From Clostridiaceae bacterium (GTDB taxonomy: Bacteria > Bacillota > Clostridia > Peptostreptococcales > T1SED10-28), in contig PWEO01000047.1 in NCBI GenBank assembly GCA_003553525.1, positions 1 to 64,000 on the forward strand: a stretch of 64,000 bases of DNA, in the 5' to 3' direction. Made by a program: the position numbers and the translations under genes. The notes under the pieces were generated by a model. It was not told the DNA's origin, searched no databases, and saw only the letters and a list, made by a program, of their open reading frames with translations. Positions 1-64,000 of the stretch are shown here, piece after piece. Within the stretch, counting starts at the first letter, position 1; each line of letters begins with the position of its first letter.

Positions 1-225
1 AAAGATGCAGTAGTTCTTGACGAACATAAAGCCTATCTTCAGAAATATTTAGCTGAAGGCAAAATTTATGCTAAAGGTCCTTTTTTAGACCATAGCGGTG
101 GTATTATTATATATAAGACAAAAGACGAAAAAGAAGCCTATGAAATTGCCATAAAGGACCCGGTTATTCGAGAGGGTTCCCGAAAAATGATATTTAAAGC
201 ATGGAAAAGCACCTTACCGGAGTAA
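1..225 (+). CDS. YciI-like family protein, 5'-truncated by window edge
   Basis: Open frame from base 1 to TAA at 223-225 (KDAVVLDEHKAYLQKYLAEGKIYAKGPFLDHSGGIIIYKTKDEKEAYEIAIKDPVIREGSRKMIFKAWKSTLPE*), YciI-like pattern. Confidence 0.75.
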   Translation, partial: KDAVVLDEHKAYLQKYLAEGKIYAKGPFLDHSGGIIIYKTKDEKEAYEIAIKDPVIREGSRKMIFKAWKSTLPE

Positions 226-234
226 GGTGCTTTT
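205..234 (+). terminator. Intrinsic, potentially bidirectional terminator overlapping the YciI stop codon
   Basis: AAAAGCACCTTAC-CGGA-GTAAGGTGCTTTT, 13-bp perfect stem with A/T flanks. Confidence 0.85.
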
Positions 235-241
235 ATAAACT

Positions 242-1402
242 CTAATTTTCAATTTTCTCTATATTTTCCCGAGCTTTTTCCACCTGGGACCTTTGCCGAG
301 ATAATATTTCTCCTGCTTTTGAATCCACCGAACGAATATGTAAATCCCGCTGAGGAAAGGGAATTTCAATACCCTCTTCCTGAAAAACTTTAAAAAGCAT
401 AAACCTTGTAGACGATTTAATCTTCATTTCGTTTTGAGGATTTATAATCCAGATCAGTAATACAAAATCCAAAGAGGATTCTCCATATTCCAAAAATCCT
501 ACTGCAGGTTCCGGATCCTTTAGCACTTCAGGAAATTCTACTGCAACCAGATCTGCCACCCGTAACGCCACATCTCGAACATGGAACACATCCGAGCTGT
601 AAGACACCCCGAAATTCACACGCAGCCTAAGTCTAGGGTCTTCTGCAGAGCGGTTCATTACTTTATCCTCTAGAAAAAAAGAGTTCGGGATAATAATGTG
701 TTCGTTATCCAACGTTTTTACTATGGTGGCCCGCATTTTAATTTGCACTACATCCCCGATGATTTCTTCAATCAACACCCGATCTCCAACTTTAATCGGC
801 CGTTCAAATAATATAATCAGGCCGGAGATAAAATTAGAAGCGATGTTTTGCATCCCAAAACCGATACCTACTCCAACGATACTGGCAAATACAGTCAGCG
901 TACTAAGGTTAATTCCCAAAGTGGACAGACTGATAAAAACGGCTAGGAACATAATCAGATAATGAAAAACACTGTTTAACGTAAATCTCGTTCCTTTCTC
1001 TAACTGATACTTCTCATAAACATTTCTGAGAATATATCGTTTAAATATCATAGAAAAGCGGTATGCGAATATTACAATAAATAAGGCCATAAAAATTAAG
1101 AAAAGTGAGATTCCAGAACCTCCGATTTCAAATAACTGATCAAATAACCAGGCTCTTTCTCCAAAATAAATTGGAATAATAATAATAATTGCAAAAAATG
1201 CCAAAGCGTTCAGAAGCGAATTAATGATGTTCACAAATTCTTTTTTTTGATGAAAAACCATTTCTATAAGTTTTACTAATAGCCATTTACTAAAATATAT
1301 TGCTGTGACAGAACCGACGATCACTAAAAAATCCCATAAAAAATTTAGAGTATCCTCAATAATTATCGGTTCTTCAATGGTTGTTGTGAGAAATGACTTC
1401 AT
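242..1402 (-). CDS. Mechanosensitive ion channel family protein (MscS type)
   Basis: 386 aa; MscS core GVGIGFGMQNIASNFISGLIILFERPIKVGDRV; RBS aggagg upstream. Confidence 0.9.
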   Translation of the reverse strand: MKSFLTTTIEEPIIIEDTLNFLWDFLVIVGSVTAIYFSKWLLVKLIEMVFHQKKEFVNIINSLLNALAFFAIIIIIPIYFGERAWLFDQLFEIGGSGISLFLIFMALFIVIFAYRFSMIFKRYILRNVYEKYQLEKGTRFTLNSVFHYLIMFLAVFISLSTLGINLSTLTVFASIVGVGIGFGMQNIASNFISGLIILFERPIKVGDRVLIEEIIGDVVQIKMRATIVKTLDNEHIIIPNSFFLEDKVMNRSAEDPRLRLRVNFGVSYSSDVFHVRDVALRVADLVAVEFPEVLKDPEPAVGFLEYGESSLDFVLLIWIINPQNEMKIKSSTRFMLFKVFQEEGIEIPFPQRDLHIRSVDSKAGEILSRQRSQVEKARENIEKIEN

Positions 1403-1797
1403 CGTAGGTCCTCCTTTTTTGTTTTTCGCTGTCGATATTTTTTCATTTTTTCTTCGTCTTTTTTCTCTAATCCTCTTTCTCCGGCTAAGGATTCTATGTG
1501 ATGGGTAAATTCATGAAGCAAGGTGTCTTTTAGTTTTTTTCTAAGAATTCCTATAGATGCCTTTGGATACATTTTTTTAAAAGACCCGTAATATATCAGG
1601 ATTTTTCGACCCATAACATTCCTGTGATATTCTCCCATTATATATAGATTCCCGGAACCATTACTTTCACGGTGTTTTTTTTCTTCAGGAATTAAGATGA
1701 TTCCCCCATGTAATTCCCGATAAAAAGCTTCGGGAACCTCCTCGGCAATTTCGTCCAGCAATTCCCGTATCTCATCAAAGGATGGAAATTCAGTCAT
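1399..1797 (-). CDS. Metallopeptidase family protein (zincin-like)
   Basis: LLHEFTHHIESLAG zinc-binding motif; likely start at internal Met (MTEFPSFDEI). Confidence 0.75.
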   Translation of the reverse strand: MTEFPSFDEIRELLDEIAEEVPEAFYRELHGGIILIPEEKKHRESNGSGNLYIMGEYHRNVMGRKILIYYGSFKKMYPKASIGILRKKLKDTLLHEFTHHIESLAGERGLEKKDEEKMKKYRQRKTKKEDLR

Positions 1798-1896
1798 CTT
1801 CCACCTCCTCCTCTCTTTTATTATCACGTTACCATGTAACTTTAAATATGTATACCCAAACTTGATCAAGTCAAAAGAAAATATGCTAGGGGAGTG

Positions 1897-1944
1897 TACT
1901 GCCCCCCGAAGTTAGACTTTACAAGCTAACTTTTGGGGTCAGTA
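1897..1944. repeat. Imperfect 19-bp inverted repeat resembling IS3-family terminal repeats
   Basis: TACTGCCCCCCGAAGTTAG (1897-1915) and CTAACTTTTGGGGTCAGTA (1926-1944), 10-bp spacer, no transposase ORF. Confidence 0.5.
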
Positions 1945-1983
1945 TAGAGATTAATTTCACCGATACACTTTTAAAGTGCAAGT

Positions 1984-2670
1984 TTAATCCTCCTGAATAT
2001 TTTTTGGCAAACTCCATTCAATAGCTTTAATACCCTCTTTGATTAAAATTTCATTGGTTTTAGAAAATATCCTGCTTCCAAAAAATCCTTTTCTTGCAGA
2101 GAATGGACTAGGGTGAGAAGACTCCAGCACATAATGCCAAGGACTGCTAATCAAGTCTTTTTTCTGTTGAGCATTGCGTCCCCATAATATAAAAACCACC
2201 GGGATTTTCCGTTTATTTAACAAGGTGATAATAGCGTCTGTAAAATGTTCCCACCCCCTGTTTTTGTGAGAATTAGGTTCCCCTTCTCTAACTGTTAGTA
2301 CCGTATTTAGTAACAGCACCCCTTCTTCAGCCCATTTTTTTAAGCATCCATGATTCGGCAAGGGAGTCCCCTGGTCTGCCTGTAACTCCTTGTAAATATT
2401 TTGCAAACTGGGGGGAACCTTGATACCCGGTCTTACGGAAAAGCTTAATCCATGGGCCTGACCTTCCCCATGATAGGGGTCCTGACCTAAAATAACCACT
2501 TTGGTTTTTTGATAAGGGGTTAAATGAAGAGCATTATAAATATCCTCTTTTGGAGGATACACCCGATGATCTATATACTCTTTTTTAAGAAATTCCTTCA
2601 ACGTTAAAAAATAATTTTGTCTAAATTCCTGTTTTAATAAGTCTTTCCAATCATTTGTTAATTTACACAT
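1984..2670 (-). CDS. ung: Uracil-DNA glycosylase
   Basis: [18 protein letters not shown] and [20 protein letters not shown] family-1 UDG motifs. Confidence 0.97.
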
Positions 2671-2926
2671 AGAAAAGATCCTCCCACTAATTATAATAAT
2701 TTTCTAAAATTCAACTTTTGTCTCTATTATTTTACATCTGCTATTTTTGATCTATATTTTTTATTGTATCATAATCAAGCACTTGAAATAAGAAAACAAA
2801 ATATTGATTCCTCTCTGAAATCTTTGAGACAATCTTTTGTTTCCCATTTCTTTATGCGGGTATATCTGTACTATATTTTAATGCATGATTACAGTATTAC
2901 CATTCCCTTAGAGAGGAGACTGAAAT

Positions 2927-3415
2927 ATGAGTAGGATACCCATGAAGGAGCTGGAACAAAAAACCCTGCAAGTACTAACAGAAAGGGGCGTCAAATTAGT
3001 CGATATTGCGGATTTGGTATTATACCTTCAAAAACCTTACCAAAAGAACTTAACCCTAGAGATTTGCTTGAAAAATGTTAAAGCGGTTCTCGAAAAAAGA
3101 GAAGTAGCTCACGCAATTTTGACCGGTGTAGCCCTTGATCAATTAGCAGAAGAAAAGAAGCTCCCCGAGCCCTTACAATCCATTGTCGAAAGCGACGACG
3201 GCTTGTATGGAATTGATGAAATTCTTCCTCTTTCTATTGTTAACCTTTACGGCACTATCGGTCTTACCAGTTATGGTTATTTAGATAAAGAGAAGGTTGG
3301 AATCATCAAAGAACTTGATACGATAAAAGAAGGGAAAGTCCATACCTTTATGGATGATTTAATCGCTGCAATTGCTGCAGCTGCAGCTAGCCGAATAGCT
3401 CATGACCAAGAATAA
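2927..3415 (+). CDS. Phosphatidylglycerophosphatase A family protein (YutG-like)
   Basis: 162 aa PgpA-like sequence; gagaggag RBS. Confidence 0.75.
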   Translation: MSRIPMKELEQKTLQVLTERGVKLVDIADLVLYLQKPYQKNLTLEICLKNVKAVLEKREVAHAILTGVALDQLAEEKKLPEPLQSIVESDDGLYGIDEILPLSIVNLYGTIGLTSYGYLDKEKVGIIKELDTIKEGKVHTFMDDLIAAIAAAAASRIAHDQE

Positions 3416-3445
3416 GCCCGACTTAGATCGGACTTATAGATTATC

Positions 3446-3489
3446 TAAAAAAGAGCCCCTCCGCAATTCTACCGAAGGGCTCTTTTTAT
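3446..3489 (+). terminator. Intrinsic terminator between convergent genes
   Basis: AAAAAAGAGCCCCTCCG ... CGAAGGGCTCTTTTTATT. Confidence 0.8.
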
Positions 3490-3503
3490 TACTTGTATTA
3501 TTT

Positions 3504-4682
3504 CTAATCATAAATACGAATAGTCATCATCCGTCTTCCAAAGCGAAGAGCTTCTGTTCTGCTTTCATAAGCCAGGTCAATTTTATTGCCTTTTATAGCT
3601 CCTCCGGTATCGGCGGCAACACCGTATCCGTATCCGGGTACATAGATTTTTGTCCCCAAAGGGATAACCCTGGGATCTACAGCAATAATACCATGTCTTA
3701 ATCTGGCGCCTGTAGCGGTGATATTTCCGACACCAGGATCTTGAGAAGTATAAGCGGTGGCTTCCACCCTTAGACTTCGAGTAGCCTCACTACCACCACG
3801 ACTAATGACCGGGGCAGGTTTGGGAGCTTTTGTGCCGACTTTCACCACTCGATTAACGGGTTCTTTTATTATTTCTTCCGAAAGCACCTCACGTTCCACT
3901 TCTTCACCATCTTCATAGGTGATTTCAATTTTTCTTTCTTTTACTCCTTTTTTACCTTCTCGCTCTACACGGGTTTTCCCTTTTTCCAAGTTTCCGTCAT
4001 TTTGACGTAGGGTTTTGAAATCCAATTCTTCAGATTCTGTGATTATTTCTTTTTCAACTCGAATGATCTCTATAGTCATATCTTCCATAATGGTTTCTTC
4101 CATATCATAATTAATTAAATCCTCTTCTTCCAGTTCCACATCCGCTTCCGTTAATACTTCTTCAACGGTTTCTTTTATGGTGTTTAATGCGATAACTTCT
4201 CCATCTACTAGGATTTCACAGGAAATTGCCCGGATAATGTCGATCTTCATACCCTCTTCTAAAAAAGTGTCCATTGATGGGCTAACCTTATCATCCGGTC
4301 TTATGAGGATTCTCGCCTCTACTAAGGCATCTTCTACGGTCATTCCCGGTGTTAATAAAGAATATGTCTCATCCTCATCATTGATTTCAACATTTTGTGC
4401 CCGGTTAATTTGAATAATCATTTCATCTTCCACTAAAGAATTTAGACTCGGCGATATATGGTCTTCCTCAATGTAGTTTACTTCAGCTTCCGCTAATACT
4501 TCTGCTACAGTTTCTTTATGGGTTTGTACCTCTTGGCTCTTATTACCGTCTTCAATAAAAACCTGATTTCTAGTTGAAATGTATCCTACTGCTGTGATCG
4601 ATAATATTAGTACGGCTAGTCCTACCAGCAGTAGCTTACGTTTATGTGCCTGTAACTGTTCTTTGCTCAATATTTTTTTCAT
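3504..4682 (-). CDS. Cell-wall protein with DUF348 repeats, G5 and C-terminal 3D domain (YabE-like)
   Basis: TM anchor, three DUF348-like repeats (ETVAEVLAEAEV; MTVEDALVEARI; ETVEEVLTEADV), G5-like segment, 3D domain ATAYTSQDPG...ADTGGAIKGNKIDL. Confidence 0.9.
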   Translation of the reverse strand: MKKILSKEQLQAHKRKLLLVGLAVLILSITAVGYISTRNQVFIEDGNKSQEVQTHKETVAEVLAEAEVNYIEEDHISPSLNSLVEDEMIIQINRAQNVEINDEDETYSLLTPGMTVEDALVEARILIRPDDKVSPSMDTFLEEGMKIDIIRAISCEILVDGEVIALNTIKETVEEVLTEADVELEEEDLINYDMEETIMEDMTIEIIRVEKEIITESEELDFKTLRQNDGNLEKGKTRVEREGKKGVKERKIEITYEDGEEVEREVLSEEIIKEPVNRVVKVGTKAPKPAPVISRGGSEATRSLRVEATAYTSQDPGVGNITATGARLRHGIIAVDPRVIPLGTKIYVPGYGYGVAADTGGAIKGNKIDLAYESRTEALRFGRRMMTIRIYD

Positions 4683-5056
4683 TTTACAACCTCCTTGGTC
4701 GGTTCGAATGCCACCTACCCCTTTGGTTATGAATATTTCCTGTCATTTCTTTTAATTCGCGGGGTAAAACTTTCATACATTCTACCATTGTTTCTAAAAA
4801 TATGCTACCAAAATTTTGCTTTTTTTCAGTAATAATTTTTTAGCTTTTAGCAAGTTCTATTTCCAAGGTTTTCATAATATGCTTTTTTTCATAAAAATAT
4901 ATTATTGATATCTTTTCCACTTTTTTTCAGAGTATAACATGGTTCTATCCTATCCTTGATCTCAATCTTAAGAGATATTTGAGCGAAACTGATTAATATC
5001 GACTAAACTTCTTGAAAAACATCACTACTTAAACTCTTTTTAATTGATCTTTATAC

Positions 5057-5098
5057 AAAAGCACCTATCAGAAATTTCAAACCTGAAAGGTGCCTTTG
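5057..5098 (-). terminator. Putative intrinsic terminator downstream of M32 peptidase
   Basis: AAAAGCACCTATCAG...CTGAAAGGTGCCTTT inverted repeat. Confidence 0.6.
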
Positions 5099-5150
5099 AG
5101 GAACATTCATTTTTTATTGTTTTTTTATATTTTCTCCCAAAACATGTACA

Positions 5151-6674
5151 TTAAAATTGATATATTTTTTTGTACTTATCCTCAAGATAGGATAAATACG
5201 GCTTTACGGATAGACCTTCTCCAGTAATTTCTTTAATCAATTCCTCTGCAGTTCTAAGATTTCCCCGTTGATGTACTTTTTCAATCATCCATCCTTTTAT
5301 AGGAGCGAAATTGTGGTTTTCGATGAGGGTAGTAAAGTCCGTCAAGTCCTTTTTCAAAGCCTCGGTTAATTGAAGAGAATAAAGATTTCCCAAAGCATAG
5401 GTTGGAAAATAACCAAACATTCCCCCGGCCCAGTGCACATCTTGTAGCACGCCTTCCCGATTATCCTTTGGTTCAATTCCTATAACCTCTTTCATCTTTT
5501 CATTCCAGAGTTTCGGTAAATCTTTCACGGATATCTTACCATCAATCAAATCTTTTTCCAGTTCATAGCGTAGAATGATATGAAGACTGTAGGTTAGCTC
5601 ATCGGCTTCCACACGAATCATGGAAGGCTCCACAATATTAATGTAGTCTACCATTTCTTCAAGCGTTAATTTATCGATCTCATCTTGAAAAAGTTCTGTA
5701 AATTCCGGAAGTAATCCCTTCCAAAAAGCTTCACTTCTTCCTACTACATTTTCCCAAAAACGGGATTGGGACTCATGCATTCCCGTAGAGGCCGCGGAAC
5801 CTACTGAGGTCTTAAACAACTCTAAGGGGATATTTTGTTCATACATCCCATGACCTCCCTCATGAATAGTTCCAAACAATGCAGTTTTAAAGAAATCCTC
5901 CTGATAACGGGTGGTTACACGAACATCTTTAGGATTTAGACCAATAGTAAAGGGATGCACACTCTCATCCAACCGGCCGCATTCAAAGTCATAGCCGATT
6001 TTCTCTAGGATTTTTTCACTTAAAATCTTTTGCTTCTCCACTGAAAGATTTACTGATTCTAATCGTTTGTTCAGAGTTTTAGAGGAGTTCTTAATCTTAT
6101 CTAAAATTCCTTGTATTCCTCTTTTTAGTTCTCCGAAGGTAGTGTCCAACTTTTCTACCGTCATACCTTCTTCAAATCGATCAATCAGTGCATTATATGG
6201 ATGACCTTCATAACCCACCAATTTTGCCATTCGTTGATTGAAATCCACGATTTTTTCTAAGTAAGGCTGGAAAGTTTCAAAATCATTATCTTCTTTAGCT
6301 TTTTCCCAGATATTTTGAGCCTTAGACGTTAAAACAACATAATCACGGTACTGATCTTCGGGAATTTTTCGGAACTTATCCAAGTGCTTAATATCTTTTT
6401 TGATACTCCTTTGATATTTTTCCGGCAATTTGTTAAAGTGCTCTTCCTCAGAAAGCTCCGTCAGAATATTTTGCATTTCTGGAGACACCGACATTTTAAA
6501 AGCTTCTGTGGATAGGGTTCCAAGAGCCTCCGAGCGCATACTTTTTCCCTGTTTCGGGGCATAGGTCGCCATATCCCAATGAGCAAGACCAGCCATTTCC
6601 CTGTAATGCTGGATTTTACTTAATAGTCCAATGTAATAATTTAATAAGTCTTCGTGTGTTTTTTGTTCATTCAT
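5151..6674 (-). CDS. Carboxypeptidase M32
   Basis: 507 aa; HEGGHGMYEQ (HEXXH) and HESQSRFWENVVGRS motifs. Confidence 0.95.
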   Translation of the reverse strand: MNEQKTHEDLLNYYIGLLSKIQHYREMAGLAHWDMATYAPKQGKSMRSEALGTLSTEAFKMSVSPEMQNILTELSEEEHFNKLPEKYQRSIKKDIKHLDKFRKIPEDQYRDYVVLTSKAQNIWEKAKEDNDFETFQPYLEKIVDFNQRMAKLVGYEGHPYNALIDRFEEGMTVEKLDTTFGELKRGIQGILDKIKNSSKTLNKRLESVNLSVEKQKILSEKILEKIGYDFECGRLDESVHPFTIGLNPKDVRVTTRYQEDFFKTALFGTIHEGGHGMYEQNIPLELFKTSVGSAASTGMHESQSRFWENVVGRSEAFWKGLLPEFTELFQDEIDKLTLEEMVDYINIVEPSMIRVEADELTYSLHIILRYELEKDLIDGKISVKDLPKLWNEKMKEVIGIEPKDNREGVLQDVHWAGGMFGYFPTYALGNLYSLQLTEALKKDLTDFTTLIENHNFAPIKGWMIEKVHQRGNLRTAEELIKEITGEGLSVKPYLSYLEDKYKKIYQF

Positions 6675-6842
6675 TTGAATGCTCCTTCCACATAAATATA
6701 TTTTTTCATATAATTATTTTAATTATATCACAAAATTCTGTATTTATAAGTTTCTTTTTATTAAAAACAAAAACCATGAAATTCATCAATTTAAAACTAT
6801 GATGAACTTCTTGGTTTTTTATTATATTAATCGAAAGCTCTT

Positions 6843-7709
6843 TCACTCCTGTGACTTCGTCTCAAGCATATCTGCTGCTTTATAAGAACTTCTTACCAAA
6901 GGATCCGAAGCCACAAAGGAAAACCCTAAACTTTCCCCTTTATCTTTATATGCTTTAAAAGCTTCAGGGGTAATGTATTCTTCCACGGGATAGTGTTCCT
7001 TGCTCGGGGCTAAGTACTGCCCTATCGTTAAAAAATCACACTGATATTCTCGCAAGTCCTTCATTACTTGATGGACCTCCTCCGTAGCCTCTCCAATTCC
7101 TACCATAATTCCTGACTTCGTAAAAATAGAAGAATCTAGTTTTTTCACATTCTTTAATACCTCCAAGGACTGATTGTAATGCGCTTGAGGTCGAATTTTA
7201 TCATACATTCTCGGAATCGTTTCTATATTATGGTTAATAATATCGGGTTTGGCATCGGTAACTTTTTTCAGTGCTTTAAAATCTCCTTGAAAATCCGGAA
7301 TTAATACCTCAATGGCAATTTCCTTATCTACAGCCCGTATAGCATTAATAACCTTAGAAAAATGCCCTGCTCCCCCATCTGTTAAATCATCTCGGGTAAC
7401 CGAGGTAACCACAACATGTTTTAATCCAAGCTCCCGGGTTGCTTTTGCAACATTTTCCGGTTCTTTTGGATCTACCGGTTCCAGAGCTTCATGAGATACA
7501 TTACAAAACCGACAGTTTCTTGAACATTGGGTTCCTAGGATCATAAAAGTAGCGGTTTTATTACTGAAACATTCTATTCGATTAGGACAATTAGCCTCCT
7601 GACATACCGTATTAAGCGAAAGATCCCGAAGCATCCGTTTTACTGCTTCCTCTTTCTGCAAATCCTCCATATTCACCCGTAGCCATCGGGGTTTACGTTT
7701 TATCTCCAT
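6843..7709 (-). CDS. lipA: Lipoyl synthase
   Basis: [13 protein letters not shown] and [10 protein letters not shown] radical-SAM motifs. Confidence 0.97.
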
Positions 7710-7722
7710 AATCTCACCTCTC

Positions 7723-8400
7723 CTATAAATTAAACTCCTCCAACGTTACTTCTATTATACTTTGATAGCCAAATATCTCCGAAAAAACTTCCGCGACCCG
7801 TTGGTTCATGCGATTAAAATCCTGGGGCTTCTCTAGTAGTTTTTCTAAAGTAGTTACTCCTTTTTCTCGAATCCCACAGGGAATAATATATTGAAAATGA
7901 TCTAAGTTCGTATTTACGTTAAAGGCAAAACCGTGCATCGTTACACCTTTCTTTACAGCTAAGCCGATGGCTGTAATTTTTTCATTTCCTACCCAAACAC
8001 CGATTTCTTTTGAAGAACCCCATGCTTTCAAGTCAAAATCCTTTAAGATTCTGACAAAAACCTCTTCCAGCTTTTCCACAAAAGTACGTACTTTTGTTTT
8101 ATTTTCAATTAAATTAACGATGGGATATCCCACAATCTGCCCTTCTCCATGATAGGTAACATCACCGCCTCGATTGGTTTCATAACGCTGAATACCTTGA
8201 TGAGCTAATTCTATTTCTGAAGCTACTACATTTTCTGCAGAAGCGCTTTTGCCCAGAGTTATTACCGCAGGGTGCTCTACTAGAATTAAAGTATCATTAA
8301 TTTCTCCATTCTGTCTCTTTTCCAGTAATTGAAACTGAATTTCTAAGGCTTTTTCATAATCACATTTGCCTAAATGTAGAAGGTTTAAGATTTTTTTCAT
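7723..8400 (-). CDS. lipB: Lipoyl(octanoyl) transferase
   Basis: [36 protein letters not shown] motifs; adjacent to lipA. Confidence 0.96.
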
Positions 8401-8531
8401 GTCGTACCTCCTGTATAATTTTAATCATTGTTAAATCTTACGAGTTACTATTAATTACAAAATTCAGTATATCATAATGAAGTTCGAATTTCTTGTAGAA
8501 ATTGTATTGTTGATAAAAAAGAGTTATCTCC

Positions 8532-9221
8532 CTATAGAGAAAACTCTGCTTTTATACATTTCCCGATAATTTTCAATTCATTGTTTTGCTTAGCTATAGC
8601 ACTTTCCTTGTCTAATCCTTGAATTAATGAAACTTTCCCGCCACCTTCCTTTCGAAGCTTTCGAATCGTTCGTCCTTTTTCCACATTGATTAGGTAAAAA
8701 GCACCATTTTCAATTTCCTGGGTATCTAGTACAGTGACCACATCTCCTTTTTTAATCCGAAATCCTTGCAAGGAATTATCAGTTACCTCAATAAAAAACA
8801 GTTTATCAGGGTGGTATCCTTCTACTTTATTTCCAATGAGAGGAAGGGATTTTTCCGCCACCACCTTTTTATTATCCATACGCTGTACCGGATAGGTTTT
8901 TACTAGGTTGCCCAAGGCTTTTTGCCATGCTCCCGTGGGTTTTAGATCATAATTTTGCAGTTTCTCTTTAGCTGTTACTTTTTGTTTGAACGATTTATTC
9001 CCGGATTCCTCTTGTAAAGTCTTTTCAGGCATACTCATAAAATCCATAGTTTTCCCTAGTTTTGTTAGTATTTTTTCCGCAACATCCTCTTTGATAACTT
9101 TTTTACCAGATTCAATATCCCGAAGATAGTTTTCGGATATTCCACATTTCTTTGCCAAGGCTTTCTCCGATAAATTGGCTTGTACCCTTGCTATTTTAAT
9201 TTGTTCAGCTAGCCGATTCAT
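8532..9221 (-). CDS. XRE-family regulator with S24/LexA-like C-terminal domain
   Basis: N-terminal HTH (LAKKCGISENYLRDIESGK); S24-like VTDNSLQGFRIKKGDVV ... GRTIRKLRK ... IIGKCI. Confidence 0.85.
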   Translation of the reverse strand: MNRLAEQIKIARVQANLSEKALAKKCGISENYLRDIESGKKVIKEDVAEKILTKLGKTMDFMSMPEKTLQEESGNKSFKQKVTAKEKLQNYDLKPTGAWQKALGNLVKTYPVQRMDNKKVVAEKSLPLIGNKVEGYHPDKLFFIEVTDNSLQGFRIKKGDVVTVLDTQEIENGAFYLINVEKGRTIRKLRKEGGGKVSLIQGLDKESAIAKQNNELKIIGKCIKAEFSL

Positions 9222-9338
9222 ATTATCACCTCATTTTTATGTCTTATACATATTTTATCACGATCACTTACCTTTCTCCAGAGCCTATTACATCATATTT
9301 TTTAGTATTACTTCGCAATGAACCTCAACTACTACTTT

Positions 9339-9364
9339 CGAATCCGTACCGAATCCGTTATAAT
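9339..9364 (+). promoter_or_regulatory. Tandem operator-like direct repeat abutting a -10 box
   Basis: CGAATCCGT (9339-9347) repeated at 9350-9358, 11-bp period, followed by TATAAT at 9359-9364. Confidence 0.5.
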
Positions 9365-9492
9365 ATACTAAAGATCCTTCTGAAATAAATGTTCTACAAA
9401 ATATTTATTCGAAGCTGTCTACATACTCCAGCGTTGTATTTCATAATACAAAATCTGAGGTTTGAGTGTCGGGACCTTGTAGGAGGTAGAAT

Positions 9493-9948
9493 ATGAGTAG
9501 TTTTCATTGGTTACAGGATTTAGTAAATTACTTGGAAAAACATTATAAAAGGACTCTTTACACCCATGAATCCATAATAAACTATAATTTTGACTCTTAT
9601 ATTGAGCAACGACAGAGCCCGAGTTTTTCTCAGAAGCTGCTTTACATTTTATCCGAAAAAGACCTTGATGATCCGGAAGTGTATAAAGGTGCGGGCATCG
9701 ACCGAAAACATTTTTCAAAAATACGGTCAAACCCTTCTTATCAACCGAAGAAAAAAACCGCCTTTGCCCTATGTCTTTCTCTCCGGTTAGATCTTAGTGA
9801 AGCGGAGACACTTTTACGCTCGGCAGGTTATTCATTTTCTAGCAGCCAGACCTTGGACCTTGTTGTTCAATACTGTATTGAACACAAAATTTATGATCTT
9901 CAGGAAGTCAATTATGCTCTTAATCATTATGGACTCGATCACCTGTAA
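9493..9948 (+). CDS. Stand-alone protein resembling the C-terminal domain of bacterial macro-domain proteins
   Basis: FSQKLLYILSEKDLDDPEVYKGAGIDRKHFSKIRSNPSYQPKKKTAFALCLSLRLDLSEAETLLRSAGYSFS; RBS aggagg. Confidence 0.75.
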   Translation: MSSFHWLQDLVNYLEKHYKRTLYTHESIINYNFDSYIEQRQSPSFSQKLLYILSEKDLDDPEVYKGAGIDRKHFSKIRSNPSYQPKKKTAFALCLSLRLDLSEAETLLRSAGYSFSSSQTLDLVVQYCIEHKIYDLQEVNYALNHYGLDHL

Positions 9949-10043
9949 TATCAATTCTTTGAATCCCTGTAAAACATCAGAATTTTCTGGTATACTATGG
10001 GTAGGAAGATTATTTTTTTCGTAATAAATAGGAGGGGTTTTTC

Positions 10044-10586
10044 ATGAAGAAAAAAGTTTTAGTTGTGATTGATTATCAACAGGACTTTGTCACCGGTAGC
10101 TTAGGTTTTAATGAGGCAGAAAAATTAGACTCCATTATCTGTGAAAAAATTGTAAGCTATAAGGATCATCAGGTTTTTTATACCTTAGATACCCATGATG
10201 AAGAATATTTAGAATCCTTAGAGGGAGAATCACTACCTATTGAGCACTGTATTAAAGGAACTAAAGGACATGAGGTGTATGGCAAGACGAAAAGATGTCT
10301 TGATGAGGTACGGGCACAACCCTTGGAAAAACGTAGCTTCGGGATTCATCCTCAAGAACTCCACGAACAATGTTTTGATTTTTATGAAGACGAGTTAGAG
10401 TCCATCGAGTTAGTCGGTGTGGTAACCAATATCTGTGTGATTTCCAATGCTATCGTTCTTAGAACCATGTATCCTGAGGTAAAAATCATTGTAGACAGCA
10501 ATGCTACTGCATCACCGGACAGGGAACTTCATGAAAAAGCACTGGATGTTTTGGAAGGTCTTCATATTACTGTTATAAACCGGTAA
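10044..10586 (+). CDS. Cysteine hydrolase, isochorismatase/nicotinamidase-like
   Basis: VVIDYQQDFVTGSLGF, HCIKGTKGHEV, GVVTNICVISNAI (D-K-C triad). Confidence 0.88.
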   Translation: MKKKVLVVIDYQQDFVTGSLGFNEAEKLDSIICEKIVSYKDHQVFYTLDTHDEEYLESLEGESLPIEHCIKGTKGHEVYGKTKRCLDEVRAQPLEKRSFGIHPQELHEQCFDFYEDELESIELVGVVTNICVISNAIVLRTMYPEVKIIVDSNATASPDRELHEKALDVLEGLHITVINR

Positions 10587-10604
10587 AGTATAAGAACTAT
10601 AAAA

Positions 10605-10627
10605 AAAGGAGACCGATGGTCTCCTTT
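10605..10627. terminator. Bidirectional intrinsic terminator
   Basis: AAAGGAGACC-GAT-GGTCTCCTTT between convergent genes. Confidence 0.8.
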
Positions 10628-10657
10628 AATTATTTAATATTACATATAGTTTTAAAC

Positions 10658-11173
10658 TTATACAGCAATAAAACTTAAAGTCTGTTGTAGTTGATAGAAC
10701 CGAAGTTGTAAACTTTGCTTGTTAAAGAATCCTTCTTGGTATTCCTTTACAGCATAGTACTTATCAACCATTGTAACAATCCAGCTTTCCTTATATTTCG
10801 GCGGAACGATGGTTGTAGGAAACATATGCTTTTTGATTATATCCGCTTCCATATCACTTACGTCAAAATATTTTCTTGCATTTTCAAGTGCCAATCTCGG
10901 ATGAGATACCGCATGGGATTGTCTCATATATTTCAGGTTCCGATTTCCTTTTGTTCTCCAGTCATAAAGAAAAAAATCATGGAGCAAAGCACCTCTAGCG
11001 ATGGCGCGATAATCCAAATTTAGCTTTTTTGCTATTTTATAAGATCGAAAGGACACTTCTAGGGAATGCTCGAAAATACTTCCTTCATGATGTCTAATAT
11101 CCTTCGATTGCATAAACACTTCGTGGTTTAAGATATCTTTTGTAATCTCGTAGTATTCTGAATTTCTGCTCAA
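10658..11173 (-). CDS. HD domain-containing protein
   Basis: HHEGSIFEHSLEVS ... GALLHDFFLYDW. Confidence 0.8.
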   Translation of the reverse strand: MSRNSEYYEITKDILNHEVFMQSKDIRHHEGSIFEHSLEVSFRSYKIAKKLNLDYRAIARGALLHDFFLYDWRTKGNRNLKYMRQSHAVSHPRLALENARKYFDVSDMEADIIKKHMFPTTIVPPKYKESWIVTMVDKYYAVKEYQEGFFNKQSLQLRFYQLQQTLSFIAV

Positions 11174-11342
11174 TATATGGACCTCCTAGGTTTAGTATGT
11201 CTTCGTAAAATTGTATTATGTAATCGAACTTCGTAACTTTTTCTCTTTTTAATCACAGTTTACATAATACTAGGATTATTGACTTTTGTCAAGGAAATCC
11301 AGTGTGCTTTCTGAGAAATTTATATTATTTTTTTGTTAAGTA

Positions 11343-12950
11343 TTATTCTTTCCGATAAACGACTTTGCCATCTACGATGGTGATTGTCACTTGGGTATTT
11401 GGAATATCAGCGGGATCTATGGTAAATATATCCCGATCTAGTACAACCAAATCTCCATAATAACCTGGAAGAAGTTTCCCCTTGATATCTTCTTGAAATT
11501 GATTTCTTGCTCCCTGGTAGGTGTAAGCATCCACCGCTTCTTCCACCGTCATTCGTTCTTTTGGTTGATAACCCCCTTCAGGGTACCCCGTATGATCCAT
11601 GCGAGTTACAGCAGCGTAAATGTTTCGAAAAGGGTTGGAATCTTCCACCGGCGCATCGGTTCCGATACTGATCAGTGATCCTTGCTGATATAGAGTGTTA
11701 AAGGCATAGGAGGTTTTTGCAAGTTCTTCTCCTACACGTTTTTTCACAATATGAAGGTCATAATCTAAAAAGACCGGCTGAGCCATTACAGAAATGTCTC
11801 TTTTTACGATACGATCCAATTGCTCTTTTGTGGTAATCTGATTGTGGACAATCCCGTGGCGTAAAGTATTATCTTTGCCTTGTAAGACGTTTTCATAGGC
11901 ATTTAATACACTTTCCACTGCTCCATCTCCAATGGCATGGGTTATTACGGGAATGCTGTGTTCATGAGCCAGTCGAAATAGATCTTGAAGCTCATGATCC
12001 TCCAAGGCTTCAACTCCTTTTGTCGTAGGATCATCGGCATAAAATTTACTTAACAGAGCCGTTCTGCCTCCCAGCGAACCATCCTTAAAAAGCTTTAGAG
12101 ATCCTTTTTGATAAAACCCGTCCAGATACTTACCATTTTTGTATTCTGTCTCCAAGTATCTTCGAAAGTTTTTTATTTCTTGAAAATTAAACTGATGTCG
12201 GTATCGAAGAGGAAGAGTTTTTTCTTCATAAACTTCCCTAATCCAGTCAAAGGTTTTTTGAAAATCTTCACCGGAAACATCGCAGGACTGAACGGAAGTG
12301 ATCCCTTGACTAAGGACATACTTTCCCGCTTGAATAAACTGATTTTTTTTCTCAGCCTTGCTCTTTTGTGATATAGACTTTGCCAGAATATAGGTGGCAT
12401 TTTCTGTGACCACGCCACTCAAGATTCCTTCAGGACTTCGTTCGATAGTTCCTCCGGGTATTTGGGTGTCTTCTTTTATGCCGGCCATTTCCATCGCTTT
12501 AGTGTTCCCTACAGCTACGTGACCACAAACCCTCTCATAAACAATGGGAATGTCAGCGGAGATCAAATCCAGATCTTCCCGTCTTGGTAGCCTTAACTCT
12601 CCTGTTTTAAAGAAGTCCTGATTCCATCCTCTACCGTGAATTCCCTTGACACTACCACTATTGGATAGATAAGTCTTACCCCGTTCAATGATCTCATCGA
12701 TGGATGTGGCGCCGTTGAGATTGCAACTATTCATAGCCTCGCCTAATAAAAAAAGATGCAGATGGCTGTCATTGAAACCCGGTAGAACGGTTTTTCCCCC
12801 AAGATCCAACACTTCATCCTGAGGCCTGCGGGTAGTGATAACCATCTCAGTAGTACCTACAGACTCTACAAAACCTTCTTTTAAAGATAGGGCTTCTTCA
12901 AATCTTCCTTTTTCCAAATATATTTTCCCGTTGATTAGTAGGGTTCTCAT
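11343..12950 (-). CDS. Amidohydrolase family protein (YtcJ-like)
   Basis: PGFNDSHLHLF, FKDGSLGGRTA, THAIGDGAV, SIGTDAPVEDSNPF motifs; start chosen by gaggag RBS spacing. Confidence 0.9.
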   Translation of the reverse strand: MRTLLINGKIYLEKGRFEEALSLKEGFVESVGTTEMVITTRRPQDEVLDLGGKTVLPGFNDSHLHLFLLGEAMNSCNLNGATSIDEIIERGKTYLSNSGSVKGIHGRGWNQDFFKTGELRLPRREDLDLISADIPIVYERVCGHVAVGNTKAMEMAGIKEDTQIPGGTIERSPEGILSGVVTENATYILAKSISQKSKAEKKNQFIQAGKYVLSQGITSVQSCDVSGEDFQKTFDWIREVYEEKTLPLRYRHQFNFQEIKNFRRYLETEYKNGKYLDGFYQKGSLKLFKDGSLGGRTALLSKFYADDPTTKGVEALEDHELQDLFRLAHEHSIPVITHAIGDGAVESVLNAYENVLQGKDNTLRHGIVHNQITTKEQLDRIVKRDISVMAQPVFLDYDLHIVKKRVGEELAKTSYAFNTLYQQGSLISIGTDAPVEDSNPFRNIYAAVTRMDHTGYPEGGYQPKERMTVEEAVDAYTYQGARNQFQEDIKGKLLPGYYGDLVVLDRDIFTIDPADIPNTQVTITIVDGKVVYRKE

Positions 12951-13117
12951 CGTTTTCACTCCTCATTCATTTTATTAGTAATTTCTCTTACTTCCATCTT
13001 TTCACATTTTCTTCTTTACGTTAAAGTATATCACGGAGCTTACATAAGAAAAACCCCAGTCTCCTGGGATTTTCCTTTTATTACTTAGTAATAAAATTTT
13101 CATAAATTAATATTTTG

Positions 13118-14500
13118 TTAGTACTTTAACTTCTCATCCAGATAAGCTTCCAAATCCGAAATTTTAATCCGTTCCTGTTCCATGGTATCCCGATCCCGTA
13201 CGGTAACCGCATTGTCTTCTTTTGAGTCAAAATCATAGGTAATGCAAAACGGAGTTCCTATTTCATCCTGTCGACGATATCTTTTACCAATACTTGCCCG
13301 CTCATCATAGTCCACGGCAAACTTTCCTGCTAAGCTTGAGAACAGGTCCTCCGCCTCAACTTTCAGCTTCTTCGTAAGGGGAAGAATTGCGGCTTTATAA
13401 GGGGCTAATTTGGGGTGAAGCTTTAATACGGTTCTATGGTCCCCCTCTATTGCTTCTTCCTCTAAGGCATCAATCAAAAATGCCAGAGCTACCCGGTCCA
13501 GTCCTAAAGAAGGCTCAATACAGTAGGGGACATACTTTTCATTGGTATGAGGGTCTTGATACTCCAAATCCACACCTGAATGGTTGCTATGCTGTCTAAG
13601 ATCAAAATCCGTTCGATCTGCAATTCCCCATAGTTCTCCCCAACCAAAGGGAAACTTAAATTCAATATCCGTTGTGGCGTTACTATAGTGAGATAATTCT
13701 TCCTTTTCATGTTCCCGAAGTTTAATGCTGGATTCTTTCATATTTAAATCCAACAACCAGTTTTTACAGAATTCCAACCAGTAGTCAAACCACTCCAAAT
13801 CTTTTCCAGGTTCACAGAAAAATTCCAGTTCCATTTGTTCAAACTCTCGGGTTCTAAAGGTGAAGTTACCCGGAGTAATCTCATTTCTAAAGGACTTTCC
13901 AACCTGACCGATGCCGAACGGAATCTTCTTTCTTGAAGTTCGTAGAACGTTTTTAAAGTTTACGAATATTCCCTGAGCGGTTTCCGGTCGAAGGTAAATT
14001 TCCGTGCTGGAATCCTCGGTAACGCCTTGAAAAGTTTTAAACATCAAATTAAACTGTCTTATATCCGTATAATCGTTTTTTCCACATTTTTCACAGGCAA
14101 TTCCTTCTTCTTTAATAAAGCTTACCATCTCTTCATTGGTCCAGCCTTCTACATTCATTTCCTTGCCTGCTTTATGAATATGTTGTTCTATGATTTGATC
14201 AGCACGAAATCTTGCCTTGCAAGCTTTACAGTCGATTAAGGGATCGTTAAATCCACCGATATGGCCTGAGGCCACCCACGTCTCCGGGTTCATTAGTATG
14301 GCGGAGTCCAGCCCCACATTGTTAGGGTTTTCCTGAATGAATTTTTTCCACCAGGCATCTTTTATATTTCTCTTCAGCTCTGCACCAAGGGGCCCATAGT
14401 CCCAAGTATTTGCTAAACCTCCATATATTTCCGATCCAGGGAAAATAAAACCTCGTGATTTACATAGGGCAACAATTTCTTCCATGGTTTTTTCTTTCAT
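13118..14500 (-). CDS. glyS: Glycine--tRNA ligase (single-subunit GlyQS/GRS1 type)
   Basis: [39 protein letters not shown]; preceded by glycine-type T-box. Confidence 0.96.
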
Positions 14501-14718
14501 TGTCCTTTCCTCCTTGTACTATAGGTTTTGGCTCTTGAATTTAAATAACCTAATCCTAGTAATTCGCATAATTTTGTTATCACTAATTAGATTAAAATAA
14601 TAAAACACAAAGCGCTCTGCAAAATGATCATTTTATTAATGATAAATCTAAAAATAATTATACTGATTATGATTTATCGCTGGATAGATCCGATAAAACA
14701 CCCTTCTAATAGAATCCA

Positions 14719-14945
14719 TAAAAAAACTCCCCCCCCTAATCCAACGATTAGGGACGAAAGATGATTTCCGCGGTTCCACCCTAGTTGATGCAAAAGCATC
14801 CCCTTTAATAACTACTACGACTCCAAAGCGCCCTTCTTTTTCGGGTTGCATGGAGCTTACACGATCCTCCACTCGCTGAACCACTTCCGAAAAATACTCC
14901 TCTTTATCTTTATCGCTGTTTGATTAATCTTTAAGATATCAAAGA
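14719..14945 (-). promoter_or_regulatory. T-box riboswitch (glycine-type) upstream of glyS
   Basis: Reverse complement contains AGGGTGGAACCGCG, a GGC triplet in GAAGGGCGC, and terminator stem CCCTAATCG-TTGG-ATTAGGG then T tract. Confidence 0.9.
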
Positions 14946-14957
14946 TTATAAATTCTG

Positions 14958-15713
14958 TCAATAGTCTCTCCTGATTTTGCTAAGGAAATCCAGACTTTTG
15001 AAGTTTGTTCTATCCAAATGAATCATCATATATCGCAGGAAAACGTCATCCAACTCTTTGATCAATGTTGGATGAACTTTTAATTCTTTTAAATCCTCAA
15101 TATCTATAACCATTAAAAAATTCGCCAGTCGAATGGTCTTTTTTGACAAAGGCTTTGCAATGCCGGAACTATTTCCCTGACAATGCTGACAAAGAAGACC
15201 TCCTTCTTCCATATTTAACAGCCAACGTGAAGAACTGCCCGTCCCGCATTGGTTACATCCTTTTAAGTAGGGCTCATATCCGCTGTATTTTAAAAACTGC
15301 AGTAAAAAGCGAAGTATATGCAGGGATAAATCTCCCTTCTTTCGCTCTAGGGCTCCAAGAGACTCTTCAAACAATGTGAATAATCTGTTGTTACTTTGTC
15401 CTTCAATGGTAACCGTGTCCACCAACTCAATAAAAAATGAAGCAATGGATAATGCGTCCAGATCCTCTCGAAGTTTATAGTGATTATGAATCGGATCTAC
15501 ATTGTTTAAAGTGTACATAGACTTTCCTTTGTAGAGAACAAAATCGCTGTAGCAAAGAGGTTGAGCCCCTGCTAAATGCTGACTTTTAGAATTTCTAGCT
15601 CCACGGGCCATGACGGAGATTTTTCCCAGTTTACGAGTAAAAACCGTCAGAATACCGTCACTCTCCTTATATTTCATATTTTTTAACACAATGCCTTCGG
15701 TTTTTACCAGCAT
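14958..15713 (-). CDS. recO: DNA repair protein RecO
   Basis: MLVKTEGIVLKNMKYKESDGILTVFTRKLGKISVMARGARNSKS; C4 zinc cluster CNQCG...CQHC. Confidence 0.95.
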   Translation of the reverse strand: MLVKTEGIVLKNMKYKESDGILTVFTRKLGKISVMARGARNSKSQHLAGAQPLCYSDFVLYKGKSMYTLNNVDPIHNHYKLREDLDALSIASFFIELVDTVTIEGQSNNRLFTLFEESLGALERKKGDLSLHILRFLLQFLKYSGYEPYLKGCNQCGTGSSSRWLLNMEEGGLLCQHCQGNSSGIAKPLSKKTIRLANFLMVIDIEDLKELKVHPTLIKELDDVFLRYMMIHLDRTNFKSLDFLSKIRRDY

Positions 15714-15722
15714 AGGCGCCTC

Positions 15723-16619
15723 TTAGGAGTCATCCCGATAACCGAAGTTTCGAAGCATGGTGTTTTGATTTCGCCAACCCTCTTTAACTTTTACCCAAAG
15801 TTGAAGGTTGACCTTAGTTCCAAGGAACCCTTCAATATCTTCCCTTGCAGCTTTTCCAATTCCCTTAAGTTTTCGTCCGTTTTTCCCGATGATAATGCCT
15901 TTATGGCTGTTTCGTTCACAATAAATATTGACCTCTAAGTCCACTAGAGCTTTATTCGGCCGCTCTTTCATGGAAACCACTTCCACGGCTACCCCATGGG
16001 GAATTTCCTGTTCCGTATAGTGAAGGACTTTTTCCCGAACCAACTCTCCGATTATCGCCCGCTCCGGCTGATCGGTAATCATACCGTCTGGAAAATACTG
16101 GGGACCTTCAGGTAGATACTCTTTAATCTCTTCTATAACCCGTTGAAGATTCACCCCTTCTAAGGCGGAAATAGGAATAATGCTTTCAAAAAGCTCCATA
16201 TCCTCATATTGCTTTACAATGTTTTTTACGGAGTCTTGATCGGTTTTATCAATCTTATTGATCAAAAGAATTTTTGGTGTTCGGATTTTTTTCAGTTCTT
16301 CTAGAATATATAGATCCCCACCTCCTAAACGATCACTCTCATCCACCATAAACAGGATCACATCCATGTCCCGAAGACTGGCCTTAGCGGTTTTCACCAT
16401 AAATTCTCCAAGTTCCGTCTTAGGTTTGTGAATGCCCGGTGTATCCAGAAAAACAATTTGTAAATTTTCTTCCGTATACACACTTTGAATACGATTTCTT
16501 GTGGTTTGAGGTTTGTCGGACACAATGGCAATTTTCTCTCCTACTAACTGGTTCATCATTGTAGATTTCCCCACATTAGGTCTTCCGATAATGCTTACAA
16601 ATCCTGACTGATAGCTCAT
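15723..16619 (-). CDS. era: GTPase Era
   Basis: GRPNVGKSTMMNQLVGEKIAIVSDKPQTTRNRI; DTPGIHKP; C-terminal KH domain. Confidence 0.97.
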   Translation of the reverse strand: MSYQSGFVSIIGRPNVGKSTMMNQLVGEKIAIVSDKPQTTRNRIQSVYTEENLQIVFLDTPGIHKPKTELGEFMVKTAKASLRDMDVILFMVDESDRLGGGDLYILEELKKIRTPKILLINKIDKTDQDSVKNIVKQYEDMELFESIIPISALEGVNLQRVIEEIKEYLPEGPQYFPDGMITDQPERAIIGELVREKVLHYTEQEIPHGVAVEVVSMKERPNKALVDLEVNIYCERNSHKGIIIGKNGRKLKGIGKAAREDIEGFLGTKVNLQLWVKVKEGWRNQNTMLRNFGYRDDS

Positions 16620-17026
16620 GCTGATCCTCCTTTATTTTCTAAATCCTTTGGTGTAAAGGATAGCGGTAAAATTTCTTCCATTGTGTATTCTTTGTATTGC
16701 TCTACAGATTTCGCTAGAATTACTTTGATTTCAAGCCCAAACTCCACTAATACCTGACGGCAAATCCCACAGGGAGCCGTAAAGGCCTTTGGATCTCCAA
16801 CGATAGCGATGATGTCGAATTCCTTCTCCCCTTCGGATATGGCTTTAAAAAGAGCGGTGCGCTCTGCGCAGTTAGTTGCACCGAAGGAAGCATTTTCAAT
16901 ATTACAACCGGTATAAACTTTACCGGAGGTTGTTAATACCGCTGCTCCTACCGGAAATTCTGAATACGGTACATAAGCCATCTTTTGAGCTTCTAAGGCC
17001 CTTTGAATCAATTCTCTGTTCGTCAT
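16616..17026 (-). CDS. cdd: Cytidine deaminase
   Basis: CAERTALF and PCGICRQVLVEF motifs; start MTNRELIQ. Confidence 0.95.
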   Translation of the reverse strand: MTNRELIQRALEAQKMAYVPYSEFPVGAAVLTTSGKVYTGCNIENASFGATNCAERTALFKAISEGEKEFDIIAIVGDPKAFTAPCGICRQVLVEFGLEIKVILAKSVEQYKEYTMEEILPLSFTPKDLENKGGSA

Positions 17027-17051
17027 ATTTTTCCTCCTTTTATGTTCCTTG

Positions 17052-18164
17052 TTACTCATCACCATCAGGCTCATCCATGATTAAAAGTTCTTCCCGTGAA
17101 ATCACTTGTACCCAGGTTTGCCCCGGATTTAACACGATTTCTTCACCATCACTGTCATAGTACCGGGTAAAATCTTCTTTATCATTTTTCTCCCACTGTA
17201 CCTCCATCATTTCGCCCATGGAGAAATAGTAACCTTTTCCGCTACCGATAGTATCCATTTCCAAAATTCCTGAACTGGTTCCCGGAATCAAGCGGGTAGG
17301 GACGATTTGTACCAGCACATTGGTGGCTATAATCGGTTTTTCATCTTCTACCGAATGGGTTTCGTCGTATTGCCGCTGATCTGCATAATACCGGTCGTAA
17401 CCTTTCTCTTCCTCATTATATCGATACTCTGCGCGGTAATTGGAGTGATACCGAACTTCAAAACTTTCAACGGATTGTCCACTAATTAAGGCTTTTTTAT
17501 CTTCATGAAATTGATAACCATCAAAATCTGAAGACTCCCTATAGTTTAAGTTTTTAGCGGTGTTACGAATATTTTCCATACTGGTATAGGCATTATGAGG
17601 AGCCCTTTTGTGAGACTCTCTCCAAAAAGCGCTACCGCCGGGTCCTAAAAGGCTGACGTTTTGTATCCCCAGGCTACGAATTTCTTCATTCACTCTTGAG
17701 CTTGCTCCTGCATGAGTATAAATCGCTTGGTACTCCATGGCTTTTTCAATATAGTAGGGTCTAGCACTTCTCACAGGGCCTACCAGTTCCGGATCATTCA
17801 TTAAAAATATAGCTAAATAACGGGTTGCGTTCCCTTCCACATAAAACTCGTAGATCACTTCCGCATCATAAAATCCTGCATGAGGCCTGGCGCTGGGATT
17901 ATTATCATACATAACACCTACCACCGGACGATCCAAACGCTCTTCATCTTCAACATATATACCACTTAGAGGAGATGGGGTTCCCAATTTTTCCGGTTCT
18001 TCTTCCTCTTCTTCCGGTTCCTCTTCTTCCTCAACGATTTTTTCTTCCTCTTCTTCCACTTCCTCCGGTTCCTCTTCTTGACGGCAACTCACTACAAAAA
18101 TCAGCAGAAAAGCAATAAAAACCAATAACAACTTTTTTAGTTTCAACTTCTTTTTTAATTTCAA
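17052..18164 (-). CDS. DUF3048 domain lipoprotein (YerB-like)
   Basis: Signal peptide with lipobox-like VVSC, Glu/Pro-rich linker, RPVVGVMYDNNPSARPHAGFYDAEVIYEFYVEGNATRYLAIF. Confidence 0.88.
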   Translation of the reverse strand: MKLKKKLKLKKLLLVFIAFLLIFVVSCRQEEEPEEVEEEEEKIVEEEEEPEEEEEEPEKLGTPSPLSGIYVEDEERLDRPVVGVMYDNNPSARPHAGFYDAEVIYEFYVEGNATRYLAIFLMNDPELVGPVRSARPYYIEKAMEYQAIYTHAGASSRVNEEIRSLGIQNVSLLGPGGSAFWRESHKRAPHNAYTSMENIRNTAKNLNYRESSDFDGYQFHEDKKALISGQSVESFEVRYHSNYRAEYRYNEEEKGYDRYYADQRQYDETHSVEDEKPIIATNVLVQIVPTRLIPGTSSGILEMDTIGSGKGYYFSMGEMMEVQWEKNDKEDFTRYYDSDGEEIVLNPGQTWVQVISREELLIMDEPDGDE

Positions 18165-18208
18165 ACAATCTCTTCCTCTCTTACAGGATTTTTCCTTCCT
18201 ATCTTCAT

Positions 18209-18910
18209 CTATCCAAAAACTTGAAAAATAACAATCGTAATTAAAAAGCCCAGTAAGGCTCCTATAATTACCTCAAACAACGTGTGAATTCGACTTTCAA
18301 TGCGACTTTGAGATACTAATAAGGCCATAATCAGAGATAGGGTTGCCAGTAACATATTCTCTGAAATAAAGGTGATGGCTGCAAACAAAGAAAAAGCCAC
18401 AGCTGCATGACCGCTGGGCATGCCTCCTTTTAAGGCTGTTCCTTTACCCGTAAGACCCTTCACAAAAATAACGGTAAATACCACTATCAGCAGCGCGATA
18501 AAAGTAATGTGAATCGGTGCCTGCTGTACCCTTCTTAAAACACCATAAGTCAAGGGGTTAAACCGATGAAAAAATATGAGATAAGCCACAATAACTGCAT
18601 TGATGGAGGCAATCAATACTGCACCAGCGGCTACATTTTTAGCAATCTTGGCAAACACATGGTATTTATCGGTAATTAAATCGATGGTTGTTTCGATAGA
18701 AGTATTAATCATTTCAGCAATTATCACCATGGAAATTGTTGAAAAAAGTAACAGTATTTCCAATCTGGAAAGATCAAAAAACATGCTCATTACTAATACA
18801 ACAATAGCCACAGCAAAGTGGATTTTCATATTTCGTTGGGTTTTAAAAGCATAAAGAATACCTTCAAAGGCATAATTAAAACTTTCCAGGAGTTTACGGA
18901 CACGATTCAT
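18209..18910 (-). CDS. DgkA-type lipid (undecaprenol) kinase fused to PAP2 phosphatase
   Basis: DgkA-like MINTSIETTIDLI...AKNVAAGAVLIASI followed by PAP2-like GGMPSGHAA and SRIESRIHTLFE. Confidence 0.88.
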   Translation of the reverse strand: MNRVRKLLESFNYAFEGILYAFKTQRNMKIHFAVAIVVLVMSMFFDLSRLEILLLFSTISMVIIAEMINTSIETTIDLITDKYHVFAKIAKNVAAGAVLIASINAVIVAYLIFFHRFNPLTYGVLRRVQQAPIHITFIALLIVVFTVIFVKGLTGKGTALKGGMPSGHAAVAFSLFAAITFISENMLLATLSLIMALLVSQSRIESRIHTLFEVIIGALLGFLITIVIFQVFG

Positions 18911-18920
18911 GGTTCTTCAC

Positions 18921-19373
18921 CTAATTTCTTGTGATTTCCAATTTACTCAATATTTCTTCTTCAACTTTTCGCATTTTTTCTTTCCCCTTTGGATCTAAGT
19001 GGTCATATCCTAGCAAATGAAGCAGTCCATGAATAAAAAGATAGGAGATTTCTCGTTCAATGGTATGTTCGTATTCCTTTGCCTGTTCGATCACTGCTTG
19101 CGTAGAGATAATGATATCTCCCAGTATCTTCTCTTCCTCCGGTTGAAACTGTTGTTCAACAGGAAAAGACAAGACGTCCGTAACTCGGTCTTTCCCACGA
19201 TAGGTTTGATTCAACTCACGAATTTCATCAGCGGTGACTAAGGATAGACTTACTTCATAGCTTCCTTCAAGATTCTCATGGGCTAAAGTCTTTTTAATAA
19301 TTTCTTCAAATAACTCTTTCATTGCCTGATCCGGTACTAAACGTTCCTGACGGTTACTTATTTCTAAAATCAA
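18921..19373 (-). CDS. ybeY: Endoribonuclease YbeY
   Basis: IHGLLHLLGYDH motif. Confidence 0.96.
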   Translation of the reverse strand: MILEISNRQERLVPDQAMKELFEEIIKKTLAHENLEGSYEVSLSLVTADEIRELNQTYRGKDRVTDVLSFPVEQQFQPEEEKILGDIIISTQAVIEQAKEYEHTIEREISYLFIHGLLHLLGYDHLDPKGKEKMRKVEEEILSKLEITRN

Positions 19374-19387
19374 TAGTTTAATCTCCT

Positions 19388-21475
19388 TTACGCTTTATTT
19401 CCTTGTTCTTGGGGATACTCAATCCGCTCATGGTAAATCCCCAGCAGGGTACTGATAAATACTTTTTTGATTCGCTGAATTTCATTTAGTGTTAAATGAC
19501 TGTCATCCAATTGGCCATCCTGTAATTTCCCTTGAAGAATTTTTTCAATTAAAAACTCGATTTTCTCCTGATTGGGTTCATGTATGCTCCGAATTGCAGC
19601 TTCAACCGAATCTGCAAGCATCACGATGGCCGTTTCTTTCGTATACGGTTTAGGCCCTCGGTACCGAAAATCTTCTTCCCGGATCTCTCCCTTATCCTTC
19701 CTTTGCTCCTTCTCTTTGTGATAAAAGTAAGCAACTAAAGTGTTCCCATGATGGGATTTAATAAACTCGATAATATCTTTATGAAGCTTATGTTCTTTTG
19801 CTACCTTCATTCCGTCAGATACATGTCCTGTGATGATGGAAGTGCTTTTTAATGGTTTTAACTGATCGTGAGGGTTGTCCACTCCAAATTGATTTTCTTT
19901 AAAAAAATAGGGACGGAGGGTTTTTCCAATATCATGATAAAAAGCTCCTACCCTGGCCAGAAGTGCATTACCTCCCACGGCATCCGTGGCAGCCTCACTT
20001 AAATTCCCTACAATGATACTATGATGATAGGTTCCCGGAGCTTCCAATAATAACTTTTTAAGCAGTGGTTGATTGGGATTAGACATCTCCATTAGTTTTA
20101 AATGGGTAAGGACTCCAAAGGCCCACTCCCAAAAAGGAAGAGTTCCAATGGTTAGTACCGCAGCAAAACCGCCGCCTATAGCACCGTATCCCGCATGAAG
20201 TAATATTTCATTAATTTCATTACTGTTCATAAAACCGATTCCAAGGACTATAAAGAAATTCGCGGCACCCACAACAAAACCTGAAAGCAAAATATTTCCC
20301 CGTTGCCGGGTCCTATATGCCATCATTGCTCCCAATGTCCCTCCAATCAACAACATAATCAACAGAGTCATGGAATTCCCGGTAATCAGTACCGTCATTA
20401 CCGATAAAATAATATTGGAAACAATTGCTACCTTAGGATTGATTAAAATCGCCAATAACATGGCCGCCGTTGCTACAGGCATCAGGAAAATGGTAATGGT
20501 CGATAACACTTTCGAAACCCCTAAGGTCAATAAAAGTATCAATAGCAACATTAACAAATTTTTCGGCTCATGAATTAACTTTTTATGAAATAGTAGTAGA
20601 TAAAGTACCATAGTCACTGCTAAAAGAAGTACGATGATGATGATCCCTAGGTATAATAAGTAATCCAAATGACCGTCTTCTGCAAGTATCCCCAACTCTT
20701 TTAAAATTTGCATCTGACTGACGGATATTCGCTCTCCCTCTCTGGCTATCAGTTCATCCTGCGCAATGATAATACTGTCCACCTCATCCATAGCCTGCTG
20801 CTTTAACTCTTCTGTGCGCTCTGCATCATAGAATTCATTAGGCCGGATACTTTGATTGAATACTCTAACACCAAATAATTGTGATGATTCACTGAATTCC
20901 GTAAGATTTCTGAGGGATTGCTCCCCAGAAACTTTTATCTCAGGAAGGTCTTCTATTCGAATTCCACGATTTAAATGTTCTGCTGTAATTTCGAGCAGGT
21001 AATTTTCAAGATGTTCTATCGACTCCAATGATTCAGAAAGAAGGTTTACTGTCATATCATCCCCTAGATTTACCGGGCTCTCTTCTTGAATGGCTTCTAT
21101 CTTTTCATCTTCTGTTAAGTTATCTTTGTGTTTTGTTGCATATATCATCTCAAATGTGTTTTTTATACTTCTTTGAACATCGTTACGGACACTGGAATCA
21201 ATTCTGAATTGAGCTTCAACAGTGTTTGCAGCTTCATTCCGTAAATTTTCCGTAGTTCTGATATCTTCAATGGTTTTAGGTGCATAAATATCTTGAGGTG
21301 CCCGTTGTCCTAGACTTACATCGATTTTATCCGGTATAAGACTAAGAATAAAAATACTTAGGGTTCCTGCTAACAACAAAAGAGCTAATAAAGAATATTG
21401 TACTCCTTTTTTTAGCAGAAATTTATTTATCGGATTGTTCTTGAATTTAGAACCGGTATCTTTATTTATTCCCAT
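19388..21475 (-). CDS. 7TMR-HD family phosphohydrolase (PgpH/YqfF-like)
   Basis: Extracellular N-terminal region, multiple TMs, HD core APGTYHHSIIVGNLSEAA...GAFYHDIGK. Confidence 0.93.
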   Translation of the reverse strand: MGINKDTGSKFKNNPINKFLLKKGVQYSLLALLLLAGTLSIFILSLIPDKIDVSLGQRAPQDIYAPKTIEDIRTTENLRNEAANTVEAQFRIDSSVRNDVQRSIKNTFEMIYATKHKDNLTEDEKIEAIQEESPVNLGDDMTVNLLSESLESIEHLENYLLEITAEHLNRGIRIEDLPEIKVSGEQSLRNLTEFSESSQLFGVRVFNQSIRPNEFYDAERTEELKQQAMDEVDSIIIAQDELIAREGERISVSQMQILKELGILAEDGHLDYLLYLGIIIIVLLLAVTMVLYLLLFHKKLIHEPKNLLMLLLILLLTLGVSKVLSTITIFLMPVATAAMLLAILINPKVAIVSNIILSVMTVLITGNSMTLLIMLLIGGTLGAMMAYRTRQRGNILLSGFVVGAANFFIVLGIGFMNSNEINEILLHAGYGAIGGGFAAVLTIGTLPFWEWAFGVLTHLKLMEMSNPNQPLLKKLLLEAPGTYHHSIIVGNLSEAATDAVGGNALLARVGAFYHDIGKTLRPYFFKENQFGVDNPHDQLKPLKSTSIITGHVSDGMKVAKEHKLHKDIIEFIKSHHGNTLVAYFYHKEKEQRKDKGEIREEDFRYRGPKPYTKETAIVMLADSVEAAIRSIHEPNQEKIEFLIEKILQGKLQDGQLDDSHLTLNEIQRIKKVFISTLLGIYHERIEYPQEQGNKA

Positions 21476-21489
21476 GGGCTACTCCTATA

Positions 21490-22461
21490 CTAATCCGTCT
21501 TTGTCTCTGAATCTTTTTCATAGGCATTAATTATACTTTGCACTAAAGGATGTCGGACCACATCTTTATAGGTTAAATGAGTAACTCCGATGCCTTTAAT
21601 ATCTTGTAAAATTCCCAAGGCGTGGTTCAGTCCCGAAACCTTCCCCTTCGGTAAATCGATCTGGGTAACATCTCCTGTCACTACGGCTTTTGATCCATAA
21701 CCTATTCTTGTTAAAAACATTTTCATTTGAGGGATGGTGGTGTTTTGCGCTTCATCCAAAATAATAAATGCATTATCCAGGGTTCTTCCACGCATATAGG
21801 CCAGCGGTGCAACTTCAATGATCTCCCGTTCCTGAAGTCTTTGGAACTTATCTACACCAAGAACGTCAAAAAGGGAGTCGTATAGAGGCCGTAAATAAGG
21901 ATCCACTTTGTCCTTCAAGTCTCCGGGCAAAAACCCTAGGCTCTCCCCGGCTTCCACCGCAGGCCGAACTAATATAATACGTTTGACTTCTTCGTTTTTA
22001 AAAGCCTTCGCCGCCATAACCACTGCCAAGTATGTTTTTCCCGTTCCAGCAGGACCGATACCGAAGGTTAAGTCTTTCTCTTCAATCTTTCCGAGATACT
22101 CCTTTTGTCCTAAGGTTTTGGGTTTGATCGGTTTTCCACTGGCATTGATCAATACCGTGCCATCCCTTAGAGTTTTAGCATCGTTGCCGTTACCTTCCGC
22201 AAATAGATCGGCAATGTATTTGACTCTTTGATTATTTAACTCTCCGTGGTTTTCAAGAACGCGAATCATTTCATAGATCATTTCCTCGGCCTTAGACACC
22301 TGAGTTTCTTCTCCTAACAGGACAATCTCACCCTCCCGTTGGAGCATTTTAGTCTGGAATTTATCATAAATAATTTTCGCAAATTCATCATAGTTTCCAA
22401 ATAACTTCCCGGAATGATCTTCTCTATCCAGTGCAATGTTTTTTTGAATCTCTTTTGTCAA
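21490..22461 (-). CDS. phoH: PhoH family protein
   Basis: GIGPAGTGKTYLAVVMAAKAF; FIILDEAQNTT. Confidence 0.95.
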   Translation of the reverse strand: MTKEIQKNIALDREDHSGKLFGNYDEFAKIIYDKFQTKMLQREGEIVLLGEETQVSKAEEMIYEMIRVLENHGELNNQRVKYIADLFAEGNGNDAKTLRDGTVLINASGKPIKPKTLGQKEYLGKIEEKDLTFGIGPAGTGKTYLAVVMAAKAFKNEEVKRIILVRPAVEAGESLGFLPGDLKDKVDPYLRPLYDSLFDVLGVDKFQRLQEREIIEVAPLAYMRGRTLDNAFIILDEAQNTTIPQMKMFLTRIGYGSKAVVTGDVTQIDLPKGKVSGLNHALGILQDIKGIGVTHLTYKDVVRHPLVQSIINAYEKDSETKTD

Positions 22462-22599
22462 ACAAATTCCTCCTTAATTATGTCTGGTAATCTTCAAGGA
22501 TTACATATTTTCTTAAACAATATCATATCATAAGAGTGTTGATATTGCCATTGTTTTAGCTTCTAAGTTTTTATTATTATACAACCCATTTAAAGGTAA

Positions 22600-22632
22600 A
22601 AGCAGTGGATTCCTAGGAATTCACTGCTTTAT
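22600..22632 (-). terminator. Intrinsic terminator
   Basis: AAAGCAGTGGATTCCTAGGAATTCACTGCTTT imperfect hairpin. Confidence 0.6.
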
Positions 22633-22669
22633 TTATCACTTACTATTCAATTCAACTAAAAATATACAT

Positions 22670-23308
22670 CTATCCTGCTTTATTTTTCCGCATGGACTTA
22701 GGTTTTTCTAGGATTTCCGACATTATAATACCACGAACCAGAGACTGTTGATCAAATTTCAGGAGTTCACTAAATCCTTCTGCTCCAATTTCACTTTTCT
22801 CAACACTGGTTTTTTCAATGAAATCAGCACTAAGTTTCTTTGCTTCAGCACCTTTTTTTCGAGGTTTGGAATAAGCCTTCATTTCCTTTTTTTTCCGAGA
22901 CTTTTTAGGTTGGTCTCTGTTGGAATAATCCGTGTAGTGTCCCTCGTCATTTGAAGTTTCCTTAGTTTTCACTGGAACTTCCTTCGAAGTTTGTTCCTTC
23001 GTTTTCGTAGAAGTTTTTTCATCATTTATATTATATTGCTGTAACACTTCTTCCAGTAAAGAGCGGGGTTTCTGTTGCTGAGATTGTGTCTTTTCAGTTT
23101 TCTCACTAGAAGAGACTTTTCGTCGTTCACTTAAGCCATAATCTTCAGAAGAATCCCGGTGTTTGGTTTGAGCCGGTCTTTGCTGATTTTCTTGATTTTG
23201 CATTTGCTGATTTCGTCTTTGCTGTTGCTTCTTTTGAACTTTATTTTTGTTAAAAATCGAGTTGATAATCGCCAGCACAACAAATATAAAAATTACTTCA
23301 GGATTCAT
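22670..23308 (-). CDS. Hypothetical membrane-anchored, disordered protein
   Basis: N-terminal hydrophobic segment PEVIFIFVVLAIINSIF, long Q/K/E/S-rich region, C-terminal FDQQSLVRGIIMSEILEKPKSMR; RBS aggggagg. Confidence 0.7.
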   Translation of the reverse strand: MNPEVIFIFVVLAIINSIFNKNKVQKKQQQRRNQQMQNQENQQRPAQTKHRDSSEDYGLSERRKVSSSEKTEKTQSQQQKPRSLLEEVLQQYNINDEKTSTKTKEQTSKEVPVKTKETSNDEGHYTDYSNRDQPKKSRKKKEMKAYSKPRKKGAEAKKLSADFIEKTSVEKSEIGAEGFSELLKFDQQSLVRGIIMSEILEKPKSMRKNKAG

Positions 23309-23351
23309 TTTATCCTCCCCTTTGAGGAATATTCTTTGCGGTTATTTATCA

Positions 23352-24344
23352 TTACTCATCTTCTTTATAAGCTTCGTCCTTGTTGATTTTAGAAATTTCT
23401 TCACGCATTGTGGTATCGGAGATTACATTCTTCATATTGTAATAATCCATAGCACCAAGATTTCCTTCTCTAAGAGCTTTTGATAAGGCTTTTGGCACTT
23501 CTGCTTCCGCTTCTATTACCTTCGCTCTCATTTCCTGTACTTCCGCCTTCATTTCCTGCTCCTTCGCAACTGCCATAGCTCGTCGCTCTTCAGCCTTCGC
23601 TTGGGCAACTCGCTTATCGGCATCGGCTTGATCCATCTGTAATTGCGCACCAATGTTTCGACCGATATCTACATCAGCAATATCAATTGATAGAATTTCA
23701 TAAGCAGTACCGGCGTCCAATCCTTTTTGCAGTACCGTCTTTGAAATCAGATCCGGATTTTCAAGAACCTTTTTATGATTTTCTGAAGAACCTACAGTGG
23801 TTACAATTCCTTCACCTACTCGGGCGATAATTGTTTCTTCTCCGGCTCCACCAACAAGTCGTTCGATATTGGCTCTAACTGTTACTCTTGCCCGCACCAT
23901 TACTTCAATACCGTCTTTCGCAACGGCAGCAATTTTAGGAGTTTCTATAACTTTTGGATTTACACTTACCTGTACTGCTTCTAGAACTTGACGGCCTGCT
24001 AAGTCAATAGCCGCTGCTCTTTCAAAATTAAGGTTGATTTCTGCACGCTGCGCTGCAATTAATGCATCTACAACGCTGTTCACATCACCGCCGGCTAAAA
24101 AATGGGCTTCCAGCTTATCAGTATTTAAATCCAGTCCTGCTTTTGTCGCCTTAATTAGCGGGGCAACAATTCTTCTTGGTTGTACTCGCCTAAGACGCAT
24201 TCCAATCAATGAGAAAATTCCAATCTTTACCCCGGAGAAATAAGCGGTAATCCACAGCCCTACAGGAATAAAGCTCAATAGTACGGATAATACGACAAAA
24301 GCAACAACAATCAGTACAATAATCGGTAAAAGTTGTTCTAACAT
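23352..24344 (-). CDS. floA: Flotillin-like protein FloA
   Basis: [16 protein letters not shown]...[29 protein letters not shown]. Confidence 0.95.
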
Positions 24345-25655
24345 TTACATTCCCTCCTCTTCAATTTTGCTGACATAAATTTTACTGCCCTCGGTTCTTG
24401 TGACAATCACTTTGGCTCCCTCTTCAATAAAGGAGGATCCGTCGGTAACGACATTTAGCAGCTTTCCATCAACCTTCACAGTTCCCGAAGGTCTGAGATA
24501 ACTGACTACTACTCCGTTTTTACCAACATACTGGTCATAGGGATCGGTGGAAGTATAACCGTCCTCTACTCTCTCAGAACTTTTCAATGTGATTTTGTCA
24601 AAGAGCTTATTTTTCGGTCCGAACTTCAACATAATAACGAAGGTTGCAATAGTAAGGACCATGGCAATTAAAATATATCCTGCAGCAGCCGCAGGGCTGC
24701 TTGCTGACAATACAATACTTGCGATTATGGCAATCCCACCGGAAATGCCGGGAATTCCTAGCCCAGGGATTGAGGCTTCTACCAACAGTAAGATAATCCC
24801 CACACCGAATAAAATAATTGCTAACAGTCCGGAATCCCCTGCTAATAAACTTCCTATAAAGTAAAGACTAAATGATGAAATCCCCACAATGGCTCCGGCT
24901 CCAAGACCGGGAGTGAATACCTCAAATACCAGCCCCATAAATCCAAGAGATAGTAAAATCGGAGCTACGGTTGTACCGGTAGCAAACTGTGATATTCTTG
25001 CTCGAAAGGGCATTTCCATTTGTACTACTCGATTAAATGGTATTTCAAATTCAGTCAGCATTTCTTCATAATTATCGCTTCTCAAATCGATGAATCCCAA
25101 ATCCAAAGCTTCCTGAGTTGTTAGGTTTAAAAGTCTTCCCTCTTCAACTAATCCTTCGATTACCAAAGACTTATCCGCCATGGCAGCTACGATATCCGGA
25201 TCTCTTCCAGTTTCCTGGGCTGCCCCACGCAAACTTGCAACCCAGCTGGAAAGTACTTTCTCAGTATCAGGGATGGTCTCCGCCGAACCGATGTTGCTGC
25301 CCGGGGCCATAGCAATATAATCAGAGGAAATGGTAATTAGCACTCCGGCGGAAATGGCTCGGGTGTTAACAAAAGATACAGTAGGCAAATCTGTCCGCAT
25401 CATGGTGGGACTTAGATCTTCCGCAGAATCCACTCGACCTCCATAGGTGTCAATTTCAAAAATAATTCCCACAGCTTCAGGATCCGACTCAACCTCTTCT
25501 ATGGATTGCCGGACATACTGATACACCGCGGCATTAATTTCACCTTCAATAGGAATAACATATACCGTACCTTCCTCTTCTTGGGCCTCCGTAAAATTTA
25601 ATGAAAAAGCAAAAATAAAAACAAGTGCAAAGGACAGTATTCCTTTTATTTTCAT
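24345..25655 (-). CDS. NfeD family membrane-bound serine protease (YqeZ-like)
   Basis: ClpP-like segment EIDTYGGRVDSAEDL...RAISAGVLITISSDYIAMAPGSNIGSA; NfeD membrane and OB-fold regions; adjacent to floA. Confidence 0.92.
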   Translation of the reverse strand: MKIKGILSFALVFIFAFSLNFTEAQEEEGTVYVIPIEGEINAAVYQYVRQSIEEVESDPEAVGIIFEIDTYGGRVDSAEDLSPTMMRTDLPTVSFVNTRAISAGVLITISSDYIAMAPGSNIGSAETIPDTEKVLSSWVASLRGAAQETGRDPDIVAAMADKSLVIEGLVEEGRLLNLTTQEALDLGFIDLRSDNYEEMLTEFEIPFNRVVQMEMPFRARISQFATGTTVAPILLSLGFMGLVFEVFTPGLGAGAIVGISSFSLYFIGSLLAGDSGLLAIILFGVGIILLLVEASIPGLGIPGISGGIAIIASIVLSASSPAAAAGYILIAMVLTIATFVIMLKFGPKNKLFDKITLKSSERVEDGYTSTDPYDQYVGKNGVVVSYLRPSGTVKVDGKLLNVVTDGSSFIEEGAKVIVTRTEGSKIYVSKIEEEGM

Positions 25656-25951
25656 GGGTTTCCCTCCTTGTTTTTTCAGACTATTCTATGAATCATTATA
25701 ACATATATTTACCTACTATTGGGCCCTTCTGCTCAAATATAAATAATTTTTTAATCATATAATTTTTTTATTTGAACATAGCAATATCCTCTTATACATG
25801 CCCCGTTTTTCTTAGTTTAAGCTCTCTTTTTCAGTTTTTAAATGGCTCTTCAAACAAAAGTACACATTTATTGTGAAATATTACTGTACCTCATGATCAC
25901 TCCTCTATATAAAATAAAACCCGGATTTCTCCGGGTTTGGGGTTGTATTTA

Positions 25952-26401
25952 TTATTCAAAAGTTAACTCTTCATTTACAATTTTATTTACAAGTTTTCCA
26001 TCACCACGTCCTTTGACTTGAGGCATAACCATTCCCATGATTTTCCCCATATCGCTTTTCGACTCCGGTTGAATTTTTTCGATTGCCTCTTGAACAATGC
26101 CTCGAATTTCTTCTTCCGTAAGTTGGGTTGGCAGGTAACTGTGGAGAATCTCAATTTCCTTTCGATTTTGTTCTACCAAGTCCTCTCGCCCACTTTTTTC
26201 AAAGTCTTCGATGGAATCTTTACGTTGCTTTACTTGTTTTGAAATAATCTGAATCACGTCTTCATCACTAACATCCTGTCGTTTGTCGACTTCCCACTGT
26301 TTGATGTCGGAGCGAATCATGATGATTACATCTTTTTTAAATTTATTCTTTTCTTTCATGGCTGCTTTTAAATCCGCAGTTAGTTTTTCATTAAGGTTCA
26401 T
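25952..26401 (-). CDS. GatB/YqeY domain-containing protein
   Basis: 149 aa YqeY-like sequence upstream of nfeD/floA. Confidence 0.92.
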   Translation of the reverse strand: MNLNEKLTADLKAAMKEKNKFKKDVIIMIRSDIKQWEVDKRQDVSDEDVIQIISKQVKQRKDSIEDFEKSGREDLVEQNRKEIEILHSYLPTQLTEEEIRGIVQEAIEKIQPESKSDMGKIMGMVMPQVKGRGDGKLVNKIVNEELTFE

Positions 26402-26422
26402 TGGTTCACCCTCTTCGTAAGA

Positions 26423-26602
26423 CTAATATTTCTTTTTATTTCTCTTTGCAGCCTCTTCTTTTTTCTTTCTCTTGATACTAGGCTTTTCATAATGCTTTCG
26501 CTTTTTAGCTTCTGCTAAAACCCCCGATTTTGAACATTCCTTTTTGAATCTTCGAAGTGCATTATCAATACTCTCGTTGTTGTTCACTTTAATTTCAGAC
26601 AT
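26423..26602 (-). CDS. rpsU: 30S ribosomal protein S21 (missed by ORF track, <60 aa)
   Basis: Manual translation: [59 protein letters not shown]. Confidence 0.95.
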
Positions 26603-26768
26603 TTATTAACCCTCCCTCCGATAGCAACCAATGTGCTTTTTCCATAGCGTTTTCGCCATTATGCAAGTGGGATAAACACCTAGTTATTATACCGTACATT
26701 TCATTCTTATGCAAGTGTATTTTTCAATGTACGGATACAGGGCTGACAGCCAATAGCAGACTGCTTTA

Positions 26769-27110
26769 TTATCCCGGAGGCCACTGCATATGTCTTCCTC
26801 CTAAAAGGTGAAAATGAAGATGATTCACGGTTTGTCCTCCATTATCCTTGCAGTTAGTCACCACCCGATACCCTTTATCCAAGTCCTGCTCTTCAGCTAT
26901 ATGTTGAATGGCTCGGAAAATTTCCGGCAGAAGCTGTTGTTTATCATCCATATCCATCTCCTGAATATTCGGGATATGTTTTTTTGGAATCACCAGTAAG
27001 TGAGTTGGTGCTTGAGGATTAATGTCTTCAAAGGCAAGTACCTGTTCATTCTCAAAAATCACTTGAGTTTCGATCTCTTTGTCCACCGTTTTACAAAAAA
27101 TGCAATCCAT
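26769..27110 (-). CDS. HIT family protein (HinT-like)
   Basis: MDCIFCKTVDKEI; HLHFHLLGGR HIT motif. Confidence 0.95.
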   Translation of the reverse strand: MDCIFCKTVDKEIETQVIFENEQVLAFEDINPQAPTHLLVIPKKHIPNIQEMDMDDKQQLLPEIFRAIQHIAEEQDLDKGYRVVTNCKDNGGQTVNHLHFHLLGGRHMQWPPG

Positions 27111-27128
27111 AGAAAACACCTCCTTTTA

Positions 27129-28439
27129 TTAAACTATTCGACACTGCACAAAAAACTCCTTCTTTTCTTCCTTGAGATCCAATATTTTTACCATTTGAAC
27201 TTCTTTAGAATAATCCTTATCCGATAAGCCCTTAACTTTAACATACCTTGTGGTAAAACCGGTGCTGAGTTTTTCATCAGGCTCAAAGCTCTCGAATAAA
27301 ACTTCTTCTACTTCTCCAATAAAAGATGCCATATATTCCTTCTTCAATCGTTGTCCCAAAGCAATCAATTTTTCACTTCTCTGTTGCTTCTCAATACCGT
27401 TAATTTGCTCTTTATATTTTGCCGCAGGTGTCCCTTTCTTCGGCGAATATTTAAACACATGGATTTCTGAGAATCCAAGCTTCTCAACGAAATCATAGGT
27501 ATCCTGAAAATCCTTATCCGACTCTCCTGGAAAACCAACAATTACGTCCGTGGTAAGAGCCGGCTTTTTAAAGTGCTGTCGAATCAACTGAATTGCTTGA
27601 CGGTATTGTTCCCGAGTATACTTTCGGTTCATTCGCTTTAATATCCTGTCAGATCCACTTTGTAAAGATAGATGAAAATGAGGGCAAAGCTTGTCCAGTT
27701 TTCCCAGTTCTTTAAGAAAGGATTCCTTTATTAGATTCGGTTCTAGAGAACTTAACCGAATCCTAAGAATACCAGGGATTTTGTTTATTTCTCGAAGAAG
27801 TTCTAAAAAGTAATTTGCCTCTTGTAAATCTTTTCCGTAGGAAGCGATATGAATTCCAGTTAAGACCACTTCCTGATATCCGGCCGCAGCCAGTCGGTAT
27901 ACCTCTTCTAATACCAACTCCTTATTTCGACTACGAATATTTCCCCGGGCATAAGGAATAATGCAATAGGTACAATACTGATTGCAGCCTTCCTGGATTT
28001 TTATAAAGGCCCGGGTTTTACCTTCGTATTCTGTAAGGGCAAGATCCTCAAACTCATAGACCTGCATAATATCCCCTACAAACTGACCACCACGGTCATC
28101 GTCTTTGTTTTCTACAAGGCGAACAATTTCTTTTCTTCCGTGGGTACCAATGACAATATCCACCCCATCCAGATTCTCCACTTCTTCCGGGGCTACCTGG
28201 GCATAACAACCGACTACCACCACAACAGCTTTTGGATTCTTGTTCTTCATCTTCCGAATAAATTGTCTTGATTTTCGGTCTCCCACATTAGTTACGGTAC
28301 AGGTGTTAATGACATAAACATCGGCAAAATCCTTATCGGTGACGATGTCATAATCAGCATTTTTAAATAGTTCCATCATTGCATGGGTTTCATATTGATT
28401 AACCTTACAACCTAAAGTGTGAAATGCTACTTTTTTCAA
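27129..28439 (-). CDS. mtaB: tRNA t6A37 methylthiotransferase MtaB
   Basis: HTLGCKVNQYETHAM; radical SAM CNQYCTYCIIP; MiaB/MtaB family. Confidence 0.94.
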   Translation of the reverse strand: MKKVAFHTLGCKVNQYETHAMMELFKNADYDIVTDKDFADVYVINTCTVTNVGDRKSRQFIRKMKNKNPKAVVVVVGCYAQVAPEEVENLDGVDIVIGTHGRKEIVRLVENKDDDRGGQFVGDIMQVYEFEDLALTEYEGKTRAFIKIQEGCNQYCTYCIIPYARGNIRSRNKELVLEEVYRLAAAGYQEVVLTGIHIASYGKDLQEANYFLELLREINKIPGILRIRLSSLEPNLIKESFLKELGKLDKLCPHFHLSLQSGSDRILKRMNRKYTREQYRQAIQLIRQHFKKPALTTDVIVGFPGESDKDFQDTYDFVEKLGFSEIHVFKYSPKKGTPAAKYKEQINGIEKQQRSEKLIALGQRLKKEYMASFIGEVEEVLFESFEPDEKLSTGFTTRYVKVKGLSDKDYSKEVQMVKILDLKEEKKEFFVQCRIV

Positions 28440-28443
28440 TCCT

Positions 28444-29205
28444 TTAACCTCCTAAATCTCCACTTTCGTATTGCATCATGGCAATCAGTGCAAGGCCTGC
28501 TGTCTCCGTTCGAAGAATCCTAGGACCCAGGGCTACAGTGTATCCTTCTTTTTCCTTAATACGATCTATTTCATCCTGGGTAAATCCTCCCTCGGGACCA
28601 ACCCATAGGCCGATAGAGGCAACCAAAGTTTTGGGTTCCTTATTTTTATTGATAAAGGGCAAATCTTTAAGCCCCCAGCTTTTCTCATCTTCATAAGCTA
28701 CCACTTGGACCTCTTCCGATAGATTGTTGAGTGCCTCGTTAAATTCCACTGGAAACGTAATCTTCGGAATTCTTAACCGCTTGCTTTGTTTTGATGCTTC
28801 ATAGGCAATCTTTTGCCAACGTTCCTGTTTTTTCTGTTGATCTTTGCTTGTTTTCAGTTGTACCACAGAACGCTTATTTATAACCGGTACAATGCGGGCA
28901 ACACCCAGTTCCACTGCTTTTTGAATAATAAATTCCATTTTGGATGACTTAGGTAGACCTTGGTATAATGTGATATTTAAAGGAGACTCCCGTTGGATAT
29001 TTCTATGTTCAAAGAGTTTCACTTGATGATTGTTCCCTTCCATAGCAGCAATTTCCCCTAAGTATTCATGCTCTTCTCCCACAACCACTTCAATAGTGTC
29101 TCCTGCTTTCAGGCGTAGAACTTTTTCCAAATGCTTTGCATCGTCTCCGGTAATTCGAGCGATATTATTCTCTACTAGTGATTTATCAACAAAAAATCGA
29201 TGCAC
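28444..29205 (-). CDS. rsmE: 16S rRNA (uracil1498-N3)-methyltransferase
   Basis: VHRFFVDKSLVENNIARITGDDAKHLEKVLRLKAGD; WVGPEGGFTQDE; GPRILRTETA; likely GTG start just after prmA stop. Confidence 0.93.
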   Translation of the reverse strand: MHRFFVDKSLVENNIARITGDDAKHLEKVLRLKAGDTIEVVVGEEHEYLGEIAAMEGNNHQVKLFEHRNIQRESPLNITLYQGLPKSSKMEFIIQKAVELGVARIVPVINKRSVVQLKTSKDQQKKQERWQKIAYEASKQSKRLRIPKITFPVEFNEALNNLSEEVQVVAYEDEKSWGLKDLPFINKNKEPKTLVASIGLWVGPEGGFTQDEIDRIKEKEGYTVALGPRILRTETAGLALIAMMQYESGDLGG

Positions 29206-29207
29206 CC

Positions 29208-30152
29208 TTACGCCTCCTTTAAACGACCATAAAGGGCTGCCCACTCCCCTTTTTTCACGGTTTTATAAACTTCAATATTATGGGCTTTTAAAGCCTTTTT
29301 TACCGGTTCTATCTTTTCAAGAATAATCCCCGAAGTAATCAACGTTCCTGAGGACTTTAAATAATGCCGGAAATCCGGAGCCATGGTAATGATTACGTCA
29401 GCGATAATATTAACCAGGATAACATCACCCTTTTCGTCGATATTGTTCATTAAGTTTCCATGAAATACAGAAACCCGATCGGCTACATGGTTTTTGGTCA
29501 CATTGTCTCGGGCGACACCTACGGCAACTTCATCAAAATCCACAGCAACCACTTTTTTTGCTCCCAGTTTTGCCGCCACTACACCAAGAATTCCACTGCC
29601 GCATCCAATATCAAAAATCAGATCCTCATTGGTTACTACTTCTTCTAAAGCTTCGATACACATAGTTGTAGTTTCATGAGTCCCGGTACCGAAGGCCATA
29701 CCGGGATTCATTTCAATTATAATATCTCCCGGTTCTTTATCATATTTTTCCCACTCTGGCTTTATGATAATGTTATTTCCGATTCTCGTCGGTTTATAGT
29801 ACTGTTTCCATGTATTGCTCCAGTCTTCGTCCTTCACTTCCTTGATTTCCACCGTTCCTTCACCGATGTCCAATCCGTAATGAGGAAGGTATGCGATGGA
29901 ATGTTTAATTAATTGAATTTCATCTCCTACCCCTTCAGATTTTGGTAAATATCCTTTAATCATTGCCCCTTCAAAGTCAAAGGTATAGAGCTCTTCGTCC
30001 ACATAGTCCCAAGATTTTTGGTCCTGATTAGCAAAATCAAAGTCTTTGGGATCTTCAATCACAACCCCTTTTACCCCTGCATCGTAAAGAATATTTGCCA
30101 CGGCTTCTGTGGCTTCTGTAGTTGTTTTAATGGTCAGTTCCATCCATTCCAC
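29208..30152 (-). CDS. prmA: Ribosomal protein L11 methyltransferase
   Basis: GMAFGTGTHETT; FDIGCGSGILGVVAAKLGAKKVVAVD. Confidence 0.96.
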   Translation of the reverse strand: MEWMELTIKTTTEATEAVANILYDAGVKGVVIEDPKDFDFANQDQKSWDYVDEELYTFDFEGAMIKGYLPKSEGVGDEIQLIKHSIAYLPHYGLDIGEGTVEIKEVKDEDWSNTWKQYYKPTRIGNNIIIKPEWEKYDKEPGDIIIEMNPGMAFGTGTHETTTMCIEALEEVVTNEDLIFDIGCGSGILGVVAAKLGAKKVVAVDFDEVAVGVARDNVTKNHVADRVSVFHGNLMNNIDEKGDVILVNIIADVIITMAPDFRHYLKSSGTLITSGIILEKIEPVKKALKAHNIEVYKTVKKGEWAALYGRLKEA

Positions 30153-30288
30153 TTCATCACATCCTCATTAGTCTTTGATCTTATTATAACCGATTCCCAA
30201 TGTTTAGGGCAACCTTAACTCCTTTTTGATATTGTGCAGTGACGTAAAATCGGAGTTCTTAAATAGTTTATAAGGTTTTTAACTATAG

Positions 30289-30315
30289 AAAAATCACTCC
30301 TCCGGAGTGATTTTT
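30289..30315 (-). terminator. Intrinsic terminator downstream of dnaJ
   Basis: AAAAATCACTCC-TCC-GGAGTGATTTTT. Confidence 0.8.
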
Positions 30316-30358
30316 TATGGCTTTCAAAGCAATTGTAAAAGGTGCCCTATCCGCTTAG

Positions 30359-31489
30359 CTAGGTTAGCATATCCTTTACCTTATCGATAAAGGATTTTCG
30401 TTGTTCATGCACATCCTCGCCGCTTTCCTTGGCAAATTCTTTTAGCAAATCTTTTTGTTTAGCCGATAGTTTTTTCGGCACTTCCACTGTTACTCGAACG
30501 TATTGATCCCCTTTTCCATATCCATGGGGATTGACAATGCCTTTGTTTTTCAACCGAAAAACCGTACCGCTTTGGGTTCCTTCCGGCATTTTATATTTTA
30601 CTTTTCCTTCCAACGTCGGGACTTCCAGGTCATCCCCAAGAGCAGCTTGGGCAAAAGTAATAGGCATCTCACAAATGACATTATCCCCCTCACGTTTAAA
30701 AAGAGTATGAGGTTTTACCCGTACAACAATATAAAGATCCCCATGGGGCCCGCCTTTTGTTCCCGGCTCACCGTAACCTCTAAGTGGAATAACGGATTCG
30801 TTGTCAACTCCTGCAGGTATTTTTATTTTGATTTTCTTTTCTTTTTGGACATTTCCTCTTCCACTGCAGGTATTGCACTTTTCTTCTATTATTTTTCCTT
30901 CTCCGCCACATTTGTTACAGGTTCGTACGTTCACAATTTGTCCTAAAGGAGTATTTTGGGCATATTTAACTTCTCCTGCACCATTACATTCCGAACACTT
31001 TTTCGAGTCTGTGCCCGGTTTTGCCCCACTTCCGTCACAAGTTTCACAGTTTTCCTTACGATAATACTTAATTTCCTTTTCCACGCCAAAAGCAGCTTCT
31101 TCAAAGGAAACGGTTACCTGTTGCTGAATATCTGCTCCTTTTCTAGGTCCTTGTCGTCGGGATCTTCCTGAACCCCCACCGAACATGTCAAAAATATCTG
31201 AGAAAATATCGTCAAAACCTCCACCGCTAAATCCACCGCCAAATCCGCTGGCACCTGCTTGAGGATCTACGCCTGCATGGCCGAACTGGTCATAACGTTG
31301 GCGTTTTTCGGGTGAACTTAGGATTTCATAGGCTTCGCTTGCCTCACGAAATTTCTGTTCAGAATCTTTATCATCAGGATTACGGTCCGGATGATGTTTC
31401 ATGGCCATTTTCCGATAGGCCTTTTTTATCTCTTTCTCATCGGCATTTTTATCCACACCAAGGACCTCATAATAGTCACGCTTACTCAC
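30359..31489 (-). CDS. dnaJ: Chaperone protein DnaJ
   Basis: J domain HPD, Gly-rich region, four CxxCxGxG-type zinc repeats. Confidence 0.98.
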
Positions 31490-31646
31490 CTTTCCACCAC
31501 CTTTCAGTATTTCTCATGAAGTTTTCCATTTCTACTTTAACCGATTTTAAACTAAAGAGCAACTAAAAAAAAACGATCCTTTAATGAATGCTAAGGGCAC
31601 CCGCAGGTGCCCTTAAGTATCATTTTATTTTTCAGATTGCCGTTGT

Positions 31647-33515
31647 TTATTTTTTATCGTCACCCTTATCGTCCTCGCCTTTTTCATTATCGTCGACCTC
31701 TTCATATTCTGCATCTACAACATTATCGTCTTCTGTATCTTGGTCTCCACTTTGTTGTCCTTGGCTCTCTCCTTGTTGCTGAGCTTCTTGATACATTTTC
31801 TCGGAAACGCTATGGAAAGCTTTGTTCACACTTTCTATAGTGGCTTTCATTTCTTCTACGTTGTCCTCTTCTTTAGCTTTTTTCAGTTTTTCAAGTTCTT
31901 GTTCTACTTGGGCTTTTTCTTCATCACTGATCTTATCTTTTCCTTCTTCCAACCCTTTTTCTATTTGGTAGATTAAAGAATCCGCTTGATTTTTCGTCTC
32001 AATGGCTTCTTTCTTTTTCTTGTCCTCTTCTTCAAATTTCTGGGCTTCTTTAATCTTTTCCTCCACTTCCTCTTCCGATAGTTTAGTGGATGCGGTAATG
32101 GTAATCTTCTGCTCTTTTCCGGTACCAAGGTCCTTAGCGGAAACGTTTACGATGCCGTTGGCATCAATATCAAAGGTTACTTCGATTTGTGGCACTCCAC
32201 GAGGTGCTGGTGGTATATCGGTTAATTGGAATCGTCCTAAGGTGGAGTTATCTGCTGCCATTTGCCGTTCCCCTTGAAGCACATGGATATCCACTGCGGT
32301 TTGGTTATCCGCTGCAGTAGAGAATGTCTGACTCTTTTTCGTTGGAATTGTAGTATTTCTTTCTATCAGTTTTGTAAATACCCCTCCAAGAGTTTCAATT
32401 CCAAGAGATAGCGGCGTAACATCCAGAAGTAATACATCTTTCACATCTCCTGTTAAGACCCCTGCTTGAATTGCTGCTCCAAGAGCTACACACTCATCGG
32501 GATTAATTCCTTTATGAGGATCTTTATGGGTGATTTTCTTTACAGCAGCCTGTACTGCAGGGATTCGTGTCGAACCTCCAACTAGAATCACTTTGTCAAT
32601 ATCACTATCGGTAAGATCTGCGTCTTTTAATGCTTTTTTCATTGGTTCTACGGTTTTTTCAACCAGGTGATTCGTTAATTCATCAAATTTTGATCGAGTG
32701 ATTTCCATATCTAAATGTTTTGGTCCGCTGGCAGTTGCCGTAACAAAGGGAAGATTAATAGTAGTGGTCATGGTGCTGGATAATTCGATCTTGGCTTTTT
32801 CAGAAGCTTCTTTTAGACGCTGTAGAGACATTTTATCGTCCCGTAGGTCCACCCCTTCCTGCTTCTTAAATTCTTCCGCCACATAATCGATGAGCGCTTG
32901 ATCAAAATCATCACCACCTAGGGGGTTGTTACCATGAGTTGCTAATACTTCAAATACTCCGTCACCAAGTTCTAATATTGATACGTCAAACGTTCCTCCA
33001 CCTAAGTCATATACTAATACTTTTTGTTGCTCCTCCACTTTATCAAGACCATAAGCAAGAGAAGCTGCTGTAGGTTCATTGATGATTCGCTTCACTTCTA
33101 AACCTGCGATCTTTCCAGCATCCTTCGTAGCTTGTCGTTGGCTGTCTTCAAAATAAGCGGGTACGGTAATAACCGCTTCCGTTACTTTTTCCCCCAGATA
33201 CGCCTCGGCATCGGCTTTTAACTTCTGTAAAATCATTGCAGAAATATCCTGTGGAGAGTATTCTTTTCCGTCGATTTTGTTCACATGATCCGTACCCATA
33301 TGTCTTTTAATGGACGTAACGGTCTTTTCTGTATTTGCTACAGCTTGACGCTTTGCCGGTTCCCCCACGATTCGCTCTCCTTCTTTACCGAATGCAACAA
33401 CAGACGGCGTGGTTCTATTTCCCTCAGAGTTTGCGATAACCTTTGGTTCGCCACCTTCCATTACAGCTACACAAGAGTTTGTCGTTCCTAAGTCAATTCC
33501 AATAATTTTTCCCAT
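31647..33515 (-). CDS. dnaK: Molecular chaperone DnaK
   Basis: [42 protein letters not shown]. Confidence 0.99.
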
Positions 33516-33582
33516 ATTATACTGCCTCCTCGTTTTCTTTGTTTTGTTTTTCTTTTATTTATTAAACTAAGTATAAAAATTG

Positions 33583-34254
33583 TTACTTAGCAATCTTAAC
33601 CATGGCGGGACGTAGAATCTTTCCATGAAGCTTATATCCTTTTTGAAGCACTTCAATTACCGTATCCGGTTCATGATCGTCACTTTCTTCTTTAAAAATC
33701 ACTTCATGAAAATCCATATCATAGGGTTCATGAAGGGGATATTCCTCTTCAATGGAGTTTTTTCTCAGTACATCTTTAAATTGTTTTAGTACCAATTCTA
33801 CCCCTTTAGAAATCTCCGTCGGATTCTCTGAATCATGGGAATCTAAAGCTCTTTCCAAGTTGTCCACCACTTGCAGCAAATCCAGAGCAAATTCCTTTAT
33901 GGCATACTTTCGGTCCTTATCCCTTTCACGTTCCATACGTTTTTTAAAATTAGCAAATTCCGCCTGTTGCCGCTTTAGTGCCTCGCAGTACTGAAGTGCT
34001 TCCTCCTGTTCTTTTTTTAAAGCAATTTCCAGTTCCCGAATACGTTCTTCTTGTTCTTCCTGAATTTCCTGAGGGCTCTTCAAAATTTCCTCACCCTTCT
34101 GTTCGCTACTTTCTTCTATTTCTTCCACCTCTACTTCATGGACTTCATTTTCTTCCGGATTATTGTTATTCTGCTGAGCTTGTTCCTCCTGACTTTTTCC
34201 AGAGTTATTTTTGGATTCTTTTTCTCCATTAGACCTCTTAAACATTTTATCCAC
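33583..34254 (-). CDS. grpE: Nucleotide exchange factor GrpE
   Basis: FANFKKRMERERDKDRKYAIKEFALDLLQVVDNLERAL; operon position. Confidence 0.97.
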   Translation of the reverse strand: MDKMFKRSNGEKESKNNSGKSQEEQAQQNNNNPEENEVHEVEVEEIEESSEQKGEEILKSPQEIQEEQEERIRELEIALKKEQEEALQYCEALKRQQAEFANFKKRMERERDKDRKYAIKEFALDLLQVVDNLERALDSHDSENPTEISKGVELVLKQFKDVLRKNSIEEEYPLHEPYDMDFHEVIFKEESDDHEPDTVIEVLQKGYKLHGKILRPAMVKIAK

Positions 34255-34275
34255 CTGCCTTACATTAATATTTAG

Positions 34276-35304
34276 TTAATAATTATCTCTTAATAAATCA
34301 TTTAACTGCTTGTTTAGTTGAATCATAATAGATACTACCTTGGTGTAATCCATACGGGTTGGGCCGATGACACTTAAATGACCAATGGTACGATTATCAA
34401 TTTTATAGGTAGTAGTTACCAAACTACATTCCTGAGCAATATCATACAGGTTCTCTCGTCCGATGGAAACCCGTAGACCCTCTTGGTCCGGGAGAGTTAA
34501 AAGATTTTTAATCAACTCTTTTTCCTCTAACATCGCCAGAAAAGATCTCGCTTTTACAATATCATTAAACTCGGGAAAGTTGAAAATATTTGTAGTTCCG
34601 CTAAAGAACACATCAATTTGCTCTACTTCTTTAACTACTTCCTGGAGATGCAAAAGAATCATCTCAATAGTCCTTCGATACTCATAAAATTCCCGTTGAA
34701 TATTTTCAATAACCAATTGCGAGACCTTCCGAATTTCCATTCCTTGCAGATGATGATTTAATAAATTAGTAATTTTTTGAAGTTCTCGAGGATCTAGTTT
34801 TTCTCCAATACGAAGAAGCGTATTTTTTACTAGCCCCGTATCCATAATTAAAACCACCAATATCCGCTCTTCATCCACAGGGACTAGTTGGAGGTGTTTG
34901 ATCCGGTTTTCCTTAGTTTTTTCCGCCATTGCAATAGAGGTATAGTCGGTTAACTGAGATAAGTACTCGGCACTATGCTCTAAAAGATTTTGTACTTCAT
35001 GAAACTTTTGCATCAGATTATCACGTAAAGATTCCCGTTGAATTTTCGCCAAAATTCTTGACTCCATCAATTTATCCACATACAATCGATAGGCTTTATC
35101 GCTAGGAACTCTACCAGAAGAGGTGTGTAATTGTTTAAGGTAACCTTCTTCTTCCAGCTCCGCCATTTCGTTTCGAATAGTGGCCGCACTGACCCCTAAG
35201 TCATATTTCCTAGACAAAGTTCTGGAGCCAACAGGCTCTGCGGTTTCGATATAGTCTGTAATAATCGCTCGAAGAATTTTCAACTTTCGTTCACTTAATG
35301 TCAT
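34276..35304 (-). CDS. hrcA: Heat-inducible transcription repressor HrcA
   Basis: MTLSERKLKILRAIITDYIETAEPVGSRTLSRKYDLGVSAATIRNEMAELEEEGYL; start placed downstream of CIRCE. Confidence 0.97.
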   Translation of the reverse strand: MTLSERKLKILRAIITDYIETAEPVGSRTLSRKYDLGVSAATIRNEMAELEEEGYLKQLHTSSGRVPSDKAYRLYVDKLMESRILAKIQRESLRDNLMQKFHEVQNLLEHSAEYLSQLTDYTSIAMAEKTKENRIKHLQLVPVDEERILVVLIMDTGLVKNTLLRIGEKLDPRELQKITNLLNHHLQGMEIRKVSQLVIENIQREFYEYRRTIEMILLHLQEVVKEVEQIDVFFSGTTNIFNFPEFNDIVKARSFLAMLEEKELIKNLLTLPDQEGLRVSIGRENLYDIAQECSLVTTTYKIDNRTIGHLSVIGPTRMDYTKVVSIMIQLNKQLNDLLRDNY

Positions 35305-35320
35305 ATTAACACCCCAATTA

Positions 35321-35347
35321 TTAGCACTCACTTTAATCGAGTGCTAA
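35321..35347. promoter_or_regulatory. CIRCE operator (HrcA binding site)
   Basis: TTAGCACTC-N9-GAGTGCTAA, perfect 9-bp inverted repeat. Confidence 0.98.
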
Positions 35348-35405
35348 TTATTATGACACTAAATTATCACGTAGGACATTTTTTGTCAAGGGCTTTCAGA
35401 AAATA

Positions 35406-36545
35406 TTACCCGATTATCTCTCGAAATACGGAGTTTGATAAATAAAAACCCTTAGGGGTAAGACGCAGTAGTGATTGATGATTCTCCAGCAACCCCTGAC
35501 TCTTAAATTCTTGGATTTTATCTAAAATAGAATCTTCCAACCTTGTTTCGTAGCGATTCTCTAAGAGTTTTAAGTCGATTCCTTCCGTAAGACGCAGTCC
35601 CAACATTAAGGATTCTTTCAGACGATCCTTATCAGATAGAATCTCTACACCTGCAATAGGTTTTTCTCCGGATTGAATCTTATGATGATAACTTCGGAAA
35701 TCTTCAGCATTGGAAAATCGTTTCTCTCCCATACTGGAATGAGCACCGAGACCAAAGCCCAAATACTCACGATTTTCCCAGTAGGTCCGGTTATGACGGC
35801 ACTGAAAACCGGGTCTTGCAAAGTTGGAAATCTCATAATGCTGATATTTCTTACTCTGAAGAAACTTTCGAAGATAGTCATACATATCCACCTCTAAATC
35901 CTCATCGGGTTCGGGAATGATCCCTTGATCAATTTTTCTGGCAAGCTCCGTCTCTTCGTTGATAATTAGACCATAAGCGGAAATATGGGGAATCTCTAGT
36001 TTCTCAGTCCACTTCAAGGTGTTTTGGAAGGTTTTAAGACTCTGCCCTGGAAGGCCAAACATTAAATCCCCGTTGATATTGTTAAATCCAATTTCCCGAG
36101 CATTTTCCAGGCTCTCTAAGAAATCTTCAGACCCGTGAATTCTCCCCAGAGTCTTTAGAAGCTTCTGATTATTGCTTTGAAGACCCATACTTATTCGATT
36201 TATTCCCGCAGCATAATAATGAGCCATTTTATCATAGGTTAACGTATCAGGATTTCCTTCAATGGAAATCTCCGGAAATTGAACGAAATAGAAAATCTCC
36301 CCTAACCGCTCCATAACGTTTACAATAAATTCTGAGGACACCATACTGGGGGTTCCTCCACCGATAAATAGCGTGTCAATCACGTAAGACTTCCCAAGGT
36401 CTCTATAATACTCAATTTCTTTTAGAAGATCCTTCATATATTCTTTAATATCATCGGTGCTGCAGTTTTGGAATGATCTAAAGTCACAATAATAACATTT
36501 ACTCTTACAAAAAGGAATATGCACGTACACGCTTAAATTTTTCAT
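35406..36545 (-). CDS. hemW: Radical SAM family heme chaperone HemW
   Basis: YVHIPFCKSKCYYCDF; FIGGGTPS; between hrcA and lepA. Confidence 0.95.
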   Translation of the reverse strand: MKNLSVYVHIPFCKSKCYYCDFRSFQNCSTDDIKEYMKDLLKEIEYYRDLGKSYVIDTLFIGGGTPSMVSSEFIVNVMERLGEIFYFVQFPEISIEGNPDTLTYDKMAHYYAAGINRISMGLQSNNQKLLKTLGRIHGSEDFLESLENAREIGFNNINGDLMFGLPGQSLKTFQNTLKWTEKLEIPHISAYGLIINEETELARKIDQGIIPEPDEDLEVDMYDYLRKFLQSKKYQHYEISNFARPGFQCRHNRTYWENREYLGFGLGAHSSMGEKRFSNAEDFRSYHHKIQSGEKPIAGVEILSDKDRLKESLMLGLRLTEGIDLKLLENRYETRLEDSILDKIQEFKSQGLLENHQSLLRLTPKGFYLSNSVFREIIG

Positions 36546-36695
36546 CTATACACCTTCTTTCTGAAAAAAACTAGCAACTTTACGCTGCTAGCTTTTCGAT
36601 TATTCTTCTATTATGTCTTATCTTTTTATTTTACGACTAATAATTATTTGTTTTAAAACTTTCGTATTTATATATCTATACTTTTTTGCCTCGGA

Positions 36696-38504
36696 TTAAT
36701 CATCCAGTTTTAATACGGACATGAAGGCTTTTTGCGGCACTTCCACATTTCCTACTTGTCTCATTCTTTTCTTTCCTTCTTTTTGCTTTTCTAAAAGTTT
36801 TTTCTTTCTCGAGATATCTCCTCCGTAACACTTTGAGGTTACATCTTTACGTAGGGCCCGTACGGTCTCCCTTGCTACGACTTTTGTGCCGATAGAGGCT
36901 TGAATCGGTACCGCGAATTGATGCCGCGGGATTTCATCCTTTAGTTTTTCACACATCCCTCGGCCCCTGGCCTCCGCAGTACTGCGGTGAACAATAAAGG
37001 ACAACGCATCCACCTGCTCGTGGTTGATTAAGATATCCAACTTAACAAGGTTTGACTCTTTATAATTCTTAAACTCGTAGTCTAAAGAACCATATCCTCG
37101 GGTTTTGGATTTTAATGCGTCAAAGAAGTCATAAATCACTTCGTTTAATGGAAGATGATAGTTAATAACCACTCGAGTATCCTCAATATATTCCATATCG
37201 ATCATATTTCCTCTTCGGTGTTGACAAAGTTCCATTACCTGGCCCACATAATCATTGGGCACCATGATGCTAGCCTTTACAATGGGTTCTTCAATCATAC
37301 GAATTTCCTGGGGTTCCGGTAAATTTGCAGGATTTTGAATCATCACCACTTCACCATCGGTTTTCGTCACTCGATAGATAACACTGGGTGCTGTGGTAAT
37401 TACATCAAGGTCAAACTCCCGCATCAGTCTTTCTTGGATAATCTCCATATGCAAAAGACCCAGGAAGCCACATCGAAATCCGAACCCAAGAGCTGCGGAA
37501 GTTTCTGCTTCGTACACTAATGATGCATCGTTCACTTGTAGTTTTTCCAGAGCATCTCGAACGTTTTCATACTTTTCTCCCTCAGCAGGATAAATCCCAC
37601 AGTACACCATTGGAGTGGCTTTCTTGTACCCCGGAAGAGGATTTTCCGTTTCACGCTCGGTTTCTGTAATCGTATCCCCTACGCGACAGTAACGGACGTC
37701 TTTAATACTTGCAGTTACGTATCCTACATCGCCTGCCTGCAATTCCGGAAGGGCTACGGGATTCGGTGAGAATACACCGACTTCATTTACTTCAAAACTT
37801 TTTCCTGTTGCCATCATTTTAATTTTCATGCCCTTTTTAATTTTCCCTTCATAAACTCGGACATAGGCAATAACGCCTTTGTAATTATCGTAAAAAGAGT
37901 CAAAAATTAAGGACTTTAACGGCTTTGTTTCGTCATCCTTAGGATGTGGCACTCTATTAACAATGGCTTCCAGTACATCCTCAATATTAATTCCGTTTTT
38001 CGCTGAGATCAGCGGTGCATCACTGGCATCGATGCCAAGAATTTCTTCTATTTCTTTTTTAACTTCTTCGATTCGGGCCCCGGGCAGATCAATTTTATTA
38101 ATGACCGGAATGATTTCTAAATCCTGCTCTAAGGCTAAATACACATTTGCCAGGGTCTGGGCTTCAATTCCCTGGGCGGCATCCACTACTAAAATTGCTC
38201 CTTCACAGGCTGCAAGACTTCTGGATACCTCATAGGTAAAATCCACATGTCCCGGAGTATCAATTAAGTTTAGAGAATACTCCAAACCATCGTTAGCGGT
38301 ATACAGTAAGCGTATGGTTTGAAGCTTTATGGTAATCCCCCGCTCCCGTTCCAGTTCCATATTATCCAGTAGTTGTTCCTGCATATCTCTCGCGGCGATT
38401 AAACCGGTTTTTTCAATCAATCGATCCGCCAGGGTAGATTTACCATGGTCTATATGGGCTATAATAGAAAAATTTCGTATACGATCTTGTCGAACACTTG
38501 CCAT
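36696..38504 (-). CDS. lepA: Elongation factor 4 (LepA)
   Basis: [27 protein letters not shown]-terminal LepA-specific region. Confidence 0.98.
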
Positions 38505-38669
38505 GATGATCCTCCTTTTATTGTTAATCTTAAACGATTATAACATATTCTATCATGAGTTTATAGAGATTTCATTGCTCTTATAAAAGATTTTGCAATT
38601 AGTGGTTGCATTCCCCTCACTTATTTGATAAAATCTATATGTTAACAGCCTGTAAGGGGGTGAATGATT

Positions 38670-38933
38670 ATGGCAAATATTAAGTCAGCACAAAAACGAA
38701 TCAAAGTTATTCAAAAGAAAACAGCTCGTAACAAGTTAATCAAAGATGATATGAAAAAGACCATCAAGGCTTTTGAAAGAGCACTGGAAGCTAACGATTT
38801 TGATACTGCAAAGGAAAAACTTCACTCAATTGAGAAGAAGTTTGACAAAGCCGCTTCTAAAGGTGTATATCACAAAGCAAAAGCGTCTCGAAAGGTATCT
38901 CGATTAACAAAAAAGTTAAACCGTGCTGTATAA
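38670..38933 (+). CDS. rpsT: 30S ribosomal protein S20
   Basis: MANIKSAQKRIKVIQKKTARNKLIKDDMKKTIKAFERAL; aaggggg RBS. Confidence 0.97.
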   Translation: MANIKSAQKRIKVIQKKTARNKLIKDDMKKTIKAFERALEANDFDTAKEKLHSIEKKFDKAASKGVYHKAKASRKVSRLTKKLNRAV

Positions 38934-38976
38934 TATTCCCCCCACAAAAAAACCGTGTCTCGGTTTCCTATAAAAT

Positions 38977-39000
38977 AAGCATACCCTTGGGTATGCTTTT
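38977..39000. terminator. Intrinsic terminator between rpsT and holA
   Basis: AAGCATACCC-TT-GGGTATGCTTTT. Confidence 0.85.
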
Positions 39001-39035
39001 TTATTATTCTTCTATCAATAGTAAAGCGAATTTAT

Positions 39036-40067
39036 TTACTTACAAAGTTCCAATACTATCAGTTCAATTCCTAATAAATCTTCAATCTGTCCGGTTTTAA
39101 TCTTCGCATCGATATTCGTAATATAGTTTATAAAGCCGATCAGCTGTTTTTCCGAGTAGTTTCGACTTTGCTTAATACTTTTCGTAGCTACAAAAGGGTG
39201 AATACCAATGCGTTTCGCAATCGCTTTGGAAGTGTATCCTTTACTTGAGAGCTCCTTAACTTTTAAGACATTTTTCATTTGATTGCTTAAGGTGGCTAAA
39301 ATTTTCAATACCGGTTCTCCCTGTTGAATCAGCTCATTCATTCGGCACAGCCCATCCCGCTGATTCTTTTTTTCAATAGCGTCCATTACCTTAAATATAT
39401 CATTTTCAAAACTTTTCGATGTAATATCATCGATATCCTCTTGAGTAATTCGTCCTTTCTTTTTACAATATTGGATCAGTTTGTTCACTTCATTTTCCAC
39501 ATCAAACAGATTTTTAGAGCGATTCCTTCCGAGATAATCCATATTAGTTACAAAATAATTCAAAGTACTTGCGTCTACTTCAATTTTTTCTTTGTTGACC
39601 TTCCCTTTAACCCAACGAAGTAATTCACTTTCCTGCAAAGGTTCAAATTGAAAATGCCTTCCCTGTTTTTTAATGGCTTTTACAATCTTTTTTCTCGCAT
39701 CCACCTTGGAGGATAGAAAGATTACACATACCTGGTCCGGAAGACCTTTAATGCATCGAAGAACACTATCCTCCTCTTCCTTGGAGGTGCCTTTTTTCTG
39801 AGTGCTTAAAAACAAAGGCTCTTTTACCACCACTAGTCTTTTTTCCGACATAAAGGGTAGGGTTTCCACCGCATCTTGAAACTTAGACAAATCAAAGTCC
39901 TTATCATAAAAGGTAGTCATATTCAGAGACTTGAAATTTGGATCGATCAATTTTTTTTCCAGAGTTTTGCAGGCTAAGTCGCTCAAGTATTTCTCCCCTC
40001 CGGTAAATAGATAAAGGGAGGCAATATCCTCCTGCTGTACGTGTTTTTTAAATTCTTTCCATTTCAT
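39036..40067 (-). CDS. holA: DNA polymerase III subunit delta
   Basis: YLFTGGEKYLSDLACKTLEKKL; syntenic downstream of comEC. Confidence 0.92.
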   Translation of the reverse strand: MKWKEFKKHVQQEDIASLYLFTGGEKYLSDLACKTLEKKLIDPNFKSLNMTTFYDKDFDLSKFQDAVETLPFMSEKRLVVVKEPLFLSTQKKGTSKEEEDSVLRCIKGLPDQVCVIFLSSKVDARKKIVKAIKKQGRHFQFEPLQESELLRWVKGKVNKEKIEVDASTLNYFVTNMDYLGRNRSKNLFDVENEVNKLIQYCKKKGRITQEDIDDITSKSFENDIFKVMDAIEKKNQRDGLCRMNELIQQGEPVLKILATLSNQMKNVLKVKELSSKGYTSKAIAKRIGIHPFVATKSIKQSRNYSEKQLIGFINYITNIDAKIKTGQIEDLLGIELIVLELCK

Positions 40068-40140
40068 AAAGAAAACCTCTCTTTTCTTAAAATAAGACTT
40101 AACCCAGAGTTCTTTTATTTTCTCTGAATTGTTACTGAGT

Positions 40141-41757
40141 TTACTTCGAGGAAGTACTGCTTGCTCTCAATCGATAAAAAAAGAGAGGCTTAGCGTTAAA
40201 TCGAAGAAGCAATAAATATAAGATGATCGTTAATATGTAATACAAAATCACCCAGGTAAAATTCAATGCGGACGTTTCAATAAAGGCACCGGGGATTTTT
40301 TGTAAAAGTCTAACAATGGTTATTTGATAGGTAAGTAAACCGTTAGTAAAATAGTTCACGACCATACCTAAGGGTAACGCAATAAAGCTTACAAAGATGC
40401 CTAGAATACCTAAACTCAGTAGCATTCCCATGGTAGGCATCAGTAATATATTGGCAATTATCGAGATAATAGAGATTTGACCGAAGTAATAGGCCATCAG
40501 AGGCAAAGTGCCTAATTGCGCTGCTAATGTTACGGCGACTAGCCCACGAAGAGACTTTGGTAAAAAAAACAATCCTCTCTAAAGCTTTGGATACAGTAGT
40601 ATAATGCTTGCTGTAGCTGCAAAGGACAGCTGAAACGACACGGTAAACAGTGTTAACGGGTTGATCAGTAAAGAGACCACCCCGACTACTGCTATTGCGT
40701 GTAGACCATCATACGGCCTTTGCTGGTAAAAAGCAAGAATATAAAGGCCATACATCATCCCGGCACGAACCATCGATATCGGAAATCCGACGAGGGCTCC
40801 ATAGAAAAACAGAATTCCAAGAATAAACCATAAATAATGTTTTTTCCCAAGTCCCATAGTTTTGAAAAGCATCGTAAAAATGAGCACCAATATTCCCACA
40901 TGAAGACCAGATACTGCAATAATATGAGCAGTTCCGGTTTGTGAGAAAGTCTTTCGCAACTCCTCTTCTAAAAAATTCTGATTCCCAAAAAGCACACTTT
41001 TCATTAATTGATTCTGAGGCTCCTGCAGGGACTGATCCAGAAAGTTCAGTGCTCTCCATCGGTTTCTCGCTAAAAAGCTGTCATGATAAACAACTTCCTT
41101 TTCTATCAGTTCCACATCTCCCGGTCTTGCCTGCAGCCGGTTATGAAATCCCCTGCTTTTTAAGTACAAATCGTAAGAGCTTATCATCTGTTTCTGTGGT
41201 GTTCTTGCTTCTGCAGCATGTATCTCATTTAAATTGAGTATCATGGGATTGCTGATTTTAATCTGATCTCCTCTATTATATCCGTGATCGATGCCGTAAA
41301 TCCTTAAATTCTGTTTCTCACGAAAGTGAAATTCCTGCCCGTTTAAGATAAGTCGGCGGCTGAAAAACTCATAGTCCGTGGCAAAATCTCTTTCCCACAC
41401 TCTTTCCACATGACCTTCCATGATGATCGGTTGTAGACCTAAAAACGCTCTCATGGGATCTTTTTCAATCTGCTGATCATACAGCCGGTGACCGATCATC
41501 AAAAATAAGACAATAATCATAATAAAAAATCCAATGGACGTATTATTATCAAAGAGGGCTTTCCTCGGAGCTATTGTATTAATTGTTTTGAGTAGGGTAA
41601 ATCCATAGTATATGATGAGTACTGTCATTCCACCAATACCCATAAACACCGCATATTTTTCAAAACTGTACCGATTAATTAGCAGTCCTGCCATTAATGC
41701 TAAAAACAGGGGAACAAACAGTCTTTTGACTTGAAAACAGACGACTTTTTTCTTCAT
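40141..41757 (-). pseudogene. comEC: ComEC/Rec2-type competence protein interrupted by in-frame TAG, lacking C-terminal MBL domain
   Basis: ORFs 40579..41757 and 40141..40572 are in the same frame separated by TAG (40579-40581) and two codons: ...ASIILLYPKL*RGLFFLPKSLRGLVAVTLAAQLGTLP...; GTAHIIAVSGLHVGIL motif. Confidence 0.88.
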
Positions 41758-41826
41758 ATTATTTCTATAGTTCCGAAAACCGTGAAGTTAACTTCGGTAT
41801 AAGAACTATATTACCTTCCTTTCGAT

Positions 41827-42993
41827 TTATTTGTATCGTTCAAATAAAAAGGTCCCGGTAAATACGGTGATCGGTACTGTCATGATCAAACCAATGCTTC
41901 CGGCTAAGGCACGAACTATTTCCGTTGCAATAACATCTAAATTAATGATCTCCGTAATGGAAGGTTCATAGGCGGTAAATAAAATAAGCAACGGTATGGC
42001 ACTTCCTGTATAAGCTAAAATTAGTGTGTTTGCCATGGTTCCCATAATATCCCTTCCTACATTAAAGCCGGCTCGCATCAAATCTCTTCTAGCAATTTCC
42101 GGATTGGCATTTTTTACTTCCTGTAAGGAAGATGCAATGGACATCCCCACATCCATAACTGCTCCCAGAGAGCCGATAATAATTCCGGCAAACAGAAGTC
42201 CACGGATGTTAAATTCCACATCTTGAGGGATATACAACAGCATCATTGCTTCTTCCGATGAAAACCCGGTTAACTGGGCGCTGGACCCGATCCATAGGGT
42301 AATGATTCCAGCGATAAATACGCCTCCCAAAATACCGATAATCGCAGAAAAGCTTTTAATATTAAATCCGGAAATAATAAAAATCGTGACCAAAGTTACG
42401 ACAATCGATATGAAAACCGCCAGTAAAATCGGACTGTAACCTTGCAGAATTCCCGGTATTAAAACTCTCACTATCAAAACCAGGGTCAGACCAATTGTAA
42501 TAACTGATTTTAGCCCCTTAATACCTCCGATAATAACCAACAACACTAAAAATAGTCCAATAATTAAATATAGATAGGTATCCCTTGCATAATCTTTTAT
42601 GTGAACACCTTCCACGTTATCCATGGACCCTTCAATGCCCACTAGAATTCGATCCCCCTCTTCCACTTCCACATCATATACGGGATTTCCCATTAAAATA
42701 TTGTCCACTTGAAAAACTTCCCCTTTTAACTCTCCGGATGTAATTTCTAAAGTAACTTCCTGAATATAAGTGCCTGCTCCAAATTCCTGATCTCTTTCGG
42801 GATTTATTTCGGCTTCCAGAACCACTGCCCGTGCATCGGTAGGTTCTGCCATAGGCTCCTGAATGTCTGGAAAATCCTCCATCGGAGCGGCAGCCATTTG
42901 TTCTTGTGGGTTAGACCTATCTTCAGCGGCAAAACTGAAGGACGTAATAAAAAACAAAAATAGCAGGACCCAAATCATCGCTTTTTTTATCAT
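41827..42993 (-). CDS. YibE/F family protein
   Basis: Signal peptide plus multi-TM YibE/F-like pattern (IIIGSLGAVMDVGMSIASSL); start MIKKAMIW. Confidence 0.88.
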   Translation of the reverse strand: MIKKAMIWVLLFLFFITSFSFAAEDRSNPQEQMAAAPMEDFPDIQEPMAEPTDARAVVLEAEINPERDQEFGAGTYIQEVTLEITSGELKGEVFQVDNILMGNPVYDVEVEEGDRILVGIEGSMDNVEGVHIKDYARDTYLYLIIGLFLVLLVIIGGIKGLKSVITIGLTLVLIVRVLIPGILQGYSPILLAVFISIVVTLVTIFIISGFNIKSFSAIIGILGGVFIAGIITLWIGSSAQLTGFSSEEAMMLLYIPQDVEFNIRGLLFAGIIIGSLGAVMDVGMSIASSLQEVKNANPEIARRDLMRAGFNVGRDIMGTMANTLILAYTGSAIPLLILFTAYEPSITEIINLDVIATEIVRALAGSIGLIMTVPITVFTGTFLFERYK

Positions 42994-43080
42994 AGTGACC
43001 TCCCTGAATGTTGCTTTCATTATATACTTGCTTAGTAATGAATATCCCGTGCTTATCTATTGTTTTGCATTTTAAATAAA

Positions 43081-44400
43081 TTAATGATCTACTTTTGGAT
43101 GTTTGTCTTTTAATTTTCCCCGAGCTCTTTTTCTGGATCGTAACTCCCGAAGCTCCTCTTCAATTAAAGGATGGGTTGGCATTAGCTGTTTTGCTTTGTA
43201 AAGATGCCACTGAGCAAGTTCTAAATCTCCTCTTTCCATTCGAATCAGCCCTAACAGATAATGATAGGAAGACATTCCCGGCTCCTCTTTAAGAAGAAGT
43301 TCCCCGTATTTTAGTGCCTGATCGTAGTTCTTAAGCTCATAAAAATTTATTCCTACCAGTCTAAGCAGGTGATAAAGATCCTTCGGATCCTCCTTGAATA
43401 TTTTTTCATAGATTTTAACTGCTTTTTCATACTCCTTAGTATGAATGTAGCTTTCCCCTAAATTACTGAGCAGTTCTATTCTTATGATCTTGTCTTCATT
43501 TTTCGTTCTTTTCAGTCCTTTTTTAAAGGTTCTAATGGCCTCTAAATCCCTCTCTAAATCTGATAACAACTCTCCTTTGGTTTTATACAGTAAGGGGTCA
43601 GTAATTCCCTTTTTTTCTGCAGCTCCGATGATTTCCAAAGCACGATCATATGCGTCTAATGTGGCTAAAATGACTGCTTGGTTGCAAATGACAAAAATAT
43701 TTTTCGGATATTTCTTTAGTGCAAATTTCCCGATTTTATAAGCTTTATCTTCCATGCCGTGGAGCATATAAAAGGCGGAAAGATTTAAGTAGGGTTCTTC
43801 GGATTTGATATTAATATACAGGGGTTTTTTAATAGCTTTTTCTGCTTTTTTAATCTCGCCCTTTTCCTCGTAATATATGGCAATATCTTCGTACAAAGCA
43901 TAACGCCGATATTTCTTCAAGAACTCTGGATGATACTTTAAAATAAGATTCATTCCTGCATAAGCTTCCCGGACTCTCTCCCGATCGAAGTGATTTCGGA
44001 TTTCCTGATAAAATATCTTCCATTTATCCGCAGAGTCCTCTAGAGAATCCAAGGCATACTTTTCATACCATCTTTTATTTAATTCCCGGATTTCCATTGA
44101 CTTTGTTGGATAAAATACCTCCTGTGGGATATTTTCTTTCTGAAAAAGACCTTTAACTTCTTGGTATCGTTCCTCTCCCAAATTGTTTACTTCGAAACGG
44201 ACCTGCAACCAATAGCCCGGAACTCCTTTATAAGAGTGCTGCAATTTGATAAGCGTAACTCCAGGTTTCAAGCGTGGTTTATCCGCTAATGACTCTTTTG
44301 GGGAAACTTCTTGCAGCGGAAATTTTCGATGTAAATGTAAATGTTTCTCAATAAACTCCACCCGTTTTACTTTATCTAAAAAAAATCCATGTATTATCAA
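43081..44400 (-). CDS. Tetratricopeptide repeat protein
   Basis: Multiple TPR units (EYEKAVKIYEKIFKEDPKD; NYDQALKYGELLLKEEPG); likely TTG start after gtgaggag. Confidence 0.8.
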   Translation of the reverse strand: MIIHGFFLDKVKRVEFIEKHLHLHRKFPLQEVSPKESLADKPRLKPGVTLIKLQHSYKGVPGYWLQVRFEVNNLGEERYQEVKGLFQKENIPQEVFYPTKSMEIRELNKRWYEKYALDSLEDSADKWKIFYQEIRNHFDRERVREAYAGMNLILKYHPEFLKKYRRYALYEDIAIYYEEKGEIKKAEKAIKKPLYINIKSEEPYLNLSAFYMLHGMEDKAYKIGKFALKKYPKNIFVICNQAVILATLDAYDRALEIIGAAEKKGITDPLLYKTKGELLSDLERDLEAIRTFKKGLKRTKNEDKIIRIELLSNLGESYIHTKEYEKAVKIYEKIFKEDPKDLYHLLRLVGINFYELKNYDQALKYGELLLKEEPGMSSYHYLLGLIRMERGDLELAQWHLYKAKQLMPTHPLIEEELRELRSRKRARGKLKDKHPKVDH

Positions 44401-44606
44401 ATTTGATACTCCTCTCACTTCGGAAAAAACTATATTTTTCAATCCGATTGTCGGTCAAAAATATCTAGGTTTCACTGCTTACTTTCAGATTTCTGTGCTA
44501 TAATAATCCTATAATACTACATTTATTGCTTATCTCAAATCTCTTTTCTAAATTTATCGTATAAAAAAATTCATGCTATCTTATTATAAAGAAAGGAGTT
44601 CCCTTT

Positions 44607-45518
44607 ATGACTATTAATAAGACGGTTAAAAAGATCCTCCAAAGTCCAATTTCTTTCATGTTATTTCTTTTATTAATCATAACGTCTTTTTTGTTTTTTT
44701 TCAATGATTTCACAGGGGAAGATCCATTTGTTTTACAAGTACATTTTATCGATGTTGGCCAAGGGGACAGCATTTTAATCCAAACCCCTCAGAAACAAAA
44801 TATTCTTATTGACGGCGGAGAAAAAGACCAGGGAATATTCCTGAAGGGATACTTGGAAAAACAAGGGGTAAAACATTTACATATGGTCATAGGAACCCAT
44901 CCCCATGCAGACCATATCGGAGGTTTGGGTTTTATTCTAGAGAATTTCCCCACAGATCTTATTATACTTCCTCCTGTAGTCCATTCGACTAGAACCTTTG
45001 AAGATCTTCTTCGTACCATCGAGCTACATAACATCCCGTTGAAGCCTACACCATCTCCCGAACCATACACTTTTGAAGAAAACTTAACTCTTGAGTTTTT
45101 AGGTCCCCACAGGGATTTCCAAGATCATTTAAATAACTGGAGTATTGTATTAAAACTTACCTATGTAGATCATAAGTTTTTATTTACTGGTGATATCGAG
45201 GTCGGGGCAGAGACTGCTTTAATTCAGGATTATTCATCGAAAATCCTATCCGCCCATGTATTAAAGGTTCCTCATCATGGTAGTAGCACTTCCAGCACAG
45301 AGCCTTTTTTAGAAGCGGTGAGTCCAAACATATCAGTAATTTCCTCAGGGAAAGAAAATCCCTATGGACACCCCCATAAGGAAACAGTTGAACGCCTTTT
45401 CCGTTTTTCTCCTGTAGTGTATCGTACGGACCTTCAAGGGACCATTCTTTTAAAAAGCGACGGGGTGGAGCTGTGGTCTCCTACCCCGCCAATTTCCCTG
45501 GATTCTTTCGCTTATTAA
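44607..45518 (+). CDS. ComEC-like MBL-fold hydrolase with N-terminal TM anchor
   Basis: VHFIDVGQGDSILIQTPQKQNILIDGG; GTHPHADHIGGL; FTGDIE; LKVPHHGSSTSS. Confidence 0.92.
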   Translation: MTINKTVKKILQSPISFMLFLLLIITSFLFFFNDFTGEDPFVLQVHFIDVGQGDSILIQTPQKQNILIDGGEKDQGIFLKGYLEKQGVKHLHMVIGTHPHADHIGGLGFILENFPTDLIILPPVVHSTRTFEDLLRTIELHNIPLKPTPSPEPYTFEENLTLEFLGPHRDFQDHLNNWSIVLKLTYVDHKFLFTGDIEVGAETALIQDYSSKILSAHVLKVPHHGSSTSSTEPFLEAVSPNISVISSGKENPYGHPHKETVERLFRFSPVVYRTDLQGTILLKSDGVELWSPTPPISLDSFAY

Positions 45519-46189
45519 CGTAAATAGTCTTTAAAAACCTTATCGGACCATTTTTTTCCTAAATACCGTTTGGTTGCTATATACCCGTAGTCCTTTGCAA
45601 AGAACTTGTCTTTAAAATAATCTTTCCAGCGGCAGAATTCTTCGGTTTCCTTCGGCAAATCGTCATAATTTTCATCGAGACCTTGGTACCACTGTTGAAA
45701 TAATGTAAGAATATCTTCAAATCCTTTGTCGATGGACTCCGTGTTTACCATACCGTTGTAAGAGTTTTCTATTACTTCATCAACTAAAAAATACTGAGGT
45801 TTTACGGTCTTATACAACCTTTTCGCTCCCAGCTCTTCATCCATCTTCAGAAGTTCTTGAAATCCCGGTATACTTTCAGCTTCCTCTATATCATAATAGG
45901 CATAATTCACTGTTACCACCGCGCGTTTCGGTACGTATATACACTGATAGATAAAAATCGGATAACATCGGTTTTGGGGATAACAAATACCGAATTCATA
46001 ACCATAGATGTTTAATCCTTTCAGTTGTAGGTTCGGAAATTTTTCAAGATATTTTCCTTTTAAAACCTTCACCTCACCTTTAGAAAACAATCGATTCTTC
46101 TTAGTTGTTTTTTTCGGGATAGATTCTTTCTTCAAAAAGTCCAAATCTTCTAATCGTTCTGACAAGGACTTTTGTATTTTAGGGATCAC
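45515..46189 (-). CDS. Orphan protein with tentative resemblance to ferredoxin-dependent bilin reductases
   Basis: CYPIFIYQCIYVPKRAVVTVNYAYYDI mid-segment and C-terminal YFKDKFFAKDYGYIATKRYLGKKWSDKVFKDYLR; pattern recognition only. Confidence 0.4.
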   Translation of the reverse strand: MIPKIQKSLSERLEDLDFLKKESIPKKTTKKNRLFSKGEVKVLKGKYLEKFPNLQLKGLNIYGYEFGICYPQNRCYPIFIYQCIYVPKRAVVTVNYAYYDIEEAESIPGFQELLKMDEELGAKRLYKTVKPQYFLVDEVIENSYNGMVNTESIDKGFEDILTLFQQWYQGLDENYDDLPKETEEFCRWKDYFKDKFFAKDYGYIATKRYLGKKWSDKVFKDYLR

Positions 46190-46319
46190 GTTGATGCTCC
46201 TCTCTAATTATTTCGCTATACTTAATATTATATTTTTTTTAAGTAAAACAAATAAACTTATCAAAAAAATCGTTAATGGTTCTTCTATGGGGTATAATAC
46301 TCTTAAAGGAGGTTTCCCT

Positions 46320-46982
46320 ATGAGTAGAACCTCATCCATCAATAGAAGTCATATTCATAGTCTTTACGTTCACCGTAATACCGTGGTCAGCGGAGCTTCT
46401 TCCGTAGACGGCGTAACTCCCATTCGAAAAGTGGAAAACAACACTTTTTACTCCGATGGAAACTATCTTTATTATTCGGATGCTTTTTACGACCATTTGA
46501 ACCGCTTTGAAAACGCCTACAACAGTTATTATACCCAAAGTAATCGACTTTCAAAACTTTCAAAGATACTAAGTACTACTAACGAAAAGACTTTTCAGCT
46601 TGATAATTTGGTAAAGGTTTTTGATCTTCTTACCAAAGAATACAATGAAACCATGGTAAACCTCAGAACCGCTGAAGAAGAAAGTAATATTCAACTTTCT
46701 TCAGAAATCATGCAATTTCTCATGGCGCAACAGCATTTTCTTGGTTATTTAGGGATTACCTTAAGAAGTGATTATTCCTGTAACTTTTCTCCCTGGATTT
46801 TTCGAAACAACTATCACTATCAAAGGGAAAAAATAGTATTCTTGATGACACATAAAAGATATCTGTTACAAAGGCTTACCGATTTATTTAAAACCGTTAC
46901 TATTGAACCCGAGATTTTTTCTATATACCGCCCTATGGATCGGGAACTGGAACATGGGGTATTGCTAGACCAGCGAACTTAA
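46320..46982 (+). CDS. Hypothetical protein
   Basis: ORF with aaaggagg RBS just upstream of ATG at 46320; no family recognised. Confidence 0.7.
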   Translation: MSRTSSINRSHIHSLYVHRNTVVSGASSVDGVTPIRKVENNTFYSDGNYLYYSDAFYDHLNRFENAYNSYYTQSNRLSKLSKILSTTNEKTFQLDNLVKVFDLLTKEYNETMVNLRTAEEESNIQLSSEIMQFLMAQQHFLGYLGITLRSDYSCNFSPWIFRNNYHYQREKIVFLMTHKRYLLQRLTDLFKTVTIEPEIFSIYRPMDRELEHGVLLDQRT

Positions 46983-47125
46983 TCACCCGATGTTTTATTA
47001 ACCCACAGCTGTGATTGTTTGTCTTAAGTCGATTTTTAGCAACCGCCTTTATAGCAAAAAACCCTTAAACATTCCTCCGGGGATTTATGTTTAAAGGTTT
47101 ATTTTTTTAAAACAGAATAATGATT

Positions 47126-47211
47126 TGGTGCGGGGGATGGGGTTCGAACCCACACACGATTAACGCACATGTCCCTCAAACATGCCTGTCTGCCTATTCC
47201 AGCACCCCCGC
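47126..47211 (-). tRNA. tRNA-Leu (anticodon GAG), CCA encoded
   Basis: Acceptor GCGGGGG/CCCCCGC, anticodon arm CATGT-TTGAGGG-ACATG, T-loop GGTTCGAACCCC, long variable arm. Confidence 0.95.
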
Positions 47212-47338
47212 TATTCAAACACTACCCCATTATAAGATGAAATCACTTCCTTGTCAATATGCTAGTGGAAGATCTATAGAAGTTTTCATACTTACCCTTT
47301 AATAAACTAAAAAATCTTTGAAACCAATTATTCAATAG

Positions 47339-48976
47339 TTACTTAGTTTCAATAAACCACTCGTCCAGGTTGGCGAAAATATTATTGCCTCTTAGCTGCA
47401 AGTATCCATGAAGGGATTCTCCAGAAAGATAAGTATCTTGTAAGAAATATAGACTTATAATTGGTAATTCTTCATGAATCATTGCTTGTAAGGCTTCCAT
47501 CCGATCTTTCTTTTCTTCCGGGGTTGGAGTCCTAAAGGTATCTTCCAGCATTTCATCCATTGCGCCATCACGATAGTCCATAAAATTACTTCTTCCTGCG
47601 AAGTCTGAATGAAATGCGAAGGATAGATCCGGTAAAAATGCTAATTCCCATGCGCCAAAATACAGCTCATAGTTTCCGTTGTCTAAACGTTGTTGAATAC
47701 TGTTAAAATCTTCTCTAGCCAAAGTTATATCAAAACCTAAATGAAGCAGTTGTTCTTTAATTACTTCCGCCGCCATCACCCTTGGTCCATGGTTTTCATT
47801 AACCAGGATTTCGACGGTAAGACTGTCTCCATTATTGTCAACCCAAAGGCCCTCTTCTCCGAATTGGTAACCCAGATTTTCCATTATTTCCTGAATTTCC
47901 TCTTCCTCTAAGGTTCCTTCATCTTCAGAAAGCCTTTCGTTGTAGAGCCAGTGTTCCCGGTGGATGGGAGTTTCTGTGGCTTGGCCGTATCCAAAGTAGA
48001 TTTCTTCAATCAATTGCTCTTTGTTGATTCCTTGCGCAAAAACTCTTCTGACATCTTTATTTCCTGCAAAGACGGAGTCCCCGTCAAAATTGAATGCAAG
48101 AAACTCTACGTGATTTCTAAGAAAAGCATGGACATTTCTCTCTTCACTACCTTCATGGTCTTCCAGATCCAAGTAAGTACTTCTGAACAGGTCCAGTTCT
48201 CCCTCTTCAAATAATCCCTTTCGCTCTTTGTAGTCTTCTATAATACGTACATCGATCGCCTCAATAAATGGATCTGTTCTATAATGGTCTTCAGACTTAC
48301 GTAAGGTAAACCCCTCCTCACCCATTTCATCGAGCATATATGGTCCGGTACCAATCCAGGGGAAATCCTCTCCAGTTAATAGCTCCGGATTTTCTTCGAA
48401 AATATGCTTGGGCAGTATCGAGAAAGTTAACGCTTCCAAGGCATTACTAAAGGGTCTTGTGAAAGAAATCCGAGCATTTCCGTTTTCCATTTCTCGAACT
48501 GCAGAAATATGTTTAACGCTGTTTTGGTATATTCGGTGGCTGATACTTTCCGACGGGGCATTTTTAATGGCATTCACGGTAAATTCAATATCCTCTACGG
48601 TGAAAGGTTCTCCATCATGCCACATTACCTCCGAATTGAGCTCTAGTTCCACGACTTGACCGTCTTCTGAAAAACTCCAGTCTTTGGCAATTTCTCCAAT
48701 AATGGAAAGGTCCTCGTCAAAGGTTACCAGACTCTCAAAAATCAGCTGTTGGATATGAATCATATCCTCAGGATTTTCATAAATCGGATTCCCATGAGCA
48801 ACTTCAGCAACCGCTAATCGCAAAGTTCCTCCATAATTTGCTTCCGGTTCACCGAGTTCTTCTTCCTCCTCTACTTCTCCATTTTCCGACTCTTCCTCCG
48901 GAGCTTCTTCATCACATGCTGTTAGGAATACAATCAATAATAGTCCCATAAAAATCATCATCATTTTTTTCTTCAA
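47339..48976 (-). CDS. Peptide-type ABC transporter substrate-binding lipoprotein
   Basis: Lipobox FLTAC, acidic linker, SBP_bac_5-like body (WSFSEDGQVVELELNSEVMWHDGEPFTVEDIEFTV). Confidence 0.92.
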   Translation of the reverse strand: MKKKMMMIFMGLLLIVFLTACDEEAPEEESENGEVEEEEELGEPEANYGGTLRLAVAEVAHGNPIYENPEDMIHIQQLIFESLVTFDEDLSIIGEIAKDWSFSEDGQVVELELNSEVMWHDGEPFTVEDIEFTVNAIKNAPSESISHRIYQNSVKHISAVREMENGNARISFTRPFSNALEALTFSILPKHIFEENPELLTGEDFPWIGTGPYMLDEMGEEGFTLRKSEDHYRTDPFIEAIDVRIIEDYKERKGLFEEGELDLFRSTYLDLEDHEGSEERNVHAFLRNHVEFLAFNFDGDSVFAGNKDVRRVFAQGINKEQLIEEIYFGYGQATETPIHREHWLYNERLSEDEGTLEEEEIQEIMENLGYQFGEEGLWVDNNGDSLTVEILVNENHGPRVMAAEVIKEQLLHLGFDITLAREDFNSIQQRLDNGNYELYFGAWELAFLPDLSFAFHSDFAGRSNFMDYRDGAMDEMLEDTFRTPTPEEKKDRMEALQAMIHEELPIISLYFLQDTYLSGESLHGYLQLRGNNIFANLDEWFIETK

Positions 48977-49025
48977 TTCTTTTCCCCCTTAATTAATTAC
49001 CCCATTTTTACTGTCGGATTTTCTT

Positions 49026-49700
49026 TTAACATTCATTCTTCAGTTGTGATTTCTTCATAGTCGTTTTTTGCTTCTTTCCTTGTCCCATTAATCTGGAAAA
49101 CTCTTGTTCGATTTGACTCTGTAAAAACTCGATATCTTTAGAATTATCAAGTACCACGTCGGCAAACTTCTTCTTTTCCGATGTGGACATTTGAGATTCA
49201 ATTTTTCTTTGGGCATCGGTTTTACTGATTGCGTCTCTATTCATCAGTCGACGGATCTGTTCATCCTTTGTAATAGCCACGAGCCATACCTCGTCCACCC
49301 ATGTATGAAGATTCATTTCAATTAATAAGGCTCCATCGATGACTATGCACTCGGATGTCTTTGCTTCTTGTGAACGGTTTTCCGCTGACTTTTTAAATCT
49401 TGCCAGTTGATCCGCAATTTTATTTCGAATAGCAGGATACATAATTTCATTGAGTTTCTGTAGGGCCTCGCCATCATTAAATACCATAGAACCCAGTTTT
49501 TTACGAAGAAGTTTTCCCTCTTTATTCAGGAATTCTTTTCCGAAAGTCTCTTCTATTGCATCTAAGACATTGGATTCCTCAGCAACTTCCCGCGCAACCA
49601 TATCTCCGTCGACAACATTACAACCCAGTTTTTCCAGATGTTTTGATGCCGTGCTTTTTCCTGTGGCAATACTGCCGGTTAATCCTATGATTATAACCAT
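49026..49700 (-). CDS. coaE: Dephospho-CoA kinase
   Basis: IIGLTGSIATGKSTASKHLEKLGCNVVDGDMVAREV. Confidence 0.95.
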   Translation of the reverse strand: MVIIIGLTGSIATGKSTASKHLEKLGCNVVDGDMVAREVAEESNVLDAIEETFGKEFLNKEGKLLRKKLGSMVFNDGEALQKLNEIMYPAIRNKIADQLARFKKSAENRSQEAKTSECIVIDGALLIEMNLHTWVDEVWLVAITKDEQIRRLMNRDAISKTDAQRKIESQMSTSEKKKFADVVLDNSKDIEFLQSQIEQEFSRLMGQGKKQKTTMKKSQLKNEC

Positions 49701-49714
49701 TCAATCACCTTTTC

Positions 49715-52435
49715 CTATTTAAGATCGTACCAGCATTTTCCCTGGGACATGTCAATTTTTAGCGGCACTTTTAAATCCATGGCATCCTCCATCGAACTTC
49801 GAATGATTGCTTTCACCTGATCGATTTCCTTTTCCGGAGCCTCCACAATCAGTTCATCGTGTACCTGTAACAACAGCTTTCCTTCTAAGTTCTGTTCATC
49901 TAATTTTTTAAATACTTGAATCATGGCAATTTTAATAATGTCTGCAGCGCTTCCTTGAATCGGTGTATTCATTGCGGTCCGTTCTGCAAAGGAACGGAGG
50001 TTGTAGTTTCTCGCATGGATATCAGGCAAATACCTTCTTCGATTAAGAAGTGTGGTTACATAACCAAATTCTTTCGCAAATTCTACGGTTTTATCCATAT
50101 AGGATTTTACCCCGGGATATTTTCTAAAATAATTGTCAATATAATCCTGGGCTTTTTTTCGATTGATCCCCAAGTTTTCCGACAATCCGTAATCACTGAT
50201 TCCATAGACAATTCCGAAGTTCACAGCTTTAGCATTACTTCGCATATCCGAAGTCACTTCATCAAATTCTACATCGAAGATTTCCGCTGCAGTGCGAGTG
50301 TGAATGTCCTCATTCCGAAGAAAAGAATCAATTAAATTTTCATCCTCAGACATATGGGCTAGTACCCGAAGTTCAATTTGTGAATAATCCGCCGAAATAA
50401 AGATCGAATTTTCTTTAGCAACAAATACTTTTCGAAGCTGTCGTCCCATTTCCATACGAATTGGAATGTTTTGTAGATTAGGCTCCGTACTGGAAATTCT
50501 TCCTGTGGATGCCACGGTTTGCATAAAGTGAGAGTGAATACGTCCAGTGATCGGATTAATAATTTTTAACAATCCGTCAATATAAGTATTTTTAAGCTTA
50601 GTAATTTGTCGATATTCTAGAATCCTCTCAATAATATCATGTTTATCCTTAAGCTTTTCCAACACTTCAACATTAGTGGAATAACCGGTCTTCGTCTTCT
50701 TCATCGGAGGTAGATTCAGCTTGTCAAACAAAATAGTGCCCAATTGTTTCGGAGAGTTAATATTAAATGTTTCTCCTGCTAAATTATAAATGGTTTTTGT
50801 TAAGTTGTCTATCTTTTCTTCATAGCTCTTTTGCAGTTCCTTTAGCAACTCTTTATCCGCTAGTATTCCCTGATACTCCATACCGGCTAATACTTCTATT
50901 AAGGGAATCTCCACGTTTTGATGAAGATCATTTAGTTTGTATTCCCGCAGTTTATCTTCCATAAAGGATTTTAATGAAAATAGGTGTAGTACCCGGCCTT
51001 GTAGATACGAAGAAAAATCTTCCTGCTCCAGATCTTGAAAGGAAATTTGTTTTTTTCCCTTGCCCAGGAAGGCTTCTTTGCTTTTTATGTTGGTTCCTGT
51101 GTATTCCAATACCAAATCTTCTAAGTCATAACCGGATTTGTTGGGATTGATTAAGTACTCCGCAATCATGGTGTCAAACACTACGTAATTTAAATTGATC
51201 CTGTGATTTTTCAAATGCAGAATCTCACTCTTACTATTATGAGCTACAAGTTCTATTTTTTCCCTTTCAATAATCATTTTAAACCACACCCAAAATTCTT
51301 TCTTTAGGGCCGAGCTGAAAGTAGCCAGATCAATAATATATACGTTGTTTTCTTTAGTCACAAGACTTAATGCCAAAATTTCATCCTTAGTTAATGCCTC
51401 CCCTTTTGTTAAAGAATACATTCCCAGTTTCTTCGAAGTCTTTAAGTATTCTTGAATAGCATTTTGTAGTTCTTTAAAGCTATTTTCATCCTGCACTTCT
51501 AACACTTTGTAATCCTCTGAAGAACTAACATCTTCACTTAAAGCTTTGGTGACTTCCTCTTCTATTGAAGAACCCTCTTCTGCCCGAGCCCGAATTTTTT
51601 TCATTAAACTATGAAACTCGTAATCTTTAAAAATTTTAACCGCTTCCTCCAAGTAAATTTTTCTTCTTTTCAGTTTTAAAAAATCAATATCCATGGGCAT
51701 ATATCGAACGATTGTTGCCAATCGCTTGCTGAGTATTGCTTTATCCTGATTACGTTCCACTTTTTCACGTAGTTTATCCCCGGATATTTGATCGGTATTT
51801 GCTATTAAATTCTCAACAGTTCCAAATTCCTGCAGTAACTTAAGGGCGGTTTTTTCGCCGACTCCTGGAATTCCCGGAATATTATCGGAGCTGTCCCCCA
51901 TTAGACCCTTTAAGTCGATAAAAGCCTTGGGGGTCACTCCGGTTTCCTCTTTTACTTTATCAGCATCATAAATTTCAATGTTGGATATGCCCCGTTTGGT
52001 AAAGATGATTTTAGTAGTGTCAGAGGCCAGTTGTAATGCGTCCTTATCCCCAGTTACCACTAGTGTCTCCATTCCCTGCTGTTCTCCCTGGGTTACAACG
52101 GTCCCGATGATATCATCTGCTTCAAAACCTTCAACTTCTATGCGATACACGTTAAGAGCATCTAAGATATCCTTTAGAGGCTGAATCTGCTGACGAAGCT
52201 CCGAAGGCATTTTTTTTCGTCCCGCTTTGTATTCCTTAAACTCTTTATGGCGGAATGTTGGCTTTCTCAAATCAAATGCTACTGCAAAATATCCTGGATT
52301 ATATTCTTCCAGCATTCGAAAGGTCATTGTTAAAAAACCATAAATAGCATTGGTGTGTCTTCCGTCCTTGGTTTTCAAAGGGGGAAGCGCATAAAATGCT
52401 CGGTTTAGAAGACTGTTTCCATCAATAATGATCAT
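49715..52435 (-). CDS. polA: DNA polymerase I
   Basis: N-terminal 5'-3' exonuclease and C-terminal polymerase motifs (DYSQIELRVLAHMSEDENLIDSF; VHDELIVEAP); start MIIIDGNSLLNRAFYALP. Confidence 0.97.
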   Translation of the reverse strand: MIIIDGNSLLNRAFYALPPLKTKDGRHTNAIYGFLTMTFRMLEEYNPGYFAVAFDLRKPTFRHKEFKEYKAGRKKMPSELRQQIQPLKDILDALNVYRIEVEGFEADDIIGTVVTQGEQQGMETLVVTGDKDALQLASDTTKIIFTKRGISNIEIYDADKVKEETGVTPKAFIDLKGLMGDSSDNIPGIPGVGEKTALKLLQEFGTVENLIANTDQISGDKLREKVERNQDKAILSKRLATIVRYMPMDIDFLKLKRRKIYLEEAVKIFKDYEFHSLMKKIRARAEEGSSIEEEVTKALSEDVSSSEDYKVLEVQDENSFKELQNAIQEYLKTSKKLGMYSLTKGEALTKDEILALSLVTKENNVYIIDLATFSSALKKEFWVWFKMIIEREKIELVAHNSKSEILHLKNHRINLNYVVFDTMIAEYLINPNKSGYDLEDLVLEYTGTNIKSKEAFLGKGKKQISFQDLEQEDFSSYLQGRVLHLFSLKSFMEDKLREYKLNDLHQNVEIPLIEVLAGMEYQGILADKELLKELQKSYEEKIDNLTKTIYNLAGETFNINSPKQLGTILFDKLNLPPMKKTKTGYSTNVEVLEKLKDKHDIIERILEYRQITKLKNTYIDGLLKIINPITGRIHSHFMQTVASTGRISSTEPNLQNIPIRMEMGRQLRKVFVAKENSIFISADYSQIELRVLAHMSEDENLIDSFLRNEDIHTRTAAEIFDVEFDEVTSDMRSNAKAVNFGIVYGISDYGLSENLGINRKKAQDYIDNYFRKYPGVKSYMDKTVEFAKEFGYVTTLLNRRRYLPDIHARNYNLRSFAERTAMNTPIQGSAADIIKIAMIQVFKKLDEQNLEGKLLLQVHDELIVEAPEKEIDQVKAIIRSSMEDAMDLKVPLKIDMSQGKCWYDLK

Positions 52436-52636
52436 TTTATTGTTCTCCTGCTGAGTCAAATTTTGGCTTTCATTGTTGATCAAATTTCCTCGCCTCTCTT
52501 TCCTTCAATTTTAAATTAGGCATTTTTTACTATTTTTTATTTATACTTGCTAATTCCCGTTCCCGAAGTGAAATTAATTCATCTTGATTAATTGTGTTCA
52601 ATTTTTAGCAGTTAGTTTATAAGCCAATTTCCACAC

Positions 52637-53431
52637 TTAATTTTTGCGATTCTTTCGAGGAACCACTATTACGGTTATTACCCCAATTCCCAGTAATAAC
52701 ACGATCCATTCCCTGTATTTTACGCCTAATATCTTGGATTCTTCAGTTTCCATGGTTCTAAGTTCGCTTTCTTCCACTTGGTCTTCTCGAGAATAACTAT
52801 CTTCACCAAATGCGGTTTCTTCATCCTCCATAGCGGTAATTCCAGGTTGTCTTTGAGGATATTCTGAGATTTCATTTTCCACAGAATCTGAGATTTCTTC
52901 CGATTCTTCGACAGGTCTTTCCTCTGGATCACTTTCCCCTTCACTGTCCATAACCATCATATCCTCTTGTATGGGACTTGGAGCCCAGTCAGTATTTAGA
53001 ATCACTGTAGAGGTTACGATCAAGATCAAAACCGCGGCCAAAGAAACCTTTTTGATCCATGGATTCTGTTTTAAGAACCACTGACGAGGGTTTTTTCTGT
53101 AACCATAGAATTCCCTGTTTTTTTGTACGTTTTCATATTCATCTTCCACTATACTATTTTCAGTGGATTCTTCCGAACCTTTCCGAGTTTTTTCATATTT
53201 GGATTTCATCACTTCCATCTCTAGTGCATTTATAATGCTTTTGCTTAAGTCTTCAGGTGCCTTAATATTATTCAAATCCTCTAGACTTCCGAGAATTCCT
53301 TTGGTGTTTTCTAGGGCTCGAAAACATTGCCGACAATCATTAACATGATCCAGAAAGCTCTTTTCTTCATCTTTATTTAGTTTTCCGTCGATATATAGGG
53401 ATATTTTCTCATCAAATTCATTGCAGTTCAT
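52637..53431 (-). CDS. Anti-sigma factor with zinc-finger domain
   Basis: MNCNEFDEKISLYIDGKLNKDEEKSFLDHVNDCRQC; single TM; acidic ectodomain; adjacent to ECF sigma gene. Confidence 0.85.
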   Translation of the reverse strand: MNCNEFDEKISLYIDGKLNKDEEKSFLDHVNDCRQCFRALENTKGILGSLEDLNNIKAPEDLSKSIINALEMEVMKSKYEKTRKGSEESTENSIVEDEYENVQKNREFYGYRKNPRQWFLKQNPWIKKVSLAAVLILIVTSTVILNTDWAPSPIQEDMMVMDSEGESDPEERPVEESEEISDSVENEISEYPQRQPGITAMEDEETAFGEDSYSREDQVEESELRTMETEESKILGVKYREWIVLLLGIGVITVIVVPRKNRKN

Positions 53432-53446
53432 TATTTTTCCTCCTCT

Positions 53447-54025
53447 CTAATGCTCCTTTAGAAGGTCTGTCAAACGTTGTCTTAATTGTTTCCGCCCTCT
53501 ATTTAACCGGGATTTTACCGTTCCTTCGGAGATATTCAGTACTTTTGCAATTTCTTCATAGGAGAGGTTTTCAATATCCCGCAAGATTATAACTCCCTGA
53601 TATTCTGCAGGTAGCTCTACTATACATTTTTTTATTTCTTTTTTTACAAATTCATATTCCAACAGTGCCTCGGGACCATCGGACAAGTCTTTCAAGGGAA
53701 TTTCATACCCGTTATTATTTAAATTGTTTTTCGTTTCCATAGGTATTTCCTTCCGTCTTTTTTGTTTGCGAATTATATCCAGACAGGTATTGTGAACAAT
53801 TCGGTACATCCATGTGGAAAAATTACTTTGAAATTTAAAGTTTTTAAGGGATTTGTATATTTTAATAAAGGATTCCTGGGTAGCATCCTTAGCATCTTCC
53901 GGATTTCCAAGCATTCCATAGGCCGTTCGATAAGCCTGATCCTGATAACGAAGGATCAGCTGTTCAAAACTTTTTATACTTCCCTGTTGTGACTCTTTAA
54001 TGAGTTTAGCCTCTTCGATGTTCAA
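53447..54025 (-). CDS. ECF-type RNA polymerase sigma factor (SigW-like)
   Basis: Region 2 YRTAYGMLGNPEDAKDATQESFIKIYKSLKNF and region 4 LSYEEIAKVLNISEGTVKSRLNRGRKQLR. Confidence 0.95.
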   Translation of the reverse strand: MNIEEAKLIKESQQGSIKSFEQLILRYQDQAYRTAYGMLGNPEDAKDATQESFIKIYKSLKNFKFQSNFSTWMYRIVHNTCLDIIRKQKRRKEIPMETKNNLNNNGYEIPLKDLSDGPEALLEYEFVKKEIKKCIVELPAEYQGVIILRDIENLSYEEIAKVLNISEGTVKSRLNRGRKQLRQRLTDLLKEH

Positions 54026-54160
54026 TGGCGGCTCCTTTCCGAAGATCTATAGTTTTTAGACTTCATTTTCATTAAAATTGTTCCCGTATACCCTGATCTA
54101 TTTTATAGCTCTCGGATCTATATTATCACAAATTTTCCCTTCATAGTAACGAGAAATTAT

Positions 54161-54189
54161 TTGACTTTGTCTAGGGATCGTGTTATTAT
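54161..54189 (+). promoter_or_regulatory. Sigma-A type promoter for tRNA-Leu
   Basis: TTGACT (54161-54166), 17-bp spacer, TATTAT (54184-54189), 14 bp before the tRNA. Confidence 0.8.
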
Positions 54190-54203
54190 TTCTATAGATT
54201 TCA

Positions 54204-54291
54204 GCCGCGGTGGCGGAATTGGCAGACGCAGCAGACTCAAAATCTGCCGGTGTTAATCACTGTAAGGGTTCAAGTCCCTTCCGCGGCACCA
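54204..54291 (+). tRNA. tRNA-Leu (anticodon CAA), CCA encoded
   Basis: GCCGCGG...CCGCGGC acceptor, anticodon arm GCAGA-CTCAAAA-TCTGC, GGGTTCAAGTCCC T-arm. Confidence 0.96.
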
Positions 54292-54324
54292 CCTTTAAGC
54301 TTAATATTTTCCATCAAATCTTTA

Positions 54325-54355
54325 GCCTCCTAGTTATGTTCTAGAGGTTTTTTTT
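54325..54355 (+). terminator. Intrinsic terminator after tRNA-Leu
   Basis: CCTCCTAG-TTATGTT-CTAGAGG followed by T8, one bulge. Confidence 0.7.
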
Positions 54356-54544
54356 AGTTATCACTGTTTTAAAGCTACAATCCCGGTTATATAGACTATG
54401 TTCAAGCAGAATGTGTGCAGGCCTAAATCTTAGAAAAAAATTTTTCTACGGACCCTCTATACAAACTTATCCATTATAGAATAGAGAATTTTCTGAAGCA
54501 TAAGTATACTGTAAAACAATTAATAAGCCAAGTGAGGTGAAAAT

Positions 54545-55450
54545 ATGAATGAAGAAACCCGCTATAAAGCTTCCCGCAAAGCCTCTTATTTGAATCTGCT
54601 GGGAAATATCGTACTTACCTTTTTAAAAGGATTTATCGGATACCTTGCAGGGAGTACGGCTCTGATGGCTGATGCGGTACACTCAGCTTCGGATTTCATC
54701 GGGACCGTCATAGTTATTAAGGGGGTAAAAATAGCTCATCAACCTCCCGATGAGTCCCATCCCTATGGTCATCATAAAGCCGAATCCATTGTCTCAAAAA
54801 TCATTGCCATTATTTTAATGATTACCGCAGTTTTCATCGGCTATGAAGCTTTTCAGATCCTTGTTTCCGATGATATCGGTATTCCCGGAAATGCAGCCAT
54901 TGTTGTGGCTATAATATCCATCGCTGTAAAAGAGGGAATGTACCAGTACACCATTCGGGTGGGCAGAAAGTATCGTAATGCCGCATTGATTGCTGATGCA
55001 TGGCATCAACGCTCCGATGCAATTTCTTCAATTGCTGCTTTAATCGGGATTACCGGTGCCGTACTGGGTTTTCCCTTTATGGATCCTCTTGCGGGCATAG
55101 TGGTGGCACTGCTGATTTTAAAGACAGCCATTTCCATCTATATTGATGCCATTCAAGATTTAATGGACTCCGCCCCTGCCCAAGAAGTTCTAGATAAAAT
55201 TACGGATGCCGCAGAAATCGAAGAAGGCGTAAAAGCAGTTTCCGAGATCAAAGTGAGACGTTACGGTTCCATGTTACTAGTAGATATGAAAATCAATGTC
55301 TCTCCTCATATTACCGTTGAAAGTGGCCATGCTATAGCAGCCCGCACAAAGCAAAACATCCTTGCCCTTAATGATGAGGTAAAGGATGTGCTGATTCATG
55401 TGAACCCCTACTACGATCAGGAGACAGTACCTCAGAAGAAAGATCATTAA
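54545..55450 (+). CDS. Cation diffusion facilitator family transporter
   Basis: GSTALMADAVHSASDFIGTVIVIKG; HPYGHHKAESIVSKI; ADAWHQRSDAISSIAALIG. Confidence 0.96.
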   Translation: MNEETRYKASRKASYLNLLGNIVLTFLKGFIGYLAGSTALMADAVHSASDFIGTVIVIKGVKIAHQPPDESHPYGHHKAESIVSKIIAIILMITAVFIGYEAFQILVSDDIGIPGNAAIVVAIISIAVKEGMYQYTIRVGRKYRNAALIADAWHQRSDAISSIAALIGITGAVLGFPFMDPLAGIVVALLILKTAISIYIDAIQDLMDSAPAQEVLDKITDAAEIEEGVKAVSEIKVRRYGSMLLVDMKINVSPHITVESGHAIAARTKQNILALNDEVKDVLIHVNPYYDQETVPQKKDH

Positions 55451-55488
55451 TTCAAAAATAATCTCATCTATTATTTAACAACTTGAAA

Positions 55489-55521
55489 AAGGCCGAAAAC
55501 CCTTGTTGGATTTTCGGCCTT
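55489..55521. terminator. Intrinsic terminator between convergent genes
   Basis: AAGGCCGAAAA...TTTTCGGCCTT, 11-bp perfect stem. Confidence 0.85.
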
Positions 55522-55605
55522 CTTAGTTGCTTTATAATTAAACCGCTATACTCTATCAACTACCTACACTAAAATCAATTTCCATAACTCTCTTGATATG
55601 CTAAT

Positions 55606-57003
55606 CTATGAGTAAAAAGCTCGATAAGCAAGATAAGTCATATAAAGATCCACTTTACTGACAATCTCCATGGGTGCATGCATACTTAGTACCGGAACGC
55701 CGCAGTCTACGACCTCGGTATTATAATTCCCTATAATATAGGCAATCGTTCCTCCACCTCCTTGGTCTACTTTGCCAAGTTCTCCCATTTGCCATTGAAT
55801 ATCATTATTCTTAAACGTTTGTCGTAGCGCTGCTAAAAATTCATGGTTGGCATCGTTGCAGCCACCTTTTCCTCGAGAACCAGTGTATTTACTGATGTTT
55901 ACCCCTTTCCCCATGTAACAGGAATTTTTCGGATCCAGCACTTCTGGAAAGTTAGGGTCAAAAGCCGACATTACATCGCCGGATAAGGCCTTTGATCGGT
56001 TAAGAGCCCTGCGAATACTCAGTCTAGTGGTGCCTTCCTGAAGTTCCAGTAATTCATCTACAGAGTTCTCAAAAAACTTTGATTCCATTCCCACATTACT
56101 GATGCTTCCCACTTCTTCTTTATCAACGAATACAGCTAGTGCCGTTTTTGTTGGAGCTTTAAGATCAAGAATTGCTCGTAGTTCAGCATAGGCACACACT
56201 CTATCATCATGTCCATAAGCCGCAATCATGCTTCGATCCAGACCCAGATCCCTCGCTTTTCCCGCAGGTACCAGTTGTATTTCAGCAAAAGCAAAGTCTT
56301 CTTCCGTGATACCATACTGCTGATTTAAGAGGTTTAGCAGATGAGCTTTTACTCCTTCTTTTTCATCTCCCTCTTTCGTTGCCTGATTGCCTAACAAAAC
56401 GTTTAACCCTTCACCGGTAATTCCTTCCGACATTTTTTTGCTCATTTGATCCTTGGACAAGTGGGGAAGCAGGTCGGAAATCATCAAAATCGGATCCGAA
56501 GGATCTTCTCCGATGGTAATTTCCACAAGTTCTCCGTTCTCTTTTGTGATTACCCCATGCATCGCTAAAGGCATGGTAACCCATTGATATTTTTTTACGC
56601 CTCCATAATAATGGGTTTTAGCCAAGGCCAATTCCTTATCTTCATAAAAGGGAAAAGGTTTTAGATCCAATCTAGGACTATCCAAATGAGTACCGATAAT
56701 GTTCACTCCGGATTCCATAGGCTCTTTGCCGATAACCACTAAAATTACTGCTTTCTCTTTGTTCATAAAATATACTTTATCTCCGAGCCCCAAGGTCTTA
56801 TTCCCCTTTTTTTGTAGGTTCTCAAAAGACACAAAACCCTCGGCCTTGGCCTGTCGAATAATTTCTTTTACACATTTTCGTTCAGTTTTGCTATTATCAA
56901 TAAAACTTTTGTAGGAGTCTCCAAATTCTTGGCTTTCTTTAAGCTTTGATTCGTTCAGTGTCTTCCATAGGCTTTTCCGATTAAAGAATAATTCGTTTTC
57001 CAT
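55606..57003 (-). CDS. M18 family aminopeptidase
   Basis: GTHLDSPRLDLKP; AYGHDDRVCAYAELRAIL; DKEEVGSISNVGMES; SMHAPMEI. Confidence 0.94.
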   Translation of the reverse strand: MENELFFNRKSLWKTLNESKLKESQEFGDSYKSFIDNSKTERKCVKEIIRQAKAEGFVSFENLQKKGNKTLGLGDKVYFMNKEKAVILVVIGKEPMESGVNIIGTHLDSPRLDLKPFPFYEDKELALAKTHYYGGVKKYQWVTMPLAMHGVITKENGELVEITIGEDPSDPILMISDLLPHLSKDQMSKKMSEGITGEGLNVLLGNQATKEGDEKEGVKAHLLNLLNQQYGITEEDFAFAEIQLVPAGKARDLGLDRSMIAAYGHDDRVCAYAELRAILDLKAPTKTALAVFVDKEEVGSISNVGMESKFFENSVDELLELQEGTTRLSIRRALNRSKALSGDVMSAFDPNFPEVLDPKNSCYMGKGVNISKYTGSRGKGGCNDANHEFLAALRQTFKNNDIQWQMGELGKVDQGGGGTIAYIIGNYNTEVVDCGVPVLSMHAPMEIVSKVDLYMTYLAYRAFYS

Positions 57004-57023
57004 AAATCCTCCCATTGGATCAG

Positions 57024-57677
57024 TTACTGATCCTGCTGATTTCTCAGTGCAAATATGGCGGCCTGAGTTCGGTCGTTTACATGGATCTTCTTAAAAATAT
57101 TTGATACATGATTTTTTACGGTTTTTTCACTGATAAACAGGGTATTGGCAATTTCCCGGTTATTCATTCCTTGCGAAATAAGCTTTAAGACTTCCTTTTC
57201 CCGTCGTGTAAGTTTCATCAGATCTTCCATTTCCTTACTCAGTTTTGCTTCCGGTTCTGTATGCTTATGATCTTTTACCAGGGCCCCGGCAATACTGGGG
57301 TGAACGTAGGATCCTCCTTTATTCACATCTCTAATACCTCGGATCAAACTGTCACTTTCCGCATCTTTTAAAATGTATCCGTCGGCCCCTAGATTAATGG
57401 TCTCCACTAAATATTCCCTTTCATCATGAAAGGTTAACATGATTACTTTTCGGTTTTCATCCGTGGATTTAATTTTCCGCAAAGTTTCAATACCATTGAG
57501 TTCCGGCATATTAATATCCAGTAAAATAATGTCCGGATTGATGTTATTTAATTTTTCCAGTGCTTCTTCTCCGTTACCGGCTTCTCCCACGACTTGGAAA
57601 TCCTCTTCTAACTCCAGTATTTTTTTGATGCCTTGGCGTACTAATAAATGATCATCCACAAGTAATATTTTGATCAT
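57024..57677 (-). CDS. Response regulator, NarL/FixJ family (DegU-like)
   Basis: Receiver ILLVDDHLLVRQGIKKILE; LuxR HTH LTRREKEVLKLISQGMNNREIANTLFISEKTVKNHVSNIFKK. Confidence 0.95.
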   Translation of the reverse strand: MIKILLVDDHLLVRQGIKKILELEEDFQVVGEAGNGEEALEKLNNINPDIILLDINMPELNGIETLRKIKSTDENRKVIMLTFHDEREYLVETINLGADGYILKDAESDSLIRGIRDVNKGGSYVHPSIAGALVKDHKHTEPEAKLSKEMEDLMKLTRREKEVLKLISQGMNNREIANTLFISEKTVKNHVSNIFKKIHVNDRTQAAIFALRNQQDQ

Positions 57678-57717
57678 ATTCCCACATCCTTCCCTAAGGG
57701 TCCTTATTTTTTTATCT

Positions 57718-58893
57718 TTAGCTGTTATTCGGTATCACACAATGGACCTTCGTCCCCATTTCTTCTTTACTTTCAAAGGTGATTTTCCCATTCAAGAGTT
57801 TAATCCGTTCTTTAATGTTTTGCAGTCCTAAACCACACAAGCTATCTCCTTTTATGTTCCCTGATTCACTACAACTTTTAGATTTCTCGCCCAAATTAAA
57901 ACCTTTACCGTTGTCCCGAACACCCAAACCTATGGTTTTTTCATTAATGTTCAAGGTTACTTCCACAGAAGTAGCTTCCGCATGCTTTCGTACATTGTTC
58001 AAGAGTTCTTGGGTAATTCGAAAAACAAAAAGATTTCGGACGGAATCCTCAATTTTCTTATCCGAATCAATGATCAGATCGGTTTTAATTCCCGTCTCCT
58101 CCTGAAAAACTTCCAGATACTTTTGAACCATTGACGTAAATCCCAAGTCGTCCAAAGACATCGGTCGAAGATTGTAAATGATCCGCCGGACTTCCTTTGT
58201 ACTCTCCCGGACAATTTCTCTTAAACTCACCAACTCTTTCTTAGCCTCTGCCAAATCTTTGTCAATCAGACGTTCACAAAGCTCGGTTTTAATAATCACA
58301 TTGGACAAGGATTGAGCCGGTCCGTCATGGATATCCCTGGCAATTCTTTTTCGCTCTTCTTCTTGGGCGAGAATGATTCGTTTTCCAATATCCTGTTTTT
58401 CTTCTATGCCTTCCACACTTAGAAGAACACTATCAAAGTTGTCTGCTAAAAACTCCAGAGCAATACCGATCTTCGACGTGAGGCTCTCCGCTTTTTTCAA
58501 ATTTCTCTGCGCTTCTTTTAAGCGTAATTCCAAGTCTTTTCTTCTATCAATCAATTCCTTTTCTTCCCGGCGTTTGACCAGGACCTGAAGTCTCAAATCA
58601 TTGGCTTTTTCATAGGCTTTTTTAATGTCTTCCTCATTGTAGGTCTCAAAGTTTTTACTTACCTTTAACAATTCTCTTCGCCCGGATCGTTCTTTGTTTT
58701 CCAAATCCTCCACTTCAAGAACAAAGGCCTTGGCTTTTTCTTTTAGATCCCTTACCTTTTGCTGAATTTCATCACATTCTCTGCGTAGATTTTCAGTGAT
58801 TTCAAAAATTTCTTCTTTACTCTCCTCCATGGCATGAATGGCCTTAGAAAGAATGTCATTGATTTTTGAAACCTCTTGCGGTTCGTTTCTCAT
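57718..58893 (-). CDS. Sensor histidine kinase (DegS-like)
   Basis: RKRIARDIHDGPAQSLSNVIIKTELCERLID; HATPase LGVRDNGKGFN; coiled-coil N-terminus, no TM. Confidence 0.93.
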   Translation of the reverse strand: MRNEPQEVSKINDILSKAIHAMEESKEEIFEITENLRRECDEIQQKVRDLKEKAKAFVLEVEDLENKERSGRRELLKVSKNFETYNEEDIKKAYEKANDLRLQVLVKRREEKELIDRRKDLELRLKEAQRNLKKAESLTSKIGIALEFLADNFDSVLLSVEGIEEKQDIGKRIILAQEEERKRIARDIHDGPAQSLSNVIIKTELCERLIDKDLAEAKKELVSLREIVRESTKEVRRIIYNLRPMSLDDLGFTSMVQKYLEVFQEETGIKTDLIIDSDKKIEDSVRNLFVFRITQELLNNVRKHAEATSVEVTLNINEKTIGLGVRDNGKGFNLGEKSKSCSESGNIKGDSLCGLGLQNIKERIKLLNGKITFESKEEMGTKVHCVIPNNS

Positions 58894-59155
58894 AGATTCA
58901 CCTCTTATTCCCCTTGATAAAATACGGGAAAACCTAAAGTTCTTGGAGCCATTATTTATAAGAAATCTTATTGCTCCTCCCTTATTATATTACCCTAATT
59001 TCATAAAATCAAAAGTTTATTTTTCTAATTATTATAAAACTACTATATATTACGTTCTTTTGTTATTATTCCAGTGTTCTGATTCTTGATTCCCAGTGTT
59101 TATGTCTTTGAATTAGAAAAAGCCCGAGACTTATCCCCGACTTTTCATCATCAAA

Positions 59156-59326
59156 TTAGTCTACGATTTTAATTCTGTCAAACTGTTGCTTAGCACTTTT
59201 TCTAAAGGCTTGAATATACTCTTTTCTAAGAGCTTGTCGTTCAGTTTCTTCAGCCTCTGTCAATGTCCTCTTCTTCGCTATTTTTGCCAGTTCATTAATT
59301 CTGTCAATCTTTTCCTGCTCTACCAT
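59156..59326 (-). CDS. DUF896 domain-containing protein (YnzC-like)
   Basis: MVEQEKIDRINELAKIAKKRTLTEAEETERQALRKEYIQAFR. Confidence 0.93.
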   Translation of the reverse strand: MVEQEKIDRINELAKIAKKRTLTEAEETERQALRKEYIQAFRKSAKQQFDRIKIVD

Positions 59327-59401
59327 AATTCTTTGCCTCCTTTGCTTCCGCGTCCAAAGGGTTTCTTTGTTCAACAGGATCTTTAAAGTTGGACTGAACC
59401 C

Positions 59402-59860
59402 TTAATCATTTGAATCCGTTCGTTCATAAACCATAGAAATACCTTCTAGAATAAAAGTTTTTTGCTCTTCTGAAAGATCTTTTAGAATATCCCGCAGATA
59501 CTCTCTTCTAGCAGTAAGGACTTTTTGGATAATTTTATGCCCTTTTTCCAAAACTGAAACTCGGACTACTCTACGGTCCTTCTTATCCCGGACCCGTTTA
59601 ACCATTTTATTTTTTTCCATACGATCCACCAAATCCGTGATGGTGCTACAAGCCAAATACATTCGCTTGCTTAACTCTCCGATGGTTAAATCCTCTTCCT
59701 TTACTAAATATAGCAGTGCCTGAAATTGGGGAGGGGTTATTTCAAATTCCACCAACATTTCCCGACCTTTTTGCTTTACTATTGTACAAAGATAACGGAG
59801 TTCTTTTTCAATTTCCGTAATAACATCCTTACTTTCATTCTCAGAATCAATTTTCAGCAT
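59402..59860 (-). CDS. MarR family transcriptional regulator
   Basis: wHTH LTIGELSKRMYLACSTITDLVDRMEKNKMVKRVRDKKDRRVVRVSV. Confidence 0.93.
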   Translation of the reverse strand: MLKIDSENESKDVITEIEKELRYLCTIVKQKGREMLVEFEITPPQFQALLYLVKEEDLTIGELSKRMYLACSTITDLVDRMEKNKMVKRVRDKKDRRVVRVSVLEKGHKIIQKVLTARREYLRDILKDLSEEQKTFILEGISMVYERTDSND

Positions 59861-59953
59861 CTTTCGTCCTCCTAAATATAGTATATCTTCTATTTTAACA
59901 TAGTTTGTCTCTCTTTTTAACACCTTTTTATGATAATCCTCTTAAAGCTCTTT

Positions 59954-60844
59954 TTACGGAATAAGAATTTTTACAGCTTTTTTATGAACGGTAATTTTTA
60001 CCGGAGTATTCCCCAAATATTCACCGTCCACATCCATTTCCATAGCAGGATTTGCTTCTATTTGAATTTCCTCCACATTTTTATAATATACTTTGGGATG
60101 ACTTAAGTGGCTACCATTTATGGCTTTTACAAAAATATTGATAAAATCTTTTATTGGAATTTTCTCCACCAATAACAGATCCAGTTTTCCGTCATCGGTT
60201 TTCGCTCGGTTCATCAGCTGTTTAAAACCTCCTACATATCGGGTATTGGCAACCAATAAAAATAGTATCTCCTTTTCTTCCGTTTCGCCGTCAATGGTCA
60301 GCCTCACCGTTGTGGGTTTGAAAATCTGATTAGGAAAATCCCTGGCCCCTTCTAGAATATAAGCCATTCTTCCTAAAATGCTTTTTGATTCACTACTGGC
60401 TTTATGAGCCACCTCTGTTATGGCACCCCCTGCGGCTACATTTATAAAAAAGTGATCATTGGCTTTTCCCACATCCACCAATGTTTCCTGCTGTTTTTGA
60501 ATCATCTCAAAAAAGTTTTGTACTTTCGTTGAAATTTGAAAGTACGTAGCAAAATCATTGACCGTACCCGTAGGATAAATGGCTAAAGGAATTTGCCTTT
60601 CCGAAACCATCAGCCCGTTGATCACTTCATTGAGTGTGCCGTCCCCTCCAACAGAGATAATCAGATCCGTGGATCCTTTACAGCTCTTTATGGTAAAATC
60701 CTTGGCATCGTATTTTTTCTCCGTATAAAAAATTTTTACACTACTACCGCTCTTTTGTAACATTTTTTGAATATCTTTAATGTTGTCTTGAAACTTTTGC
60801 TTCCCGGAACTGGGATTACAAATAATATCAATATTTTGATACAT
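59954..60844 (-). CDS. Diacylglycerol kinase family lipid kinase (YegS/DgkB-like)
   Basis: ICNPSSGKQKF; GGDGTLNEVINGL; MDVDGEYLG. Confidence 0.93.
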   Translation of the reverse strand: MYQNIDIICNPSSGKQKFQDNIKDIQKMLQKSGSSVKIFYTEKKYDAKDFTIKSCKGSTDLIISVGGDGTLNEVINGLMVSERQIPLAIYPTGTVNDFATYFQISTKVQNFFEMIQKQQETLVDVGKANDHFFINVAAGGAITEVAHKASSESKSILGRMAYILEGARDFPNQIFKPTTVRLTIDGETEEKEILFLLVANTRYVGGFKQLMNRAKTDDGKLDLLLVEKIPIKDFINIFVKAINGSHLSHPKVYYKNVEEIQIEANPAMEMDVDGEYLGNTPVKITVHKKAVKILIP

Positions 60845-60995
60845 GGTAATTCCCCCTTTACTAAGACTATAATACCATAGGTTCCTCTGATTATAAATAG
60901 AAAATCCCATCAATCTATACTCTTGCATCCTTTAAGATTCTATTATACAATGAAATTTATTTAGTGAAACAAAATAAATGGGGGGAGTGACAACA

Positions 60996-62750
60996 TTGCT
61001 AGCAAACTTCAAGACCTTAAAGTACTTTTTTATTGAACATAAATGGGCCTATATCCTAGGAGTTGTATGGCTTATTTTTGTGGACGTTTTACAGTTACTA
61101 TTACCGGAAATTCTTCGAACCTTTACCGATGATCTTCAAGCAAATCTGATTGGAAGGGCGGAAATTTTCCGATACGGAATATATATGCTGATCATCGGAT
61201 TTCTACTGGCTTTCTTTCGATTTTTATGGAGGATTTATATCATCGGAACTTCAAAAAAATTGGAATTTGAGCTTCGAAACAAGCTGTTTTCCCATTTATT
61301 AAAGCTTTCCACCAACTACTTTAATAAAAGTAAAACCGGAGATTTAATGGCCCATGCCACCAACGACATCAACGCCGTACGTATGGCTCTGGGACCGGGA
61401 ATTGTCATGGTGGTGGATGCGGTATTTATAACGGTAATCGCCACTTTTATGATGTTTTTTACTACAGATGTTCGACTGACCTTACTGGCCTTATTCCCGC
61501 TACCTTTCCTGGCCTTTGCTTCAGGACGTTTTGGAAAAACCATTAATCTAAGGTTTCGCAAGGTACAGGAATCTTTTTCTTCTTTAACGGAAACCGTACA
61601 GGAAAACCTTTCCGGGATTCGGGTAGTCAAGACCTTTGTTCAGGAAGAAAAAGAAGTAGAAAAATTCGCCGCTAAAAATCAGAACGTGTTTAATAAGCAA
61701 ATGCATTTGGTTAAAATTTTCGGAGTTTTCCAGCCCCTTATTATGGCAATTTCTTCCCTTAGCTATTTAATTGTTATCGTCTACGGAGGTACTTTGGTTA
61801 TTAACCGTGATATTTCTTTAGGTGATTTTATCGCCTTTAATTCCTATTTAGCTTTACTGATCTGGCCCATGATGGCCGCTGGTTGGGTGGTAAACATCCT
61901 GCAACGGGGATCCGCTTCCATGGCTCGAATCAACACCATTTTAGATGTGGAACCGGAAATTGTTGACCGGGAAGACGCTGTAACCATCGAAAAGCTTCGT
62001 GGGGACATTCACTTTGATAATACCTCTTTTAAATTTCCCGATACCGACGAGTATGCCTTAAAAAACTTTACTTTAGATATCCCTGCCGGAAGCACCATCG
62101 GAGTCATCGGTCGAACCGGAAGCGGAAAAAGCACGGTGGCCAGTCTTCTGCTTCATCTCTTTGAAGCCCAGGAAGGTGAAATTCGAATAGACGGAATACC
62201 TATTGAGAAGATCAAAATCGAGTCTCTCCGTAATCATATCGGTTATGTTGATCAGGACAGTTTCCTATTTTCCACCACCATCGCCGACAATATCGCCTTT
62301 GGTGTAGATGAAGCTTCTCAAGAAGAAGTGGAGCGGGTAGCGAAAATTGCCCAGGTTCATGAAAATATTCTGGACTTTCCCGAAGGTTACAAAACCTTTG
62401 TGGGCGAGCGGGGCGTCACCCTTTCCGGCGGACAAAAACAAAGGATTTCCATCGCCCGGGCCCTGATTAAAGATCCCCAAATTCTAATTTTGGATGATTC
62501 ACTTTCCGCCGTGGACACGGATACGGAAGAAAAAATCCTTGGTCATCTAAAAAAAGAAATGGAATCCAAAACCAGTATTCTTATTGCTCATCGAATCTCC
62601 ACTATCAAGGACTGCGACAAAATCGTGGTGTTGGATGCAGGAGAGATTTTAGAAGAAGGGACCCACGAGGAATTGTTGAAAAATAAAAATCTGTATTTCG
62701 AACTCTATGAAAAACAGTTACTGGAAGAAGAAATCACAAAAGAAGATTAG
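60996..62750 (+). CDS. ABC exporter ATP-binding/permease subunit (YheI/BmrC-like, degenerate NBD)
   Basis: GRTGSGKSTVASLLL, LSGGQKQRISIARAL, Walker B ILILDDSLSAVD; likely TTG start at 60996 after gggggag. Confidence 0.92.
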   Translation: MLANFKTLKYFFIEHKWAYILGVVWLIFVDVLQLLLPEILRTFTDDLQANLIGRAEIFRYGIYMLIIGFLLAFFRFLWRIYIIGTSKKLEFELRNKLFSHLLKLSTNYFNKSKTGDLMAHATNDINAVRMALGPGIVMVVDAVFITVIATFMMFFTTDVRLTLLALFPLPFLAFASGRFGKTINLRFRKVQESFSSLTETVQENLSGIRVVKTFVQEEKEVEKFAAKNQNVFNKQMHLVKIFGVFQPLIMAISSLSYLIVIVYGGTLVINRDISLGDFIAFNSYLALLIWPMMAAGWVVNILQRGSASMARINTILDVEPEIVDREDAVTIEKLRGDIHFDNTSFKFPDTDEYALKNFTLDIPAGSTIGVIGRTGSGKSTVASLLLHLFEAQEGEIRIDGIPIEKIKIESLRNHIGYVDQDSFLFSTTIADNIAFGVDEASQEEVERVAKIAQVHENILDFPEGYKTFVGERGVTLSGGQKQRISIARALIKDPQILILDDSLSAVDTDTEEKILGHLKKEMESKTSILIAHRISTIKDCDKIVVLDAGEILEEGTHEELLKNKNLYFELYEKQLLEEEITKED

Positions 62751-62761
62751 GAGGTGTAAAC

Positions 62762-64000
62762 ATGAGCAACTATCACGAAGAAGAAAACCTGGGAAAAGCC
62801 TATGACTCGAAATTAATGGGAAGACTTCTAAGCTATGCAAAGCCTTACTGGAAAATCATCGCTCTCTGTATCGTGCTACTGATTTTCATAGCCGGAGTGG
62901 AACTTGCCCGACCATATTTTATACAAGTGGCTATTGACGAACATATTAATGTTTACGACCGTCCTTTATATGTTTATGATGAACCCGTAGCGGAAGGAGG
63001 TACGGAATATAACGACCGCTATTTCTATACGGAAAAACCTGACGAACTATATGACTCCATGGCTCAACTGGTGCGAATCGAAGGAGAAGTCTACTTATTA
63101 CAGGAGTTTTTGGGAAATGTTGATGTGCCGGGAACCTTTGAATCCGGCAACGGTGACTATTTAGTATTCGAAGACCGACAAATTCCCGCTAATCGTTTGG
63201 ATGACGAAGGAATTCAAGCTTTTCGCGCAGAAGATATCAACAGTTTGTGGCGCATCGGTTGGATCTTTTTAGGTTTGATTATCAGCGCATTTATAATGAA
63301 CTATATCCAGGTATATGCCTTGAATTACGCCAGTAATAAAATTATCTACAATATTCGCCAACAACTTTTCAGCCACGTGGAGTATATGTCTTTAAGTTTC
63401 TTTGACAAGAATCCTGTAGGACGTCTGGTCACAAGAATTACCAATGATACGGAAACCCTGCATCAGATGTATACGGAGGTGCTGGTCAGCTTTTTCAAAG
63501 ACATCTTCATCCTGATCGGGGTGGTCATTGTCATGCTTACCATGAGCTTTCGACTGGCCCTACTTACTTTTTTAGTACTGCCGGTTCTGTTACTATCCTC
63601 TTACCTGTTTCGCCTGAAAGTACGGGATGCTTACCGCCAGGTACGACTAAAGCTTGCAAGGATTAACTCTTCCCTTAGCGAAAACTTTACCGGGATGAAA
63701 ACCATCCAGACTTTTAAGCGGGAAGCCCAACAATTCAATAAATTTAATAAAACCAACGAGGAGCTTCTGGCCGCTAACAAACGAGAAGTTTTCATTTTCG
63801 CCATATACCGCCCTTCTATGGAGATCATAAGATCCTTAGGTTTCGCTATTATCATTTGGTACGGTGGCGGACAGGTAGTACAGGGCAATATTCAATTCGG
63901 TATTCTATTTGCCTTTATTAACTATATTAAGCAGTTTTTCCAACCGATTAACAACTTAACAGAAAAATATAATGTACTTCAATCCTCCATGGCCTCTTCC
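62762..64000 (+). CDS. ABC exporter ATP-binding/permease subunit (YheH/BmrD-like), truncated at window end
   Basis: Open from ATG 62762 to window end; MSNYHEEENLGKAYDSKLMGRLLSYAKPYWKIIALC; ~100 aa insertion between TM1 and TM2. Confidence 0.9.
   Translation, partial: MSNYHEEENLGKAYDSKLMGRLLSYAKPYWKIIALCIVLLIFIAGVELARPYFIQVAIDEHINVYDRPLYVYDEPVAEGGTEYNDRYFYTEKPDELYDSMAQLVRIEGEVYLLQEFLGNVDVPGTFESGNGDYLVFEDRQIPANRLDDEGIQAFRAEDINSLWRIGWIFLGLIISAFIMNYIQVYALNYASNKIIYNIRQQLFSHVEYMSLSFFDKNPVGRLVTRITNDTETLHQMYTEVLVSFFKDIFILIGVVIVMLTMSFRLALLTFLVLPVLLLSSYLFRLKVRDAYRQVRLKLARINSSLSENFTGMKTIQTFKREAQQFNKFNKTNEELLAANKREVFIFAIYRPSMEIIRSLGFAIIIWYGGGQVVQGNIQFGILFAFINYIKQFFQPINNLTEKYNVLQSSMASS

Follow-up and report, generated by a model that had tools for sequence, protein, structure and literature searches.

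The two genes described here lie on the forward strand of a window of 64,000 nucleotides, which is the whole stretch of DNA that was analysed. The first gene, P0001 (9493-9948, 151 aa), has a Shine-Dalgarno sequence, AGGAGG, at 9481-9486 and a likely -10 box, TATAAT, at 9359-9364, which according to the upstream alignment is kept in 5/5 genomes of the genus (G000 to G004, G000 being the one that contains P0001). The second gene (10044-10586, 180 aa, Shine-Dalgarno sequence at 10030-10037) starts after a gap of 95 bp and encodes a nicotinamidase-like cysteine hydrolase, which we treat as a neighbour outside the P0001 unit. Both reading frames, their strand and their distance were as described in the initial annotation. 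P0001 is single-copy within its own genome. Furthermore, it is a real gene under clear purifying selection, with a pairwise dN/dS of 0.12-0.29 inside the genus and with its start, Shine-Dalgarno sequence and helix intact in five species. A repressor gene with HTH_3 and Peptidase_S24 domains (8532-9221, reverse strand) is divergent from P0001 in 5/5 genomes of the genus. Between this S24-type repressor and P0001, at window positions 9337-9364, there is a TTCG...CGAA repeat beside the conserved -10 (TTCGAATCCGTACCGAATCCGTTATAAT), which is perhaps the operator of the repressor. The window also gave an Rfam match to MicX, which we attribute to chance (score 26.9 bits, cut-off 75).

The initial annotation had recognised in the 151-aa protein a module that is usually the C-terminus of macro-domain proteins, and had seen no macro domain in it. 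The Pfam search of P0001 indeed found no macro domain (PF01661), nor any family above its curated cut-off, the only hit being a sub-threshold HTH_26 (15.1 bits against 22). Residues ~32-149 align with the C-terminus of macro-domain proteins of 320-380 aa at 38-48% identity (E down to 1e-30). P0001 was matched in 26 of the 60 relatives, mostly by the last ~110 residues of proteins of this size that start with a macro domain, and therefore the earlier recognition was correct. A family profile, built from alignment A2 with its rows verified against the loci, matched residues 44-151 (9622-9945) with an E-value of 1.5e-48, which delimits a conserved module of ~108 residues. The PDB sequence search with P0001 returned only antibody and TCR matches, due to chance, and PADLOC had no model for P0001, the hydrolase or the vWA, ARG and 192-aa proteins discussed below.

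This module was found as the C-terminus of macro-domain proteins across Bacillota, as well as on plasmid records in proteins annotated as 'O-acetyl-ADP-ribose deacetylase' and 'macro domain-containing protein'. The profile search detected it in 121 of 391 genomes of the class, either fused to a macro domain, or in macro-less proteins of 150-270 aa, or fused to DnaQ/BRCT; no macro domain was detectable in 45 of the 95 family members sampled. In the module tree the genus clade groups with macro-less proteins encoded divergently from a vWA gene (16-row clade, 96/90); a long branch inside the genus clade, L063, was not trusted. P0001 is a macro-less and vWA-less member of this family, that is, an orphan. 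Distant module-like sequences were also observed at the C-termini of large proteins (L023, L099, L100); in one of these, L023, a HEXXH-like motif seen by eye points to an ImmA/IrrE-like peptidase. The phage family phrog_4031 (626 residues) matches P0001 at its C-terminus too.

Regarding the N-terminal part of P0001 (residues 1-43, 9493-9621), AF2 predicts helices at 5-29 and 33-40 with lower confidence. By hhalign, residues ~5-25 look like the last macro-domain helix of the fused relatives, and the comparison of macro-less N-termini, that of P0001 included, with macro-domain tails gave a P of 2.4e-5 (prob 75%). This resemblance suggests that the macro domain was probably lost and that residues ~5-25 are probably its remnant. 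A ligand-binding sensor domain is missing in P0001, where there is the helix remnant only. In one locus (L141, G583:C20, 6146-7146) the macro domain is encoded in one frame and the module in another that overlaps it; this split gene may show the origin of the macro-less forms, or it may be a sequencing frameshift.

The AF2 model of P0001 (67 sequences) is all helical, with a pLDDT of 91 that reaches 97-99 over most of residues 44-151. Almost all its Foldseek matches were Cro/C1 HTH regulators, such as C.BclI, C.AhdI, SinR, DdrO and the N-domain of CapH (prob 1.00, TMt 0.7-0.8, E above 0.02). Judging by this model, the module is a Cro/C1-type helix-turn-helix followed by two C-terminal helices, the Pfam HTH match being sub-threshold and the Foldseek E-values being above 0.01. 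The recognition helix is encoded by the codons D70-R78 (DRKHFSKIR, 9700-9726; AF2 helix 71-79), and P0001 has the canonical sequence IDRKHFSKIR.

A survey of the neighbourhoods of module homologues gave as recurrent partner a vWA protein of ~215 aa, and not the hydrolase with which the initial annotation had paired P0001. The vWA gene was alongside in 60 of 95 distinct module loci (34/50 macro-fused, 26/45 macro-less), and many of the remaining 35 were cut by contig or locus ends. The vWA family occurred in 17 of the 60 relatives and all 17 had the module. The third recurrent gene at these loci is an ADP-ribosylglycohydrolase, and in several of them SseB-Macro or ARG-SseB-Macro proteins follow the module. 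At L132 (2902-4746), L130 (8471-10423), L136, L097 and L103, ADP-ribosylglycohydrolase-SseB-Macro, as a fusion or as separate genes, comes directly after the macro-module gene and the vWA gene is absent, so SseB seems to replace vWA there. An ARG with a vWA or SseB gene, present in relatives, was not found at the P0001 locus. No vWA gene was found beside P0001 or anywhere in G000, G001, G003 and G004, which have only the orphan module; likewise, macro-fused forms of the family were not found in G000, whose only macro protein is unrelated and stands alone.

An inverted repeat, GTCGC-N7-GCGAC, was first seen in common upstream of divergent macro-less genes, and a scan of all the loci showed that it adjoins nearly every module gene. 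With 61 non-redundant sites oriented by vWA, a TA...T hexamer (-10) starts exactly 21 bp after the repeat in 54 of them and 20 bp after it in four, the other offsets averaging 1.24 hexamers (binomial 1.9e-83 for offset 21). The aligned promoters have an extended -10, a pyrimidine-A at +1 and an A-rich flank before the site. The -35 box is absent from these composite promoters, in which -35 matches were fewer than in shuffles. The operator has 17 bp, from -50 to -34, with its centre near -42.

We then searched the 391 genomes of the class for the composite pattern, that is, GTCGC-N7-GCGAC with a -10 at 20-21 bp. Strong modules were present in 107 genomes, composite promoters in 98 and both in 82 (odds ratio 55, Fisher P 5e-45), the exact composite promoter being missing in 25 of the 107 genomes with a strong module. 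Within 3 kb of a module we found 79 of 117 composite promoters. Sites distant from a module often had a vWA gene downstream (L183, L184, L188, L190, L195, L196, L199) and one preceded SIMPL and ARG genes (L182); some of the remaining distant sites are chance. As a held-out test we turned to previously unused plasmid and phage records, from Clostridia, Negativicutes, Bacilli and phage. Wherever module and vWA occurred together (7 of 7 loci) the exact site was present, its -10 lying at offset 20-21, and on a Selenomonas plasmid the operator occurs twice, once before ARG and once before vWA. Furthermore, variant helices pair with variant half-sites at the same position, as in the macro protein of G002 (VSKQTFSKIR, GTCCC-N7-GGGAC) and in L152 (LNRALFNKIK, GTCTC-N7-GAGAC), with few independent changes behind this covariation; L135, with S for D in its helix, retains GTCGC. 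The DRKHFSKIR core of P0001 is identical to that of relatives with GTCGC-N7-GCGAC at their vWA promoters. The fold and the operator together predict that the module is a DNA-binding domain and not a metabolic one. The link to NAD/ADP-ribose proposed in the initial annotation holds for the ADP-ribose context of the family (macro fusion, ADP-ribosylglycohydrolase and SseB neighbours) and is not supported for a two-gene unit with the hydrolase.

The site might be read in other ways. As an inverted repeat that sometimes comes right after the stop codon of the module gene and is then followed by T's, GTCGC-N7-GCGAC could be an RNA hairpin, either a terminator or a leader element, with the module not being its reader. 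However, the sequence of the half-sites is conserved, which a terminator stem does not need, the orientation tracks vWA even with the module gene divergent, the site precedes unlinked vWA, SIMPL-ARG, cas and hsdR genes, and no Rfam family matches the repeat. The fixed spacing of 21 bp to an extended -10 and a +1 A places the repeat upstream of the start site and also argues against a hairpin, which we consider extremely improbable. A module that represses is a more serious candidate, although still an unlikely one. It would block the polymerase at -42 until an ADP-ribose signal derepresses the promoter; most Cro/C1 proteins repress, a repressor might equally recognise a site at -42, and at loci with a macro-less gene divergent from vWA the leader of that gene contains the site, which fits autorepression. 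Nevertheless, a promoter with an extended -10 only, fewer -35 matches than shuffles and a site centred at -42 bears the marks of activator dependence.

Regarding the target of P0001, no operator with at most two mismatches and a correctly spaced -10 was found in the window, and nothing in 9201-10100 comes closer to the operator than four mismatches. G000 has a single exact operator, in trans, at G000:C32:6067 (GTCGCCTGCCAGGCGAC); TATAAT follows at offset 21, and downstream of it is a gene of 192 aa (composite promoter G000:C32:6067-6110). This promoter is kept before the orthologue in G001, G002 and G004, and also in the sister genus, G005; the G003 assembly, which is 63% complete, lacks both the gene and the site. 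Between the genus and G005 the 21-bp spacer has diverged in sequence and its length is unchanged. The operator and spacing before the G005 gene (L177, G005:C72, 3859) occur in an assembly, 80% complete, where no module was detected. A target promoter with no detectable module means that the site could have a different reader in G005, and this is the main counterpoint to the assignment. Outside family f1, the operator is lacking from homologues of the 192-aa gene. The 192-aa family (L172 5160-5732, with orthologues L173, L174, L175 and L177) is patchy in the order. Pfam, PHROG and PDB contain no relative of its protein, and none of the fold matches to the AF2 model (pLDDT 75, five sequences) was credible.

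For the locus itself, the initial annotation had proposed that P0001 and the hydrolase form an uncharacterised two-gene unit linked to NAD/ADP-ribose. Its description of the hydrolase as a D-K-C enzyme resembling nicotinamidases was right: the protein belongs to PF00857 (Pfam, E 6e-15), and D10, K96 and C131 together with the metal-site residues D49, H51 and H68 align with solved pyrazinamidase/nicotinamidase-like enzymes. It shares these catalytic and metal-site residues with the isochorismatase-family nicotinamidases, but it differs from them in scoring below the cut-off of the curated nicotinamidase/pyrazinamidase model (13.1 bits against 174) and it is not part of the P0001 unit. In favour of the proposed pairing, both genes are adjacent on the same strand in 5/5 genomes of the genus, with a gap of about 95 bp in most, and the wider module family has ADP-ribose-linked neighbours. 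However, the whole region is syntenic in the genus: ~18 kb with some 20 flanking genes are kept in all five genomes, and where the contigs are long enough the gene order is the same for some 10 kb on each side, from the M32 carboxypeptidase to beyond era, the exception being G001, which has a different gene beyond the XRE regulator. The sister genus G005 keeps the hydrolase alone, with the M32 carboxypeptidase on one side and the same HD-domain gene on the other, in an interval without P0001, XRE, lipB and lipA and in an assembly without a P0001 homologue. Six other genomes of the order (G013, G014, G031, G035, G036, G059) have a strong module and a hydrolase homologue on different contigs. 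In addition, the gap holds AATTTTCTGCTATACT, identical or near-identical in the five genomes, in which the alignment reveals the hydrolase's own promoter with an extended -10, TGGTATACT, at 9988-9996 on the forward strand, and the module operator was not found at -42 of this promoter. The hydrolase also evolves slowly (dN/dS about 0.03-0.1), far from the faster rate of P0001. No linkage beyond general synteny was found. The synteny of the whole region, the lack of linkage elsewhere and the separate promoter indicate that the pairing is shared synteny and not a functional unit, and we give the latter very little credence.

The other possibility is that P0001 is a functionless, decaying fragment of a macro-domain gene, given that its N-terminus is like the last macro-domain helix and that the vWA and macro-fused forms of the family are missing in G000. 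Nevertheless, the purifying selection and intact signals noted above, the position of P0001 within a clade of macro-less members and the conservation of the target promoter make decay highly improbable.

Thus, homology, predicted fold, architecture, operator and spacing, co-occurrence and a conserved target promoter in trans lead us to regard P0001, with good confidence, as a macro-less, rewired orphan of a family of Bacillota macro-HTH transcription activators, with the 192-aa gene as its likely target; P0001 itself is predicted to be a DNA-binding transcription activator. The usual form of the family would be a one-component activator, with an ADP-ribose-binding macro domain fused to a C-terminal Cro/C1-type HTH. 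A dimer of the module would bind TGTCGC-N7-GCGACC, centred about -42 of an extended -10 promoter without -35, and would recruit RNA polymerase like lambda CI at PRM, switching on the adjacent vWA gene and often also an ADP-ribosylglycohydrolase gene. The P0001 lineage would have lost the macro domain and the vWA partner and kept the DNA-binding module with its canonical helix, which would act on the promoter on another contig. Here, binding, dimerisation, activation rather than repression, and ADP-ribose sensing by the fused forms are what we infer.

Lambda CI at PRM binds a 17-bp site from -50 to -34 of a promoter without -35. The module family has in common with it and other Cro/C1 activators the HTH fold, a 17-bp operator of short half-sites, a centre near -42 and a poor -35. 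However, the module family lacks the cleavable S24 domain, is either macro-fused or unfused, is chromosomal, before vWA and ADP-ribosylglycohydrolase genes, and its activation is our reading. NrtR, which is Nudix-HTH and ADP-ribose-responsive, differs as follows: the module family has macro instead of Nudix and a Cro/C1 HTH instead of a winged helix, and whereas NrtR is a repressor, an activator with a putative ligand response is proposed here, P0001 having no sensor.

ARG-centred systems (Viruses 2022, PMC9503650) have ARG, vWA, SseB and Macro genes in a shared neighbourhood, which is also found at the module-family loci. According to that paper, they come from actinobacteria, planctomycetes and proteobacteria, have Nudix or WYL regulators and are predicted to reverse the ADP-ribosylation of host proteins. 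Our loci are from Bacillota, and the macro-HTH protein with a defined operator is not described in section 3.8 of the paper. By analogy with these systems, and because of the module neighbours, the biological role might be the reversal of ADP-ribosylation, possibly in phage defence. A wider reading, which is plausible but has in our opinion slightly less than an even chance, is that the macro-module proteins are ADP-ribose-sensing class II activators of a Bacillota-wide regulon, which would reverse or respond to ADP-ribosylation in phage or toxin attack and is also borne by some phages, and that P0001, as a rewired orphan of this system, controls the 192-aa protein as a new effector. The regulon would comprise vWA, ADP-ribosylglycohydrolase, SseB fusions and occasionally type I-B cas or hsdR.

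This family of gene switches is widespread and apparently undescribed: in the open-access literature, to which the search was confined, we found no macro-HTH activator, no macro-vWA pair and no GTCGC-N7-GCGAC operator. Macro domains are known to read and to erase ADP-ribose. If our reading is true, a protein that unites such a domain with a DNA-binding activator would connect ADP-ribosylation directly to transcription, a mode of reading not described before, and this would offer a function for a large set of proteins publicly annotated as O-acetyl-ADP-ribose deacetylase, macro domain-containing protein or hypothetical protein. Actually, the operator is so sharp (10 fixed bases and an exact spacing) that targets can be predicted genome by genome, which makes the function of the common and unexplained macro-vWA pair testable.

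Some individual sites are worth recording. Two phage records, L220 (PV036457.1, 3332-5557) and L221 (MT838259.1), carry a macro-module gene, a vWA gene and the exact operator-promoter. At L180 (G029:C143, 735-4410), a type I-B cas8b-cas7-cas5 operon has GTCGC-N7-GCGAC in front of it, followed at about offset 20 by a -10-like TAGAAT, so the macro-HTH regulator may control CRISPR-Cas in this species. At L194 (G136:C5, around 4220) the gene that directly follows an exact composite operator-promoter is hsdR of a type I restriction system. Finally, at L176 (G002:C7, 3928) the exact site, with TATAAT at offset 21, is found before an IS200-like (Y1_Tnp) transposase gene.
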